From the NCBI GenBank assembly GCA_011392765.1, contig WYCW01000002.1, positions 466,917-530,916 on the forward strand: a stretch of DNA of 64,000 nt, in the 5' to 3' direction. Origin of the DNA: Candidatus Thiosymbion ectosymbiont of Catanema sp. Cochon2018 (GTDB lineage Bacteria > Pseudomonadota > Gammaproteobacteria > Chromatiales > Chromatiaceae). The notes beneath the pieces were generated by a model. It had not been told where the DNA came from. It worked only from the letters and a program-made list of their open reading frames with translations, and did not search any database. The translations under genes were made by a program, and so were the position numbers. Shown piece by piece: positions 1 through 64,000 of this stretch (the first letter of the stretch is position 1; the number at the start of each line of letters is the position of its first letter).

Positions 1-2310
1 CGCGCGCTGGCCGAACAGCCCACCCTACTGATACTGGACAATCTGGAGAGCATTCTGCCGCCACCCCATCTCCGGGCGGAGAGGCCCCGGATCCTCGACG
101 AAGAAGCAGGTCGGGAGCTGCAGATTATCCTGGGACTCTGCAGACGACTCAGCGACAAGGGCGACGCCCGGTTGGTCTTTACCAGCCGCGAGGAGCTGCC
201 GGCGCCCTTTGCCGGGGCAGTCAACCACCGTGAGCTGCACCGGCTCGAACGCGAGGACGCGGTCAAGCTGGTGGAGCGAGCGCTCGACCGAACTGGCGAC
301 GCCGGGAGCGATACCGTAGAGGCCCAGCGTGAAGCCATCGAGCGCCTGGTGGATATAGTCCGGTGTCACGCCCGCACCCTGGCCCTGCTGGCCCCCGGTC
401 TACAGGCACGGGGCGTAGAAGCGACCCGAAAATCCCTCGTGGAACTGATGGCGGAGATGGAGCGTCGATTCCCCGGCAACCGCGAGCAATCGGTCTTCGC
501 CGGCGTCGAGCTCTCCCTGCGCCGGCTGTCTCCCCAGAACCAAGAACGAGTACGAGTACTGGGGCTGTTCCATGGAGGGGTCGATCTGAATGTGCTTGTC
601 CCCATGATGGAATGGGACGAAACGGACGTAGGTGCACTGGCAAAGGAACTGATCCGGACCGGCCTGGCAACGGCGGGTCCCTACGGCCATCTCTCCCTCC
701 ATCCCGCCCTTTGTCCCTATCTGCGCAGGCAATTGGATACTGCCGAACACGCCGAGCTGACCGACCGCTGGATTCGGGCTATGCAAGGGCATGTCGGGTT
801 TCTCGATCAGCAGCAGACTGAAAAGATCGAGCTGGCGGCAACACTGACCCGGCTGGAGCTGCCGAACCTGTTCGCCCTGCTGGACCGGATACGGGAAGCC
901 GGAGATGCGGTAGCGACCATCGAGCTGACCACCAGGCTTCATAGCTTGTTGCAAATGCTCGACAAGCCACGCCTGGTGGAATATATGGGCCAGATACGCG
1001 ATGCCGCGGCAAAGGCGCTGGGTACAGCCTGGAACCATGCGAATTTTGAGACCCGGCGGACCCGGATCGAGCAACAGCTCTCCGGCGGACATCCGCAGGA
1101 GGCACTCACAGGGGCACAAGCCCTACTCCGGCGTGCCCGGACGGCGGGCACAACGGCCTATCCCGAGGCCGATTACGACCTGGCAATGGCCTGTTTCCTT
1201 TTGGCCCGGGTGTTGCGGACCACCGGCAGCTCGGAGGCAGCCCTGCCGTCGCTGGATGAAGCACAAAAGTCTTTCGAGACCATCGCACGGGACAGCGACA
1301 GCAAGGCAGCGGAACGCATGGTGTCCGGTTGTCTCGCCGAACGCGGCGATTGTCTTCTCGATCTGGGGCGACTCGATGCGGCGGCGGCCGCTTACGAGGA
1401 AAGCATCGGACATGCCGAGAAGTTGGGCGACAAACGTGATGTCGCGGTCAGGAAATCCCAGCTCGGTACTATCCGCTTGCAGCAGCACCGCTACCCGGAG
1501 ACATTGGCGGCCTATGAGGCGGCCCGCGAGCACTTTACCCGGCTGGACGAGCCGGGAACTGTCGCCACGATCTGGCACCAGACCGGTAAAGCCTACCAGG
1601 AAGCCGGCCGACCGGAGGCGGCGGAGGACGCCTACCGGCAATCCCTGGCGATCGAGGTGCGGCTCGGCAATCCGGCCAGGCAGGCGGATACGCTCGACCA
1701 ACTGGGACTCTTGTACAGCGGTCCGCTCGATCGCTTGAAGGAAGCAGTGACCTCTTTCAAACGGGCAGCGGACAGCTATGTCGAGGTCGAGGATGCGGCC
1801 GGCGAAAGTCGTGCAAGGAACAATCTCGGCGTGACTCTGCGCCGGCTCGGGAGCTTGGACGAAGCGCGCCGGGAGATCCGGCGGGTAATCGAATGTAAGG
1901 CCCAATTCGGCCACACGGTCGAGCCATGGACTGCTTGGGCCATCCTTGCCGATATCGAGACGGACGCGGGCAATTCCGCAGCCGCGGCACAGGCCAGAAG
2001 CAAGGCGATAGATGCCTACCTGGCCTACCGCCGCGACGGCGGTGAGAACCACAATGATTTCGGTCGGCTCGCCCATACCGTGAGCCGGCACCTACTGGCC
2101 GGTGATCCGCCGACAGCCGCATCCCTCCTCCAAAAACAAGCCGCCCGCTATCAATCGGCCGGCTATGGTGGCTTTATCTCGGCCCTTCGGGCCATTGTCG
2201 CCGGCAGCCGCGACCGCGGTTTCGCCGGTGCCCCGGACCTCGACCCGGTCATGGCCGCCGAGATCCTGTTCCTGCTCGAGACCTTGGAAAACACCAATCG
2301 CACTGTTTGA
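1..2310 (+). CDS. STAND/NB-ARC-like NTPase with C-terminal TPR repeats (5' truncated)
   Basis: The reading frame is open from the first base, so the N-terminus lies outside the window. The visible part starts with a Walker B-like strand (LLILDNLES) and a later VFTSRE segment that fits sensor 1 of STAND ATPases. A helical, winged-helix-like region follows (about residues 100-300). The C-terminal half holds tandem TPR-type helices with alternating small residues, such as AAAAYEESIGHAEKLGD and TLAAYEAAREHFTRLDE. Such proteins are ligand-triggered NTP switches in signalling or conflict systems; the effector domain would be in the missing N-terminus. The next gene starts 15 bases downstream on the same strand, so the two may be co-transcribed. 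The fold assignment is firm, the role is not. Confidence 0.8.
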   Translation, partial: RALAEQPTLLILDNLESILPPPHLRAERPRILDEEAGRELQIILGLCRRLSDKGDARLVFTSREELPAPFAGAVNHRELHRLEREDAVKLVERALDRTGDAGSDTVEAQREAIERLVDIVRCHARTLALLAPGLQARGVEATRKSLVELMAEMERRFPGNREQSVFAGVELSLRRLSPQNQERVRVLGLFHGGVDLNVLVPMMEWDETDVGALAKELIRTGLATAGPYGHLSLHPALCPYLRRQLDTAEHAELTDRWIRAMQGHVGFLDQQQTEKIELAATLTRLELPNLFALLDRIREAGDAVATIELTTRLHSLLQMLDKPRLVEYMGQIRDAAAKALGTAWNHANFETRRTRIEQQLSGGHPQEALTGAQALLRRARTAGTTAYPEADYDLAMACFLLARVLRTTGSSEAALPSLDEAQKSFETIARDSDSKAAERMVSGCLAERGDCLLDLGRLDAAAAAYEESIGHAEKLGDKRDVAVRKSQLGTIRLQQHRYPETLAAYEAAREHFTRLDEPGTVATIWHQTGKAYQEAGRPEAAEDAYRQSLAIEVRLGNPARQADTLDQLGLLYSGPLDRLKEAVTSFKRAADSYVEVEDAAGESRARNNLGVTLRRLGSLDEARREIRRVIECKAQFGHTVEPWTAWAILADIETDAGNSAAAAQARSKAIDAYLAYRRDGGENHNDFGRLAHTVSRHLLAGDPPTAASLLQKQAARYQSAGYGGFISALRAIVAGSRDRGFAGAPDLDPVMAAEILFLLETLENTNRTV

Positions 2311-2325
2311 ACCATAAGGGTGTAA

Positions 2326-4194
2326 GTGGACATAGAGCTTATTGAAATCCGCGACTTTCTCGCCGACCACCACCCCTTCGATCTGTTGCCCGACGAGGCG
2401 CTCGGGCAACTGCCCCGGCAGCTCTCGGTGCGTTATTTCCGCCGCGGTATCCCCTTTCCACCGGACGACGCGGACCGACCCTATCTGTATATCGTGCGTC
2501 GCGGTGCCGTCGACCTGCGCGACGAGCGCGGCGAACTGGTCGGTAAGCTCGCCGAGGGCGACCTGTTCCCCTGGTGCTGCCGCCCGGAGGACCACCCTGA
2601 GAGCCTTTTCTCCTGCAATACCGCCGAGGATACCCTGGCCTATCTACTCTCCTGCGCGGACGTGGATTCCCTGTGCAAGCGGCACCGGACCTTTTGTGAC
2701 TATTTCGAGCACCGGGTCGCTGAACGCCTTCGCAATGCCTTGCACCGGATCAAGGAAGGATCGGCCACCGGGGTAGGGCTGATGACCGTCCGCGTCTCGG
2801 ATCTGCTCAGTCGTCCCCTGGTCGCTACCATACCGGACACCAGTATCCGCGACGCCGCGCGGATCATGACCGAGCATCGCACCTCATCGCTGATCCTCAT
2901 GGAAGGGGAGCGTCTCGCCGGCATGATTACGGACCGCGATCTGCGCAGTCGGTGCCTCGCCGCCGGCTTACCTTCTACGACTCCGGTGCGCGAGATTATG
3001 ACGCGGAATCTCCACACCACCGCGGCGGACACCCTGGGTTTCCAGGCCCTGATCGCCATGGCCCGGCTCAACGTACACCATCTGCCCGTGCTGGACGAGG
3101 GTCGGATAGTCGGTGTCGTATCCGGTTCCGACCTGGTGCGTTTCCAAAGCGCCAATGCGGTCTACCTGGTGGGAGATATTTATCGGGCAGAGGACCTTGC
3201 CACCCTGGTCCGGATCGGCACCAAGGTCCCGGAGCTGCAAGTCAGCCTCGTTACCAGCGGCGCCACCGCGGATCAGATCGGCCAGGCGATCAGCGCCATG
3301 ACCGACGCCTTTACTGCCCGTCTGCTGGAGCTGGCGGAGGCGGACCTCGGTCCGCCCCCGGTACCCTATGTTTGGATGGTCGGGGGCTCCCAGGCACGCC
3401 GTGAGCAGTCGGCCCACTCCGATCAAGACAACGCCCTGTTGCTCGCCGATCACACCGAGCCCGCGGACGATGAATACTTCGCCACCCTGGCCGACCGCGT
3501 GAACGAAGGGCTTGCCGCCTGCGGCTACGACGCCTGTCCAGGCGAGGTGATGGCCCGCAATCCGAAGTGGCGTCAACCGCTGCGTATCTGGCACAGGTAT
3601 TTCACGGACTGGATCGAGCGCCCCGAACCCATGGCACTGATGCTGGCCAATGTCTTCTTCGACCTGCGCCCCCTCCAGGACCCGGAGGGCCTGTTCGGGG
3701 AGCTGCACGCAGAGGTGCTGGAACACTCCCGTGCCAACCGCATCTTTATCGCCCATATGGCCGCCAATGCCCTCAAACACCGGCCACCGCTCGGCTTCTT
3801 CCGCAACTTCGTGCTCATCAGGGGCGGCGACCACGACCATACCTTCGACCTCAAGTATCGCGGAACCGTGCCGGTGGTGGATCTGGCGCGGGTATATGCG
3901 CTCTCCGCCGGGATTCCGCAGATCAATACCATCGAGCGCCTGCAGGCGGGGGTGCAGACCCAAGCCTTGAGTCGCGATGGTGCCGCAAATCTGATCGACG
4001 CCTTGGAACTCATCGATACCCTGCGCATGCGGCACCAGGCACGCCAAATCCGAGCCGGCAACCAGGCGGACAATTATCTGTCTCCGGATGAGCTCTCATC
4101 CCCGGAACGCGGCCATCTCAAAGATGCCTTCTCCCTGATCGACACCATGCAGGAGGCCCTGGGGCAACGTCACCAGGCAGCGCGTTTCGCCTGA
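2326..4194 (+). CDS. cNMP-binding / CBS-pair / DUF294 putative nucleotidyltransferase
   Basis: 622 residues from a GTG start preceded by AAGGG. Domains in order: a cyclic-nucleotide-binding-like beta barrel (about 15-120, YIVRRGAVDLRDERGELVGK), two CBS motifs (about 155-275, with MTEHRTSSLILM and VHHLPVLDEGRIVGVVSGSD), a DUF294 nucleotidyltransferase domain whose GGSQARREQSAHSDQD carries the GS and D-x-D motif (about 345-365), and the DUF294 C-terminal helical domain. Family members are thought to be GlnD-like regulatory nucleotidyltransferases responding to adenine or cyclic nucleotides; the substrate is unknown. In related gammaproteobacteria this gene is usually next to a DnaQ-like exonuclease gene. 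Here that partner is present but separated by a toxin-antitoxin pair. Confidence 0.9.
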   Translation: MDIELIEIRDFLADHHPFDLLPDEALGQLPRQLSVRYFRRGIPFPPDDADRPYLYIVRRGAVDLRDERGELVGKLAEGDLFPWCCRPEDHPESLFSCNTAEDTLAYLLSCADVDSLCKRHRTFCDYFEHRVAERLRNALHRIKEGSATGVGLMTVRVSDLLSRPLVATIPDTSIRDAARIMTEHRTSSLILMEGERLAGMITDRDLRSRCLAAGLPSTTPVREIMTRNLHTTAADTLGFQALIAMARLNVHHLPVLDEGRIVGVVSGSDLVRFQSANAVYLVGDIYRAEDLATLVRIGTKVPELQVSLVTSGATADQIGQAISAMTDAFTARLLELAEADLGPPPVPYVWMVGGSQARREQSAHSDQDNALLLADHTEPADDEYFATLADRVNEGLAACGYDACPGEVMARNPKWRQPLRIWHRYFTDWIERPEPMALMLANVFFDLRPLQDPEGLFGELHAEVLEHSRANRIFIAHMAANALKHRPPLGFFRNFVLIRGGDHDHTFDLKYRGTVPVVDLARVYALSAGIPQINTIERLQAGVQTQALSRDGAANLIDALELIDTLRMRHQARQIRAGNQADNYLSPDELSSPERGHLKDAFSLIDTMQEALGQRHQAARFA

Positions 4195-4216
4195 TATTCG
4201 TCAAGCTATTCAGGGG

Positions 4217-4246
4217 TTGATCCCGTAATGGGATCATGTGTATAAT
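4217..4246 (+). promoter_or_regulatory. higBA-type promoter with embedded operator palindrome
   Basis: TTGATC (4217-4222), an 18-base spacer and a perfect TATAAT (4241-4246). The spacer and -35 hold a 7+5+7 inverted repeat, TGATCCC-GTAAT-GGGATCA (4218-4236), placed so that a bound repressor such as the HTH antitoxin would block polymerase. The toxin ATG begins 5 bases after the -10 box, where transcription should start, so the transcript is probably leaderless. Confidence 0.7.
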
Positions 4247-4251
4247 AAGTT

Positions 4252-4545
4252 ATGCGTGTCATAGCCAAACGAACATTGCGGCGGTTCTGGGAGCAGCATC
4301 CGGATGCCCAAAGACCACTGGAGGCGTGGCATGAGGAAACGCTAAAAGCGCGCTGGAAGAATCCGCAACAGGTCAAGCAGCAGTTCGGCGCGGTGAGCGT
4401 TCTCAAGGGTGGGCGTGTGGTGTTCGATATAGGAGGCAACAAGTACCGCTTGATTTTGGCCATGGATTACGGGCGCCAAGCGTGTTACGTGAAGTTTATA
4501 GGCACACACCGGCAGTACGATGCCGTCGATGCGGAGACTGTGTAA
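4252..4545 (+). CDS. higB: HigB-family mRNA interferase toxin
   Basis: 97 residues of the HigB_toxin type: RFWEQHPDAQRPLEAWHEE near the N-terminus, then a beta-rich core (VVFDIGGNKYRLILAM) and a basic, aromatic tail (YVKFIGTHRQYDAVDA). Family members cut mRNA on the ribosome and are neutralised by the HTH antitoxin encoded next to them. The stop codon overlaps the antitoxin ATG by one base. No Shine-Dalgarno sequence precedes the start and the -10 box ends 5 bases upstream, which suggests leaderless translation of the toxin. The pair sits between two genes that are normally neighbours, so it is probably an insertion. Confidence 0.88.
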   Translation: MRVIAKRTLRRFWEQHPDAQRPLEAWHEETLKARWKNPQQVKQQFGAVSVLKGGRVVFDIGGNKYRLILAMDYGRQACYVKFIGTHRQYDAVDAETV

Positions 4546-4973
4546 TGGAAATTCAACCGGTCAGAACCGAAGAAGACTACGACGCCGCACTGGAAGAAAT
4601 CGAGCGTTTGTGGGGTGCACCCGAGGGCACACCGGACGGTGATCGCCTGGATGTATTGATGGTGTTGGTCGAAAATTACGAATCCAAGCACCATCCCATC
4701 GACCCGCCCGATCCGATCGCGGCGATCGAATTCCGCATGGAACAAATGAACCTGACCCGCAAAGATCTGGAGCCCCTGATCGGCTCCCGAGGGCGGGTCT
4801 CGGAGGTATTCAATCGGCGGCGTTCGCTATCCCTGCCGATGATTCGCAGGTTGCACCAAACATTGCACATTCCGCTCGAAAGTCTGGTGCATGAACCCGC
4901 AGTACAAGGAACAAACCCCGACCTCCGGGCTTCTTTCCCGATGGTACGGGATGCACAGGATTTTCAGGATTGA
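4545..4973 (+). CDS. higA: HigA-type HTH antitoxin
   Basis: 142 residues from the ATG overlapping the toxin stop (TAATG). The N-terminal half is acidic (EEDYDAALEEIERLWGAPEG); the C-terminal half is an XRE-like helix-turn-helix of the HigA kind (KDLEPLIGSRGRVSEVFN followed by RRSLSLPMIRRLHQTL). The HTH antitoxin is expected to bind the palindrome at 4218-4236 and so autoregulate the operon, while its N-terminal part masks the toxin. An in-frame ATG-less extension exists upstream but lies inside the toxin gene, so the overlapping ATG is preferred. Confidence 0.87.
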   Translation: MEIQPVRTEEDYDAALEEIERLWGAPEGTPDGDRLDVLMVLVENYESKHHPIDPPDPIAAIEFRMEQMNLTRKDLEPLIGSRGRVSEVFNRRRSLSLPMIRRLHQTLHIPLESLVHEPAVQGTNPDLRASFPMVRDAQDFQD

Positions 4974-5005
4974 CAGTATGTTATAAATGGGATGCTAAGT
5001 AAGGT

Positions 5006-5692
5006 GTGAGGTTACACCTGACTTTGGATCTGCGTCGCCGCTGGGCATTGCGCAGGGCCCCCGCCGGACCGTTGCGGGACTACCTGGAAACACCCTTCCC
5101 GAAGCCGTCCGCGGACTACCGGGACCTGGCGCTGCTTGCCGTCGATCTGGAGACCACCGGGCTCGACCCCAAGCGGGATGCTATCCTGAGCGTAGGTTGG
5201 GTGGGCGTGGAACACAACCGCATCGATCTCGGCAGTGCCTGTCATCGCCTGGTGCGGACCGCCCGTCCCATCCCGGAGGCCAGCGCCGTCGTCCATCGGA
5301 TCACCGACGACCAGGCGGCAGGCGGGGAATGCTTGGACGATGTGCTCGCGGAGTTGCTGGAAAAACTGGCGGGAAAGGTGATGATCGCGCACTATGCGAG
5401 CGTGGAAAAGGGCTTCCTCAGCGCCGCCTGTCGACGGATCTACGGGGTAGGACTGCCGCTGCTCGTCATCGACACCCAGGCCCTGGCCAAACGTACCTTC
5501 GAGCGCCGCCACATCGTTTTCAAGGGTTCGGACCTGCGTCTGCACGCCCTGGGCGAGCGTTACAACCTGCCCCGCTACGGTGCCCACAACGCCTTGAGCG
5601 ACGCCCTCGCCGCGGCCGAGCTGTTTCTCGCTCAAGCGTCCTACCGGGACCGCGGCAAGGGGGCGCCCCTGCGGGATTTTCTGACTTGGTAA
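5006..5692 (+). CDS. DnaQ-like 3'-5' exonuclease (DEDD superfamily)
   Basis: 228 residues from a GTG. The Exo I motif is LAVDLETTGLDPKRDAILS (D-x-E, about residues 46-64), Exo II lies around KVMIAHYASVEKGFL, and the Exo III region is APRYGAHNALSDALAAAEL-like (H...D). This is the proofreading-type exonuclease fold found in stand-alone DnaQ homologues. As I recall, it is conserved beside the CBS-DUF294 gene in Pseudomonas and relatives, probably as a functional pair in nucleic-acid or nucleotide metabolism. The start could be slightly different, since only a weak AAGG precedes the GTG. Confidence 0.87.
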   Translation: MRLHLTLDLRRRWALRRAPAGPLRDYLETPFPKPSADYRDLALLAVDLETTGLDPKRDAILSVGWVGVEHNRIDLGSACHRLVRTARPIPEASAVVHRITDDQAAGGECLDDVLAELLEKLAGKVMIAHYASVEKGFLSAACRRIYGVGLPLLVIDTQALAKRTFERRHIVFKGSDLRLHALGERYNLPRYGAHNALSDALAAAELFLAQASYRDRGKGAPLRDFLTW

Positions 5693-5737
5693 GGTTGCAG
5701 TTCCGGCTACGATCCGGGCACCCACGGGGGACACCCG

Positions 5738-5958
5738 CTAGGATTCCTTGAGGGAGCCAGACTTTTACAAATGAGTCAAGTTTGTGCGCTGCCTAAAAAG
5801 ATGGCTCTTTGTTTATCCGCAGATTACGCAGATTACGCAGATTCGCGCAGATTATTGTATTTTTAATCTGCGAGAATCTGCGTAATCTGCGGATAAAAGA
5901 CAGCGCCGGAACGAGCCGGAAATTCACGCCTCGTTGGTCTGAGGCGAAGCCTCGTTAG
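5738..5958. repeat. YTAG-bounded modular repeat (copy A, 'ATTACGCAG' heart)
   Basis: About 220 bp that begins CTAGGATTCCTTGAGGG and ends in a GAGGC-GAA-GCCTC hairpin followed by TTAG. The shell includes the shared segment ATGAGTCAAGTTTGTGCGCTGC. The centre is a long palindrome of TTATCCGCAGATTACGCAG and its complement (5811-5897). The same shell recurs at 18691, 34437, 37026, 58881 and 59094, with differing centres. No coding content is visible. Confidence 0.85.
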
Positions 5959-5977
5959 GGGTGCCCCTACAAAGACC

Positions 5978-7453
5978 TTATTTCTCCGTCTGAAAATAGT
6001 CCCGCGTTATCTTGAATACCACGGGGCTCAGCAAGAGCAGGGCAATCAGATTCGGCACGGCCATCAGGGCATTCAGGGTATCGGCGATAAGCCACATGAA
6101 ATCCAGGCTGATGATTGCCCCGAAGGGGATCGCGAGCACCCAGAGCACCCGAAACGGCATAATGGCGTGAACGCCGAACAGATAACCCACGCAGCGCTCC
6201 CCGTAGACGCTCCACCCCAGGATGGTGGTAAAGGCGAACAGAGCCAACCCCAGGGTCACGATATAACCGCCGATACCGGGCAGCTCGCTGGAAAAGGCCG
6301 CGGCCGACAGGCTGGCGCCGGTCTGGACCCGGTTGGATACCGTCTCTTCCCCTCCCGATGTGAGCGCACAGGTGTTTTTGGTCTGCTCGATGCCCCAGGA
6401 AGAGCTGGTGTCCTGCGCCACGACCCCTCCCTTACCAACGCATTCGGCGTACTCGGGATTTTCGACCTGCCATTGACCCGAGGTCACGATCACCAGGCCG
6501 GTTATGGTGCAGATGATGAGGGTATCGATGAAGGTCCCCAGCATCGCCACGCTGCCCTGGCGCACCGGGTTGTCCGTCTCCGCCGCCGCGTGCGCGATGG
6601 GGGCACTGCCCAGTCCGGCCTCGTTGGAGAAGATACCCCGCGCGACACCGAATCGAATGGCGAGCATCACGGTCGCCCCCGCAAAGCCGCCAAGCTCCGC
6701 GCTGGGGGTAAAGGCATAGGAAAAGATCAGGGCCAGGGCGGCAGGGATCTCGGTGACGTTGATCGCCAGCACCGTCAGGCCGCCGAGGACATAGGCGATG
6801 GCCATGAAGGGAACCAGCTTGCCGGCTACCCGCGCGATCCAGCGAATACCGCCGATCAGCACCAGCCCCACCAGTACGGCCATGACCACACCCGTGATCC
6901 AATAGTCGACGTGGAACTTGGTCTCCAATGCGTCGGCGACCGAATTCGCCTGCACACCGTTGCCGATGCCGAATCCCGCCAGGGCGCCGAAGACGGCGAA
7001 GGCACCGCCCAGCCAGACCCAGCGCCTCCCTAAACCGTTCTTGATGTAGTACATGGGCCCACCGACGTGATTTCCCTTCTCGTCGATTTCGCGGTACTTC
7101 ACGGCCAGTACCGCCTCGGCGTACTTGGTGGCCATTCCCACCAACGCCGTGCACCACATCCAGAACAAAGCCCCCGGCCCGCCGATGGCAATCGCCGTGC
7201 CGACACCCGCGATGTTACCGGTACCTATGGTCGCCGACAGGGAGGTCATCAGGGCATTGAACGGCGTGATATCGCCTTTCCCCTGCTCCCTGCGCCCCGC
7301 CCACAGCATCCGAAACCCGTACCTCAGCCGCACCAACGGCACGGCCCGCAGGCCTACCATCAGAAAGAAGCCGGTACCCAGGATCAGTACCAGCATGGGC
7401 GGTCCCCACACCAGGCCGTTCAAATCCCCGATCAGTGTTTTGATCAGCTCCAA
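5978..7453 (-). CDS. Alanine or glycine:cation symporter (AGCS family)
   Basis: 491 residues; the TTG start is supported by GGAGGA eight bases upstream (complement of 7461-7466). The AGCS signature GPGALFWMWCTALVGMATKY is present near residue 90, and about ten hydrophobic segments are spaced along the chain. Members import alanine or glycine with sodium through the inner membrane. The N-terminal WGPPMLVLILGTGFFLMVGL and the SATIGTGNIAGV segment are typical. A periplasmic loop with cysteines (EYAECVGKGGVVAQDTSSSW) lies between helices at about 320-350, longer than in many members. The gene stands alone, with a repeat element 20 bases past its stop. Confidence 0.92.
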   Translation of the reverse strand: MELIKTLIGDLNGLVWGPPMLVLILGTGFFLMVGLRAVPLVRLRYGFRMLWAGRREQGKGDITPFNALMTSLSATIGTGNIAGVGTAIAIGGPGALFWMWCTALVGMATKYAEAVLAVKYREIDEKGNHVGGPMYYIKNGLGRRWVWLGGAFAVFGALAGFGIGNGVQANSVADALETKFHVDYWITGVVMAVLVGLVLIGGIRWIARVAGKLVPFMAIAYVLGGLTVLAINVTEIPAALALIFSYAFTPSAELGGFAGATVMLAIRFGVARGIFSNEAGLGSAPIAHAAAETDNPVRQGSVAMLGTFIDTLIICTITGLVIVTSGQWQVENPEYAECVGKGGVVAQDTSSSWGIEQTKNTCALTSGGEETVSNRVQTGASLSAAAFSSELPGIGGYIVTLGLALFAFTTILGWSVYGERCVGYLFGVHAIMPFRVLWVLAIPFGAIISLDFMWLIADTLNALMAVPNLIALLLLSPVVFKITRDYFQTEK

Positions 7454-7484
7454 AACGAAATCCTCCTCCGGTTGCGAAACTACT

Positions 7485-7637
7485 TATACCCGTTGCACGT
7501 GAATTATGTTGGTAAGCGAGGTGCGTCGATCGTGTCCGAGAGCAAGGCGCGGCGAGAAGGAATAGAGGGCCGTCGCAATGCCGCTATCGGGTGCGAGGGG
7601 CGTGCATCGCGGCGAAATATCACGTGCAACGGGTATA
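7485..7637. mobile_element. MITE-like element with 18-bp terminal inverted repeats
   Basis: TATACCCGTTGCACGTGA at 7485-7502 is repeated perfectly in inverse orientation at 7620-7637, enclosing 117 bases with no convincing gene. The flanking TA at either end could be a 2-bp duplication. It occupies the 408-base gap between the symporter and the GH57 gene; the rest of that gap (7638-7861) shows no gene. Confidence 0.65.
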
Positions 7638-7861
7638 TTGTATCCGGTATTCGCAGACCATCCCACGTCGGCCTCTTCCGACGATAATGGGTCTGAAAGG
7701 GAGGGCGTGATTCCAACGTGAGGAATCGGTAAGCGTCAGCCTTGTTTTTTTACGGCGCCAGGGGGTTCAACCTTGCTCGTCACAGTCGGCGCGGCTAATA
7801 TCATTGCCATTTCGCATCCAGTGTGGCTGGGTTTCCTTATCGGTCAGGAAAAATCTTCAAA

Positions 7862-10036
7862 ATGAGTAATCTGTTTTCTCGCTTGGTCCGCGTCGAGGTA
7901 CCGGAAGCCGTCGATTGCGACCCGTCCGGCAAAAATTCCCCCTTCGAGGTCACCATCCTGGCCGATGGGCGGATCCCGTTCCCACAGGTCATCCTCTACG
8001 CTCAAGATCGGCAGCATCTGATCAAGGATCGGATGATCGCGGCGTCCGGCACGGACGCGGACGGTCAGGTCACCTACATCGCCTCCGTACCCGCGGGGCT
8101 CGCAGGGCCGGGGGAGATCGACATCCAGGTGGAAGGATGCCGGAAGGCGGATTTGCGGCAAGCCGGTGACGGCGACTGGATCAAGGAATACCTCCGGGTC
8201 CGGGTGCGACCGGACGCGGCGGCGGGCGGGTCGACAGCGGTTGCAAAGGCCAAACCGAAGCCGGTGGTGCCCAGAGCAACGTTGAAACCGGGCACCTTCA
8301 GCACGGAGCCGAAGGTCTATTTCGGTATCCACAAACACATGCACCAGCCTTACTACCAGGCGGCCGACCGTAACTACTGGGACGGCGAGAAAGAGGAGAT
8401 CTTCGGCTCCCGCGGTGGTCCCTACACCGAGTTCATCCCAGCGGCGGTGCGTCAATACATCAACGGTGGGCTACCCCATGCGGGCCTGTCCACGAGCTGG
8501 AGCGGCACCCTCATCGAACAGCTCAATCGCTGTGCCCGCGATGGCCTGTGCGGCGGTCGTTTCGGCAATTGGACCGGAGCGCTGCGCCGTATCGCTACCG
8601 AAAAGACCGGCTTGGGAAACCCGCGGGTCGATTTCACTGCCTTCGGCTTCTTTCACCCGCTCATGGCGCTTACGCCGGCGCGTAATATCGTCGAGCAGAT
8701 CGCCCGCCACCGGGAGATCGTACGCGGATCCTTCGGGGTCGAGACATCGAACGTACTGTTCCCGCCGGAGACGGCTTTTCATGTGCGCATGATCCCGGCC
8801 CTGAACCAGGCCGGTATCCAGGCGGTCATCTACGACTCGATCCACCGCTTCCGCACCTGTAAAGAATATCCCTATGCCGGCATCAACGAAGGGATGCTGC
8901 CCCCTAATCCGGCGGACCAACGCAACCCCCCGGCGAACGATTGGTTGCAACTACACAACATCTGGGCCGGTTCCCGGATCGCCCCCAGCCTCCTGCGACC
9001 CGAATACGTGCGCTATGAAGACCCCGAGGGGGAGATCCACAAGATCATCGCCGTGCCCGCGGAGCGCTACATCGGCAATGAAGATGCCCGCGGCGGATTC
9101 GGCGCCCTCCAGTATCCGGACGTACTGGGACAGGTCTACGATCGAATTGCGGCCACCGGGACCTATGACCCCGAGCATCCGCCTTTCTTCGTACTCCACT
9201 CCGACGGGGACAATCACGGTGGCGGGGCGGAGAGCTACTACAAGCACAATACCGGGGCCCTGGTGGACTGGATCAAGCGTGATCCGCGCTTCGACCTCAT
9301 CGGCATTCAGGACTACCTGACCCTGTTTCCGCCCGACCCCGACCAGACGGTGCACATCGAATCCGGCTCCTGGAGCGGGGCGGACAACGGCGATCCCCAA
9401 TTCATGAAATGGTTCAGCCGCTACCACGAGCCCTACTCACCGGACCTGAACTCATGGGCCGTATTGACCGCGCTGCACAACGCCGTGCACACCCTGGAAG
9501 ATGCGGCGGCCGACCGCGTGAGCCTGGTCGAGGCCTCCCGCCTGATGTTGACGGCGGAGACCAGCTGCTACTGGTACTGGACGGGGCAGACCGAATGGGA
9601 CGCCCAGGTGACCAACGCGGCCAACGCCGCCTACGCACTGGTCAAGGGCGACCTCGACCGACTCGCCTCCACGGGCAAAGACAAAACCGGGCCGACCATC
9701 TTCCCGCCCTGGATCGTTCCGGAGAACCCAGGCGGCAAGAAATGGGGGCAGGGCTGTCTCGAAGACGCACCGCGCCAGGGCGTAGTACACAGCTTCATCC
9801 ACGACGTATCGGGCCTCGGGCGGGTAACACTGGTGCTGCGCACGGCCAAGGGCGAAAAAACCATCGCCATGACCGATCGGGGCCCCTATCCGTCACAGAC
9901 AGGTCCGGAGGTTGCGGCGCGCTTTTTCACCTCCGAGCTGCCGGTAGGTGCCGGCGAGGTGAGCTACTACATCCGGGCCGAAGACAAGAAAGGAAACCGC
10001 TCGCGTAGCTCACTGGAGCGGGTCTATCTGGCATGA
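7862..10036 (+). CDS. Glycoside hydrolase family 57-like protein
   Basis: 724 residues from the ATG at 7862 (an in-frame GTG lies 39 bases upstream, but AGGA is better placed for the ATG). The N-terminal 130 residues form a beta-sandwich-like region, and a lysine/alanine/proline linker follows. The GH57-type domain begins with VYFGIHKHMHQPYY, the H-x-H-Q-P family hallmark, and continues with LFPPETAFHVRMIPAL and HSDGDNHGGG. GH57 enzymes are alpha-glucan-active amylases, branching enzymes or galactosidases; this long form with a C-terminal beta domain is uncharacterised. No signal peptide is seen. The stop overlaps the next gene (ATGA), indicating translational coupling. Confidence 0.82.
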   Translation: MSNLFSRLVRVEVPEAVDCDPSGKNSPFEVTILADGRIPFPQVILYAQDRQHLIKDRMIAASGTDADGQVTYIASVPAGLAGPGEIDIQVEGCRKADLRQAGDGDWIKEYLRVRVRPDAAAGGSTAVAKAKPKPVVPRATLKPGTFSTEPKVYFGIHKHMHQPYYQAADRNYWDGEKEEIFGSRGGPYTEFIPAAVRQYINGGLPHAGLSTSWSGTLIEQLNRCARDGLCGGRFGNWTGALRRIATEKTGLGNPRVDFTAFGFFHPLMALTPARNIVEQIARHREIVRGSFGVETSNVLFPPETAFHVRMIPALNQAGIQAVIYDSIHRFRTCKEYPYAGINEGMLPPNPADQRNPPANDWLQLHNIWAGSRIAPSLLRPEYVRYEDPEGEIHKIIAVPAERYIGNEDARGGFGALQYPDVLGQVYDRIAATGTYDPEHPPFFVLHSDGDNHGGGAESYYKHNTGALVDWIKRDPRFDLIGIQDYLTLFPPDPDQTVHIESGSWSGADNGDPQFMKWFSRYHEPYSPDLNSWAVLTALHNAVHTLEDAAADRVSLVEASRLMLTAETSCYWYWTGQTEWDAQVTNAANAAYALVKGDLDRLASTGKDKTGPTIFPPWIVPENPGGKKWGQGCLEDAPRQGVVHSFIHDVSGLGRVTLVLRTAKGEKTIAMTDRGPYPSQTGPEVAARFFTSELPVGAGEVSYYIRAEDKKGNRSRSSLERVYLA

Positions 10037-10224
10037 ACGGCGGGTCCGCCGAACTCGCCTCACCCTGTGTCGGCGTCTGCAAAATGGACCCGATGACCGA
10101 TCTTTGCCGAGGCTGTCGGCGAACCCTGGACGAAATCGCCGGCTGGACGGCCTTCAGTGCGGCCGAGAAATCGGCCGTGCTGGAACGGCTCGGTACCCGG
10201 CAGGAGAGCCTGAAGGAGAACTGA
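10033..10224 (+). CDS. DUF1289 small cysteine-rich protein
   Basis: 63 residues; the ATG overlaps the upstream stop as ATGA. The DUF1289 pattern is clear: SPCVGVCKMDPMTDLCRGCRRT gives four cysteines in C-x3-C-x8-C-x2-C spacing, followed by W and a helix. The four cysteines suggest metal or Fe-S binding. The function is unknown. The tight coupling to the GH57-like gene is the only local clue. A short fragment of the ATTACGCAG-type palindrome follows (10230-10260). Confidence 0.85.
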   Translation: MNGGSAELASPCVGVCKMDPMTDLCRGCRRTLDEIAGWTAFSAAEKSAVLERLGTRQESLKEN

Positions 10225-10302
10225 TAACGCCGTTTTAATCTGCGTAATCTGCGGATCGAAGTAGTTTTCCCTTGCGGTTCGGACCATCCCACAGCCGGTT
10301 AT

Positions 10303-12882
<2,580 letters not shown>

Positions 12883-12912
12883 GGGTGATCTCTCTTACAG
12901 CAGGATTCTCAC

Positions 12913-13755
12913 TTAAACATGGCGCTCCAGCCAAGCGGTCAAGTCGCTGGTTGCGCGGAAATCCAACAGGGCCTCGGCCAGCGCGGCCAATTCGTCACGA
13001 CCGAGCCGGCGAATCCGTTGGCCCTCGCTTTCCGGGATTTGCCCAACCGCACGTCCAAGCTGGCGCAGAACCAACGCCAGTTCGCCCTCTTCCCGGCCCT
13101 CTTCCCGGCCTTCTTTTCGGCCCTTTTCCCAACCTTCTTCCCGGCCCTTTTTCCAGCCCTCTTCCCGCACGGCGTCCAGGTCCGGGTAGCCGCGTCGTTG
13201 CAGCAGGTTTCGCAGCGCAGTCTCGTGGGCCGCGTCGGGGTCGTACAGGGCCTCCACGGGCACCGGGTTGGCGAGGATCCCGGGGGCTTCCAGCTGCCGG
13301 CCGGGATACGCCAACGAGGGGGAAGCATGCGGCTCGTATACCTCGATCCGGCGCGGTCCGGTCAGGCGCACGACCCACACGTAACGCGTCCCCGCCCCGA
13401 GCAGGGTACGAATCTTTTTTTGCAGGTCCCGCTCGTTTTGACCTAAGTCGGCATACTCCACCGCCAACGGCGGCGCTCCGGACACCCAACCCGGCTCGTC
13501 CGGGACATTACCCACGGCGATATCGGGGGCGCGCAGGTTGTTCTCGTCCGGCGTAAATCCGGGATCGAAGCCGGCCGATTCCACGGCCGGGTCGGTTTTA
13601 AGCGCCACCCCCCCGTTCAGATTTGCCTTGGAATGCCGCCCACCGCTGGGCAGACACTCGATGGGATGGCCGTCGTCGAGCTCGTAAGGATCGCCATCAC
13701 GCAGCTGTTCCGCGCGGAAGGGACCCGTGGTGTGATATTGCTGTTTATTCAACAT
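12913..13755 (-). CDS. Uma2-like PD-(D/E)XK protein with DUF4351-type tail
   Basis: 280 residues. The N-terminal 180 residues resemble Uma2-family restriction-like nucleases: APDIAVGN, PPLAVEYADLGQNERDLQKK and YVWVVRLTGPRRIEVYEP supply the D..E-x-K-like core, although the usual VVEVLSPS strand is modified. A charged tandem segment (REEGWKKGREEGWEKG) follows, then a DUF4351-like helical tail (about 230-280, RLGRDELAALAEALLDF). Such fusions are common in multicellular or symbiotic proteobacteria and cyanobacteria and are often mobile. Function is unproven. The charged repeat is encoded by a pyrimidine-rich tract on the plus strand (about 13085-13170) that could slip during replication. Confidence 0.75.
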   Translation of the reverse strand: MLNKQQYHTTGPFRAEQLRDGDPYELDDGHPIECLPSGGRHSKANLNGGVALKTDPAVESAGFDPGFTPDENNLRAPDIAVGNVPDEPGWVSGAPPLAVEYADLGQNERDLQKKIRTLLGAGTRYVWVVRLTGPRRIEVYEPHASPSLAYPGRQLEAPGILANPVPVEALYDPDAAHETALRNLLQRRGYPDLDAVREEGWKKGREEGWEKGRKEGREEGREEGELALVLRQLGRAVGQIPESEGQRIRRLGRDELAALAEALLDFRATSDLTAWLERHV

Positions 13756-13846
13756 TCGGGCCGAGTTCCTATGGCTTAATATATCCCTGCCTTCAGAGGG
13801 CAGCCAGGTATTTCTCCCTGGTTCTAAAATTCAGTCAGTAAGATCC

Positions 13847-14180
13847 CAATGCCATTAAGTTAGTCGCTGGTTGCTTACCGGTGCGGAAGAGAAAACTACG
13901 AATCACGCGAATCGGCGCGAATCCGGTTCGCGGGGATTTGCGTGATTCGTAGTTTTTCCTCTGGTTTGCCGACTGGCAACGCTTAACTTAATCCTGAATC
14001 CGTGAGATAAAATCTAGGATTGTGGCTAACCTCATGATTCCACTTGATATTCAAGGATTGGCTGCTTCACCTCCTGGGTGAGTCCGAAAGTGAATGAGTT
14101 TTTCCGTTATCCTGTTGTTTTATGAAGGGATTATTCTATGAGCGGCTTATTTATCTCACGGATTCAGGTTAATGGCATTG
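13847..14180. mobile_element. IS4-like-ended MITE with 10-bp target duplication, interrupted by a second MITE
   Basis: Ends CAATGCCATTAAGTTA / TAACTTAATGGCATTG, flanked on both sides by AGTAAGATCC (13837-13846 and 14181-14190), a perfect 10-bp target-site duplication. The heart is a palindrome of AACTACGAATCACGCGAAT and its complement (13894-13959). An uninterrupted relative lies at 56707-56848. The ends resemble IS4-family termini from memory. A different element sits inside at 13993-14168. Confidence 0.85.
13993..14168. mobile_element. Nested 176-bp MITE with 19-bp inverted repeats and TTAAT duplication
   Basis: CCTGAATCCGTGAGATAAA at 13993-14011 is inverted perfectly at 14150-14168. TTAAT is duplicated at 13988-13992 and 14169-14173. 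Removing the element and one TTAAT restores the CTTAACTTAATGGCATTG end seen at 56831-56848, so the insertion event can be read directly. No open frame of note. Confidence 0.9.
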
Positions 14181-14215
14181 AGTAAGATCCTGTTCGCTCA
14201 ATGTCATCAGTAGCC

Positions 14216-14312
14216 TGCGTAGGATGTGGCGAGTGCCAGCCAGGGATGGCGGGCACGAACCGCATCACCAACGATTCGGTTCGGTCATCCCTGGCCTCAC
14301 CACATCCTACGA
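14216..14312. repeat. REP-like palindrome (TAGGATGTGG type)
   Basis: An inverted repeat built from GTAGGATGTGGCGAG and CTCACCACATCCTAC around CAGGGATGG/CCATCCCTG-like inner arms. Related sequence with TAGGATGCGGTGAGCG and CGAACCGCATC occurs at 57190-57270, 60976-61070 and 62350-62440. It lies just downstream of the minus-strand operon ending at 14324. Confidence 0.6.
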
Positions 14313-14323
14313 GCTACCCCTGA

Positions 14324-14779
14324 TTAATCAGGAACCGAGACGACAGGAGGCCGGGCCTGATCCACTTTCAGCCCTATGCCGCGCAATTCGCTATCCTCGG
14401 TCAGGACGCTGACTCTCAAGATACAAGGGTCATCGAATTGCATCGGGGAGAAAGTCACGATGACCTGATGCGACGGGACATACGTTTTTCTTTGTTCTTC
14501 CGTCATACCCTCAGCCAAGTCGGAAATGGCCGCCAACTGATCCTTATCAAAAGCGATCTCCCGCACGGTCTCAGCGTCCTTTAAAACACGCAGATTGAGG
14601 AAACGGAACGGCTCCTTGGCAAGCGTTACGATGTTTACGAACAGGCATAGCTTGGGAAGCGTGATCGGAAACGCGGGAACCAATAATTTTCCCGAATAGA
14701 CGCCGATAAACGAGAGTTTCCCCCCCGTCTCGTGGCGGATATCGTCACAAAAGAGGGTCTCGATGTGGCGTGCAATCAT
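14324..14779 (-). CDS. DUF6941-like conserved hypothetical protein
   Basis: 151 residues. The N-terminal LFCDDIRHETGGKLSFIGVY is the pattern I associate with the DUF6941 family; that assignment is from memory. The protein is mostly beta-strands, without signal peptide or membrane segment. Its ATG overlaps the stop of the upstream HTH antitoxin gene by four bases, making it the third gene of a toxin-antitoxin-hypothetical operon. A role in the module, such as a chaperone or accessory immunity factor, is possible but only inferred from position. Confidence 0.65.
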   Translation of the reverse strand: MIARHIETLFCDDIRHETGGKLSFIGVYSGKLLVPAFPITLPKLCLFVNIVTLAKEPFRFLNLRVLKDAETVREIAFDKDQLAAISDLAEGMTEEQRKTYVPSHQVIVTFSPMQFDDPCILRVSVLTEDSELRGIGLKVDQARPPVVSVPD

Positions 14780-15273
14780 TTCTGTTGTGCCTGCGTGATG
14801 GCTTCCTGATGTCTAAGCGCCTGGTCCAGCGTATTCAGGTCGATTCCCAAGGTCCTGGAGAGCTTACGGCAGGTCTCGATGGTCAGGTTCTCCGTACCCC
14901 GCTCGATACGGGCGACATGGGATTGGCTGGTCCCCAGCTCCGTGGCCAGACGGGCTTGCGACCATCCTTTGCGCAACCGCAGGGTACGCACCGTGTCGCC
15001 ATCCTCGCTGTAGAAGGTATCGGCGACCCACTGCCTGCCTTCCGCCAGGGCGGCACGGCGCTGGTCATCCTGCTCCCACTTGTCCGCCAATTGGCCAATG
15101 GTCGTGTGTTTAGCGGGGACCTGCGGCTGGGGTTCGGTGTAGTCCTCGAAACTAAAGACCCGGCACCGGGTACGGCTGGTCGCCTCGACTACCGTACCGG
15201 GCGGTGCGAAGACTTTTTCAAAGCGCACGGTAGGCGCGGAGGATGCGCTGGCTGATCGGGTGGCCTGCATCAT
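14776..15273 (-). CDS. XRE-family HTH antitoxin/transcriptional regulator
   Basis: 165 residues. The start is placed at the ATG 7 bases after GGGAG, which gives a 56-base overlap with the toxin gene. The HTH lies at about 93-148 (LRLRKGWSQARLATELGTSQ and SHVARIERGTENLTIETC), a classical XRE/HigA-type DNA-binding domain. The N-terminal 90 residues are poorly conserved in composition and probably bind the toxin. Position directly after a RelE-like gene fits the reverse order (toxin first) typical of HigBA-like modules. Confidence 0.82.
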   Translation of the reverse strand: MMQATRSASASSAPTVRFEKVFAPPGTVVEATSRTRCRVFSFEDYTEPQPQVPAKHTTIGQLADKWEQDDQRRAALAEGRQWVADTFYSEDGDTVRTLRLRKGWSQARLATELGTSQSHVARIERGTENLTIETCRKLSRTLGIDLNTLDQALRHQEAITQAQQK

Positions 15274-15610
15274 AGTTGAACTCCCTCGGCGCTACGGCCA
15301 ATACGTGGTAGTGCTGCCTCCTTGGCTCGAAGGCATAGACGACGCGATAGCGAAGACCTTTGTTTTCCAGATCCCATACCTTCAACCGCCACAGATCTCG
15401 CCCCTTGCGCCAGTGTTCCTGCCACTTGCTGACGTGAAAATCTGCCGAACGATGAGCACCATAGTCGTGTTGGGTGAGGCGGTCCAGGAGGTCGAGGTCG
15501 CCTTCCAGTTGCTCCAAAAGGGCCAGGATGCGGCCCGCTGCCTGGGGCTCCTGTTTCCAGAGTGCTTCCAGGTCGGCCTCGGCATCATCATGTACGAACA
15601 GGGCGATCAA
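15218..15610 (-). CDS. RelE/HigB-like toxin
   Basis: 130 residues from a TTG, the only in-frame start near the 5' end. The helical N-terminus (DDAEADLEALWKQEPQAAGR) and the beta-strand core (LWRLKVWDLENKGLRYRVVYAFEP) followed by YHVLAVAPREFNYD fit the RelE/ParE ribosome-dependent interferase fold. It heads a three-gene minus-strand operon with an XRE antitoxin and a DUF6941-like gene. A perfect palindrome touches the start codon (15611-15628), pointing to tight autoregulation. Confidence 0.75.
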   Translation of the reverse strand: MIALFVHDDAEADLEALWKQEPQAAGRILALLEQLEGDLDLLDRLTQHDYGAHRSADFHVSKWQEHWRKGRDLWRLKVWDLENKGLRYRVVYAFEPRRQHYHVLAVAPREFNYDAGHPISQRILRAYRAL

Positions 15611-15628
15611 TATATCTACCTAGATATA
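15611..15628. promoter_or_regulatory. Perfect 8+2+8 operator palindrome of the second TA operon
   Basis: TATATCTA-CC-TAGATATA lies immediately upstream of the TTG start of the minus-strand RelE-like gene. TATATC on the coding strand could serve as a -10 box with TTGGTC 16 bases upstream; TTGACC is another -35 candidate. An operator for the XRE antitoxin is the simplest reading. Confidence 0.6.
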
Positions 15629-15676
15629 AAGTGGTCAACACCAAGACCAAATGCAAGGCCGCCCATCGTTCTCGGC

Positions 15677-16255
15677 TCAGAGTGGCTTGGACAGGGTAAA
15701 GGCACCCCGGATGTCGCCGACGGAAAAGCCCCGCGCCTGGTCTTCCGGATAGGCCTCATCGAGGGCCGTGACGACATCGGGGGCGAGGACCTCACCGTGA
15801 CAGGCCAGGCAGAGCCCGTCGGTGGGGATCGCCTTCATGTATCTGAATCGCTTTTCCCCATCCACCTGCGTTACCTCGGCAAAGTCCATGGTCTTGACGT
15901 CTTCACCGCCCACCCTGCGCTCCTCGAACCTGAGCAAGACCTGCCGCTCCCAGTCGTCCGGCGCATTCGCAGCGGGGTTGCGTAGTTTTAAGCTGGTACG
16001 CCCTACCTCCCAGCCGGTCTTGGCGGAGTAATCCGCGGCGATGGCCGGTGCCCTCTCCTTACAGACCCGAACGGCGTTTGCGGGACCACCTTCGTTCAGT
16101 GCGGCCTGCAGCTTGGTCTTCAAGCCGGAGAAGAATCCCTTGATAATACCCTTTGCCTCCTCCGGACTTGCACCCCCCATGGTCTCGGCGAAACCGGGGG
16201 ACGCCAGGGTAATGCCGGAGGTGATTGCGATCAGAATGGAAAGACCCTTGAGCAT
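15677..16255 (-). CDS. DUF3365 (Tll0287-like) exported haem-binding protein
   Basis: 192 residues from the ATG at 16255; a longer frame upstream lacks a signal peptide at its start, whereas this start gives one (MLKGLSILIAITSGITLASPGFAE). The mature part has a DUF3365 layout: helix-rich N-terminus, WEVGRTSLKLRNPAANAPDDWE, then the covalent c-type haem motif CLACHG near residue 150. Family members are periplasmic haem sensors or stand-alone mono-haem proteins. It is probably periplasmic and involved in redox or ligand sensing. It is divergent to the YkgJ-type gene. Confidence 0.85.
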   Translation of the reverse strand: MLKGLSILIAITSGITLASPGFAETMGGASPEEAKGIIKGFFSGLKTKLQAALNEGGPANAVRVCKERAPAIAADYSAKTGWEVGRTSLKLRNPAANAPDDWERQVLLRFEERRVGGEDVKTMDFAEVTQVDGEKRFRYMKAIPTDGLCLACHGEVLAPDVVTALDEAYPEDQARGFSVGDIRGAFTLSKPL

Positions 16256-16398
16256 TTCTCGACCTGTAAAGATACCGTTGGAAGAATCGAAATGATGCAG
16301 AAGTCGAGTGGATCGGTCCAGTTCTATCTCGCATCCTAAGTACCCCGAAACGTAAATGCTATACTTCAACTTTCAAATTCAGGGAGCTTCTCCGCGGC

Positions 16399-16677
16399 AT
16401 GAAAAACAAGCTTAAGCGGATGACGACATCGCTGCTGCCCGTCGCAAGCAACCGCCGCGGCGAGTGCAACCGCTGCGGCCAGTGTTGCAAACTCCCCTTC
16501 CCGTGCCCGTTTCTGCGTTACGACGAGGAAGGGCTAAGCAGTTGTGCTGTCTACCATTTTCGTCCGCCGAGTTGCCGTAAATACCCCCGCACCGCGGCTG
16601 AGAATTTGACTCCGGCGACATGCAGCTACTATTTCGTTCCCGCCGAAGAGTTGGTTACCGCCGACGGGAATCTGTAA
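16399..16677 (+). CDS. YkgJ-family cysteine-cluster protein
   Basis: 92 residues. The pattern CNRCGQCCKLPFPCPF followed by CAVYHFRPPSCRKYP is the YkgJ/Fe-S cluster-binding signature (C-x2-C-x2-CC ... C ... RP-x2-CR-x-YP). It is predicted to coordinate a zinc ion or an iron-sulphur cluster; the function is unknown. GGGAG lies in the leader but some distance away. The 266 bases after it, up to the ppx gene, show no gene. Confidence 0.8.
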   Translation: MKNKLKRMTTSLLPVASNRRGECNRCGQCCKLPFPCPFLRYDEEGLSSCAVYHFRPPSCRKYPRTAAENLTPATCSYYFVPAEELVTADGNL

Positions 16678-16943
16678 TCCGGCTGTCCGCTGCTCATCCC
16701 GACCCATGCCCCCGCGGTGGGTGTTCCACCGATCACGATATCCAATCTTCCGCTCACCTAGGCCCGACGGTTCGGATGCCCTGCTTCGGGTACCTGAAGA
16801 ACACCCCGGGAAATCGTCACCGGCTACTACACCAAAATATCCTCGCGCAGCAAGTAGTTCCATCGTTTGGAAGGGCACAACAAACGGGGGGATGACGATT
16901 ACTTCTGGTACTATGCCGTAGCCTTCTAAATCGGAACCGGCTT

Positions 16944-18464
16944 ATGGCTTCATGGTCCTCCCCAAGCGTGGAAGCGTCCCCACCAGATACGGTGGCGGCC
17001 GTCGATCTGGGCTCCAACAGCTTCCACCTGATCGTCGCCCGCATCGCCGACGGCGACCTCCAGGTCATCGACCGCCTCAAGGAAATGGTGCGCCTCGGCG
17101 AGGGACTCACGGACGCCAAACAACTGCTGCCCGCGGTGGTCGATCGGGCCTTGGCCTGCCTGGAGCGCTTCGGTCAACGCCTGCGCGGAATGCCACCGGA
17201 CAGCGTCCGTGCCGTAGGCACCAATACCCTACGCCAGCTAGACCCTGCGTCCGGTTTTCTCGAACGGGCGGAGCTGGCACTCGGGCACTCGATCGACGTG
17301 ATCGCCGGACGTGAGGAGGCCCGGCTGATTTATCTAGGCGTGGCCAACGGGCTGGCCGCCGGTGACGAGCGGCGGCTGGTGGTGGATATCGGTGGCGGCA
17401 GCACCGAGCTGATCGTCGGAGAAGGCGTTACTCCACGGCTGCGCGAGAGCCTGCAAATGGGTTGTGTAAGCATGTCGCGGGAGCAATTTCCCGACGGCAA
17501 GCTATCTGCCAAACGCATAGACCAGGCCGAGCTTGCGGGCGCCCTGGAAATCCGCCCGGTGCGTGAGCGGTTTCGCCGTGCCGACTGGAAACAAGCGGTA
17601 GGCAGCTCCGGTACCATCCGGGCGATCGCCAGAGTGGTGGAGACCCAAGGCTGGTCTACGGACGGCATCTCCGCGGATTCCCTGGACCAATTACGGGACG
17701 CTCTGATCGGATTCGGCAAATCCGGCGTCATCGATCTCGATGGCCTGTCCGAACAGCGCAAGCCGGTGTTCGCCGGCGGTGTGGCTGTACTACGCACCCT
17801 GTTCACGACCCTGGGTATCGAGCACATGCAAATCTCGCAGCAGGCCCTGCGCGAGGGGCTTATCTACGAGATGATGGGGCGGATCCGGCATGAAGACGTG
17901 CGCGAACGCACCGTGAGCGTCCTGTGTCAGCGTTTCGATGTAGACGAAGAACACGCCGATCGCATCAAGGCCACTGCCCTTACTCTCTATGGCCAGGTCA
18001 TCCAACCCTGGGGACTCACGGACCCCGACCACCCGAGCATACTCGGCTGGGCGGCCCGCCTGCACGAGGTCGGACTCATGATCGGCCATAGCCAATACCA
18101 AAGGCACGGTGCCTACCTGCTGCGCAATGCGGACCTGTCCGGCTTTACGCGGCAGGAACAGGCCGTCCTGGCGGCACTGGTGCTCGGCCATCGCCGTAAA
18201 TTCCCGAGCCAGGAATTTCTTGCCCTGCCCAGGCCGGTGCACGACAGCTCACGCCACTTGTGCGCCATCCTCCGCCTGGCGGTACTGCTGCACCGCGGAC
18301 GCTCCCCAACCACCAAGCCGTGTCCTATGCTCAATCCGGACGGCGAACGGCTCAGGCTTACCTTTCCCGACGGTTGGCTATCCCATCACCCTCAAACCCG
18401 TCTGGAATTGGAGCAGGAGGCAGAACGCTTAGCACCGGCAGGGATCAGGCTGGAGTATGGATGA
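16944..18464 (+). CDS. ppx: Exopolyphosphatase (Ppx/GppA family)
   Basis: 506 residues. The N-terminal phosphate-binding loop VAAVDLGSNSFHLIVARI and the second loop VVDIGGGSTELIVGEG (about 148) are both intact. The C-terminal half has an HD-like helical domain (about 310-500, LGWAARLHEVGLMIGHSQYQ) as in full-length Ppx. The enzyme releases orthophosphate from polyphosphate; the length fits Ppx better than the shorter GppA-like forms. It stands alone here, without ppk. The 226 bases after the stop show nothing recognisable before the repeat at 18691. Confidence 0.92.
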   Translation: MASWSSPSVEASPPDTVAAVDLGSNSFHLIVARIADGDLQVIDRLKEMVRLGEGLTDAKQLLPAVVDRALACLERFGQRLRGMPPDSVRAVGTNTLRQLDPASGFLERAELALGHSIDVIAGREEARLIYLGVANGLAAGDERRLVVDIGGGSTELIVGEGVTPRLRESLQMGCVSMSREQFPDGKLSAKRIDQAELAGALEIRPVRERFRRADWKQAVGSSGTIRAIARVVETQGWSTDGISADSLDQLRDALIGFGKSGVIDLDGLSEQRKPVFAGGVAVLRTLFTTLGIEHMQISQQALREGLIYEMMGRIRHEDVRERTVSVLCQRFDVDEEHADRIKATALTLYGQVIQPWGLTDPDHPSILGWAARLHEVGLMIGHSQYQRHGAYLLRNADLSGFTRQEQAVLAALVLGHRRKFPSQEFLALPRPVHDSSRHLCAILRLAVLLHRGRSPTTKPCPMLNPDGERLRLTFPDGWLSHHPQTRLELEQEAERLAPAGIRLEYG

Positions 18465-18690
18465 CCGTTCGAGCTGTATCAGGATGCAACGAATAGTGAG
18501 CGCAGTGAACCCCGTTATCGTCTTCTACGGGGCTATGCCTCGGGGGATGGTGATGGGGCCGAACCGGACGCCGTGGCGGCTTACATCGGCCGTCGCCGGT
18601 TCGTCGTCGCGGTAAGATTCGACTAGGGCGCTGGTCCTGAACAAAAGCTCTTGGTCTGGGTGATCCATCGCAACACCTCTCACTCGCTCC

Positions 18691-18906
18691 CTAGGATTCC
18701 TTGAGGGACCTGCATCTTTACCAATGAGTCAAGTTTGTGCGCTGCACAAAAATAGTTCTGCCTCTTGTTGGGCAGGAATCGCAAATCCTTTGAACCACGG
18801 ATAGACACAGATAAACACGGATTGTGATCCGTGTTTATCTGTGTCTATCCGTGGTTCTTCGGTGCGGTTGGTCACGCCTCGTCGGTCTGAGGCGAAGCCT
18901 CGTTAG
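18691..18906. repeat. YTAG-bounded modular repeat (copy B, 'ACCACGGATAGACAC' heart)
   Basis: Same shell as at 5738: it starts CTAGGATTCCTTGAGGGACC and ends GAGGCGAAGCCTCGTTAG. The heart is instead a palindrome of GAACCACGGATAGACAC and AACACGGAT with complements (about 18790-18860). Its terminal TTAG contains the stop codon of the adjoining minus-strand toxin gene. Confidence 0.88.
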
Positions 18907-19178
18907 CGATACACCTCATCATGACTGCCGATGTCTAACAGGACGATCTCTTGTTCCGTGCTTTCAATCGTCAGGATGATCCGACGGCTGTAGGTGACGC
19001 TAACTGCCTGGAAGCCTTTCAACCTGCCCCTGAGGGAGTGATATTTCAGGTGCGGTTGGAACGGATCGCTTTCCAGATCCCGCAGGACGGCGGCCAGCTT
19101 CACGCGCAGACCGGGATACCGTTGCATGAATTTCTCCGCCGCGCGCGCAAACGCGGGCGTCCAGACCAGGGTATACAT
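18903..19178 (-). CDS. RelE/ParE-family toxin
   Basis: 91 residues. MYTLVWTPAFARAAEKFMQR followed by LKYHSLRGRLKGFQAVSV and SRRIILTI, then IVLLDIGSHDEVY, is the standard RelE/YafQ-like fold with a terminal histidine-containing strand. The antitoxin gene ends 3 bases upstream. Its TAA stop lies within the last bases of the repeat at 18691-18906, so the native C-terminus may have been trimmed or is merely abutted by the repeat; the family usually ends within a few residues of the H-D-E-V-Y motif, so little is lost. Confidence 0.87.
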   Translation of the reverse strand: MYTLVWTPAFARAAEKFMQRYPGLRVKLAAVLRDLESDPFQPHLKYHSLRGRLKGFQAVSVTYSRRIILTIESTEQEIVLLDIGSHDEVYR

Positions 19179-19181
19179 ACC

Positions 19182-19445
19182 TCAATCTTCCAGGTTCAGC
19201 TCCCGGATCAGGTCTTCGGCGGTGCCGCGCTTCACGCGGCCGGCCTTGAGGTCTTTCAACGATGCACGGAGACGGACCACCAGGGCCTCCTCCTGGGCTG
19301 CGAGTAGTTCCTCATAGCGTTTCTGCGGCAGCACCACATATTGCGGCTGATTGTTGCGGATGATATAGAGATCCCCCATGGCAATCCGCTCGTCCACCGC
19401 GGCGATGCCGCGACGCTTGATCTCCTGGGCTGGAATGCTGTTCAT
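19182..19445 (-). CDS. Phd/YefM-type antitoxin
   Basis: 87 residues; AGGAG sits 7 bases before the ATG. The N-terminal part has a Phd/YefM-like DNA-binding fold (MNSIPAQEIKRRGIAAVDER, then YIIRNNQPQYVVLPQKRYEE); the C-terminal tail (EDLIRELNLED) would wrap the toxin. The order antitoxin-toxin and the 3-base spacing are typical of relBE-like operons. The operon is probably autoregulated through the promoter at 19482-19510. Confidence 0.85.
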   Translation of the reverse strand: MNSIPAQEIKRRGIAAVDERIAMGDLYIIRNNQPQYVVLPQKRYEELLAAQEEALVVRLRASLKDLKAGRVKRGTAEDLIRELNLED

Positions 19446-19481
19446 GAGTTACTCCTCTCGGTACTGAATTTGATGCTCAGA

Positions 19482-19510
19482 ATAATACTGGAATAAGTGC
19501 TTCCGGTCAG
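19482..19510 (-). promoter_or_regulatory. Candidate promoter of the Phd/RelE-type operon
   Basis: On the minus strand CTGACC (complement of 19505-19510), a 17-base spacer and TATTAT (complement of 19482-19487) lie 37 bases before the antitoxin ATG. The spacing is ideal; the -35 box is weak. Confidence 0.45.
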
Positions 19511-19645
19511 GTTGTCGATGAGGGGTTGAGGTTACTGCCGGGTTTTGGCCGTCCTTGGCCGCAACCCAGCCTACAGCCTACGATCTCTTTTTAGACAGTC
19601 TCTCAACTAAAAGCTGGCGCTCGGAAGCTGGTAGCCGGTGGTTCG

Positions 19646-21520
19646 TTATTCCAACCGCCGTTTCAGATGGATCAACAGCAAGGAGACCGCCGCCGGGGTG
19701 ACTCCGGGGATACGGGCCGCTTGGCCGATGGTTGCGGGTCGGGCCCTGACCAGTTTTTCGCGCACCTCCGTGGATAGGCCCCGGATGCGCTCGAAGTCGA
19801 AATCGGTGGGTAAACGCAAGGCTTCCTGGGCCTGTTGACGGTCGATTTCCTCGCGTTGGCGGTCGATGTAACCGGCATATTTGCACTGGATTTCCAGCTG
19901 CTCCGCCGCCTTGGGATCCGCCACTCCCGGACCGAGTTCGGGGAGATGCATGAGCGAGCGGTAGGTCACCTGAGGTCTCGCGAGTAGGTCCAACGCCCGG
20001 CTCTCCCGACGGAGCTCATCGCCGAGGACCTCGCGGAACAGATCCGCGTCGAAGGTATCCGGACGTATCCAGGTATCCCTCAACCGTGCGTGCTCGTGTT
20101 CGATGGTCTCACGCTTCTGCCCAAAGACCTGCCACTGTTCGTCCCCCACGAGACCCAGCCGGCGGCCGGTCTCGGTCAGCCTCAGGTCGGCATTATCCTC
20201 ACGCAGGAGCAGCCGATATTCGGCTCGGCTGGTAAACATGCGGTAGGGCTCTTCGGTACCGCGGGTGATGAGGTCGTCCACCAATACTCCCAGGTAGGCC
20301 TGATCCCGGCGTGGGCACCAAGGCTCGTCACCCCGGACCTGCAGGGCCGCGTTGAGTCCGGCAAGTAGACCCTGCGCCGCTGCCTCTTCGTAGCCGGTGG
20401 TGCCGTTGATCTGACCGGCAAAAAAGAGTCCCTCGATGAAACGGGTCCGGAGCGAGCATTCGAGGTCTCTGGGATCGAAGAAGTCGTATTCGATCGCATA
20501 GCCGGGACGGGTGATGCGGGCCTGCTCGAAGCCGCGCATGGAGCGGACCAGGTCTTGCTGTACGTCGAAAGGCAGGCTGGTGGATATGCCGTTGGGGTAG
20601 ACCTCACAGGTCCGGAGCCCTTCGGGTTCGACGAAGACCTGATGCGAATCCTTGTCGGCGAAGCGCACGACTTTGTCCTCGATCGAAGGACAGTAGCGCG
20701 GTCCGGTCCCCTCGATTACCCCGGTGAATAGCGGCGAGCGCGACAAACCTGCACGGATAATTTCGTGGGTATGGGCATTGGTATGAGCGATATGGCAGCT
20801 TACCTGACGCGGGTGGTCTTGTGCCTGCCCGAAAAAGGAGAAGACGGGCACGGGATCGTCGCCGGGCTGCTCCCGGAGCACCGAGTAGTCAATGCTGCGC
20901 CCGTCGATACGGGGTGGGGTCCCGGTCTTGAGCCGTTCGACCCGGAAGGGGAGCTCACGCAGCCGATGGGCAAGGGCATTGGCAGGCGGATCTCCGGCAC
21001 GCCCGCCCTCATAGTTGGTAAGACCAACATGGATTCGGCCCCCAAGAAAGGTCCCAACCGTCAACACAACGGCAGGTGCCCGGAAGGTCAGGCCAGCTTG
21101 GGTAAGAACGCCTGCGACCCGTCCATTCTCCAGCAACAGGTCATCCACCGCCTGCTGGAACAGATCCAGCCCTTCCTGGCGCTCGATTGCCTGCCGCACC
21201 GCGGTCTTGTAAAGCATACGGTCGGCCTGAGCCCGGGTCGCACGCACGGCAGGACCCTTGCAGGCGTTGAGGATGCGGAACTGAATGCCCGCCGCGTCGG
21301 CCGCACGGGCCATGAGTCCACCGAGGGCATCGATCTCCTTGACCAAATGGCCCTTGCCGATGCCCCCGATGGCCGGGTTGCAGCTCATCTGGCCGATAGT
21401 CTCGATGTTCTGGGTAAGCAGCAGGGTACGCGCCCCGAGGCGCGCGGCAGCGAGGGCCGCCTCCGTACCCGCGTGCCCGCCGCCGACTACAATGACATCA
21501 TAGGTCTCTGCTGCTAACAT
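19646..21520 (-). CDS. mnmG: tRNA uridine-5-carboxymethylaminomethyl modification enzyme MnmG (GidA)
   Basis: 624 residues. The N-terminal FAD-binding motif is [20 protein letters not shown]; the family signatures [20 protein letters not shown] and the later [19 protein letters not shown] are intact, as is the C-terminal helical MnmE- and tRNA-binding region. With MnmE it installs the cmnm5 group at U34 of tRNAs. mnmE lies upstream on the same strand, but a 1.4-kb insert with an orphan toxin separates them. Confidence 0.97.
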
Positions 21521-21663
21521 GTTTCGTTAAGCACTATTGTTATATTGCCGATTGTGCGGACGAGGAGGGTGGAGAGGACAAGGTTCCAGCCGCACATACA
21601 CTACCTCCTCGCCTCGCGGAGGTCATAGTAACAATTGCCAATCTCTGATCGCTACGGACTGTC

Positions 21664-21819
21664 GTAATTGATTAGCGGCACCTAATCCTTACTTTTCAAT
21701 GGGTCATGCGATCCGATGGTATTGAAAAAGCGGCTTAATCGCTATTTTGGGCGGCCTCCATAAACGTAACCGTTTGTTTTTACTATGTTTACAGAACTGG
21801 AAGGCCACTAATCAATTAC
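21664..21819. mobile_element. 156-bp MITE, copy 1, with 8-bp target duplication
   Basis: Ends GTAATTGATTAG / CTAATCAATTAC; GGACTGTC is duplicated at 21656-21663 and 21820-21827. A second copy of the same length lies at 46531-46686 with its own 8-bp duplication. Internal sequence is nearly the same in both. It occupies most of the gap between mnmG and the orphan toxin frame. Confidence 0.92.
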
Positions 21820-21948
21820 GGACTGTCGAAAGGTACTCCAAATAGATCCTGCCCCGGACATGAGCTGACACCTCTCCGTCGGGTTACGCCGCGTCCTTGC
21901 TGCTAGTCTGACTATCCAGTCGCCTGCCACGCCACGGACCTGACATGT

Positions 21949-22293
21949 ATGAAGCGACGAAAGAGACCCATCCATGCTCGATATGGCGATGGTACTCCTG
22001 TTTACAAAGATCAAAGACCCGCACGTCCTGAACCGGGGTCATCAGAAGAAACTGAGGGAGCCCACACACAGTTACGATGGGATAATGCAAATAACCGTGT
22101 GTATCAGGGTCGTGAGTTTGATGCTAATAGCGATCCAGTTAGAGATGTAGATTTTACAAGTCCAACTTTTCCTAACGGAAACCTGAGGCCAAATCATGCT
22201 CCTGCACCACACCAGCATAGATGGAACGCCAGTGATCCAGCGGTTGGTCCAAAATCAGGTTTCAGAAGACAACAGGGAGGTGAGCCTCTTTAA
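21949..22293 (+). CDS. Orphan polymorphic-toxin C-terminal domain (toxin-24-like)
   Basis: 114 residues; the frame is open only from 21907, so no full-length toxin precedes it. The segment RWDNANNRVYQGREFD followed by VRDVDFTSPTFPNG and APHQHRW resembles the C-terminal 'polymorphic toxin type 24' fold (R-D-x-D-F-T ... P-H-Q-H), by memory. Such tips normally sit at the end of Rhs or contact-dependent toxins; here the delivery part is missing. A likely immunity gene follows 15 bases later. It is either a displaced toxin tip left by recombination or an intracellular remnant. Confidence 0.6.
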   Translation: MKRRKRPIHARYGDGTPVYKDQRPARPEPGSSEETEGAHTQLRWDNANNRVYQGREFDANSDPVRDVDFTSPTFPNGNLRPNHAPAPHQHRWNASDPAVGPKSGFRRQQGGEPL

Positions 22294-22308
22294 GAGGGGC
22301 TAAGTCTT

Positions 22309-22803
22309 ATGAAAGCAATCACCATCTATGACTATGATTCAGAAACGGACTTACTCTCGTTCGATCTTATAGATCTGCTACTCATTATGTCGACCCACAT
22401 AACTTCTTATCAATGGAAATTGGATCAAGTTGAATGTGTAGGACAACTAGCCGGGGATATCCACAAGATTAGTGATGACGGTAGATTAATAGATACGGAA
22501 ACTTTGGTAAAACTGGCAAGAGGTATAGATCAGACGATAGATGGTGAATTCTATGGATATATTGAAGATAGTAGTGAGCCGAAGTTATGTATCCGCGCGG
22601 TTGATAGCTCCGCTTTTGATATTGAGGCAGATAACGAAAATATAATATCTCTATTGAGGGATAACTTCAGTAGGGTTGATGATATATACCATGTTCCAAA
22701 TGAGGAACTGCCCCTGACACCCGGCAAATTACAAAGTATACCACTGACGCCTAATGGAACGACAGATCACCGCTCGCTGCTGCTACGTGCTTTGTTATTA
22801 TGA
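22309..22803 (+). CDS. Probable immunity protein to the upstream toxin tip
   Basis: 164 residues, acidic and AT-richer than its surroundings, a common property of horizontally acquired immunity genes. It begins 15 bases after the toxin-tip stop on the same strand. No family is recognised; the sequence is mixed alpha/beta (LLSFDLIDLLLIMSTHITSY, then LKQ-poor acidic stretches). Immunity function is inferred from position, size and composition only. Confidence 0.5.
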   Translation: MKAITIYDYDSETDLLSFDLIDLLLIMSTHITSYQWKLDQVECVGQLAGDIHKISDDGRLIDTETLVKLARGIDQTIDGEFYGYIEDSSEPKLCIRAVDSSAFDIEADNENIISLLRDNFSRVDDIYHVPNEELPLTPGKLQSIPLTPNGTTDHRSLLLRALLL

Positions 22804-22904
22804 GTCCCGTTCGAGCATCATGGGAGGATCCTGCCCAGATGAAATGTAGTACCAGGCCATATTGATATCCGAACTGGGCCGGGTCAGGATCAAGGCTATA
22901 GCCA

Positions 22905-24251
22905 TCACTTACCAATACAAAAGCCAGAGAAGATTCGACCCAGTAGATCGTCCGAAGTGAATTCCCCCGTGATCTCCCCCAGGGTCCGCTGGACCTGGCG
23001 CAGTTCTTCCGCCACCAGCTCGGCAGCAGCAGTGTCCCTCAGTACCTGTGCGGCCGAAATCAAACCCGAAAGCACCCGCTCCAGAGCATCCAGGTGACGC
23101 CTGCGGGCAATGAATACACCTTCGGTAGATGCTGAAAGACCACAAACCGCCTTGAGGTGCTCGCGCAGGACATCCATCCCGGCACCGGTCAGGGCAGAGA
23201 TCGCGACCTCCGGTCCCGAAGAGCCATGCGTAAGGCTGGCAGGGGTACCGGTCAAGTCAATTTTATTGCGTATATAGGTGACGGGGACTTGAGGCGGCAG
23301 CGCACCCGCATCGAAACCCAAGTGGTCCGGATCGGCTTGTCCGTCGAAGACCCAGAGAACACGATCGGCGTGCTCGATCTGCTCTTGGGCACGACGGACA
23401 CCTTCCTGCTCGATCGGATCCCGAGCAGGATGGAGCCCGGCAGTGTCGATGATGTGCAGGGGCATACCATCGATCCGGATCTGCTGACGCAGTAGGTCCC
23501 GAGTAGTACCCGGAATAGCGGTAACAATTGCAATATCGGTCCCGGCAAGGGCATTGAGTAAGCTCGATTTACCGGCATTGGGGGGACCTGCAATGACCAG
23601 ATTGAGACCTTCACGAATCAGACAGCCCTGATGGGCACTGGCCATCAAGTCCTCTGTGTCTCGGATCAGATCCCGCAGATCGGTCCCGACTTGTGAGTCG
23701 GCGATAAAGTCGATCTCTTCATCGGGAAAATCGATCGCTGCCTCTACGTAGGTACGCAGGCAAATGACCCCTTCGAGCAGACCCCCGACCCGACGTGAAA
23801 GCTCCCCCTGTAAGGTGCGGCTGGCCAACTTCGCAGCCACTTCAGTGGTACTTTCGATCAGGTCCGCAACGGCCTCTGCCTGAGCCAGATCGAGCTTACC
23901 GTTCAGAAATGCCCGCTCGCTGAACTCACCGGGCCGAGCCGGACGGGCACCGAGCTCCAAGGCACGTCGCAGCAGTAGATCCAGGACTACCGGACCTCCG
24001 TGCCCTTGCAGTTCCAAGACATCTTCGCCGGTAAAAGAGTTAGGGGCAGGAAAGAATAGGGTGATACCCCGGTCGATGGTCTCGCCATCTCGAGCACGAA
24101 AGTCGGCCAAGGTCGCAAGGCGTGGCTCAGGCACGCGGCCGATCAGACCCTCGGCAACAGCTGGGACAAGGGGCCCGGAGACACGGACGATACCGATACC
24201 ACCCGTGCCCGGCGGTGTAGCGACAGCCGCTATGGTCTCCGATACCGCCAC
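22905..24251 (-). CDS. mnmE: tRNA modification GTPase MnmE (TrmE)
   Basis: 448 residues. N-terminal folate-binding domain (TIAAVATPPGTGGIGIVRVS), helical domain, inserted G domain with GPPNAGKSSLLNAL (about 222), DTAGLH (G3) and NKIDL (G4), and the C-terminal FCIGK carrying the catalytic cysteine. It works with MnmG in cmnm5 modification of tRNA wobble uridines. It follows yidC in the rpmH-rnpA-yidD-yidC-mnmE order. Confidence 0.97.
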   Translation of the reverse strand: MAVSETIAAVATPPGTGGIGIVRVSGPLVPAVAEGLIGRVPEPRLATLADFRARDGETIDRGITLFFPAPNSFTGEDVLELQGHGGPVVLDLLLRRALELGARPARPGEFSERAFLNGKLDLAQAEAVADLIESTTEVAAKLASRTLQGELSRRVGGLLEGVICLRTYVEAAIDFPDEEIDFIADSQVGTDLRDLIRDTEDLMASAHQGCLIREGLNLVIAGPPNAGKSSLLNALAGTDIAIVTAIPGTTRDLLRQQIRIDGMPLHIIDTAGLHPARDPIEQEGVRRAQEQIEHADRVLWVFDGQADPDHLGFDAGALPPQVPVTYIRNKIDLTGTPASLTHGSSGPEVAISALTGAGMDVLREHLKAVCGLSASTEGVFIARRRHLDALERVLSGLISAAQVLRDTAAAELVAEELRQVQRTLGEITGEFTSDDLLGRIFSGFCIGK

Positions 24252-24364
24252 GATCAGCTGATCTCACCCTGCCTGACGGCTTGGCTCAGGCACTCAATAA
24301 AGTGGCGTGAGCAAAGCGAGCGGCACTTTTGGCAGTCGGCTGCTGCCTTATAAATCACCTCTCT

Positions 24365-24586
24365 TCAAGGGATGACCTGATAGTTAAGAACGTCTTCCGC
24401 TTCTCGATTCAACTCTTCAGCATGGCGATCCAGAATCTCAAGCTCATCATTCGTAGAGCGATGAGTGATAAAAAAACAGCGGAGCGCTTCTTCTACCAGG
24501 GCAGAGCGTTCTTCAGGTTGAGGTGCTCGCTGATCAAGCTCAGCAACCAGCTTATTGGGGAGAGTGATAAGGGTCTGAACAATCAT
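24365..24586 (-). CDS. Ribbon-helix-helix (CopG/MetJ-like) regulator
   Basis: 73 residues from the ATG; a TTG 15 bases upstream is an alternative. The start MIVQTLITLPNKLVAELDQR followed by ERSALVEEALRCFF is the RHH pattern: a beta strand followed by two helices. It is probably a small DNA-binding regulator or an antitoxin; no toxin gene is next to it. A palindromic repeat starts 32 bases upstream. Confidence 0.6.
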   Translation of the reverse strand: MIVQTLITLPNKLVAELDQRAPQPEERSALVEEALRCFFITHRSTNDELEILDRHAEELNREAEDVLNYQVIP

Positions 24587-24617
24587 AGGATGTACTGGCA
24601 ATCATGAAAAAGCCTAG

Positions 24618-24783
24618 GGGGCGTTCTCAATTAATAAATCATCTAAGTGTTGTAGGCTGGGTTGAGGAACGAAACCCAGCTTTTCCGATCCGCAATGCCC
24701 TGTGCTGGGTTTCGCCGTCCCTGGCCGTAACCCAGCCTACGGGCTTGATTTTTATGATGATTTAGCCCAATTGAGAACGCCCC
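24618..24783. mobile_element. 166-bp element with GGGGCGTTCTCAATT inverted ends
   Basis: Perfect 15-bp inverted repeats at 24618-24632 and 24769-24783. The heart is a GTAGGCTGGGTT...AACCCAGCCTAC palindrome (about 24653-24740). The right half of the same element recurs at about 32950-33096. Confidence 0.8.
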
Positions 24784-24807
24784 TTAACAGGTAGTAAGGC
24801 TCACGCT

Positions 24808-26487
24808 TCAGGTTCTGGCCTTGGTCGCTGCCTTCTCGACGTTGCGTGTGATATGCCATTGCTGGGCAATGGACAAAATATTGTTGACCACCCAGTAAAG
24901 CACGAGACCTGCGGGAAAAAAGGCGAAGAAAATAGTGAAGACGAAGGGAAGACTCATCATTACCTTGGCCTGGATCGGGTCCGGGGGGGTCGGGTTGAGT
25001 TTTTGCTGAATGAACATAGAAACACCCATGATCAGGGGCAGCACGAAGTAGGGATCGGGATCAGACAGGTTATTGATCCAAAGCGCAAAGGGGGCGTGCC
25101 TCAGCTCGACGCTCTCGAGCAAGACCCAATACAGGGCTATGAATACGGGGATCTGCACCAGGATCGGCAGACAACCACCGAGGGGATTGATTTTCTCCTT
25201 CTTATAAAGCTCCATCATGGCCTGATTCAGGCGCTGTTTGTCGTCCCCATATCGGTCCTTGAGGGCCTGCATGCGTGGTGTCATCTTGCGCATGTTGGCC
25301 ATGGATTTGTAGCTGGTCTCGGACAGCTTATAGAAGGCCACCTTGATCAGGATCGTAAGAATGATGATAGCCCAGCCCCAGTTGTCGACTACCGCATGGA
25401 TCTTACTGAGCAGCCAGTAGATAGGCTGGGCCAGGATAGTCAGCCAGCCGTAGTCGACTGCAAGCTCCAGTCCGGGTGCGATGGATGCAAGGGTATCCTG
25501 TAGTTTGGGTCCTGCGAAGAGACGATTCTCGAAGTTATGCGTAGTACCAGGAGGCAATGTCACAGGCTCGGAGTACTTACCGATGATGTAGCGGGATCTA
25601 TCGAGGACGTTGGTATAGAAGGTCTCCAGGGTACTACCGGGCGCAATCCAGGCCGCCACGAAGTAGTGCTGAATCATCGCGATCCAACCATCGGAAACAA
25701 CCCGCTGCAGCTTCCCGTCCTGCATGTCAGAGAAGGATTCCTTGGTGTATTTGTCCTCGGGGCTGTAGTACACCCCCCCCGTATAGGTGTAGATGAACCG
25801 AGAGGCATTAGGATCGACCAGCTCGGTCCTCTGCAGTTGCTCGTAAGAGCGGACCGTCAGCGGCGAGCCGGTGTTATTGATCACGGCTTGTGTGAGTCGG
25901 ACTACATAACTGCTGCGTTGAAATTCATAACGCTTCTTTACCTCGACACCGGAGGGATGGGTCCGGAGAAACTCGACGATCAACTCGTCCTCGTCCGGTC
26001 CAAGGACAAAGCTATCGCCAACGCTAGTAAAGTCTGCCTGGTGCGTCGGCAGCTGCCCTTCCTCACCCCCCAGGAGTCCGGATTGAGCGATAAACATGTT
26101 CGGCGGGCTCGGCTTGAGCAGCCGGAATTCGGTTTCCGGCTCCTCTGCCGTAACGGCATAGTCCTTCAGCCAGGCACTAACGACAGTGGCACCCTGTCGA
26201 GAGATTTCCAGCCTTAATAAGTCAGTTTCCACGCGAACGAAATCCTCGCTCCCTACTGCCTGAACGGAAGGGACAGGAGTAGCGGCAACCACCGTCGGCA
26301 TGGGCGCGTCCGGCACCTCCGGGCTATCCGAAGTACCACCCGATTCCGGAATCTTTTCAGCTGGAACAGGTTGCGGGATAGTTTCAGGCGGGGTAGCAGG
26401 AGTTCCGTAATCGTTCATCCAAGCCTGATAGATCAGGAGCAGGACAACGGCAAGGGCGAAAAACAGCAGCAAGCGTAGATTATCCAT
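24808..26487 (-). CDS. yidC: Membrane protein insertase YidC
   Basis: 559 residues from the ATG at 26487; the longer frame upstream is yidD sequence in another phase. An N-terminal anchor ([18 protein letters not shown]) is followed by a large periplasmic P1 domain (about 60-340) and the five-helix 60KD_IMP core starting near [19 protein letters not shown]. It inserts inner-membrane proteins alone or with SecYEG. The ATG lies within the last 8 bases of yidD, so the two are translationally coupled. Confidence 0.97.
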
Positions 26488-26716
26488 GGGGAATATCGTT
26501 GGAGATTTCCGGGACCGGGTCATACCCACCAGGGTGCCAGGGATGACACCGAAGAAGGCGCCGTAGGGCAAGCCCGGTACCCCGCATCGTTCCATGAGTC
26601 TCGATTGCCTCGACGGCATAGTGGGAGCAACTCGGATAGAACCGGCAATGGTTTCCGAGCAAGGGACTAATCAGGTACTGATAACCGCGGAGAAAACCGA
26701 TCAACAAGCTGCGCAT
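26480..26716 (-). CDS. yidD: Membrane protein insertion efficiency factor YidD
   Basis: 78 residues from the internal ATG at 26716. The hallmark [19 protein letters not shown] and the [12 protein letters not shown] end are diagnostic of YidD. It is a small membrane-associated protein assisting YidC-dependent insertion. It overlaps rnpA by 16 bases and yidC by 8, as in many proteobacteria. Confidence 0.95.
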
Positions 26717-27078
26717 AGTTGTTTCCGAACGCGTTCCCAATGTGTGGTCAGGGAGGAAAAAAGCCGATCATTAGGTAAGGCTGGAGCATGACGACGACAC
26801 AACACTACCAGGTCGATACCACGCAGGTGGTGACGGTGCCGACGGAAGCTCTCACGTACAATACGCTTTATGCGGCTACGATCAACGGCCCGCCGCGCGC
26901 ATTTTTTCGAGATCGCAAGCCCCAAGCGTGCCGATCCCTGACCGTTGCGCCGGGCAAGAACCCTAAAGCAGGAATCGGCCGACGTCATCGCCGGCCGTGT
27001 AAACAGATTCCGAAAATCCCCTGGTCGCTTCAGACGCGCCTGAGACGGAAGGCAGGCATCGGTAGGATTTTCAGGCAC
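26701..27078 (-). CDS. rnpA: Ribonuclease P protein component
   Basis: 125 residues from a [18 protein letters not shown], then [20 protein letters not shown] and [12 protein letters not shown], is the RnpA signature containing the RNR motif region. It is the protein cofactor for the RNase P RNA in tRNA 5' processing. It follows rpmH by 8 bases, the universal arrangement. Confidence 0.96.
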
Positions 27079-27086
27079 CTTGTCAA

Positions 27087-27221
27087 TCAGGACGACAGAT
27101 GCGCACGTCCCTTCGCGCGACGCGCCATCAGCACCTTACGCCCATTACGAGTAGACATGCGGGTACGAAAGCCGTGTGTTCGGGCACGCTTTAGCCGGCT
27201 CGGCTGAAAGGTTCTTTTCAT
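27087..27221 (-). CDS. rpmH: 50S ribosomal protein L34
   Basis: 44 residues, [18 protein letters not shown] and so on, with the normal length; the longer frame upstream is untranslated leader. It is the first gene of the rpmH-rnpA-yidD-yidC operon and divergent to dnaA, which marks the origin region. Confidence 0.98.
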
Positions 27222-27284
27222 GTCTCGATTCCAAAAGGAGGGAGCTGGCCTTATCGCCGGCAGCTTGGTTAGGAAAGGGGTTGG

Positions 27285-27314
27285 ATTATATTTTCCCGGT
27301 AGCCGCACGGTCAA
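27285..27314 (-). promoter_or_regulatory. rpmH promoter
   Basis: On the minus strand TTGACC (complement of 27309-27314), an 18-base spacer and a perfect TATAAT (complement of 27285-27290) lie about 60 bases before the rpmH ATG. This is the best sigma-70 match in the origin region. Confidence 0.75.
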
Positions 27315-27398
27315 CTCCGCGGTTCAAAATCCCGATCTATCAGGGCTATGCTTTCAGGAAGGTTTACACACACCTGCTCCGTTTCAAGGGTCCGCACT

Positions 27399-27407
27399 TG
27401 TGGATAA
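27399..27407 (-). promoter_or_regulatory. DnaA box in the rpmH-dnaA gap
   Basis: TGTGGATAA, the exact complement of the consensus TTATCCACA. It lies 136 bases before the dnaA start and may mediate dnaA autoregulation. Confidence 0.7.
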
Positions 27408-27542
27408 GTGACGGAAACCAATATAAACTCTGAAGCTGCGATCCGGTCACCCGTGGATCCCTTCGGTCGTCGACGAAAACCGATAAGTTTCCACGGATTT
27501 TTGCCGACAAAAAACTCAACAGGATATAGAGGTCGAACAACC

Positions 27543-28889
27543 GTGGGAGTCTGGAATCGGTGCACATCCCACCTCAGGGGTGATCTGACGGCAACTGACT
27601 ACAACACCTGGATCCTCCCCCTTCAGGCAGCCGAGGAAAACGGGCAGCTCAAGCTGTATGCTCCCAATCATTTCGTAATGAATTGGATCAGGCAGCACTA
27701 CGAGCAACGAATCGCGGAGCTCTGTGGTCACCTGAGCGACGGAAAGATTCACACAATCCTGTTCGAGATCGGCACCTTGCACCAAGTCCGTGATTCAGCG
27801 GAAACTACGAGAGAAAACATCGACTCACAAACCCCCATGCCCCAACCGAAGGCCACGGGACACCGTACTGCAAGTAATCTGATCACCGAGTTCACGTTCG
27901 ATAAATTCATTGAAGGAAAATCGAATCAAATCGCTCGGGCAGCAGCAATTCAGATCAGCGAAAATTCGGGGATCGTCTATAACCCCCTATTCATATATGG
28001 AGGTGTCGGGCTGGGAAAGACCCACCTGATGCACGCAGTCGGAAACATGATGTTGAACAACGACCCATCGACACAAGTGGTCTATCTTCACTCGGAACGG
28101 TTCGTCACCGAGATGGTGAAATCCCTGCAGCATAATCGGATCGACGAGTTCAAGAAACGCTACCGAACCGTCAATGCATTGCTCATCGACGATGTCCAGT
28201 TCTTCGCAGGTAAGGAGCGGTCACAGGAAGAGTTCTTTCACACCTTCAATACCCTTTTCGAATCCAAGCAGCAGATCGTGTTATCAAGCGATCGATTTCC
28301 AAAGGAAGTAAGCGGGCTGGAAGAAAGACTGAAGTCGAGATTCGGCTCAGGCCTTACCGTTGCCATCGAGTCTCCGGATCTGGAGACACGCGTAGCTATC
28401 CTGCAAAGCAAAGCAATATATATCGGTATCGACTTACCGGAAGAGGTTGCCTTCTTTGTCGGAAGGCATGTCCGTTCGAATATTCGGGATCTCGAGGGGG
28501 CATTGCAGCGCTTGGCGGCAAATTCAAGGTTTACCAACATACCAATAAACCTCGAGTTTGCCAGGAATGCACTTCGAGACATGTTCGCTGCCCAAGACAA
28601 GCAGGTAACCATAGAGAGCATTCAAAAGGCAGTTGCAAGATATTACAAGATCAGATCCACAGACCTACTCTCCAGTAATCGAAGCAGATCCGTTACAAGA
28701 CCTCGCCAGATTGCTATGACGCTCACTAAGGAACTGACCAATCATAGCTTACCTGAAATCGGTGACGCCTTTGGAGGGAGAGATCACACCACGGTGCTCC
28801 ATGCAAACAGAAAAGTCAAAGAGTTACGAGAAAATGATGTGGTTGTCGAAGAAGACTATAAAAACCTGTTGAGAAGTCTGGTAGCTTGA
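27543..28889 (+). CDS. dnaA: Chromosomal replication initiator DnaA
   Basis: 448 residues from the GTG at 27543, preceded by GAGG at good distance; this start gives the canonical N-terminus (VWNRCTSHLRGDLTATDYNTW), whereas the longer frame would add 45 unrelated residues. The AAA+ core has Walker A GGVGLGKTHL (about 153), Walker B LLIDDVQFF (about 213) and the sensor regions; domain IV contains GRDHTTVLHANRKV, the DnaA-box-binding signature. DnaA boxes flank the gene on both sides. Confidence 0.97.
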   Translation: MGVWNRCTSHLRGDLTATDYNTWILPLQAAEENGQLKLYAPNHFVMNWIRQHYEQRIAELCGHLSDGKIHTILFEIGTLHQVRDSAETTRENIDSQTPMPQPKATGHRTASNLITEFTFDKFIEGKSNQIARAAAIQISENSGIVYNPLFIYGGVGLGKTHLMHAVGNMMLNNDPSTQVVYLHSERFVTEMVKSLQHNRIDEFKKRYRTVNALLIDDVQFFAGKERSQEEFFHTFNTLFESKQQIVLSSDRFPKEVSGLEERLKSRFGSGLTVAIESPDLETRVAILQSKAIYIGIDLPEEVAFFVGRHVRSNIRDLEGALQRLAANSRFTNIPINLEFARNALRDMFAAQDKQVTIESIQKAVARYYKIRSTDLLSSNRSRSVTRPRQIAMTLTKELTNHSLPEIGDAFGGRDHTTVLHANRKVKELRENDVVVEEDYKNLLRSLVA

Positions 28890-29068
28890 TGTGGATAACT
28901 TTCGATGGTGGGATTTCACGCTGTGAATCCGCAGGTTATACACAGGAAACTACCAGAGATTTCGGTGATATACCTTCAGTAATAGATTGAAAGATAAAGA
29001 GAAAATTTTTATCCAGTTATCCACAAGGTTAATTATAAATATAACTCCTGAATATATGGGATATCAGA
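28890..29068. other. oriC: Candidate replication origin (dnaA-dnaN gap)
   Basis: 179 AT-rich bases holding three DnaA-box-like 9-mers: TGTGGATAA at 28890-28898 (reverse), TTATACACA at 28936-28944 and TTATCCACA at 29017-29025, plus a near match TTTATCCAG at 29008-29016. The stretch 28980-29055 is strongly AT-rich and could unwind. The rpmH-dnaA gap, with a single box, is the alternative location. Confidence 0.6.
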
Positions 29069-30172
29069 ATGAAGATCTGCGTGAATCAAGAAATCCTGAC
29101 GCCGGTACTCACAAAGGTGGGGGGAGTCGTGGAGCGACGGCAGACACTCCCGATACTCGGTAACGTACTGATGTTGGCGAAAGATGATTCTATACAGATC
29201 ATCGGGACCGATTTGGAAATAGAGATTCGTGCAAAATCCGGTTCGACAGTCGAGCAGTCGGGGGAGATAACGCTGCCGGCGAGAAAACTGATCGAAATAT
29301 GCAGGGCATTGCCGGAAGGAACGGAAATATCGTTGAAGGTAGAAAACGATCGTGCATCCTTAACTGCAGGGAGGAGTCGCTTTATGCTGAGTACCTTACC
29401 GGCGAGCGATTTTCCGGTTATGGAAAAGAATGAGGGAGCGCAGAGTATCGATATCGAGCAACAGACATTGAGGTATCTCTTCGAGAAAACAGCATTTGCA
29501 ATGGCACATCAGGACGTCCGTTATTACCTGAACGGTCTTCTGTTGGAGCTGAAACCGGATAGGTTGACGGCGGTCGCGACCGATGGTCATCGTCTGGCTA
29601 AGGTAGAAAAAACATTACCCCTGGAGCTAAGTGAGGAGGTACAGATTATTCTTCCGAGGAAAACGGTATTGGAATTGAGCCGGCTTCTTGGGAGCGATGC
29701 AGATGCGGGTGTTCGGATAGAGATCTCGGAAAAAATGTTTCGAGCTGTCATGGGAGACATGGTGATAACCTCGAAGCTCGTTGATGGCCGCTATCCGGAT
29801 TATGATCGGGTAGTACCGCCGACCCCGGAGCGAGTTGCGTATGCGGATAAAAATGCACTGAAACAGGCGCTGTTTCGGACATCGATTTTGTCGAATGAGA
29901 AGTATAAAGGGGTACGGTTCAGCTTGGATCAGGGAGAGCTCAAACTTCAAGCGCAGAATCCGGAGAAAGAAGAAGCAGAGGAAGAGTTGGAGATAACCTA
30001 TTCTCAAGAGCCGACGGTCATTGGGTTCAATGTTGGGTACTTGATAGATGTACTGAACGTATTGGAAGAGGATGAAGTCGAGATTGGATTCAAAGATTCG
30101 GATGGCAGCGTGATTCTGCGGAATAAGGGTAAGGAGGAGGAGACGTTCGTGGTCATGCCGATGAGACTTTGA
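29069..30172 (+). CDS. dnaN: DNA polymerase III beta sliding clamp
   Basis: 367 residues, full length. The three clamp repeats can be followed, with TLPILGNVLMLAKDDSIQI in the first, PDYDRVVPPTPE in the second and the C-terminal VVMPMRL that ends nearly all DnaN proteins. It forms the dimeric ring on DNA for Pol III. In related genomes recF comes next; here the following 300 bases are repeats and a parS-like site. Confidence 0.97.
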   Translation: MKICVNQEILTPVLTKVGGVVERRQTLPILGNVLMLAKDDSIQIIGTDLEIEIRAKSGSTVEQSGEITLPARKLIEICRALPEGTEISLKVENDRASLTAGRSRFMLSTLPASDFPVMEKNEGAQSIDIEQQTLRYLFEKTAFAMAHQDVRYYLNGLLLELKPDRLTAVATDGHRLAKVEKTLPLELSEEVQIILPRKTVLELSRLLGSDADAGVRIEISEKMFRAVMGDMVITSKLVDGRYPDYDRVVPPTPERVAYADKNALKQALFRTSILSNEKYKGVRFSLDQGELKLQAQNPEKEEAEEELEITYSQEPTVIGFNVGYLIDVLNVLEEDEVEIGFKDSDGSVILRNKGKEEETFVVMPMRL

Positions 30173-30184
30173 TATTGCTGTCCT

Positions 30185-30440
30185 TCGTTCTTTATCCGCA
30201 GATTACACAGATTTTCACAGATTGTTTCTAAGAGGCTGTCTAAAAACTAACATATTGATTTTAAAGCGGTAGGGTATTGCTGGGTTTTGGCCGTCCCTGG
30301 CCGTAACCCAGCCTACGGTCCCTTTTTAGACAGTCTCTGACGCTTGCTCTACTTTCGCTGTTGTGGGTGTTCCACGTGGAACAACAAAAAAATCTGTGAA
30401 AATCTGCGTAATCTGCAGATAGAAAAGATGATGTGGTCTC
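30185..30440. repeat. Nested palindromic repeats in the position of recF
   Basis: An ATTACGCAG-type palindrome (left arm about 30190-30228, right arm about 30390-30425) is split by a 108-bp element with ends AGAGGCTGTCTAAAAA (30231-30246) and TTTTTAGACAGTCTCT (30323-30338), which itself carries a GCTGGGTT/AACCCAGC heart. A parS-like site lies in the right part. No trace of recF coding sequence is visible. Confidence 0.8.
30368..30383. promoter_or_regulatory. parS-like ParB-binding site
   Basis: TGTTCCACGTGGAACA, a perfect 16-bp palindrome of the form recognised by ParB in many bacteria, as best I recall it matches the Pseudomonas type. It lies about 1.3 kb from the candidate origin, the expected position for chromosome-segregation sites. 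parA and parB are not in this window. Confidence 0.85.
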
Positions 30441-30454
30441 TTACGGACGAATAG

Positions 30455-32878
<2,424 letters not shown>

Positions 32879-32880
32879 TT

Positions 32881-33100
32881 CAGAGGCTGTCTAAAAAGGG
32901 ACCGTAGGCTGGGTTGCGGCCAGGGACGGCCAAAACCCAGCAATACCCTAAGTGTTGTAGTTGTAGGCTGGGTTGAGGAACGAAACCCAGCTTTTCCGAT
33001 CCGGAATACCGTGTGCTGGGTTTAGCCATCCCTGGCTGTAACCCAGCCTACGGGCTTGATTTTTATGATGGTTTGGTTCAATTGAGAACGCCCCCAGCCT
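32881..33100. repeat. Chimeric repeat block after gyrB
   Basis: Left part: AGAGGCTGTCTAAAAA end plus a GTAGGCTGGGTT palindrome (32881-32940). Right part: a second copy of that palindrome with the AATTGAGAACGCCCC end of the element seen at 24618-24783. The two different shells meet at a shared CTAAGTGTTGTAG segment, as expected from recombination within the common heart. Confidence 0.7.
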
Positions 33101-33116
33101 ACGCCTACGGTCTTTT

Positions 33117-33854
33117 TCAGGTGGCCTCTTGCTGTGAGCCTTTGCGGGGCAACTTTGCTACGGTCTCTTCGATCCACTCCTCGACGCGTTGGGTTATCTC
33201 GGTTGCAGAAAGTCCCTTGGGATTCAGCGGTTTTCCAATAACCAGGGTAATTCTCCCCGGGTACTTCTTCAGACCTCTACGCCGCCAGAATACCCCCGCA
33301 TTATGGGCAATAGGTAGAACCGAATAGCCTGTTTTGCGTGCCAGCATAGCTCCACCTCTGTTGTAGTTCTGTTTTTCGCCGGAAGCGACCCGTGTGCCTT
33401 CAGGGAAGATAGTGATCCAACGCCCCTTGTCCAGCCAGTATTTACCCTGGTCGATCAGTTGTTGCAGCGAACGGCGGGCACTATCACGGTCGATCGCGAT
33501 TGGTCGAAGAGTCGCGAGGGCCCACCCGAAGAAAGGTATCCACAGCAACTCGCGTTTCACTACCCAGGTATTTCCCGATGGTAATAGAGCACGTAATGCA
33601 ATGATTTCCCACGCTGATTGATGCTTGCAAAGAACAATACAGGTAGATGATGGTAGATTTTCCTCACCCTGTATTTGATAACTAAGCCCACAGATCAGTT
33701 CCAGTGCCCGGAGGTTGATCTTCCCCCAGTGTTGGCTGGTCCTCGAAACCAGCCTGTACGGTAGTATCCATCCGAAGATACCGAGGGGTAGGCCATACAG
33801 GATAATGGTGGTCGATAGGAACAGCATGTATAGAATTGATCTCAGTGTAACCAT
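33117..33854 (-). CDS. plsC: 1-acyl-sn-glycerol-3-phosphate acyltransferase (PlsC family)
   Basis: 245 residues with one N-terminal membrane segment. The catalytic block is CKHQSAWEIIALR, an H-x4-E variant of the usual H-x4-D; FPEGTRVASGE and the later motif PIAHNAG are the other family blocks. It makes phosphatidic acid from lysophosphatidic acid at the inner membrane. Its place after gyrB and before gmhB and glyS follows the Pseudomonas gene order. It lies 11 bases downstream of gmhB. Confidence 0.9.
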   Translation of the reverse strand: MVTLRSILYMLFLSTTIILYGLPLGIFGWILPYRLVSRTSQHWGKINLRALELICGLSYQIQGEENLPSSTCIVLCKHQSAWEIIALRALLPSGNTWVVKRELLWIPFFGWALATLRPIAIDRDSARRSLQQLIDQGKYWLDKGRWITIFPEGTRVASGEKQNYNRGGAMLARKTGYSVLPIAHNAGVFWRRRGLKKYPGRITLVIGKPLNPKGLSATEITQRVEEWIEETVAKLPRKGSQQEAT

Positions 33855-33865
33855 GTCCGTAACTC

Positions 33866-34426
33866 TCAGTCAGTCAGCAGTGCGTCTACGGCGGCGAAGA
33901 GGTCATCGTAGATAGATACACCGCTCAAGTCGTCCATATGTTCTCTGAGGGTTGCTTGTCCCCTGCCGGTAAGGACGAGTGATGGTGAGGCATTCACTGC
34001 GATCGCCGCTTGAATGTCTCGAAAGGAGTCACCGATCGCAGGTACTCCCGTCATGTCGATTTGTAACCGTCTTGCGATCTCCTCGAAGAGACCGGGAAGC
34101 GGCTTACGGCAACGGCAATTTGCGTCGGGGGTATGAGGACAAAAGAAAATAGCTTCTACCTGGGTGCCGAATGTCGAGAGCTCCTGTTGCATCTTGCGAT
34201 GTATGGCATTGATGTCATCGACGCTGAAGTAACCGCGACCCAGTCCGGACTGATTTGTCGCCACGACAACCCGATAGCCTGAATGGTCCAGTCTGGCGAT
34301 CGCCTCGAGACTGCCTGGAATGGGTATCCACTCCTGTGCCTTTCTTATGTAATTGTCGGATTCCCGATTGATAACACCGTCCCTATCCAGGACCACGAGC
34401 TGGGTGCTTTGAGTGTTTTCATTCAT
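33866..34426 (-). CDS. gmhB: D-glycero-beta-D-manno-heptose-1,7-bisphosphate 7-phosphatase
   Basis: 186 residues from the internal ATG; the longer frame includes repeat sequence. HAD motif I VVLDRDGVINRESDNYI (D-x-D), motif II VVVATNQSGLGRG and the zinc loop CPHTPDANCRCRKPLPG are all diagnostic of GmhB. It removes the 7-phosphate in ADP-heptose synthesis for the LPS inner core, pointing to a Gram-negative envelope. The start codon is only 11 bases from the CTAG edge of a repeat (34437), so its promoter may lie in or beyond that repeat. Confidence 0.93.
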   Translation of the reverse strand: MNENTQSTQLVVLDRDGVINRESDNYIRKAQEWIPIPGSLEAIARLDHSGYRVVVATNQSGLGRGYFSVDDINAIHRKMQQELSTFGTQVEAIFFCPHTPDANCRCRKPLPGLFEEIARRLQIDMTGVPAIGDSFRDIQAAIAVNASPSLVLTGRGQATLREHMDDLSGVSIYDDLFAAVDALLTD

Positions 34427-34436
34427 CGTCGAGGTA

Positions 34437-34650
34437 CTAGGGTTTCTTGAGGGACCCACATCTTTACAAATGGGTCAAATTTATGCACTGCATAACAAAG
34501 AGGCCTCTTTTTTTATCCACAGATTACGCAGATTTCCACAGATTATTTTTGTCTTTCATCTGTGGAAATCTGCGTAATCTGCGGATAAAAGATGGCGCTG
34601 GAACGAGCCGGAAATTCACCCCTCGTCGGTCTGAGGCGAAGCCTCGTCAG
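34437..34650. repeat. YTAG-bounded modular repeat (copy C, 'ATTACGCAG' heart)
   Basis: Same shell as 5738 with a diverged left end (CTAGGGTTTCTTGAGGG) and TCAG at the right. The heart is the TTATCCACAGATTACGCAG palindrome. It fills the gap between glyS and gmhB. Confidence 0.82.
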
Positions 34651-34665
34651 GTAATTATTTGTGAC

Positions 34666-36738
34666 TTACTTCAGGAAGGATATATCCGCGACCTTCAGGA
34701 AAAGAGTCTCGATGGCCTGCAAGAGTGCGAGTCGATTGTGTCTCAGGTCCGGTTGTTCAGTCATTACCATGACCCTATCGAAGAAATCGGCAATGTCGTT
34801 GTGTAATCCTGCCAGTGTCTTCAGGACGCCCTCGTAGTCTCGAGTCTCGAACAGGGGTGAAATGTCGGATGCTAAGGACCTGATTTTTGCCTCCAGGTGC
34901 CGTTCCGCATCGTCCTGGAGCATATCGGTATCGATCTGTTTGGGTATGTTTCCCGTATGTTTGCGTAGGATATTGCGTATGCGCTTGTTGGCAGCCGTCA
35001 GAACCGCTGCCTCGGGAAGTGCCCGAAAGGCCTCTACTGCAAGAATCCTGCGGTGGATATCACTCGATACTTTCGGATTGACTGCCAATACCGAGTCGAC
35101 AACATCCGTTCCGACATTCCGGTCCGAATAATAACCCTTGAGGCGCTCCATACAGTACTCGAAGACTTCTTCGGTGGCCCCTTTCGCGTCGATTTTGTCC
35201 CTTAACGCCTCTACTGAGAAACCGAGGATTTCCTTCAGATCGAGTGGTAACGGAGTCTCGATGAGGATTCGCAGCAGGCCGATTGCTGCCCGGCGCAGTG
35301 CATAGGGGTCTTTGTCGCCTGTCGGACGCTGGCCGATTGCGAAAATACCCACGAGTGTGTCGAGCTTATCGGCAATCGCCAGAACCAAGCCGCAATCCGA
35401 TTGGGGAAGTCCATCGCCGGCATGACGCGGCAGGTACTGTTCCTCCATGGCGGAGACCACACAGGGGTCTTCTCCGGCCTTTTGGGCATAGTACCGACCC
35501 ATGGTGCCTTGCAGACCGGGAAACTCGATGACCATTCGAGTCGCCAGATCACACTTGGCGAGCCGGGCAGCCCTTACCGTCGGTGTTTGGTCTATGTCCA
35601 AGAGACATGCGATTTGCTGAGAGATATGACCGAGACGTGTCGATTTCTCTGCCAGCGTCCCAAGCCTTTCCTGGAATATGACCTTCTCCAGCTTCGGCCC
35701 GAAGTCCTGGAGGGGCTGCCTCAGATCCTGTTCCCAAAAAAAGGCCGCATCCGAAAATCTGGGTCGAATGACACGCTCGTTTCCCGCTCGTACCTGGGCG
35801 GGATCTCGGCTCCGGATATTACTGATAGTAATGAAGTGCGGCAGCAAATTGCCGTCGGGAGAGACCACGGGAAAATACTTCTGATTCTTCTGCATGGTCT
35901 CGACCAGGACCTCCGGCGGCATCTCCAGAAAAACCTCATCGAAGGTACCGATGATTGCATATGGCCACTCGCAGAGTGCGGTGACCTCATCGAGCAGGTT
36001 ATCTCCCATAATAGCTTGGCCGTCGACATCTCCGGCCAGGGCCTGCACCTGCTTACGTATGGCTTCCCGCCGTATTGCAAAGCTCGGCTCGACCTTTCCC
36101 TGGGTGCGGAGAAGCTCAGCGTATTCGGAGGCGGATGGGATAGGAAAGGCTGCCGGGGCATGGAAACGGTGGCCCTGGGTCAGACCGCCGGCATCGATGC
36201 CGAATAACCGTCCCTCTACAGGCTCCTTTCCAAAGACGATAGTTATCCAATGAACCGGACGGACAAACTCGGCGTCCTGTTCGCCCCAGCGCATCCGCTT
36301 AGGGATGGGCAGCGTCTCCAGGGCCTTTGCCGTCATACCGATAATCAGGTCTCTGGTACTCCGACCCTGCCGGGTCTGACGGAACACCAACCAGCTACCC
36401 TTCGGCGTTTCTTCTCGCTGTAGCTCTTCCACTGTGACACCGCAGGAGTGGGCAAAACCCAAGGCCGCTTTGGTAGATTGACCTTCCGTGTCATACGCGG
36501 CCTGTAAGGCCGGACCCTTACGCATAACCTCCCGATCCGGTTGGTGTGTCGCCAGCTTCCGGACAAGCAACCCCAAACGCCTCGGAGTAGCAAAGGGTTC
36601 GATCCGTGAAAACCCCAGGTGATGTTGTCGTAGTTGGTCCCCGAAACCTTGCTCGAAGGCCTCTGACAGCACCTGTAGGGATTTCGGTGGGAGTTCTTCG
36701 GTGCCGATCTCTACCAGGAGGTCACGTGTCTTTTCCAT
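34666..36738 (-). CDS. glyS: Glycyl-tRNA synthetase beta subunit
   Basis: 690 residues from the ATG at 36738 (MEKTRDLLVEIGTEELPPKS), the usual length and start. The first conserved block (LVEIGTEELP) and the C-terminal anticodon-binding-like region (about 560-690, DFFDRVMVM, typical of GlyS) are intact. It forms the alpha2beta2 enzyme with GlyQ, charging tRNA-Gly. It follows glyQ, but two repeat modules spread them 500 bases apart. Confidence 0.96.
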   Translation of the reverse strand: MEKTRDLLVEIGTEELPPKSLQVLSEAFEQGFGDQLRQHHLGFSRIEPFATPRRLGLLVRKLATHQPDREVMRKGPALQAAYDTEGQSTKAALGFAHSCGVTVEELQREETPKGSWLVFRQTRQGRSTRDLIIGMTAKALETLPIPKRMRWGEQDAEFVRPVHWITIVFGKEPVEGRLFGIDAGGLTQGHRFHAPAAFPIPSASEYAELLRTQGKVEPSFAIRREAIRKQVQALAGDVDGQAIMGDNLLDEVTALCEWPYAIIGTFDEVFLEMPPEVLVETMQKNQKYFPVVSPDGNLLPHFITISNIRSRDPAQVRAGNERVIRPRFSDAAFFWEQDLRQPLQDFGPKLEKVIFQERLGTLAEKSTRLGHISQQIACLLDIDQTPTVRAARLAKCDLATRMVIEFPGLQGTMGRYYAQKAGEDPCVVSAMEEQYLPRHAGDGLPQSDCGLVLAIADKLDTLVGIFAIGQRPTGDKDPYALRRAAIGLLRILIETPLPLDLKEILGFSVEALRDKIDAKGATEEVFEYCMERLKGYYSDRNVGTDVVDSVLAVNPKVSSDIHRRILAVEAFRALPEAAVLTAANKRIRNILRKHTGNIPKQIDTDMLQDDAERHLEAKIRSLASDISPLFETRDYEGVLKTLAGLHNDIADFFDRVMVMTEQPDLRHNRLALLQAIETLFLKVADISFLK

Positions 36739-36833
36739 ATCTTCCACAACCACCTCCGCTTGGTACACCAGTACCGGAATACTGATCGCATTTTTCCGTA
36801 CGAAAATTTACGCATCAATGGTCTGATCTTTAT

Positions 36834-37029
36834 TCACCACAGAGAACACAGAGTACACAGAGAATCAGACACTATTGCGTTTAACACCCTCGACCGGACG
36901 GCAGACATTGAAATTGATCAATCAACCGCATTCTACTTGGGCTAATCGCATTTCCATCTCTGTGTGCTCGGTGTCCTCTGTGGTTAAAAAGAATTCACGC
37001 CTCGTCGGTCTGAGGCGAAGCCTCGCTAG
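36834..37029. repeat. Palindrome of 'ACCACAGAGAACACAG' type with modular-repeat right end
   Basis: ACCACAGAGAACACAGAGTA near 36838 pairs with TCTCTGTGTGCTCGGTG...TCTGTGGT near 36955-36985. It is followed by the CCTCGTCGGTCTGAGGCGAA hairpin end and CTAG of the modular shell, so a fourth kind of heart is joined to the same right shell. Confidence 0.65.
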
Positions 37030-37241
37030 GATCCTTTGGGGGACCCGAATCTTTACAAATGAGTCAAGTTTGTGCGCTGCACAAAAATAGTTCTGCCTCT
37101 TGTTGGGCAGGAATCGCAAATCCTTTGAACCACGGATAGACACAGATAAACACGGATCACAATCCGTGTTTATCCGTGTCTATCCGTGGTTCTTCGGTGC
37201 GGTTGGTCACGCATCAAAGGTCTGAGGCAAAGCCTCGCTAG
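37026..37241. repeat. YTAG-bounded modular repeat (copy D, 'ACCACGGATAGACAC' heart)
   Basis: Directly adjoins the preceding block, sharing one CTAG. Nearly the same as copy B (18691). The final CTAG (37238-37241) contains the TAG stop codon of glyQ. Confidence 0.88.
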
Positions 37242-38146
37242 TCTTTCTGCATCATAGGAAAACCGAGGGCCTCCCGTCGATCATAATAGGTCCGGGCTAC
37301 TGCCCGTGCCAGGGTACGGACTCGGAGAATAAAACGCTGCCGCTCGGTTACGGAGATTGCATTGCGCGCATCCAGCAGATTGAAGATATGAGATGCTCTG
37401 AGTACCTGCTCATAGGCAGGGAGCGGGAGCTCCTGGTCGATCAGGCATCGGCTTTGTCCCTCGCAGACATCGAACTGTCGGAACAGGGAATCGATATCGG
37501 CATGCTCGAAATTGTATGCCGACTGCTCGACCTCGTTCTGGTGGTAGACATCCCCATAGGTCACTGCACGGCCATCGGTATCGGCCCAGACGAGATCGAA
37601 AACACTCTCCACCCCTTGTAGATACATAGCGATACGCTCGAGCCCATAAGTTATCTCCCCCGTGACCGGCCGACAGTCGAGTCCACCTACCTGTTGGAAA
37701 TAAGTGAACTGAGTCACCTCCATACCGTTGAGCCAGACTTCCCACCCCAGCCCCCAGGCACCCAGAGAAGGTGACTCCCAGTTGTCTTCGACAAAGCGGA
37801 TGTCATGGACGAGCGGATCCACTTCCAAGGTCCGGAGTGAATCCAGATATTGATCCTGAATGTCCAGAGGTGAGGGTTTCAGAACCACCTGGTACTGATA
37901 ATAGTGCTGCAAACGATTCGGATTCTCCCCGTACCTGCCGTCGGTAGGGCGCCGAGAGGGTTGAACATAGGCACTCCTCCAGGGCTCCGGACCGATCGAG
38001 CGCAGAAAAGTTGCCGGATGAAAGGTACCGGCCCCGACCTCCATATCGTAGGGCTGCATGACAACGCAACCGCGTGCGGCCCAGAAGTGCTCCAGGGTAA
38101 AGATGAGATCCTGAAACGTAACCAAGCCTTCCGATTTTTCGGCCAA
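37238..38146 (-). CDS. glyQ: Glycyl-tRNA synthetase alpha subunit
   Basis: 302 residues, class II synthetase: [20 protein letters not shown] at the start, then [20 protein letters not shown] (motif 2 region) and [12 protein letters not shown] (motif 3). It carries the catalytic core of the heterotetrameric enzyme. The last residues (GFPMMQKD) look normal, yet the TAG stop itself is part of the repeat edge, so the element sits exactly at the gene end. Confidence 0.96.
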
Positions 38147-38382
38147 TGCTGACTCCTGGTGAATTCAGTGGTAAGGGCACTTTGGAGAACCCGATCTTTA
38201 ATCCGCAGATTACGCAGATTTTCGCAGATCGTTTCGTTTTTCCTCTGTGAAAACCTATGTAATCTAAGGGTTCGGCAGTTTACCTGCAAGTCGAATACCT
38301 GGACTTCATCGACATCCACGCGGTACTTGATGATAATGAGCGGATCGAATACCACCACCACTATCCTGATGAGGCGCGGACC

Positions 38383-39201
38383 ATGAGCCGACAGGCGACA
38401 GTCTTTATCAGCTACAGGCGTTGTCAACGCGACATGGCGATACTCGATCGCCTGAAGACATTCCCCGATCCTTTGGAGCGGGAAGGACTGATCTGTGGCT
38501 GGACCGATCGTGACATCAAAGGTGGGGAAGACTGGCACAAGAAAATCGAGGCTGCACTCGAACGCGCCAAGATCGGTGTGTTGCTGATCTCTCAGGATTT
38601 TCTGGCCTCGGAGTTCATCCAGAAGATCGAGTTACCCCGTTTGTTCGCCCGAAAGGTCAGAGGTGAGACGACCATCCTGCCGGTGTTTGTCTCGCCTTTT
38701 GATGAGGAGTACAAGGTCCCGTTTCTCGATGCCGCCGGCGTTCAGCAATACGCTCGGCTGTCCGAACTACAAGGATTTGCCCGTCCTAACCACACCTTGG
38801 CCCATATGAAGCTGGTGGAGCAGGAAGATATATTCCAGGACCTTGTCAAGCGCATCCGCGAACTTATCGGCGAGTCTTCGGAACAATCCGCTGGCCCGAT
38901 GGTTACCACAACACCGCCACCCACTACCCCGCCGCCTGTCACGACGTTGCCGATTCTTACCCTGCGTCTCGACTGCGTGGATGGTGCACTTTATGTCGAG
39001 GCCCTGCGCCCGCAGCCACGCCACCAATATCACCGCCCATATCCGGCGCCTGGTGGCGAAACAGACGATGGTGCCCTGGGTCTGCACCTACCGCGAGCTG
39101 GAGGCCGCACTCGACCAGGAGCCGGACTTCCTGTATGTGTTCGCCCAGATCTCCGACACCGATGGTCTTGGCCTCGTTCTCGGCAAGGACGCCAAGCATA
39201 G
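38383..39201 (+). CDS. TIR-domain protein, N-terminal part of a frameshifted gene
   Basis: Residues 1-160 are a TIR domain: VFISYRRCQRD (strand A), CGWTDRDIKGGEDWHKKIE (BB-loop region) and VLLISQDFLASEFIQKIELP, in which the glutamate after S-x2-F-x2-S sits where the NADase catalytic residue is expected. A Thr/Pro linker (TTTPPPTTPPPVTT) follows. Coding then continues with LTLRLDCVDGALYVEALR, after which the frame is lost near 39009. Joined to the next entry, the native product would be about 680 residues. Upstream, in frame with the ATG, is VYLQVEYLDFIDIHAVLDD, a remnant of an older gene cut by a palindrome. TIR effectors deplete NAD or make signal nucleotides in bacterial defence. Confidence 0.8.
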   Translation: MSRQATVFISYRRCQRDMAILDRLKTFPDPLEREGLICGWTDRDIKGGEDWHKKIEAALERAKIGVLLISQDFLASEFIQKIELPRLFARKVRGETTILPVFVSPFDEEYKVPFLDAAGVQQYARLSELQGFARPNHTLAHMKLVEQEDIFQDLVKRIRELIGESSEQSAGPMVTTTPPPTTPPPVTTLPILTLRLDCVDGALYVEALRPQPRHQYHRPYPAPGGETDDGALGLHLPRAGGRTRPGAGLPVCVRPDLRHRWSWPRSRQGRQA

Positions 39202-40435
39202 CGAGTTCTACCCCCTGAAGCGGCTCAGCGAGCGGCTCGCGGGCTTTCGTGCCGAGCCGTTGGTATGGCTACACCTCCTCCCCGGAAACCAGGCCGATTC
39301 CCTGCGGACCCAGCTGTGGGATCGGCTACGTCCCCTCACCCGACTACTGTTGATCCAGTTCACAACCCCTGGGAGGCACCCTAATAGTCTCAAGGATACC
39401 CTGGAGTGGATGGCCGCTATGGCCGAGGCCAAGGATGCTGAGGCGGAACCTGCCGCCGTGCTGAGCCGCCTCGGCGGCCAGCATGACACCTGCCAGCGTG
39501 ACACCTACCTCTGGCTCGGCGACCGCAGTATCGGCCTGAGCCGTCCCCGCAAAGACAGCGATGTCGCCCTTATCGCCTACATCCATGCCTCGCTGATCCG
39601 CCTGCTGCTGGGGCGCAAATCCGAAAGGCGCCAGCTTGCCGGTGGTATCCGCGAGAAACCCGAGGGCTATCTGACCTTCTACGGCGTCTGCGGCGATGAG
39701 CAGGCCTGTGTGCACGATTTCCCCGAGCAGGCCCGTCATTACCTCGAAGAACTCGACCGGAATACCGTCGTCGAGATACGTCCGCTGCCCCTGATTATGC
39801 GGGTATCGATGTCGCACGACGAGGTCGTCACCCAGCTCATGCAGGATCTCAACATCGGCCATTTGATGCCAGCGCGGGAGGCATTGGAGCATATCCCCGT
39901 GGTGCCCCCTGACCGGGAAGACAGCCTCATCATTACCCTCTCCTGGCTGTTGGAGCCCGCCGCGGATTTCACCCCGGACGACCTCACCGGGTGGCTTATA
40001 GCCTGGAAGAAGGGTGTGCTGGACGTGTTTGACAGGGAGCAGATACCACCTGAATTTCGTCTCCTGGTCGGTGCCTGCATCCAGTGGTCGGAGGATTGGC
40101 TCAAACCCGATACTGACACCTCGGCGCTGCAGGAGACGATCGACCGCGTACTCGGTCAGGACAACCCACGTGACTACGTATATTGCATCGAGATGCAACA
40201 CCCACTCTCCCTGCTGCGTAAGACCGACCTGGAGGACTTCTACCACGACCCTAAGCTGCAACAACGGTTGCGTGCGCAGGATCTACAAATCGACCGGCTG
40301 GTGGATTACATCCTGGACAGGACCAAGGGCCGCTTCCAGGACACCGTCGATCTCATCTACAGTATTGCTGGGTTTTGGCCGTCCCTGGCCGCAACCCAGC
40401 CTACGGCCTCCGGTCCTTTTTTAGACAGTCTCTAA
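38843..40435 (+). CDS. C-terminal part of the frameshifted TIR protein, ending in repeat-derived residues
   Basis: Real coding probably starts near 39012; the first 55 residues of this frame are out-of-phase sequence. From there HATNITAHIRRLVAKQTMVP continues the upstream frame naturally. The body (about 480 residues) has alternating strands and helices (FLYVFAQISDTDGLGLVLG, LVWLHLLPG, RLLLIQFTTPG) and is not recognised; it resembles the large regulatory regions of STAND/VMAP-type conflict proteins only in general character. The last about 20 residues (AGFWPSLAATQPTA and onward) are translated from the GCTGGGTTTTGGCC repeat and its TTTTTAGACAGTCTCT end, so the original C-terminus has been replaced. 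Confidence 0.7.
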   Translation: MSSASANLSASLRNNPLARWLPQHRHPLPRRLSRRCRFLPCVSTAWMVHFMSRPCARSHATNITAHIRRLVAKQTMVPWVCTYRELEAALDQEPDFLYVFAQISDTDGLGLVLGKDAKHSEFYPLKRLSERLAGFRAEPLVWLHLLPGNQADSLRTQLWDRLRPLTRLLLIQFTTPGRHPNSLKDTLEWMAAMAEAKDAEAEPAAVLSRLGGQHDTCQRDTYLWLGDRSIGLSRPRKDSDVALIAYIHASLIRLLLGRKSERRQLAGGIREKPEGYLTFYGVCGDEQACVHDFPEQARHYLEELDRNTVVEIRPLPLIMRVSMSHDEVVTQLMQDLNIGHLMPAREALEHIPVVPPDREDSLIITLSWLLEPAADFTPDDLTGWLIAWKKGVLDVFDREQIPPEFRLLVGACIQWSEDWLKPDTDTSALQETIDRVLGQDNPRDYVYCIEMQHPLSLLRKTDLEDFYHDPKLQQRLRAQDLQIDRLVDYILDRTKGRFQDTVDLIYSIAGFWPSLAATQPTASGPFLDSL

Positions 40436-40453
40436 GCTCGGTAATTGTCGAAG

Positions 40454-40619
40454 GTAACCATTCAGGTACAGGATGTTGTGTACGAGCGGTGACGAACCAC
40501 AAGATGTTGTGTTTTCATCGCACAGAAAGGCACGGAAATGCTGTATTTTTCGGCTATTATTACATCCCGAAATCCGTAACTCTTTGTTTTTTATGCGAAT
40601 GGGGGTCCTGAATAGTTAC
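40454..40619. mobile_element. 166-bp MITE with GTAACYATTCAGG ends and 8-bp target duplication
   Basis: Ends GTAACCATTCAGG / CCTGAATAGTTAC (one mismatch); TGTCGAAG is duplicated at 40446-40453 and 40620-40627. The inside shows no gene. A relative with the same ends but another heart lies at 42103-42246. Confidence 0.88.
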
Positions 40620-40759
40620 TGTCGAAGAAGGTTCAAGGGTTGGCCCGGTTGATCCGATACCGAATCCTCCCCCTCTCCCCCCGCCAAAGAGGTGAAGATG
40701 AGCGAATATGACGAAGCTGAGTCAAGTTTTGGGTGCATGGCACAAAAAATCGTGTGCGG

Positions 40760-40990
40760 ACCGGTTTCAACCACCCTCTCCCCAACCCCTCTCCCTCCCG
40801 AGGGTGTCGCAAAACATGACCCGAAGGAACCGGGACATCACGCGCTTGCGTTTCCGCGCCGCAACAGTTCCCGGTAGGGCTTTTGCGACACCCTCTCTAG
40901 GGAGAGGGGCTTTGTAGCGCAGGCGTCTCGCCTGCTATTCGTCGGTGCCCACTTGCAGGCGGGACGCCTGCGCTACGGGGAGAGGGGGAT
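40760..40990. repeat. Two adjacent palindromic repeats upstream of the MoxR gene
   Basis: First, CTCCCGAGGGTGTCGCAAAA (about 40793) pairs with TTTTGCGACACCCTCTC (about 40877). Second, GTAGCGCAGGCGTC (40915) pairs with GACGCCTGCGCTAC (about 40977); a relative of the second lies at 56946-57006. The rest of the gap 40628-41047 shows no gene. Confidence 0.65.
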
Positions 40991-41047
40991 CGAAGGGTTG
41001 ATCCTCGACCTATCAAGTTATCATTTGCTCCTGACAGGTTCAGATCC

Positions 41048-42043
41048 ATGACCGACTCCCTGAACTTCCTCCGCTACCAACCCCAGGGCATCGACTGGGA
41101 CAAACACGATCCGGCTACCGAACGCAAGCGCCTTGCAGCCAGCGCCCATGCCGCCGACCACCGCCGCCTGCAGCAGGGCGCCCGCAATTTTCTACCCTCC
41201 GAATATCTGGTCAATGCCGTCAACGCCGCCATCGCCACCCGCTCGCCTCTGCTGCTCACCGGCGACCCCGGTACCGGCAAGACCCAGGTCGCCTACTACC
41301 TGGAGCAGTACTTCGGGATTCCGCTCTTCCATTATCAGGTCCACTCCGACAGCAGCGCCCGCGATCTGCGTTATGACTTCGACGCCGTCGCCTACCTGCG
41401 CGATGCCTATCTCGCCTCGCTGCACCTGGAGCAATCCGATACTGAACCGGCCGCTCCGCCGGAACGTACCGACCCGCGCTATCTGCACAAAGGTAAGCTG
41501 TGGCTGGCCTACGAGCATCCCGGCGAATACGTACTCCTTATCAACGAGATCGACAAGGCCCCGCGGGATTTCCCCAACGACCTGCTCCAGGAGTTGGCCG
41601 ACTACTGCTTCGACCACCCTTTTCCATCCGATCCACCCAATCCGCCGATCGAGCGCGGCGACCGGCCGCCACCCATCGTCATCATCACCAGCAATGGGGA
41701 GCGTCGCCTACCCGATCCTTTTCTGCGCCGCTGCATCGTCCACCACATCGAGCTGGACGAGGAGTTGCTCACCCGCATCCTCGGCGCTTGGGAGGGTGAG
41801 TTTGCCGAGCGCCTGTCGCCGCCGGTGCAAAAACAGGCGTTCCGGCGCTTTCTCGAGCTGCGCCGCCGCCTGGAAAAACGCAGCCGACCACCCCCCGGTG
41901 CCGCCGAGCTGCTGATCTGGCTCACCATCCTCGCCGCCCAGGGGGCCGAGTTGAAGCAGCTCCAGGATGAGGTCCCGCTCGCCGAGCTGCCGGCCCTCGA
42001 GGGCCTGATCAAGGACCACGAAAACTATGCCCACCTGCGCTGA
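41048..42043 (+). CDS. MoxR-type AAA+ ATPase
   Basis: 331 residues. Walker A GDPGTGKTQVAYYL (about 75), Walker B VLLINEIDKAPRDFPNDLL (about 162), sensor 1 IVIITSNGERRLPDPFLRRC (about 215) and an arginine-finger region are intact; the lid is helical. MoxR ATPases act as chaperone-like switches, often with vWA or membrane partners. Here it stands between the TIR gene and the large membrane FGE gene on the same strand, an arrangement seen in ATP-dependent bacterial conflict systems. It is the one gene of the three without visible damage. Confidence 0.88.
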   Translation: MTDSLNFLRYQPQGIDWDKHDPATERKRLAASAHAADHRRLQQGARNFLPSEYLVNAVNAAIATRSPLLLTGDPGTGKTQVAYYLEQYFGIPLFHYQVHSDSSARDLRYDFDAVAYLRDAYLASLHLEQSDTEPAAPPERTDPRYLHKGKLWLAYEHPGEYVLLINEIDKAPRDFPNDLLQELADYCFDHPFPSDPPNPPIERGDRPPPIVIITSNGERRLPDPFLRRCIVHHIELDEELLTRILGAWEGEFAERLSPPVQKQAFRRFLELRRRLEKRSRPPPGAAELLIWLTILAAQGAELKQLQDEVPLAELPALEGLIKDHENYAHLR

Positions 42044-42102
42044 AACACCCCACGTTCGCCGCGAGGCTGGGTTTCGTTCCTCAACCCTACCGATTTAAAA
42101 TC

Positions 42103-42246
42103 GTAACTATTCAGCCCCCCATCTTGCGCGGTGAAAACACAACCGGAAAAAACTACGAATCCCGCGAATCAGCGCGAATCGGTTTTCGCGTGGATTCGCG
42201 TGATTCGTAGTTTTTCCATCTCAAGGTTGGGTAGCTGAATAGTTAC
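42103..42246. mobile_element. MITE with GTAACTATTCAG ends and AACTACGAATC heart
   Basis: Ends GTAACTATTCAGC / GCTGAATAGTTAC, same type as 40454-40619. The heart is the AAACTACGAATCCCGCGAAT palindrome, the heart that elsewhere (13847, 56707) sits inside CAATGCC-ended elements. No clear target duplication. Confidence 0.75.
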
Positions 42247-42247
42247 G

Positions 42248-42610
42248 TTTTCAGACAGCCTCTTAGATTCGTAGGCTGGGTTGAGGAACGAAACCCAGCT
42301 TTGGGTATTGCCGGGTTTTGGCCGTCCCTGTCCGCAACCCAGCCTACGGTCCTTTTTTAGACAGTCTCTTAAGAGCCTGTCTAAAAAGACAGTCTCTTAG
42401 TACCCCTTTGTGGCTTTGTGCCTTTGTGTGATGTTCTTCATTTCTCACACAAAGCCACAAAGCCACGAAGAATTTTTCATTTTTAAATCAAGGTGTTAGT
42501 TTTTAGATGACCTCTCAGACTGACAAGGCGTGAGTTTTTTGTAGAGTGATGGAACCACGAATAAACACGAACCCTTATTCGTGTGAATCCGTGTCCATTC
42601 GTGGTTCCTA
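42248..42610. repeat. Cluster of four palindromic repeats
   Basis: In order: a GTAGGCTGGGTT/AACCCAGCCTAC block with AGACAGTCTCT ends (42249-42400), a CTTTGTGGCTTTGTG/CACAAAGCCACAAAG palindrome (about 42410-42472), a TTAGTTTTTAGATGACCTCT fragment, and a GGAACCACGAATAAACACG palindrome (42548-42608). No gene in the gap 42044-42664. Confidence 0.7.
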
Positions 42611-42664
42611 TTCCCCGCCCATGGAAACATTCGCATCGATTCGCGTGATTCGTAGTCAAGACAC

Positions 42665-43123
42665 ATGCCCGCACCCGTGATTCTCGGCGAGGACCCGCGC
42701 CTGGCACAGCTCCTCAGACGCCTGCCCGACCTGGGCGTACCTGTGCTGCCGCTCGATTACGAGCGTATTTTCCGGGTCTTTGCCCCCGGTCGCCGGCTGG
42801 AGTGGATTGCCGCGCGCGAGCTCCTGATTACCCTGCTGGCCAAGGACGCGGAGCAACGCTCTCTCATACGCCGCGAATTCCGCCGCCGGATACCACCGGT
42901 GGAGGAGAAGGCGGAGGAGGCACCACCCGCGGACGATGACACCGCGCAGGAGACAACTGCCGCCGACGCTGCCGCAGACCAAGCCGATCCGCATTCGCCG
43001 CCTGCCCCCACGCCTTCTAAGCCTGTCATCCTGACCACCCCGCGCGAGCGCCGCTGGCCGATATGGCGACTCGCCCTAGGTATTGCCGTATTTGCGGTCA
43101 TCGCCGCACTACTCACCGCCTAG
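42665..43123 (+). CDS. N-terminal part of a giant membrane FGE protein, ended by an in-frame TAG
   Basis: 152 residues: a soluble helical domain (1-80, VILGEDPRLAQLLRRLPDLG), a low-complexity acidic linker (EEKAEEAPPADDDTAQE), then a membrane helix (WRLALGIAVFAVIAALLTA). The TAG at 43121-43123 comes straight after the helix, and the same frame continues without another stop to 46357: LWFREQPLLQQEQPLL and onward. The natural product is probably one protein of about 1,230 residues; TGG to TAG is the simplest change. If truncated, this piece would be a small anchored protein. Confidence 0.75.
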   Translation: MPAPVILGEDPRLAQLLRRLPDLGVPVLPLDYERIFRVFAPGRRLEWIAARELLITLLAKDAEQRSLIRREFRRRIPPVEEKAEEAPPADDDTAQETTAADAAADQADPHSPPAPTPSKPVILTTPRERRWPIWRLALGIAVFAVIAALLTA

Positions 43124-43216
43124 CTCTGGTTCCGGGAGCAACCGTTACTCCAGCAGGAACAGCCGTTACTCCGGCAGAAGCAGTCCCTATCCCAACAGGA
43201 GGAGCCATCGCCCCAA

Positions 43217-46200
43217 GTGGTTCCCGAGTCGTCACTGCCCCCGGGCGAGCTGCCAACCGATCCGATCCGTTCTTTCCATGATTGGGTGCCGGTGATTGAA
43301 CCCCTGGACCCGGCCGCGGCCCTGGCTGCTTGGTTGCCCCCGCTGATCTTATTGATCGGAGGGCTGCTCGGCATTGCCTGGCTGTGGGAACGCAGTCGCT
43401 TCCTACACTCGCCGCACTATGACCAGGTCGATTTCGATCCCGAGGGCGAATCGGTGCTCGTCTGGTCAGCGGCGGAGCTGCGCCTGCCTGGCCTCCTGTC
43501 CGCAAGCCAGCGTCGGGAGATGGTGTGGGGCGTGCAGCGCTTCGAGAGCGAGCGCACCACCTCTCTGCTCGACGTACCCGCCACCGTGCGCGGCAGCGCC
43601 GAGGCCGGTTTTCCCGAGCTGCACTTCGCCCGCGCCCGCTACGAGCGTGAGGTCTGGCTCTGGCTCGACAGCCGCCTGCGTACCCGTGAAGCCGTCGCCC
43701 TGGCCGACCAGATCGAGCGCGAGCTCGGTCGCGCCGGGCTGCGGGTACGCCGCGCGACCTTCCCGGCCCTGCCCGTCAAGCTCCGCTTCGCCACCCATGA
43801 GCACGCCTCGCCGTTCGACCTCGACGCCGCCGCCCGGCAGGCCCTGGTCGCCCTGTTCACCGACGGTACCGGAATCGCCCACACCCTGGACGGCACGGAC
43901 AGCGATCGGAAAGCGGAGCTGGAGCGCGTCCTCCGCGAGCTGCGGACCTGGCCGAGATTGTGCCTGGTGGATTTCTCCCCACCGGAGCTCGACCTCCCGC
44001 ATCTGGCTGCCCGTCTCGGCCTCGCCTGCGTCGCCCCCGATAGGCTCCCTGCCTGGCTGGCGGAACGAGAGACCCGTGGGCCGATCAGCGACCTGCAACC
44101 GATTACGGATCTGGAGACCCGTCTGTGGGTCGCCGCCTGTGCCCTGCCGCGCCTGCCGGTGACCCTGGCCCAGACCCGTGATCTCTATCAGGCACTCGGG
44201 CTGCCGCCGGCCTGGCGACTACCGGCACCGACGGCCGGCCACAGCGGCGCCGACGGCATCCGTTTCAGCAACGGTGAACGCCGGTGCCTGCTCGCCGATC
44301 TCGCCCGTTGGATATGGGAAGACGGCCTCGATAGTGAGGCCGGCCGTTGCTTGAAGACCGCACTCGATTTCTGGAGGGCCCGCCTCGCCGACAACACCGC
44401 GCATCCGGAGCGGCTGGCGGATACCACCCCCGACGCACGCTGGAAGGACAGCGGCGCCGGTCACGAGCAGGCCATCGAGCGCTATCTGCTCGACCTGTGG
44501 TGGGGCGACCGCCGCACGGCCCAAGCCGTGCGCAGGCTTTGGGACCGCTATCAGCTCTACGACCACAGGGACTTGCAACGGCTCAAACGGCTGATCCGTG
44601 AGCGATTGGGGGAGCTCAGTGCCCGTGGCCTCGAAAGTGCAAAGGATGACGGGCGCATCGTCCTGCCCTGGCACTGGCGGCAGCTCCCGGAGATCGCCGG
44701 CGAGCCGCCCGGCACCGCCCACCAACGTTTATTGGGTATGGGCTTCGCCGGCGCCAAGCCCGGCGCGAGAAAGGCCCTGGGCGCGGACACCCGGCTCCTG
44801 TTCGGCGCCTTCGCCGGCATCGCCCTGGCCGGTTTTATCGCTGCCGGGCAACGCCTCGCCACCCCAGCTGCCGTCATTGTTCACGACGCACCAGTGTACG
44901 AAAGTCCCCTGTTCCAAAGCCTGGTGATGGAACGGAAACACCGCGGACGCCTCTACGCCGCCTCCCGCAAGCTCGTCGCCGAGCAGGCACTGCTTCCCGG
45001 CGAGCAGCTGCGAGTCCACTGGTGCTGGAGTGGTGTGTCTGCTAAGCAGGCACTGGAATCCTGCCGTGATCTGCTCGGGAATCAAAACGACCCGCGTCGG
45101 GTCAATGTCGTGCCCAAAGGTGAAAGAGGTGAAAGGGGCGAGAGCGCCCTGTTGCGTGCCGGCAGTCTTGCCGAGCCCATCCGCGCCTGCGCCCGGGACT
45201 GGCCGGCACTCTCGGTAGCTATAATCGCCGGCGATCCCTGGCTCTGGCCGGAGCAAGCCGACAACAACCTGGCCGCCCGCCGGCTCGCCATCCAACTGCT
45301 CGACAGCGGCGCCGTCGACCTGGCACTCATCGGTCCGGCGGAATCGACCGCAGCCCAGGAATTGGCCTCCGAGTGGGCATTCGTCACCGACAGCCAGTGG
45401 CTCTTCTTCTCTCGCCTGTCGGAGCCGACACCGGGCGTGCCGGTCCCTGCACTCGGCAACCACCGGGCCCTGATCCATGCCGATTACGACCAACTCGCCT
45501 ACCACCTGCGCGACCGGGTGGACGGCGTGCTCGACCCGGCGGACCCGGACGAGCGCCTGCCGCCGGATGTCGCCCGCATCGAGGTCCTGGCCGGTACACC
45601 TCGGCTTTGGGGCGGTCCTGAAATCTCGGAAGATCCCGCCGGGATCGAATTCGTCCGCATCTGCCCCGGTACCTTCACCATGGGTTCTCATTCGCCATCA
45701 CCCGATATGGCCGACGAGGATCCCGCTCGCCCCTATCCTGAAGAATTCCCCGCCCATCCAGTGCTTCTGGATGGTTTCGAGATCGCACGCACCGAGACCA
45801 CCTGGGACCAGCTTGCCGTACTCCGTCCCGAGGTAGTGAACAACCGAGGAAACCAGAACGGCAATTGGCCTGCCGTGTCTATCAACTGGAAAGACGCAGA
45901 CATGGCCTGCCGGCAACTGACGACACCTGGCGGAAGCGGGAAACTGCCGACGGAGGCCCAGTGGGAATATGCCGCCCGCGGCGGCGCCCAAACCCCCTGG
46001 TCCTGGGGCGACGACCCTGAGCGGGCCGGCGATTACGCCTGGTACTCCGGCAACTCTAGTTATCCCTCGGAGCCCGTGAAGACTAAGTTGCCCAATCCAC
46101 TGGGGCTCCATGACATGCACGGCAATATCTGGGAGTGGACACGCGACTGTTACGACGCGGATGCCTACAAGGGCCGCAGCCCCTACCCGACGGCTGTGCC

Positions 46201-46357
46201 GATAGTGGACAACACCCTATGCAGCAGCCGGGTGCTCCGCGGCGGCTCCTTCGTCAACGAGCCCAGGGTCCGGCGCTCCGCGGTCCGGGGCAGGCGCGAG
46301 CCCGAGGGCTGGGACGTCCTCATCGGGTTTCGGTGTGTTCGCGGTTCCGGCCGGTAG
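43217..46357 (+). CDS. Large membrane protein with C-terminal FGE/C-type-lectin-fold domain (DGR variable region at its end)
   Basis: 1046 residues as counted from the first start after the amber codon, but in frame with the preceding entry. A membrane helix lies near 33-55 (LPPLILLIGGLLGIAWLWE), a long cytoplasmic-type region to about 520, another helix (LLFGAFAGIALAGFIAAG, about 530-548), a receptor-like domain, and an FGE-sulfatase/SUMF1 domain from about 800: LPTEAQWEYAARGGAQTPW, NPLGLHDMHGNIWEWTRD, RVLRGGSF and GFRCVR. The cysteine pair of catalytic formylglycine-generating enzymes is not seen, so this is more likely a ligand-binding C-type-lectin fold. The final 127 bases behave as a DGR variable region (see findings). 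Confidence 0.85.
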   Translation: MVPESSLPPGELPTDPIRSFHDWVPVIEPLDPAAALAAWLPPLILLIGGLLGIAWLWERSRFLHSPHYDQVDFDPEGESVLVWSAAELRLPGLLSASQRREMVWGVQRFESERTTSLLDVPATVRGSAEAGFPELHFARARYEREVWLWLDSRLRTREAVALADQIERELGRAGLRVRRATFPALPVKLRFATHEHASPFDLDAAARQALVALFTDGTGIAHTLDGTDSDRKAELERVLRELRTWPRLCLVDFSPPELDLPHLAARLGLACVAPDRLPAWLAERETRGPISDLQPITDLETRLWVAACALPRLPVTLAQTRDLYQALGLPPAWRLPAPTAGHSGADGIRFSNGERRCLLADLARWIWEDGLDSEAGRCLKTALDFWRARLADNTAHPERLADTTPDARWKDSGAGHEQAIERYLLDLWWGDRRTAQAVRRLWDRYQLYDHRDLQRLKRLIRERLGELSARGLESAKDDGRIVLPWHWRQLPEIAGEPPGTAHQRLLGMGFAGAKPGARKALGADTRLLFGAFAGIALAGFIAAGQRLATPAAVIVHDAPVYESPLFQSLVMERKHRGRLYAASRKLVAEQALLPGEQLRVHWCWSGVSAKQALESCRDLLGNQNDPRRVNVVPKGERGERGESALLRAGSLAEPIRACARDWPALSVAIIAGDPWLWPEQADNNLAARRLAIQLLDSGAVDLALIGPAESTAAQELASEWAFVTDSQWLFFSRLSEPTPGVPVPALGNHRALIHADYDQLAYHLRDRVDGVLDPADPDERLPPDVARIEVLAGTPRLWGGPEISEDPAGIEFVRICPGTFTMGSHSPSPDMADEDPARPYPEEFPAHPVLLDGFEIARTETTWDQLAVLRPEVVNNRGNQNGNWPAVSINWKDADMACRQLTTPGGSGKLPTEAQWEYAARGGAQTPWSWGDDPERAGDYAWYSGNSSYPSEPVKTKLPNPLGLHDMHGNIWEWTRDCYDADAYKGRSPYPTAVPIVDNTLCSSRVLRGGSFVNEPRVRRSAVRGRREPEGWDVLIGFRCVRGSGR
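46226..46352 (+). other. Candidate DGR variable region, copy 1
   Basis: Encodes RVLRGGSF to GSG at the end of the large FGE protein. It differs from 47937-48063 at 18 of 127 positions; 17 are at first or second codon positions and change 12 residues. Constant codons match base for base. A hairpin follows at 46358-46394. Confidence 0.75.
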
Positions 46358-46394
46358 GTTGGGCAAAGCCGCCATGGACGGCGGTGTGCCCAAC
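46358..46394 (+). repeat. Hairpin directly after the variable region
   Basis: GTTGGGCA-AAG-CCGCC-ATGGAC-GGCGG-TG-TGCCCAAC, beginning right after the stop codon of the FGE gene. The same hairpin follows the second FGE gene (47892-47926 region, minus strand). DGR variable regions commonly have such a hairpin beyond their 3' end; it may double as a REP-like sequence. Confidence 0.7.
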
Positions 46395-46530
46395 ACAGGC
46401 ATTGCGGGAGACAAATAACGCGCCCATTGATTGATCGTCTTTTGAATCGCAAAACCGGTAGGTTGGGCAAAGCCAGGTAGGTTGGGCAAAGGGCGTCCAG
46501 GGACGGACGCACGTGCCCAACACAAGCACC

Positions 46531-46686
46531 GTAATTGATTAGCGGCATCTAATCCTTATTTTTCAATGAGTTATGCGATTCGATGGTATTGAAAAAGCGG
46601 CTCAATCGCTATTTTGGGCGGCCTCCATAAACGTAACCGTTTGTTTTTACTATGTTTACAGAACTGGAGGGCCGCTAATCAATTAC
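46531..46686. mobile_element. 156-bp MITE, copy 2, with 8-bp target duplication
   Basis: Same element as 21664-21819; CAAGCACC is duplicated at 46523-46530 and 46687-46694. It lies between the large FGE gene and the 3' end of the RAYT gene. Confidence 0.92.
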
Positions 46687-46707
46687 CAAGCACCTGCAGG
46701 GAAAGTG

Positions 46708-47244
46708 TCATTCACAATCGAATTCCTTGATATCCTCCGGCTCGGTGGCTCCCCAATCCGGGGCGTACCACCCTCTCTGCGCACATCGTTGGAATGAGCT
46801 GTATGGCCATTCGCCTGCTGATCGTGCATATCCATGCTTGACCGGATTGTAATGGATGTAGTCCATATGATTCCGCCAATCGTTTTCATCGCGGATGGTG
46901 TGTTCCCAGAAACGTCTCTGCCAAACGGGCTTCTCCCGCTTGTTATGGCGCGAGACCGATTGCATCTCTTTGAGTCCAACGCAACCGATGCTGAAATAGC
47001 CTTTAATCCGACTCCAGCGGGTTGAATAATCATGGTCACCTCCGGGTAGGCTCCAGAGTGTGTGAAGGTGATCGGGCAGGATGACAATAGCGTCGATAGT
47101 GAAGGGATATTTTTCTATCTCCCTTTTGAACGCCGCTTTCAGACGGTCGGTGTTCTCCGGAAGCGAAAAAAGGGGTTGACGCCGGTAGGTGACAACGGTG
47201 AAGAAGTAGCTGCCGCCGGGTTGTTTTGACCTGCGGTATTTCAT
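46708..47244 (-). CDS. REP-associated tyrosine transposase (RAYT)
   Basis: 178 residues from the ATG at 47244 (MKYRRSKQPGGSYFFTVVTY); the longer frame upstream is repeat sequence. VILPDHLHTLWSLPGGDHDY carries the H-x-H metal motif of Y1 (IS200/IS605-like) transposases, and YIHYNPVKHGY the catalytic tyrosine region. RAYTs are single-copy domesticated enzymes linked to REP palindromes. TTGGGC-type palindromes of that kind flank it on both sides, and a decayed second copy lies at 47486-47851. Confidence 0.92.
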   Translation of the reverse strand: MKYRRSKQPGGSYFFTVVTYRRQPLFSLPENTDRLKAAFKREIEKYPFTIDAIVILPDHLHTLWSLPGGDHDYSTRWSRIKGYFSIGCVGLKEMQSVSRHNKREKPVWQRRFWEHTIRDENDWRNHMDYIHYNPVKHGYARSAGEWPYSSFQRCAQRGWYAPDWGATEPEDIKEFDCE

Positions 47245-47274
47245 GATATTCGGGTGGCATGTTTGGGAACGAGG

Positions 47275-47330
47275 TGTTGGGCTACCGGCCGGAACCGCGA
47301 ACACACCGGAACCCGATGTCGGCGCCCCTG
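47275..47330 (-). pseudogene. Remnant of a third FGE gene 3' end
   Basis: Reading the minus strand gives ADIGFRCVRGSGR and a stop, the exact ending of the FGE genes, with DNA nearly the same as at 46325-46355 and 47937-47975. The rest of the gene is absent. It adjoins the start of the intact RAYT gene just as the second FGE gene adjoins the broken RAYT copy, indicating a segmental duplication. Confidence 0.75.
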
Positions 47331-47405
47331 CCCTTGGACGCGAACCAGGAATGTTGGGCACGCCGCGTCCCTGCGGCTTTGCCCAACCTACGGGTTTTGC
47401 CCAAC

Positions 47406-47455
47406 CTTGTATGTTCTGTTTCCAAGGAAAAGCCAAGGATGAGGTATAAAAGGAT
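47406..47455 (-). repeat. Dispersed repeat with CCTTGGCTTT / GAAACAGAACATACAAG
   Basis: On the minus strand TATACCTCATCCTTGGCTTT is followed by CCTTGGAAACAGAACATACA. Related copies lie at 62292-62342 and, shorter, at 57145-57172, each close to TTGGGC or TAGGATG palindromes. Confidence 0.6.
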
Positions 47456-47485
47456 GTTTTACTTATTTTTGAATCGTTACTTAAT

Positions 47486-47851
47486 CCGGCTCCAACGGGT
47501 TGAATAAACTCGTGGGGCGTCACCTTGGGAGGCAAGCCCAAAGCGTGTGAAGGTGGTCGGGCAGGCCGATGACAATAGCGTCGATAGTGAAGGGATATTT
47601 TCTATCTCCCTTTGAACGCCGCTTTCTGCAGGGCACTCCTTGAAAAATGCGACTTTCGTCTTTGGCACACCCCAACAATCAATGGCTTAGGGCGAGTCTG
47701 CTTTTGGTGAATAATACCTATTTTTCAAGGTGCCCTTCAGACGGTCGGTGTTCTCCCGGAAGCGAAAAGGGGTTGACGCCGGTAGGTGACGACGGTGAAG
47801 AAGTAGCTGCGGGCACGCCCGTGGTTGTTTTGACCTGGCGCGTATTCGGTC
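47486..47851 (-). pseudogene. Decayed second RAYT copy with inserted element
   Basis: Matches the N-terminal half of the intact RAYT (KQPRAC-like start, SYFFTVVTYRRQPLF, RLK...FKREIEKYPFTIDA) but with frameshifts and no C-terminal half. A roughly 107-bp segment with AGGGCAC..CTTGAAAAAT / ATTTTTCAAGGTGCCCT ends (about 47630-47736) interrupts it between codons that are joined in the intact copy (GCTTTCAGACGG). Confidence 0.8.
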
Positions 47852-47925
47852 ATGATTATTCGGGTGCCCCGGCATGTTTGGGAACGAGGTGTTGGGCACG
47901 CCGCCGTCCGTGGCGGCTTGCCCAA

Positions 47926-49020
47926 CTACCCAAGCTGGCCGGAACCGCGAACACACCGGAACCCGATGTCGAAGTTCAAGCCCACGGGCTCGAACCTGCC
48001 CCGGCGCGCGGAGCGCAGGGACCTGGGCACGACGCCGAAGGAGCCGCCGCGGAGCACCCGGCTCTCACCCTCAGCCGGTCCCTCCGGGTTGTCCAGGTCC
48101 CGCGGGTCATAGGTGGCATACCAGTCCCAACACCATTCCCAGACATTGCCGGCCATATCATAGAGACCCCAGGGATTGGGCTTTTTCTCCCCGACCGGAT
48201 GAGGTTTGATACTGGAATTGTCTGCAAACCAGGCAAAGTGCACGGCGTCTTCCTTCTGTTCCCCCCAAAACCAGGGGGTTTGGGTACCCGCCCGACAGGC
48301 GTACTCCCACTCGGCCTCGGTAGGCAGGCGGTAGCCGTCGGCCTCCCAATCGCAGACCCATCCCGTTCCGGATTCCCGGTAGCAGATCCGGTGCCCGCTG
48401 CGTTCGGACAAGGTGTTGCAGAAACACACTGCGTCCTCCCAGGACACAGAATTGGCGGGCAACTCATCCCGGCCCGACTTCCATGCTTTCGGGGGGGCCT
48501 TCACCAGCGACCGATAGAGCCCGCGGGTGACGGGTGTGCGGGCCATGGCGAAGGGCTGGATACTGACCTCACGGTGCAGCCACTCATTTCCCGTCCGAAA
48601 GGTCCCGCCCGGCAGCTCTATCATCTCGATCAGTTGGTCCTGCACTGGATAGGGTGGCTGCGGCTCCGAAGGAATATCAGAACTTTCCGGCGGCTCCGGT
48701 GTTTCCACCGCCGGCTCCGGGATCGCCGGTCGGTACCGCTCCGGCTGCGTCTCTTCGACTTCCGCCGGGATGGTGCCGGGCTCCCACACCACCCGTATCC
48801 GTCGCCCCTGCCATATCGCCGCGACGGGGATCAGCAGTACCAACAAGACCGTCGCCACCAGGCTCCTGGAGGCGAGCCAGGCCAGCCCGGCTGCCGGGAT
48901 CAGGCCCAGCAGCAGGAGCAGGGGCGTGGGCCAGGGATCGAGATCGGCGACCGATCTCGGAAGGAAAAGCCCGCGCAGCCGCCGCAATCCAACGCCTGGT
49001 TTCGGGTCCCGGATCATCAT
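47926..49020 (-). CDS. Membrane-anchored FGE/C-type-lectin-fold protein (DGR variable region at its end)
   Basis: 364 residues. Two close N-terminal membrane helices (PTPLLLLLGLIPAAGLAWL and SLVATVLLVLLIPVAAIW, about 33-68), a proline/glutamate linker (about 85-120), and an FGE-sulfatase/SUMF1 domain: IELPGGTFRTGNEW, LPTEAEWEYACRAGTQTPW, NPWGLYDMAGNVWEWCWDW, RVLRGGSF and GFRCVR. Catalytic cysteines of true FGE are not evident, so ligand binding is more likely. It converges on the larger FGE gene. The last 127 bases before GSG form the second candidate variable region, followed by the same hairpin. Confidence 0.87.
   Translation of the reverse strand: MMIRDPKPGVGLRRLRGLFLPRSVADLDPWPTPLLLLLGLIPAAGLAWLASRSLVATVLLVLLIPVAAIWQGRRIRVVWEPGTIPAEVEETQPERYRPAIPEPAVETPEPPESSDIPSEPQPPYPVQDQLIEMIELPGGTFRTGNEWLHREVSIQPFAMARTPVTRGLYRSLVKAPPKAWKSGRDELPANSVSWEDAVCFCNTLSERSGHRICYRESGTGWVCDWEADGYRLPTEAEWEYACRAGTQTPWFWGEQKEDAVHFAWFADNSSIKPHPVGEKKPNPWGLYDMAGNVWEWCWDWYATYDPRDLDNPEGPAEGESRVLRGGSFGVVPRSLRSARRGRFEPVGLNFDIGFRCVRGSGQLG
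47937..48063 (-). other. Candidate DGR variable region, copy 2
   Basis: Counterpart of 46226-46352. Bases outside the 18 variable sites match the other copy exactly, although the preceding 200 bases of the two genes are clearly diverged, for example in the LPTEA-x-WEYA segment, where third positions differ. Confidence 0.75.
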
Positions 49021-49065
49021 TCTGAGAGCCTGTCTGAGAACTTGGAAATCAATATGGCAAAGTAG

Positions 49066-49167
49066 TACCCCGTTTCACTCTATTTTGCCGGTATGGAACC
49101 GATGGGTACACCGGGTTCCCCCATCCCGACCGATCCTCGAGGATGCAAAATGTGCTGAAACGGGGTA
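49066..49167. mobile_element. Small element with TACCCCGTTTCA inverted ends
   Basis: TACCCCGTTTCA at 49066-49077 is inverted at 49156-49167. The flanks GCAAAGTAG and GCAAAAGTAG look like an imperfect target duplication. A partial relative (TACTCCGTTTCA) is at 59313-59325. No gene in the gap 49021-49230. Confidence 0.55.
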
Positions 49168-49230
49168 GCAAAAGTAGTAAAAGCGGTTCGAAAATAACCG
49201 GGAGCCGGCGCTTGGTAGCCGGAAATACAC

Positions 49231-51195
49231 ATGAAGCTGGTCGGCATCGATACCGGCGGGACTTTCACGGATTTCGTCCTGTGGCAGGACGGGGCCTTGC
49301 GGGTGCACAAGGTACTCTCCACCCCCCAGGCGCCGGAGACGGCGATCCTGCAGGGGATCCGGGAACTGGGGCTCGACGCGGAAGGTCTGCGGGTGATCCA
49401 CGGCTCCACCGTGGCTACCAACGCGGCCCTGGAGGGCAAGGGGGTGCGTACTCTCTATGTGGCGAACCGCGGGCTGGGGGATGTACTGACCATCGGCCGC
49501 CAGGCCCGCGAGGATCTGTACGATCTGCAACCACCGGCCCGTCGTCCGCCGGTCCCTCCCGAGCTCTGTTGGGAGACCGGAGGCAGGCTCGCCGCCGACG
49601 GGAGTCGGGTGGAACCCCTGACCGAGACGGATATTGCCGAGTTGCGTGCAGTGGCGGCGAGGCTGGGACCCGAGTCGGTGGCCATCAATCTGCTCTTTTC
49701 ATATCTGGACGACAGCGCCGAGCGGGCGCTGGCGCAGGCCCTGCCCGCCGGGCTCTTCGTCTCCCGGTCTTCCGCGGTGCTGCCGGTAACCGGGGAGTAT
49801 GAGCGCGGCATGGCGACTTGGCTCAATGCTTGGTTGGGCCCCCTGGTGGCGCGCTATGTGGAGCGATTGTGCCGCGGATTGCCCGGTGCCCTGGTCGCGG
49901 TCATGCAGTCCAGCGGCGAAGCGGTGGCTGCCGATCAGGTCGCCGACCAGGCGGTGCGGTTGCTCTTGTCAGGTCCCGCGGGCGGCCTGGCGGGCGCCGG
50001 CTTCGTCGGACGGCTGGCGGGCCGGGAGAGGCTGCTCACCTTCGATATGGGCGGCACCTCCACGGATGTGGCCCTGGTGGATGGTACACCCGGCCTGACC
50101 ACTGAGGGCCGCATCGCCGGTTATCCGGTGGCCGTACCCATGGTGGACATGCATACCATCGGTGCGGGCGGCGGCTCGATCGCTCGCTTGGATCCCGGGG
50201 GTCGGTTATTGGTGGGGCCCGAGTCCGCCGGTGCCGAGCCCGGTCCCGCCTGCTACGGCAAGGGCGGTGACCTGCCGACGGTCACGGACGCCAACCTGGT
50301 GCTCGGCCGGCTGCGCCCGGAGGCGTTCCTGGGGGGCCGTATGGAATTGGATGTCGCCGCCGCCGAGCGGGTGATCGGCCGCTTGGGCGCCGCCATGGGG
50401 CTGGACGCCGAGGCGACGGCCCTGGGTATCCTGCGGGTCGCCGACGAGCATATGGTGCAGGCCCTGCGGGTCATCTCGGTGCGGCGGGGGCTCGATCCTC
50501 GGGACTACACCCTGACTTCCTTCGGCGGCGCGGGGGGCCTGCACGTGTGTGCGCTGGCCGAGGCCCTGGGGGTACGGCAGGCCATGGTGCCGATCCATGC
50601 CGGGGTGCTCTCCGCGTTGGGTATGCTGGCGACCCCGCCGGGACGCCTGTTGACGCGCACCTGGCTGGGAAGGCTCGATGAGCGCAGCGATCGGCAGATC
50701 GGGCAGCGTTTGGAAACGCTGGCCGCGGAAGCCGTCGCGGCCCTGGCACGCGAGGGCCTGGATCCGGCAGGGCTGCGGACTGTCTCGTCCCTGGATCTGC
50801 GCTACCGGGGTCAATCCTACACCCTGAATCTCGGTTGGCAGGGGCGGGCTGCAACCGCCGAGGCCTTCCATCGGCTGCATCGGGAACGCTACGGTCATCG
50901 ACTCGAGCTCCCGATCGAGTTGGTCAATCTGCAGGTGCGAGTGACGGGTGCGCCGCCGGCCTTGGTCCTGACCCGAGCCGGCAGCGAAGCTGCCGTGCCC
51001 CGGAGCCGACAGGTAGCAGTGGCGGGTTGTGAGCATCCGGTCCCGGTATTTCGGCGGGCGGATCTGGATGGCGCCGACCCCGTGCCGGGTCCGGCGCTGA
51101 TCCTGGATACGGTTTCCACTACCTGGCTGGCACCCGGTTGGACCGCCTGTCTCGATGCCCTGAGCAACCTGCATCTTGAACGAAGGACTTTTTAA
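49231..51195 (+). CDS. Hydantoinase/oxoprolinase family protein (HyuA-like)
   Basis: 654 residues. The ASKHA-type ATP-binding motifs are LVGIDTGGTFTDFVLW at the N-terminus and LLTFDMGGTSTDVALVDG (about 270); HGSTVATNAALEGKG and MHTIGAGGGSIA are further family blocks. Members hydrolyse 5-oxoproline, hydantoins or N-methylhydantoin with ATP, or act as acetone-carboxylase-like subunits. The usual HyuB partner is not adjacent, so the substrate cannot be stated. It ends just before a dense run of ATTACGCAG palindromes. Confidence 0.9.
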   Translation: MKLVGIDTGGTFTDFVLWQDGALRVHKVLSTPQAPETAILQGIRELGLDAEGLRVIHGSTVATNAALEGKGVRTLYVANRGLGDVLTIGRQAREDLYDLQPPARRPPVPPELCWETGGRLAADGSRVEPLTETDIAELRAVAARLGPESVAINLLFSYLDDSAERALAQALPAGLFVSRSSAVLPVTGEYERGMATWLNAWLGPLVARYVERLCRGLPGALVAVMQSSGEAVAADQVADQAVRLLLSGPAGGLAGAGFVGRLAGRERLLTFDMGGTSTDVALVDGTPGLTTEGRIAGYPVAVPMVDMHTIGAGGGSIARLDPGGRLLVGPESAGAEPGPACYGKGGDLPTVTDANLVLGRLRPEAFLGGRMELDVAAAERVIGRLGAAMGLDAEATALGILRVADEHMVQALRVISVRRGLDPRDYTLTSFGGAGGLHVCALAEALGVRQAMVPIHAGVLSALGMLATPPGRLLTRTWLGRLDERSDRQIGQRLETLAAEAVAALAREGLDPAGLRTVSSLDLRYRGQSYTLNLGWQGRAATAEAFHRLHRERYGHRLELPIELVNLQVRVTGAPPALVLTRAGSEAAVPRSRQVAVAGCEHPVPVFRRADLDGADPVPGPALILDTVSTTWLAPGWTACLDALSNLHLERRTF

Positions 51196-51300
51196 ATCCG
51201 CAAATTACGCAGATTTTTTGAGGTAAATAATCTGCGAAAATCTGCATAATCTGCGGATAAAGAATAAAGAATCTTATTTAATCCGCAGATTACGCAGATT
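51196..51300. repeat. ATTACGCAG-type palindromes after the HyuA-like gene
   Basis: AAATTACGCAGATTTTTTGA pairs with AAAATCTGCATAATCTGCGG, immediately followed by a further left arm (51282-51310) that enters the 3' end of the GxxExxY gene. Confidence 0.75.
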
Positions 51301-51679
51301 TACGCAGATTTTTCGAGAAGACCATGCGCTTGTATTGGAGACTCCTGGCGCCGAAGTTGAGCAATAATCCTCGTTGTATTCCACTTGCCTTCAGGTAGTT
51401 AATCAGCTGAGATTCCTCCCTTGCAGTCAGGCGATCCAGCGCCTTCAATTCGACGACTATCTCCTCGTAACAAACAAAATCAGCACGGTAAGCGGTGCTC
51501 AGGATTCTCCCTCTATATGCCACCGGTAATTCAACCTCGCGCGCGAAGGGAATGTCCTGTTCAGAGAGCTCTACAGCCAGCGCATCCTGATACACCGCCT
51601 CCAAAAAACCGTGTCCAAGCTCGCGGTGCACAGCCATTGCTGCCCCAATGATCGCGTATGTTTGTTCGTCACGACTCAT
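51290..51679 (-). CDS. GxxExxY protein (PD-(D/E)XK-like)
   Basis: 129 residues. GHGFLEAVYQDALAVELSEQ holds the G-x2-E-x2-Y signature, and YRADFVCYEEIVVELKALDR the D..E-x-K core of the nuclease fold. Function in vivo is unknown; the family is widespread and often sits in accessory regions. The last residues (FSKNLRKSA) are translated from the ATTACGCAG palindrome, which also supplies the stop, so the C-terminus is repeat-derived. Its first 10 bases and upstream DNA are duplicated at 51832-51929. Confidence 0.85.
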   Translation of the reverse strand: MSRDEQTYAIIGAAMAVHRELGHGFLEAVYQDALAVELSEQDIPFAREVELPVAYRGRILSTAYRADFVCYEEIVVELKALDRLTAREESQLINYLKASGIQRGLLLNFGARSLQYKRMVFSKNLRKSA

Positions 51680-51929
51680 TATGTACTCTCTTTTATCCTA
51701 AGATTATACGAATTCTCACAACTGAAAAAATAATCTGCGAAAATCTGCGTAATCTGCGGATAAAGAATAAAAAACCTTATTTAATCCACAGATTACGCAG
51801 ATTCGCGCAGATTTTTCGAGGAGACCGTGCGTTCGTCACGACTCATTATGTATTCTCTTTTATCCCAAGATTACACGAATTCTCACAACTGAAAAATAAT
51901 CTGCGAAAATCTGCGTAATCTGCGGATAA
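51668..51929. repeat. Tandem duplication including the GxxExxY gene start
   Basis: The segment 51668-51765 (CGTCACGACTCATTATGTAC, TCTCTTTTATCC and a CTCACAACTGAAAA stretch with a right palindrome arm) recurs at 51832-51929, about 164 bases apart, with palindrome arms between. It fills the gap 51680-51939; no gene there. Confidence 0.8.
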
Positions 51930-51939
51930 AGAATGTTCG

Positions 51940-53100
51940 TTATTGGAGCCAAGTGAGTTTTTCAAGGAATAGCTGATGAGCCGGAAAGGGCCGTTCCAAT
52001 ATGGCTGCCCCGAAGGGGGCGAAACAGGAGAAGGCCAGGAGAAAGAGCAATACCTTCACCGGCACCCGTATCCTTTTCAGCGCAGACCAGTAAAGGATCA
52101 ACAGCAGCGAGACGTTGGCGGACATGCCGACCCAGCGGTAGAAATCGCCGGCGAAAAATACCGCGGACAGTGGGAATATGCTGACCAGGAACGCCGTTAT
52201 TTTAAGGAGAAGATTCGATTCCCGCAGGCAGAAGGAAAGCACGATCACAAGGGATAAGGCATAGACTACCGGGATGGCGATGTAACCGGCGGTCCCCGCC
52301 AGTGAGCGCACGGCTTGCTCGCCGAGTTGCCGATCCTCTTGTATGGAATAGGACAGCTCATCATAGCCGCTCCACCGGGAGTGTTGGTAGGCCGCGTTAG
52401 GCAGCCTCTCCTCCATCATTTCCTGATACGGGGCCCGTTGCGCGTCGATTCTGCCGAAGGATAAGACGCTTACGATGACGATTATGACCGGCAGGGACAG
52501 CAGCACGGCGTTCGCGATGTTCCGGTTTGTGAGCTGCCATGCGGGTGGAGAGCGGTAGGCGTGGAGAAAGAACAGTGCCGGCAGGAGAAAGATGAACAGC
52601 TCGTGCATCAATACCCCGATACAGGAAAGGATCGTCAAGGTGACACCCTGCCTCACGAATAGAATCAATATCGCCAGTATGATGAGGAGTTGAAGGTCCT
52701 GGGAACCCGTAAGATAGGCGCTGTGCAGGATGAATGCCGGCGAGAGGAATACTACGGCGTAGCCGACAAGGTTATCGAAAGGGACTGTTTTCAGACAGAA
52801 GTAGAGAATCAGAGAGGTCAGCAGGAGTGTCTTCAAGGCATAGATGACGTATGCGAACGCATATTCATTGGGAGCGATTTTGTTCAACCCCGACTCGGTC
52901 AGTAGAGTACCGAATAGTGCGCGTTTACTGAATCCGAAATCGAAATAACTGATGTAGTAATGCCACAGTCTGCCGAAAGACTGGATCTCTCGTTCGGTGA
53001 TGAACCAGCGATTCAGGAAGACCAGGGAAATGAGGAACGCCGTGCAGGCCATGGCCGTGATTACGACGGGTCGGTTTCTGTCGTCGGTGAGTCGGATCAC
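51940..53100 (-). CDS. Polytopic membrane protein, EpsG/glycosyltransferase-like, unassigned
   Basis: 386 residues with about ten hydrophobic helices, beginning VVITAMACTAFLISLVFLNR. A conserved-looking N-terminal periplasmic stretch (SYFDFGFSKRALFGTLLTES) and HELFIFLLPALFFLHAYR mid-chain resemble membrane proteins of polysaccharide assembly such as EpsG or GT39-like proteins, though no decisive motif is seen. Lower GC than neighbours suggests acquisition. Nearby DprE1-UbiA-like genes make a role in lipid-linked sugar chemistry conceivable. Confidence 0.6.
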   Translation of the reverse strand: MIRLTDDRNRPVVITAMACTAFLISLVFLNRWFITEREIQSFGRLWHYYISYFDFGFSKRALFGTLLTESGLNKIAPNEYAFAYVIYALKTLLLTSLILYFCLKTVPFDNLVGYAVVFLSPAFILHSAYLTGSQDLQLLIILAILILFVRQGVTLTILSCIGVLMHELFIFLLPALFFLHAYRSPPAWQLTNRNIANAVLLSLPVIIVIVSVLSFGRIDAQRAPYQEMMEERLPNAAYQHSRWSGYDELSYSIQEDRQLGEQAVRSLAGTAGYIAIPVVYALSLVIVLSFCLRESNLLLKITAFLVSIFPLSAVFFAGDFYRWVGMSANVSLLLILYWSALKRIRVPVKVLLFLLAFSCFAPFGAAILERPFPAHQLFLEKLTWLQ

Positions 53101-53207
53101 GGGTCGGGTGCCCCTATACCCAAGGAGAGTTGCTGATAAGATCCTCTACCGCCGGATTGGTGGTGTCGGGTAATGACATAAGCGAATTTATGCCTCGATT
53201 TCTCGGA

Positions 53208-53528
53208 TCAACGACTCGATCTCCTCGACCCGAATACTTTCCTGTCGAGACTTGGCGTATATGGTTTTATTTCTTCCAAGGAATTCAAGAAATCCCGCGC
53301 ATCAGGTAATTCGATCTCTCCGCGCCGATGGGCCGCCACCTCCTGTAAAGCTTCCTTGAGTAAGTCGGTCAGGTCTTCGTTATCGTAAGGCGCTTCTTCC
53401 GCCTCTGTTGGTTTATCCACCATTAAACGAATCGAATACGGATAGCCTGATGGCTCTGTTTCGGCTTTCTGTTGCGCCCACTTCGCCAACTCTGAAAAGC
53501 TGGGAAAACTCAAGTCGATCATCGGCAT
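53208..53528 (-). CDS. Small acidic hypothetical protein, probably frameshifted near its end
   Basis: 106 residues from the ATG at 53528 (GGAG 8 bases upstream). The body (MIDLSFPSFSELAKWAQQKA, then DLTDLLKEALQEVAAHR) is helical and acidic. After RDFLNSL the frame reads EEIKPYTPSLDRKVF, whereas the +1 frame reads GRNKTIYAKSRQESIRVEEI and ends SLIREIEA at 53188, which looks like genuine helical coding. One missing G in CTTGAATTCC (about 53288) would give DFLEFLGRNKT and restore it. No family recognised; an antitoxin-like role is conceivable. Confidence 0.6.
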   Translation of the reverse strand: MPMIDLSFPSFSELAKWAQQKAETEPSGYPYSIRLMVDKPTEAEEAPYDNEDLTDLLKEALQEVAAHRRGEIELPDARDFLNSLEEIKPYTPSLDRKVFGSRRSSR

Positions 53529-53693
53529 TTTTACCACTCCTGCAAAGGGATTAGATGTAGCTGTCAGGTCCCGGATGATTACACGGATTTTCGCAGATGA
53601 GAGACAAAACAAAATAATCTGTGAAAATCTGCGTAATCTGTGGATTCAAATTTGCGTTGATTTGCGGACTCAAAATACGCGTTCGCCCCGCAC

Positions 53694-55019
53694 TCATGTC
53701 TCTGCTCCGTGCACGCGGCGCCGAAAGCCGGAGTCGAAACGGGGATCGCGCAGGGCTTCCAGCCGGTGCCAATCCGGGTAGCCGCGCTGGAAGTCCGCAG
53801 CGGCCATGCGGGCGTCTTTGGCCGGGTAAAGTCGCCCCCCGGCCCGGCGCACTACGGCGTCCAGACCGGCGAGCAGGTCCCAGGTCTTCCGGCCCCGATT
53901 CGGGAAGTCCAATGCCAGGGTGACGCCCGGTAGCGGGAAGGACAGCAGTCCCGGTGAGGGCAGATCGCCGAAGCGCTTCAGCACCGCCAGGAAAGAGCCG
54001 GTGCCGGCCCCGGCGACACGCTCCAGGATCTCACGGATCCCTTCTCTGGCCTGCGCCTCCGGTATCACGCATTGGTACTGGAGGAATCCCCTGGACCCGT
54101 AAATCCGGTTCCAGTCGCCGATGCCGTCCAGCGGGTAGAAGAAGGAGGCATAGTGCACCCTTTTCTTCTGCCACCGGGTCGGGTGACTCCGATAAAAAGC
54201 GGCGTTGAAGAGCTTGAGGGGCGCATGGCCGATGGCTGCCGGGGGGAGGTCGCAGGGTATCCTGAGCCTGACCCGCGGCGGCTTGGGAGGATCGGCAGGA
54301 ATACCCTGGGCGTGATTGCCGCGGATGAAGACCCCTCGGCCCAGGTTTTTGCCGACAGCGAGGCTGTCCACCCAGGCGACTGTGTGCTCGTAGTCCTGGT
54401 CGGACTCCTCCGACAGGGCGAAGAAGGCATCCAGGTCCTCGAAACGCAGGGTCTCCTGGCTGATCAAGGGGGTAGCGACGGCGCGCAGCCGGATCTCCGC
54501 CCATGTGATAAGCCCCGTGAGGCCCAGCCCCCCGATGGTTGCCCGATACAACCCCGGATTCTCCGTGGGAGAGCAGACCCGACGGCTGCCGTCCGAACGC
54601 AGCAACTCGAAGGCGCGCACGTGGCGGCCGAAGGTGCCTGCGCGGTGGTGGTTCTTACCGTGCACGTCGTTGGCGATGGCTCCTCCTAAGGTGACGAAGC
54701 GGGTGCCGGGAGTCACCGGCGGAAACCAGCCGTGGGGGACGCCGAGGGTCAGGATTTCGGCGAGCAGTACCCCGGCCTCGCAACGCAGCACGCTGGTCGC
54801 GGGATCGAAGGCGATGATCCGGTCCAGGGGACGGGCGTCGATGAGGGTCGCCCCGTCATTGAGACACACATCACCGTAGCTGCGGCCGTTGCCGAAGGGG
54901 AGGACGGATTCCGTCTCGTCCGCCGGCAGGGGTAACGGGTCCTGCCGCCGGTATTGGAAACGCACGCGCTGCCGCGCCTGTGGGTAGCGGCCCCAGGAGC
55001 GGTAAGGGTCCGGACTCAC
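53694..55019 (-). CDS. DprE1-like FAD-dependent oxidoreductase
   Basis: 441 residues from the GTG at 55019; the longer frame starts within a repeat. The FAD-binding block is VLPFGNGRSYGDVCLNDGA; PVTPGTRFVTLGGAIANDVH and GKNHHRAGTFG match decaprenylphosphoryl-ribose oxidase (DprE1) and its proteobacterial relatives, including the conserved histidine. The C-terminal part (KRFGDLPSPGLLSFPLPGV, then GGRLYPAKDARM) is also DprE1-like. It probably oxidises the 2'-OH of a polyprenyl-phosphoryl pentose. It lies downstream of a HAD-UbiA fusion, the enzyme that would make that lipid; a DprE2-type reductase is not seen here. Confidence 0.83.
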   Translation of the reverse strand: MSPDPYRSWGRYPQARQRVRFQYRRQDPLPLPADETESVLPFGNGRSYGDVCLNDGATLIDARPLDRIIAFDPATSVLRCEAGVLLAEILTLGVPHGWFPPVTPGTRFVTLGGAIANDVHGKNHHRAGTFGRHVRAFELLRSDGSRRVCSPTENPGLYRATIGGLGLTGLITWAEIRLRAVATPLISQETLRFEDLDAFFALSEESDQDYEHTVAWVDSLAVGKNLGRGVFIRGNHAQGIPADPPKPPRVRLRIPCDLPPAAIGHAPLKLFNAAFYRSHPTRWQKKRVHYASFFYPLDGIGDWNRIYGSRGFLQYQCVIPEAQAREGIREILERVAGAGTGSFLAVLKRFGDLPSPGLLSFPLPGVTLALDFPNRGRKTWDLLAGLDAVVRRAGGRLYPAKDARMAAADFQRGYPDWHRLEALRDPRFDSGFRRRVHGAET

Positions 55020-55032
55020 GGGGGTCTCTCTT

Positions 55033-55178
55033 AAAGCCTGTATAAGAACTAACCTATTGATTTTTATGAGCCCGACCCGTAGGGGGCAGGCTGTGCCCAC
55101 CACGATGGACCTCCTCGGTGGGCACAGCCCATCCTACGCCGATTTTTATAATCAATGGGTTAGTTATTAGACAGCCTC
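55033..55178. repeat. Palindromic repeat between the UbiA and DprE1-like genes
   Basis: AACTAACCTATTGATTTTTA (about 55051) pairs with TTTATAATCAATGGGTTAGT (about 55145), with an inner GGCTGTGCCCACC/GGTGGGCACAGCC pair and an AGACAGCCTCTTA end. It splits an otherwise compact gene pair. Confidence 0.65.
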
Positions 55179-56642
55179 TTACATGGCCGCCCAGACGATC
55201 AGGGCCATGAGGGCGAACAGCCAATGGCTGCGCCGGTCCTCGATGGCGAACAGGACGGGGTCCTCGTGCATCCGGCCACGCCGGGCGAGCAGCCAGATGA
55301 AGCTGATCCAGTACAGGAACAGGGGACAAAGTAGCCAGATGACCTCGGGGTGGCGGTACTGGGCGCTGACCGTGTCGCCGTTGATATAAAGGACCAGGAC
55401 CAGCACGGCGAGATAACCGCTGGTGATGCCGAACTGGGACAGGGTCTCCAGGTCCACCAGTCGATAGCCGCGCCCGACGGTCTCATCCTGCCGCTCCCCT
55501 TGTTGTATGAGCAGCAGCTCCGCGTAACGCTTGACCAGCGCCAGACTGAGGAAGAGGAACATGGAGAAGGCGAGGAGCCAGAAGGAGGGCACAACGCCCG
55601 TGGCCGCGGCACCGGCGATCACCCGCAGGGTGTAGAGGACGGTGAGGGTAAACACGTCGAGCAGCACCATACGCTTGAGCCGTAGCGAGTAGGCGCACGT
55701 GAGTCCGTAATAGAGGGCGAGCGACCCGAGAAACGAGACCGGCAGCAGCAGAGCGAGCGCCAGGGCCGCGACCAGCAGGATGGGGATCAGCGCGAGTCCA
55801 TGTCGGATGGGGAGGGTGCCGGCGGCGAAGGCGCGGTAACGCTTGGTCGGATGGGCACGGTCCGCGGGCAGGTCGAGCAGATCGTTGAGTAGGTAAACGC
55901 TGGAGGCGCACAGCCCGAAGGCGAGGAAGGCAAGCGTCGCCTGGAGCAACAGCATGGGCTGATCGAGCTGGTGGGCCAGGGCCAATGGCACCAAGACCAA
56001 CAGGTTCTTTAGCCACTGATGCAGCCGTATGGCCTTGAAATAGTCCACCGGGCGCGGCGGCGGCGACGCGAGGACCACTTCGATGCGGGTGACGCCGCGG
56101 ACCTGGTCCGGCACCCGGGGTGGGGCGTTGACCACGATGGCCGCACCGGCGTGGCTCCAGACCGCAAGGTCCGACACCCCGGCGGCGGCGTAGTCGAAGC
56201 CGCCCGTGCCGAACCGGGCTACCAGCCGGTCGCGCTTGCCGGTCCCGGACAGATTCGCCTCCGCGTCGGTCGCCAGGACCTCGTCGAACAGCCCGAGGTG
56301 ACAGGCTACCTGCTCGGCGTACTTGCGGTGGGAGGCCGTGGCGAGGATCAGCTCCCGCCCACTCACCTTCTCGGTCCGGAGATAATCGAGCAGCGGCTGA
56401 TCGTAGGGCAGCCGGGTCGGGTCCAGATCGACCCGAGCGGCGATCTGCTGCTTGAGGTGGGTCTTCCCCTTGAGGAGCCAGAGCGGCAGCAGCAAGGCGT
56501 TCAGTGGGTTCTGCTTGAGCAGGGCGAGCACCGCCTCGATGAGGAGATCGGTGCGCACCAGGGTGCCGTCGAGATCGACACAAAGGGGGCGTCGCTGTCC
56601 GGTTGCGGAAAGCGCGGCCGATGGTGTCGCTACGGCATGCAT
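55179..56642 (-). CDS. HAD phosphatase-UbiA prenyltransferase fusion (DPPR synthase-like)
   Basis: 487 residues. N-terminal HAD domain (about 20-200) with LCVDLDGTLVRTDLL as motif I; C-terminal UbiA prenyltransferase (about 210-487) with the aspartate-rich VYLLNDLLDLPADRAHPTKR (N-D-x2-D-x3-D) and about nine membrane helices. Together they resemble 5-phosphoribosyl-polyprenol-phosphate synthase with its phosphatase fused, feeding the DprE1-like oxidase encoded next. The pathway would give a lipid-linked arabinose-type donor for surface glycans. Confidence 0.85.
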   Translation of the reverse strand: MHAVATPSAALSATGQRRPLCVDLDGTLVRTDLLIEAVLALLKQNPLNALLLPLWLLKGKTHLKQQIAARVDLDPTRLPYDQPLLDYLRTEKVSGRELILATASHRKYAEQVACHLGLFDEVLATDAEANLSGTGKRDRLVARFGTGGFDYAAAGVSDLAVWSHAGAAIVVNAPPRVPDQVRGVTRIEVVLASPPPRPVDYFKAIRLHQWLKNLLVLVPLALAHQLDQPMLLLQATLAFLAFGLCASSVYLLNDLLDLPADRAHPTKRYRAFAAGTLPIRHGLALIPILLVAALALALLLPVSFLGSLALYYGLTCAYSLRLKRMVLLDVFTLTVLYTLRVIAGAAATGVVPSFWLLAFSMFLFLSLALVKRYAELLLIQQGERQDETVGRGYRLVDLETLSQFGITSGYLAVLVLVLYINGDTVSAQYRHPEVIWLLCPLFLYWISFIWLLARRGRMHEDPVLFAIEDRRSHWLFALMALIVWAAM

Positions 56643-56706
56643 ATCCTTACCGACAGATCGTTTGAACCACAGACAAAAGCCCGAAGATTTTCCGTAGGGG
56701 CAATCC

Positions 56707-56848
56707 CAATGCCGTTAAGTTAGCTGTTGGCCACTTAGAGAAAACTACGAATCACGCGAATTTCCGCGAATCGCTTCGCGAGGATTCGCGTGATTCGTAG
56801 TTTCTTCTCTTACTTTGCCGACCGCTGACGCTTAACTTAATGGCATTG
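56707..56848. mobile_element. Uninterrupted CAATGCC-ended MITE with 10-bp target duplication
   Basis: Ends CAATGCCGTTAAGTTAG / CTTAACTTAATGGCATTG; GGGGCAATCC is duplicated at 56697-56706 and 56849-56858. The heart is the AACTACGAATCACGCGAAT palindrome. It is the reference for the interrupted copy at 13847-14180. Confidence 0.92.
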
Positions 56849-56939
56849 GGGGCAATCCCCCGTGGTTGCCCTGTCCGAGGACAGGCACGAGGGTCTGCCC
56901 CTTCCCGCTCTCCACCAATGGAGGGAGTCGCAAAAGCCC

Positions 56940-57010
56940 ATCCGTGAGACGTAGCGCAGGCGTCCCCGCCTGCATTTCTCGATGCAGGCGAGGACGCCTG
57001 CGCTACTTTT
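56940..57010. repeat. GTAGCGCAGGCGTCC palindrome
   Basis: GTAGCGCAGGCGTCCCCGCC (56946) pairs with GAGGACGCCTGCGCTAC (to 57006). Same type as 40915-40976. Around it, 57145-57172 holds the GAAACAGAACATACAAG repeat and 57190-57285 a TAGGATGCGGTGAGCG palindrome; otherwise the gap 56643-57442 shows no gene. Confidence 0.7.
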
Positions 57011-57442
57011 GCGGTACCCTCCAATGGAGTGGGAGTGCGGATCTTGCCTACGAGTCGAGTCGTTTTCTCCCATGAATATGGGGAACGATTCGTTAACAAT
57101 ATCCTCGATCTCCCAGGATTGTCACAAATTGTTTCATTCTTGGCTTTCCCTTAGAAACAGAACATACAAGGATGGGCACTGAGCCGGCGTAGGATGCGGT
57201 GAGCGCGGCAGGTCTTACAGGATGGCATCACGAGAAGGCGCGAACCGCATCAATGGATGGCCCGTGCCCAACACCCTTGTTGGGCTACAAGATCATGTTT
57301 CTGGGAGGATTTATGCGCGCCCGCCCTGGACCGCGAAACGAAAACAGCGCGGTCGGGACCTTACTTTGATACTATCCACCCCAAATCGTGCGGAAGGCTA
57401 CGGCGATTTTTTCATGGTATTTCTTGTCGGGGAGATCGAGTG

Positions 57443-58123
57443 ATGAACAAACCTTGGATGCAGCTCAGTGCCGTAATCTTTGCCGGCAACCTGGGGTTGG
57501 TCGGTTGCACCACCGATGAGTACGGCAACCGGCCGCCACTCACGGAGACCCAGAAGGGGGTGGCCATCGGCGCCATTGCAGGCGCCGCCATCGGCGCCGT
57601 GGCAGACAAGTCGACCAAGGGCGCGGTGATCGGGGCGGCGGGAGGAGCCCTGGCTGGTGGCCTGATCGGTCACTACATGGAACAACAGCGCCGGGACTTC
57701 GAGAAGCTGCTGGCCCCGGAGATTTCCGCCGGCGTTATCCGCGTCGAGAGCCTTTCCGACAATCGGCTGTTGGTAGGAATGACCAGCGAGACCTCGTTCG
57801 AGGTGGATTCGGACCAGATCAAGCCCGGTTTCCACAGCACTCTGGAGAAAATCTCGGGCGTTGTAAACAAGTATGGGAAGACCCGGCTCGTCATTGCCGG
57901 CCATACGGACAGTACCGGCTCGACCGAGCATAACCAAGAGCTATCGGAGCGGCGCGCTCAGGCAGTCCAGGGGTACCTGCTCAGCGAGAATGTGTATCCC
58001 AACCGCCTCGGCGCGAGCGGTTACGGCGAGGGTCAACCCGTCGCGAGCAACGACACGGAGCAGGGCCGCAGCAAGAACCGGAGGGTGGACATCACCATCA
58101 TTCCCATCACCACGGAAACCTGA
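57443..58123 (+). CDS. OmpA-family lipoprotein (YiaD-like)
   Basis: 226 residues with a lipoprotein signal: lipobox LVGC, cysteine 22. A glycine-zipper segment (GVAIGAIAGAAIGAVADK, about 39-75) follows, then an OmpA peptidoglycan-binding domain (about 110-225) with GHTDSTGSTEHNQELSERR and the SKNRRVDI end. It is expected in the outer membrane or periplasmic leaflet, tethering the envelope to peptidoglycan, and fits a Gram-negative cell. GGGGAG lies upstream of the ATG. Confidence 0.93.
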   Translation: MNKPWMQLSAVIFAGNLGLVGCTTDEYGNRPPLTETQKGVAIGAIAGAAIGAVADKSTKGAVIGAAGGALAGGLIGHYMEQQRRDFEKLLAPEISAGVIRVESLSDNRLLVGMTSETSFEVDSDQIKPGFHSTLEKISGVVNKYGKTRLVIAGHTDSTGSTEHNQELSERRAQAVQGYLLSENVYPNRLGASGYGEGQPVASNDTEQGRSKNRRVDITIIPITTET

Positions 58124-58188
58124 TCCCCCGGCGCAGCTCGACTGCTATGGACGGCGGCGAGTTGAGGCTACCTCGAAGAAACAACCCG

Positions 58189-58755
58189 ATGACCAGTACC
58201 GCGGAACAACCCAAGATCAGTGTCGACGATTATCTGGCAGGCGAGGAGACCGCGCCGATCAAGCACCAGTACGTCGCCGGCGAGGTCTTTGCAATGGCCG
58301 GCGCCGGCGAGGCCCATGTCACTGTCGCCGGCAATCTGTTTGCCTTGCTGCGCAACCACGTCCGCGGCGGCCCCTGTCGGGTCTATATCGCGGACATGAA
58401 GGTACGTGTCGAGCAGGCGGATGCCTTCTATTACCCGGACCTGTTCGTCACCTGCGACCCCGCCGACGGCCGGGAGAAGCTCTTCAAACGCAATCCGACC
58501 CTGGTAGTCGAGGTCCTGTCCGACTCCACCGCCGCTTTCGACCGGGGGACCAAATTCGCCCATTATCGGCGGCTCGCTTCGCTGCGGGAATACGTGCTCA
58601 TCGAGCCGGAGCGGCCGGCCATCGACACCTTCCGCCGCGGCGCCGAGGGGGGATGGGTTCTGCACCCGGTTATCGAGGATGGGGAACTCGTGCTCGCCTC
58701 CATCGACTTCCGTTGCCCGGTGGCTGCGGTTTACGAAGACGTGGCGCTCGGCTGA
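58189..58755 (+). CDS. Uma2-family endonuclease-like protein (paralogue 1)
   Basis: 188 residues from the ATG at 58189 (MTSTAEQPKISVDDYLAGEE). The PD-(D/E)XK-like core is visible: HQYVAGEVFAMAGAGEAH, AFYYPDLFVTCDP, PTLVVEVLSDST and REYVLIEPE. Uma2 proteins are expanded in cyanobacteria and some multicellular or symbiotic bacteria; their activity is largely untested. It is a close paralogue of 59634-60212, with similar sequence also just upstream of both starts. Confidence 0.88.
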   Translation: MTSTAEQPKISVDDYLAGEETAPIKHQYVAGEVFAMAGAGEAHVTVAGNLFALLRNHVRGGPCRVYIADMKVRVEQADAFYYPDLFVTCDPADGREKLFKRNPTLVVEVLSDSTAAFDRGTKFAHYRRLASLREYVLIEPERPAIDTFRRGAEGGWVLHPVIEDGELVLASIDFRCPVAAVYEDVALG

Positions 58756-58880
58756 AGATCGCCTTTCTTTTTTCCGCAAATGGACGCGAATAAACGCAAA
58801 TGGGATCGATTCCGGATTTGCGCCCATTTGCGTTCATTCGCTGCTGAAACATGGGTTCAGAACGCCAGGTCGGGCGTCCC

Positions 58881-59097
58881 CTAGGATCCTTGAGGGACCT
58901 GAATCTTTGCGAATGAGTCAAGTTTGTGCGCTGCACAAAAACAGTTCTGCCTCTTGTTGGGCGGGAATCGCAAATCCTTTGAACCACGGAGGCAGACACG
59001 GATAAACACGGATTGCGATCCGTGTTTATCCGTGTCTATCCGTGGTTCTTCGGTGCGGTTGGTCACACCTCGTCGGTCTGAGGCGAAGCCTCGCTAG
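58881..59097. repeat. YTAG-bounded modular repeat (copy E, 'ACCACGGA' heart)
   Basis: Same shell and heart as copies B and D, with a four-base insertion in the heart (ACCACGGAGGCAGACACGG). It shares its terminal CTAG with copy F that follows. Confidence 0.88.
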
Positions 59098-59313
59098 GAT
59101 TCCTTGAGGGACCCGAATCTTTACAAATGAGTCAAGTTTATGCAGTGCACAAATCGAAATCGGGATCGAAATCGAAATTTCGATTTCGATTTCGATTTCG
59201 ATTTCGACCTACCCAAGCTCTCCAACGGTTGGTTAGGTGTAGGAGATGGGGCCTTACGGGAAAGGGGCTTTCGGGGCATCATGCCTCGTCGGTCTGAGGC
59301 AAAGCCTCGTTAG
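59094..59313. repeat. YTAG-bounded modular repeat (copy F, hexamer heart)
   Basis: The same shell at both ends, but the centre (59146-59208) is an inverted run of the hexamer CGAAAT / ATTTCG, about ten units, followed by a CCAACGGTTGG-type stretch. It shows that unrelated palindromic hearts occupy the same shell. Confidence 0.85.
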
Positions 59314-59393
59314 TACTCCGTTTCATATAATTTTGCGAGTAAGGCCCTCTCTCCTATGCCCAACCAGCGGTTGGAGAGCCAGATATACTGCCA

Positions 59394-59490
59394 CACGGCG
59401 CAATTTGCGCATTTCACTCCCTCTCCCTCCGGGAGAGGGCTGGGGTGAGGGGGAAATTCAAAAGCTCAGATTGTGCCGTGTGGCAGTATA
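59394..59490. mobile_element. 97-bp element with TATACTGCCACACGGC inverted ends
   Basis: Perfect 16-bp inverted repeats at 59394-59409 and 59475-59490. The inside holds a CTCTCCCTCCGGGAGAGGG hairpin. It lies between the two Uma2 paralogues. Confidence 0.8.
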
Positions 59491-59633
59491 GAACGGGCGG
59501 TACCCATCGACGACTGGCTTCAATGAGACCGCGGTTCAAGTAATTCCGCGGCCTCATTGAAGCGTTGGGCAACGCCCCGGCCTGTGTTGTAATGAACGGT
59601 GGCGAGTCGAGGCCACTGCAAAGAAACAACCCA

Positions 59634-60212
59634 ATGACCAGTACCGCGGAACAATCCAGGATCAGCGTCGAGGATTATCTGGCGGGCGAGGAGACCGCGT
59701 CGGTCAAGCACCAGTATATAGCCGGTGAGGTCTTCACAATGGCCGGTGCCGGTGAGGCCCATGTCACCGTCGCACTCAACCTGGCCTCTTTGCTGCGCAA
59801 CCACGTCCGCGGCGGTCCCTGTCGGGTCTATATCGCGGACATGAAGCTGCGCGTCGAGCAGGCGGATGCCTTCTACTACCCGGATCTGTTCGTTACCTGC
59901 GACCCCGCCGATGGTCGGGAGAATCTCTTCAAGCGCAATCCGATCCTGGTAGTCGAGGTCCTGTCCGACTCCACCGCTTTTTCCACTGCTGCCTTCAACC
60001 GGGGGACCAAATTCGCCCATTATCGGCAGCTCGCTCCGCTACGGGAATACGTGCTCATCGAGCCGGAGCGGCCGTCCATCGACATCTTCCGCCACGATGC
60101 CGAGGGGAGCTGGGTCTTGCACCCGGTTGCCGAGGGTGGGGAGCTTGTGCTCGCTTCCATCGACTTCCGTTGCCCGGTGGCCGCGGTTTACGAAGACGTG
60201 GCGCTCGGCTGA
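59634..60212 (+). CDS. Uma2-family endonuclease-like protein (paralogue 2)
   Basis: 192 residues from the ATG at 59634. Same motifs as paralogue 1 (AFYYPDLFVTCDP, PILVVEVLSDST, REYVLIEPE) with a four-residue insertion after LSDST (AFST). The upstream 40 bases (AAAGAAACAACCCAATG) also match paralogue 1, so the duplication included the leader; the DNA between was later filled by repeat elements. It ends 28 bases before pdxH. Confidence 0.88.
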   Translation: MTSTAEQSRISVEDYLAGEETASVKHQYIAGEVFTMAGAGEAHVTVALNLASLLRNHVRGGPCRVYIADMKLRVEQADAFYYPDLFVTCDPADGRENLFKRNPILVVEVLSDSTAFSTAAFNRGTKFAHYRQLAPLREYVLIEPERPSIDIFRHDAEGSWVLHPVAEGGELVLASIDFRCPVAAVYEDVALG

Positions 60213-60240
60213 AGGTGTCTCCCCCGAGATCCTGACCCAT

Positions 60241-60885
60241 ATGACGATTACCCCCGAAGCCTTCCGCGCCCAGGCCATGGCGCGCGGCCTGTCCCGAGCG
60301 GAGCTGGAGGCCGACCCCATCCGTCAGTTCCAGCATTGGTACGAGGAGGCAATCGCCACCGGTATCCCCGAGCCCAACGCCATGAGTCTGGCGACGGTGG
60401 CCGCGGACGGCCAGCCCTGGGTGAGAACCGTGCTGCTCAAGCTCTATGACGAAACCGGCTTTGTGTTCTTCACCAATTACGAGAGCTGCAAATCCAGACA
60501 GATCGCCGAGCAACCCAAGGTCGCCCTGCTCTTTCCCTGGGTCGCGCTGGCCCGTCAGGTCCGGATCACGGGCATGGCCGACCGGATTCCAACCACCGAG
60601 TCCCTCGAGTATTTTGCTACCCGACCCCGCGGCAGCCGGATCGGTGCCTGGGCCTCGCCCCAGAGCCGGGTCATCCGCTCCCGCTCCCTGCTGGATGCCA
60701 AGGTGGACGAAGTGCGGCGCAAGTTTTCCCGCGGCGAGATCCCTTTACCCGACTTCTGGGGCGGTTTCCGGGTGGAACCCGCCACCATCGAGTTCTGGCA
60801 GGGCCGGGAGGACCGGTTGCACGACCGCTTTCTCTACCGCCGTACCCTTCAGGCCGGTTGGCGCATCGAACGATTGGCGCCTTGA
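60241..60885 (+). CDS. pdxH: Pyridoxamine/pyridoxine 5'-phosphate oxidase
   Basis: 214 residues from the ATG at 60241 (MTITPEAFRAQAMARGLSRA); the longer frame is out-of-phase Uma2 sequence. FMN-binding residues fall in RTVLLKLYDETGFVFFTNYE and SCKSRQIAEQPKVALLFPW; the C-terminal blocks PDFWGGFRVEPATIEFWQG and RRTLQAGWRIERLAP are diagnostic. It makes pyridoxal phosphate from PNP or PMP in the cytosol. Length and both ends are normal. Confidence 0.96.
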   Translation: MTITPEAFRAQAMARGLSRAELEADPIRQFQHWYEEAIATGIPEPNAMSLATVAADGQPWVRTVLLKLYDETGFVFFTNYESCKSRQIAEQPKVALLFPWVALARQVRITGMADRIPTTESLEYFATRPRGSRIGAWASPQSRVIRSRSLLDAKVDEVRRKFSRGEIPLPDFWGGFRVEPATIEFWQGREDRLHDRFLYRRTLQAGWRIERLAP

Positions 60886-61149
60886 AGAAACCCTGAAAGA
60901 TCCCTTCCTTATGGGCCTGGAGTCGGCTTCCAGTCCAATGCCATTAGGTTAGCTGCTGGCCGCTTGTCGTAGGTTGGGCGAGTAGGATGCGGTGAGCGTG
61001 GTATACCGTAGCAGGATTACACCAATTCCGACCGCGAACCGCATCAAGGGATGGCCCGTGCCCAACATTTATCCCGAGCGAAGCGAGGGACCTTTGTTGG
61101 GCACGCCCACCGTCCAAAGATGCGGTTCGCGCCTGGCGGTGGTGCAGTC

Positions 61150-62083
61150 CGGAAAGGACAACACAGCTTTGCGCATGACGGCGAGGCCTGGAGCTTCTTC
61201 AGGCCACACGGTTCTCAAATCAGATGGTGGTAATGGCCCTGACCGTGGGGGATCATGTTGTGCGGCGGCGAGTGCGGGCATGTAGGCGCGATGCGCAAGT
61301 AGCGGTTACCGGCTTTGGACAGGCGTGGTTTCTTGTTCACGCTGGTCCCGGATTGGTGGGCGCGGGGATCGGAATCCAGCCATAGCAGCCCATTGTTTCG
61401 CGGTCATGTCCTCCGGCATGACCAGGGAGTTCACCGAGGAGCTGGATGGCTGGCGGCAGCGGTCGCCGGTGACGCTGACGGGAGTTCGAAGATCTGCTGG
61501 AGTTCCTCCTCGCTAGCGATGAGGGCCAAGACCTGTTGGCGCAGGTGCTCGATGTTGGCCTCGAGGTTGGGCGTGCTGTGGTGCAGCTCGACGATCAAGG
61601 AAGTCGAGGGCGTGGTGGCGGTTTGCTCCGCGGCATGGAGCTGGTTCTTGGTTTGGGTTCGGAGCTTGTTCAGCGCCGCGATGCGGCAGGCACAGGCGCC
61701 CGGATGGCGAGGCACAGATCATCGGGGCGTTGCCAGGGCTCGAAAGGGCATGCGGAGGGCTGAACTCAGCCAGGACAGTGGCATCGACAGCATCGGTCTT
61801 GGTGCAGGTCTGCATGGCCTCCGCAAGCGGTTTGGCGGCCTTGGGGTTGATGACCATGACCTGGCCCGGCTCATCCAGGAGCGAGGAGCCAAATCGAGGT
61901 GATACTGGCCGGTGGCTTCCAGGCATGAACGCGGGTCACCGTTGCCTTGCGCAAGCGGTTGACCAAGGTCTGATGCCCGCTTGGGGAGTATTGTTGAATT
62001 CACGGGGTTTTCTGGTGCGACCGTCGCGAGCAATGACCAACGTGACGAACTTTGCTGCTGACATCGATTCCGGCAACGTTCTT
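61150..62083 (-). pseudogene. IS110-family transposase remnant (minus strand)
   Basis: In order along the minus strand, across several frames: NVAGIDVSS, KFVTLVIARDGRTRKPREF, CLEATGQYHLDLA, GQVMVINPKAAKPLAEAM, TKTDAVDATVLAEF and, near the C-terminus, PALAAAQHDPP and GLAVMRKAVL. These are the IS110 DEDD-transposase blocks in the right order, but at least three frameshifts break them and no usable start remains. Confidence 0.85.
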
Positions 62084-62757
62084 CGAGCGGTTCCTCGAAG
62101 CAAAAAAGGCGCTAGGATCATGACCTGGTTCCCCGACCCTGGACCCTCGCCTACCGACCTTGTGTATGCAGGCTCACGAGCGCAGCTCATGGCCTCGGAT
62201 ACTCTCCGGTATGGGCGAAGAGGGCGGGGAGCCAATCTACGGACAGGCTCAAGGCCTCAGGTTGGGACGGCTTCCCCAGGTACTCTTCATCAAATCCTTT
62301 TATACCTCATCCTTGGCTTTCCCTTGGAAACAGAACATACAAGAGATTTGGGCGAGTAGGATGCAGTGAGCGTGGTATACCGTAGCAGGATTACACCAAT
62401 TCCGAGCCGCGAACCGCATCGAGATTGGCCCGTGCCCAACATTTATCCCGAGCGAAGCGAGGACAGCTGTTGGAGCACGCCCGCAAAGTGCGGTTCGCGC
62501 CTGGCATACAACATGGTGCCGTCCGGAAAGGACAACACACGCTCACCGCATCCTGCTCCGCCCACCACCAGCCATGTTCTATTTCAGAATCCGGAAGTAC
62601 CTCAAAGGGGTTTGATGGAGAGAAACACCTGGAAATCCCACGACCCCGAGCTGTGCGTAGATTGGCTCCCCGCCCTGCTGCCCTGCCCGCGTGGCTGCAT
62701 GCTCGTGGTGAGTTCAGTCGGGGGCCCAGGTGTGACTCTAGCCGCGAGGAGCCACCC

Positions 62758-63697
62758 ATGAACGTTGCCGGGAATTGATGTCAGCCCCATCGACCCACGC
62801 TGATCATCAGCCGCGATAGGCGCCGGAAACACCGCGAGACCAAGAATGCCCCAGCCGGTCATGCGACCTTGCGCAACCGCTTGCGTAAGGCACACGTGAG
62901 CCGCGTCTGCCTGGAGGCCACCGGCCTCCTATCCTCGACCTAGCCTGGCCCTGGAGGACGCCGGGCTTACCCTCATGTCAACCCCAAGGCCGCCAAACGC
63001 TTTGCAGGCCTTTCCAGACTCACACCGGGCTCGATAAGTCATTACAGTCGGCCGCCTGCGCATGCCCTTCACTGGCAGCGCCCCATTGACGGCCCTGGCT
63101 TATCGCGCCTGCGCGCCGCATCGCCACCCTCGCTCGGACCCAGAAAGCAGAACCAGCGTACACGACAACTGACCCGCCGCTGACGCGGATTTCCTCATCG
63201 CTAGCCTGCAGCAGACCGTTGCCTTCCTGGATGACCATCGAACACCTGCGCCAGCAGGCCGCGACCTCATCGCCACGGTGGGGGCGCGCCGGCACGCCTT
63301 CGACCTGCTGATCACCGTCGCAGATTTGCCGATGCCGGTGCCATCAACTCCTCGGCTGACTGTTGGTCTTGCCCGATGACATGCAGGCCAAACAATGGGT
63401 TGCCATGGCCGGCTCTGTCCCCGACCTTTCAGTCGGCTCCAGCATCGATGAAAGTGCACACTCTCAATGCGGCAACCGCTACCGCCTGGCCCAACCCTTT
63501 ACATGCCCGCTCTCAGCGCCGCACGCCATGATCCCAGCGTCAGGGCCTATTACCACCACCTCATCGAGGATCGCGGCCTCAAAAAGCCAGGCCCTCTGTG
63601 CGTCATGCGTAGCTCCCTGCTCGCCATCCATGCCATGCTCAAGACTCAGGGCCTTCGACAGCAGCCGCTTCTATACCCCACCAGCGCAACTGCCTAA
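62758..63697 (+). pseudogene. IS110-family transposase remnant (plus strand)
   Basis: Begins ATGAACGTTGCCGGGAATTGA, a one-base insertion in the MNVAGIDVS start, then in shifting frames LRNRLRKAHVSRVCLEATG, VNPKAAKRFAG and, at the end, PALSAARHDPSVRAYYHHLI and KKPGPLCVMRSSLLAIHAML, the IS110 C-terminal block. Many stops and shifts make it inactive. It is opposite in orientation to the copy at 61150-62083. Confidence 0.82.
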
Positions 63698-63814
63698 TCT
63701 GATTTATGTGCATAAGGTGAATCTTTGGGAATCAGGAGCTAAATTGGACTTGCATCGGAACAGAGTATCTACGGCAAGCGGCCAGCAGCTAACTTAATGG
63801 CATTGATGTGGGAG

Positions 63815-64000
63815 TTACGTGCAAAGTCCCCTCGACCCCTTCACCAACAACCGGCGAATCTCGCTCTCATCACGGCTGGTCAACAGGGTGCGATTTTCAT
63901 GCGGAGTCAGACTATTATCCAGCGCCCGAGCATCATCACCGGCGATGGCATCGCGCAGCGACTGAACAGCGTCACGCAATTTCCGGTAACGGTCTTCGAT
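63815..64000 (-). CDS. 3' end of an unidentified gene (truncated by the window edge)
   Basis: The minus strand is open from the window edge for 61 codons to a TAA at 63815-63817. Visible sequence: IEDRYRKLRDAVQSLRDAIA, then DDARALDNSLTPHENRTLLT and SRDESEIRRLLVKG. It is helical and charged. No family recognised. Codon use is like the host's. Confidence 0.55.
   Translation of the reverse strand: MEDRYRKLRDAVQSLRDAIAGDDARALDNSLTPHENRTLLTSRDESEIRRLLVKGSRGLCT

What the first reader, a model, noticed from the sequence alone, without database searches (positions are those of the whole stretch)
46226..48063. Two FGE/lectin-fold genes carry a DGR-type variable region
The last 127 bases of the FGE domains (46226-46352 plus strand, 47937-48063 minus strand) align without gaps. 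They differ at 18 sites: 17 at first or second codon positions changing 12 residues (V/G, N/V, E/V, V/S, R/L, V/R, R/F, E/V, W/L, D/N, V/F, L/D) and one silent. All other codons match to the base, including third positions, although the genes just upstream are clearly diverged. All 17 sites could be adenines in a template; six keep A in one copy. Both regions end at the gene end and are followed by the same hairpin. Established knowledge: FGE/C-type-lectin tips are the usual DGR targets, mutated by template-adenine misreading. Caveats: a few As are constant in both copies, and neither the template repeat nor the reverse transcriptase is in this window.
Basis: partly seen in the sequence, partly recalled or inferred. 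Interest (0 to 1): 0.93.

Follow-up and report, generated by a model that had tools for sequence, protein, structure and literature searches.

The report
Orphaned hypermutated tails on paired sensors
Two neighbouring bacterial genes, predicted to be sensors of a defence system, end in short stretches that were likely rewritten by a diversity-generating retroelement, a natural mutation machine; no intact enzyme of that kind and no matching template was found in the genome assembly, so the tails are probably frozen relics.

Summary
Two converging FGE-fold genes share a gap-free 127-nt end with 18 differences, 17 at codon positions 1/2; 41 of 42 third positions match, against 65 of 168 just upstream. 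A third, truncated copy differs from copy B at 10 of 56 sites, all at positions 1/2.

The DGR reading is supported by relatives. A homologous gene pair in another genome of the family has a template and an open-framed reverse transcriptase (RT) between its two variable regions. In the window's own genome another template explains 44 of 44 differences in three FGE genes by its adenines.

But no intact DGR RT and no template for this pair were found in the 99.8%-complete assembly; two broken DGR RTs lie elsewhere. Where RT and template sit in the intact homologue, the window has REP hairpins, a REP transposase and the third remnant. The long sensor and the TIR gene also look broken.

Verdict: an orphaned, probably frozen pair of DGR targets in a MoxR/TIR locus, like the degenerate loci of Thiohalocapsa PB-PSB1 (PMC10907252). 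Of 10 homologous pairs, 1 has an intact RT, 2 fragments, 7 none detected. A trans RT is not excluded.

The parts
46226..46352 (+). VR_A: variable region at the 3' end of the long FGE gene
   Evidence: gap-free 127-nt match to VR_B, 17 of 18 differences at codon positions 1/2; third positions 41 of 42 identical
47937..48063 (-). VR_B: variable region at the 3' end of the short FGE gene
47287..47346 (-). VR_C: truncated third variable region, not part of an FGE gene
   Evidence: 51 nt, 86%; 60 nt, 83% to VR_B; 10 of 10 differences from VR_B at codon positions 1/2 over 56 nt
42665..46357 (+). Long target: N-terminal extension plus C-terminal FGE domain; ORFs 42665-43123 and 43217-46357 lie in one frame, separated by a stop at 43121-43123 where homologues such as P0002 (1222 aa) read through as one protein
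   Evidence: ORFs; PF03781, 147.5 bits; 22 relatives; alignment across the stop
47926..49020 (-). Short target: 364-aa FGE-fold protein, converging on the long one
   Evidence: PF03781, 173.5 bits; best solved match TvpA 2y3c, E 5e-33
41048..42043 (+). MoxR-like AAA ATPase
   Evidence: AAA_5 33.7 bits, cut-off 22; similar gene beside the target pair in 8 of the 9 homologous loci other than the fragments L153 and L155
38383..39201 (+). TIR-domain ORF (predicted effector)
   Evidence: TIR_2 53 bits, cut-off 28; ThsB-type TIR model, E 1.3e-18
38843..40435 (+). ORF in another frame that overlaps the TIR ORF; likely the rest of the same gene after a frame change
   Evidence: ORFs of 801-959 aa cover the matched part in 5 of 7 homologous loci checked
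46708..47541 (-). REP-associated tyrosine transposase (RAYT) ORF inside the interval between the VRs
   Evidence: NF047646, 200 bits, cut-off 80; Y1_Tnp, 27.6 bits
46358..46394 (.). REP-type hairpin just after VR_A
   Evidence: folds as DNA with z -2.6
46481..46521 (.). REP-type hairpin
47353..47387 (.). REP-type hairpin next to the cut end of VR_C
47891..47926 (.). REP-type hairpin just after VR_B

Best explanation
The two genes end in variable regions that were likely written by a diversity-generating retroelement whose reverse transcriptase and template were not found in this genome, so the regions are probably frozen orphans. How it likely worked: an RT copied a template RNA with random bases at its adenines, and the cDNA replaced the 3' ends of two converging genes, one long and one short, that sit in a MoxR-ATPase/TIR conflict locus as predicted ligand sensors. 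In an intact homologue (L151) template and RT stand between the two targets; here that interval holds REP-type hairpins, a REP-associated transposase and a truncated third variable region, which probably displaced them. Shown: the VR pattern, the third VR, the conserved converging pair with template and RT in relatives, the lack of a matching template and of an intact DGR RT in the assembly, and the interrupted frames of two neighbouring genes. Inferred: that homing wrote these VRs, that the loss came after the last homing, the sensor role, and that diversification has stopped.
For: VR pattern. Homologous converging pairs: 10 of 11 loci examined. Template and RT between the pair in L151: VR mismatches 8 of 10 and 16 of 18 at template A, the other two in each case in the first codon of the stretch compared; RT reads LGSWFSQ and YMDD. 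L134: 17 of 17 and 14 of 15 at template A, RT broken. Seven of eight codon columns that are AAN in at least four of five other templates vary in the window pair (p 6e-4). Same genome: class II template explains 13/13, 14/14 and 17/17 differences. Loss: no template by BLAST or pattern; RT searches find only RTs of other kinds, two broken DGR RTs and one unexamined weak match. REP hairpins and RAYT fill the interval. PMC10907252 describes degenerate loci in which MITE-like arrays replaced RT or template.
Against: Without a template the A-specificity of the window pair itself cannot be tested. Two of its 12 variable codons (columns 15 and 28) fall on columns not seen mutated in the five other template-VR sets, two of which (class II and G002) are close kin and not independent. 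The near-perfect third positions mean homing was recent, which sits uneasily with a missing machine and would also fit an RT in trans. The nonsense and frame changes in neighbouring genes could be sequencing errors.
Confidence: 0.75

Rival explanations
1. Active remote targets: the pair is still diversified in trans by a DGR RT and template on an unassembled stretch, another replicon, or an intact variant of the locus in other cells of the population.
For: Third positions 41 of 42 identical point to recent homing. In Thiohalocapsa PB-PSB1 some loci are diversified in trans, and loci broken in the reference have intact variants in the population (PMC10907252 sections 4 part 1 and 8). Class II VRs match their template at all 70 of 70 non-matching-free...: every mismatch is at an A, although the RT beside that template is a fragment.
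Against: No template for this class in a 99.77%-complete assembly, nor a VR match in plasmids, phages or viral contigs (the viral scan used an exact 34-nt pattern). Neighbouring genes are interrupted.
Confidence: 0.17
2. Gene conversion or inversion between the two inverted VRs keeps them alike, and selection alone made the residue differences; no DGR was needed.
For: The VRs are inverted repeats with identical ends of 28 and 22 nt; converging pairs are conserved in 10 loci.
Against: Conversion would erase, not create, differences at 12 codons beside perfectly kept third positions; VR_C, outside any FGE gene, shows the same pattern; homologous pairs have templates with A at such sites.
Confidence: 0.05
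3. Ordinary paralogues under diversifying selection at a ligand-binding surface.
For: FGE/C-type-lectin folds are binding domains; 17 of 18 changes alter residues.
Against: 65 of 168 third positions match upstream but 41 of 42 in the VR: ordinary paralogues do not change so abruptly in synonymous divergence.
Confidence: 0.03

Closest known systems
Clade 5A DGR loci such as DGR 8 of Thiohalocapsa sp. PB-PSB1 (PMC10907252, section 13)
   Different: No RT and no template at the window locus; no RT phylogeny is possible, so clade membership is by gene layout only
Degenerate DGR loci of PB-PSB1 (DGR 4, 5, 7; PMC10907252, section 4 part 1)
   Same: Targets persist while RT or template is replaced by hairpin (MITE-like) arrays
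   Different: In PB-PSB1 each class keeps one complete locus in the genome; here none of the four VR classes has an intact RT in the assembly
MoxR ternary conflict systems, VMAP and iSTAND types (Kaur et al. 2020, PMC7159879)
   Same: MoxR ATPase, TIR-bearing component, FGE (FGS) component often tied to DGRs
   Different: No vWA domain found in the ORFs scanned
TvpA of Treponema denticola (2y3c)
   Same: Best solved match of the short target; the match runs into the variable region
   Different: A lipoprotein of another phylum with its own DGR (from PMC10907252)
Bordetella phage BPP-1 DGR
   Same: Prototype: VR at a gene end, hairpin after the VR (PMC3240598, abstract)
   Different: Complete and active element; here the hairpins belong to a dispersed repeat and RT and template are missing

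Membership tests
Diversity-generating retroelement (complete element) | Variable region at the 3' end of an FGE/C-type-lectin-fold gene | tested here: met
Diversity-generating retroelement (complete element) | VR differs from its template only at template adenines | tested here: inconclusive
   No template for the window pair; met for other pairs and for class II of the same genome
Diversity-generating retroelement (complete element) | Cognate template repeat in the genome | tested here: not met
   (assembly 99.77% complete)
   other RT kinds and two broken DGR RTs; one weak match (C1:1325497-1325670, E 0.11) was not examined
Diversity-generating retroelement (complete element) | Accessory (Avd-like) gene beside the element | tested here: inconclusive
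   PF05635 matches 9 places in the genome, none in the window; their neighbourhoods were not examined
Diversity-generating retroelement (complete element) | Ongoing diversification in the population | not testable with these tools
   No reads or second strain available
Clade 5A type MoxR-DGR locus | MoxR ATPase upstream of a long-extension target plus a short lectin-only target | tested here: met
Clade 5A type MoxR-DGR locus | RT that falls in clade 5A | tested here: not met
   No RT at the locus by tblastn with six DGR RTs
MoxR-vWA ternary conflict system | vWA-domain component | tested here: not met
   No vWA match in six ORFs of the locus at E 0.1; not filed there

The most novel reading that the evidence does not exclude
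Loss of the reverse transcriptase is a recurring, selected step: a DGR writes a pair of sensors, and deletion of RT and template then locks in a useful recognition surface, a heritable immune memory fixed by breaking the mutator. Of 10 converging VR pairs, 9 lack an intact RT at the locus, yet 6 of the 7 such pairs compared keep 32 to 36 of 36 third positions equal (the seventh, L153, 19).
Probability: 0.15. Interest if true: 0.8.

Novelty: new member of a known kind. Interest (0 to 1): 0.5.

Why it matters
Surveys that start from the RT miss targets that have outlived their DGR. Starting from the target, 10 converging sensor pairs were found and only one still has an intact RT at the locus, so DGR-written sensors in conflict loci may be more common than RT counts suggest; the sample is small and was drawn by similarity to an RT-less locus. 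A genome with four VR classes and no intact DGR RT found is also a natural test of whether such sensors keep a function once they stop changing.

Tried and rejected
Considered and rejected: (a) a DGR RT inside the window: none by tblastn with six DGR RTs. (b) One of the genome's seven RVT_1 matches as the DGR RT: where the motif region is present they read QGxxxSP or the like, or look retron-like (meanings of motifs recalled); none reads (I/V/L)GxxxSQ. (c) VR_C as the lost template: it reads GGC GCC GAC where other templates have AAC codons, so it is a third VR. (d) The hairpin as a VR-specific homing signal: BPP-1 needs a hairpin after its VR (PMC3240598, abstract) and hairpins do follow both VRs here, but the same repeat also occurs away from VR ends and beside a REP transposase, so either role stays open. 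(e) A mobile source of the template: nothing in plasmids, phages or viral contigs.

Limits and mistakes: I labelled two VRs of L090 and two of L091 as template and VR, and one VR of L087 was out of register; none of those counts is used (one search places a class II-like template of G008 at L090 2026-2152 instead). The four VR classes were set by eye. Class I is less clean than class II: 53 of 67 mismatches at template A in the four ungapped VRs; 74 of 105 with the fifth, whose frame is shifted. In the slightly longer stretch, two of the three class II VRs have one non-A mismatch, at its first base. L135 was fetched but shows no VR motif and was left out of the pairs (10 of 11 loci). L133 and L152 pairs were not in the third-position table (their second VR was found later). 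Fragments G179:C139 and G189:C23 were not fetched. The genome-contig scan gave three distant loci only.
Full report
Observation. The two 127-nt ends are as described: gap-free, 18 differences, 17 at codon positions 1/2, one silent. Third positions agree at 41 of 42 codons, against 65 of 168 in the aligned FGE domain just upstream (Fisher p about 2e-13). A third, truncated copy at 47287-47346 (-) differs from VR_B at 10 of 56 sites, all at positions 1/2, and from VR_A at 9, one of them at position 3. Two of the six As that are constant in the pair (positions 74 and 89) vary in this copy. The argument that all sites could be adenines in a template has no force by itself, since any difference between two VRs would fit it.

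What the genes are. Both genes end in an FGE-sulfatase domain (PF03781). The short protein (364 aa) has the DGR variable protein TvpA of Treponema denticola as its best solved match (2y3c, E 5e-33), ahead of FGE enzymes. The N-terminal extension of the long one has 22 further relatives in a protein search that scored 7,995 candidates. Of the 23 proteins listed, the window's own included, 21 show the C-terminal tail and vary at the same few positions of a conserved frame, RVLRGGSF...P..LRSA.R....P..R....GFRC. A MoxR-like ATPase and a TIR ORF lie upstream. This is the layout that PMC10907252 gives for clade 5A loci: MoxR ATPase, long-extension target without vWA, short lectin-only target, often TIR (section 13).

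Relatives with the machinery. The gene pair converges, VR facing VR, in 10 of 11 homologous loci examined, the window included (L135 shows no VR motif). In L151 the interval holds a template and an RT with LGSWFSQ and YMDD in an open frame; VR mismatches are 8 of 10 and 16 of 18 at template A, the two others in each case in the first codon of the stretch compared. In L134 the template explains 17 of 17 and 14 of 15 mismatches, but its RT has a large internal deletion with a frame change. L155 keeps only an N-terminal RT fragment. The other seven (window, own class III pair in L044, L133, L150, L152, L153, L154) show no RT by tblastn with six DGR RTs at E 0.01. So at the locus 1 of 10 has an intact RT, 2 have fragments and 7 none detected. 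The sample was drawn by similarity to the window's RT-less locus and is not an unbiased rate. Eight of these pairs were compared codon by codon: third positions agree at 35 (window), 32 (class III), 32 (L150), 34 (L151), 19 (L153), 32 (L154), 36 (L155) and 36 (L134) of 36.

The window's own genome. The window is G000:C9:466917-530916 of a 5.0 Mb, 16-contig, 99.77%-complete genome. FGE domains match at 20 places; by eye their C-termini fall into four VR classes. Class II (L011, L016, L017) has a template at about C9:239349-239473 (-): 13 of 13, 14 of 14 and 17 of 17 mismatches over 114 nt are at template A. Class I has a template at about C1:1451444-1451557 that has drifted (53 of 67 mismatches at A in four ungapped VRs; 74 of 105 with a fifth, frame-shifted one). 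Class III (pair at C1:1898.8-1899.8 kb) and class IV (the window) have no template by BLAST or pattern. The seven RVT_1 matches do not read as DGR RTs. DGR RT queries find RTs of other kinds again (C12:253 kb, C1:1416 kb), one weak match not examined (C1:1325497, E 0.11), and two broken DGR RTs: C1:1450509-1451236 with several stops and frame changes, and C9:239513-239617, a fragment directly upstream of the class II template. In the same genus, G002 has a longer RT piece that ends after its TSQ motif in front of a template 96% identical to the class II one. In the family, G008 has an RT match of 340 aa beside a class II-like template, 88% identical.

The interval. Between the window's VRs lie all four copies of the hairpin found in 64 kb, a REP-associated tyrosine transposase (NF047646), repeats that look like a partial second transposase copy, and VR_C, cut off next to a hairpin. 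PMC10907252 reports MITE-like arrays that replaced the RT of DGR 4 and 5 and the template of DGR 7 (section 4 part 1). I infer the same fate here. VR_B and VR_C share flanking repeats and yet differ at 10 sites, all at positions 1/2, so homing probably went on after that duplication and before the truncation. Two more lesions: a stop at 43121-43123 splits the long target's frame, which reads through in homologues, and the TIR ORF (38383-39201) and the next ORF (38843-40435) lie in different frames, whereas ORFs of 801-959 aa cover the matched part in 5 of 7 homologous loci checked (the other two, L150 and L152, gave 292 and 442 aa). Sequencing error is possible for either.

Do the variable codons match known DGR columns? 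Codon columns mutated from A in five other template-VR sets number 20 of 36; 10 of the window's 12 variable codons fall on them (hypergeometric p 0.02). For columns seen in two or more sets it is 17 of 36 and again 10 of 12 (p 0.003). Eight columns are AAN in at least four of the five templates; seven of them vary in the window pair (p 6e-4). Two variable codons (columns 15 and 28) are unmatched, and two of the five sets (class II and G002) are close kin.

Verdict. The DGR reading of the VRs is right on the balance of evidence; the implied working DGR is not found. The most likely state is an orphaned target pair, written recently on an evolutionary scale and now fixed. The main rival is an RT and template in trans or in unassembled DNA; searches of plasmids, phages and viral contigs with the VR found nothing. 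Literature seen: PMC10907252 (outline and abstract, section 0 part 1, section 4 part 1, sections 8, 13, 18, and passages), PMC7159879 (passages and section 20), PMC3240598 (outline and abstract). Paper searches for DGR with MoxR (6 papers), DGR with truncation, trans and transposon terms (20 of 4,692 listed) and DGR with 'orphan' and 'variable region' (2 papers) showed by listing no title on RT-less pairs of this kind; supplements and closed papers were not seen.

Noticed in passing
L043 about 11514-11744 (-) and L086 4282-4941: DGR RTs with the middle or end deleted directly in front of an intact-looking template, in the window's genome and in a same-genus genome (G002); both junctions run into the same sequence before the template. 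Similar RT losses in L134 and L155.
   Followed up: partly
L048 10391-11237 (own C1, about 1450390-1451236): A full-length-like DGR RT pseudogene with stops and frame changes beside a drifted template and VR-bearing FGE genes.
   Followed up: partly
L044 8816-17685 (own C1, 1898.8-1907.7 kb): A second converging VR pair in the same genome (class III) with MoxR-like and TIR ORFs; its TIR ORF is open over 801 aa.
   Followed up: partly
L008 (own C11, 851054-851521): A retron-like RT (judged by recalled motifs).
   Followed up: no
window 40367-40435 and 19534-19602: The last 23 residues of ORF 38843-40435 recur in the window and near two other FGE loci (L043, L048) at 83-95% identity, a dispersed repeat running into a coding end.
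   Followed up: no
window 51290-51679 (-): Small PD-(D/E)XK_3 family protein (PF13366, 141.6 bits).
   Followed up: no
window 49231-51195 (+): Hydantoinase/caprolactamase-alpha-like protein; best NCBIfam match 425 bits, below its cut-off of 1000.
   Followed up: no
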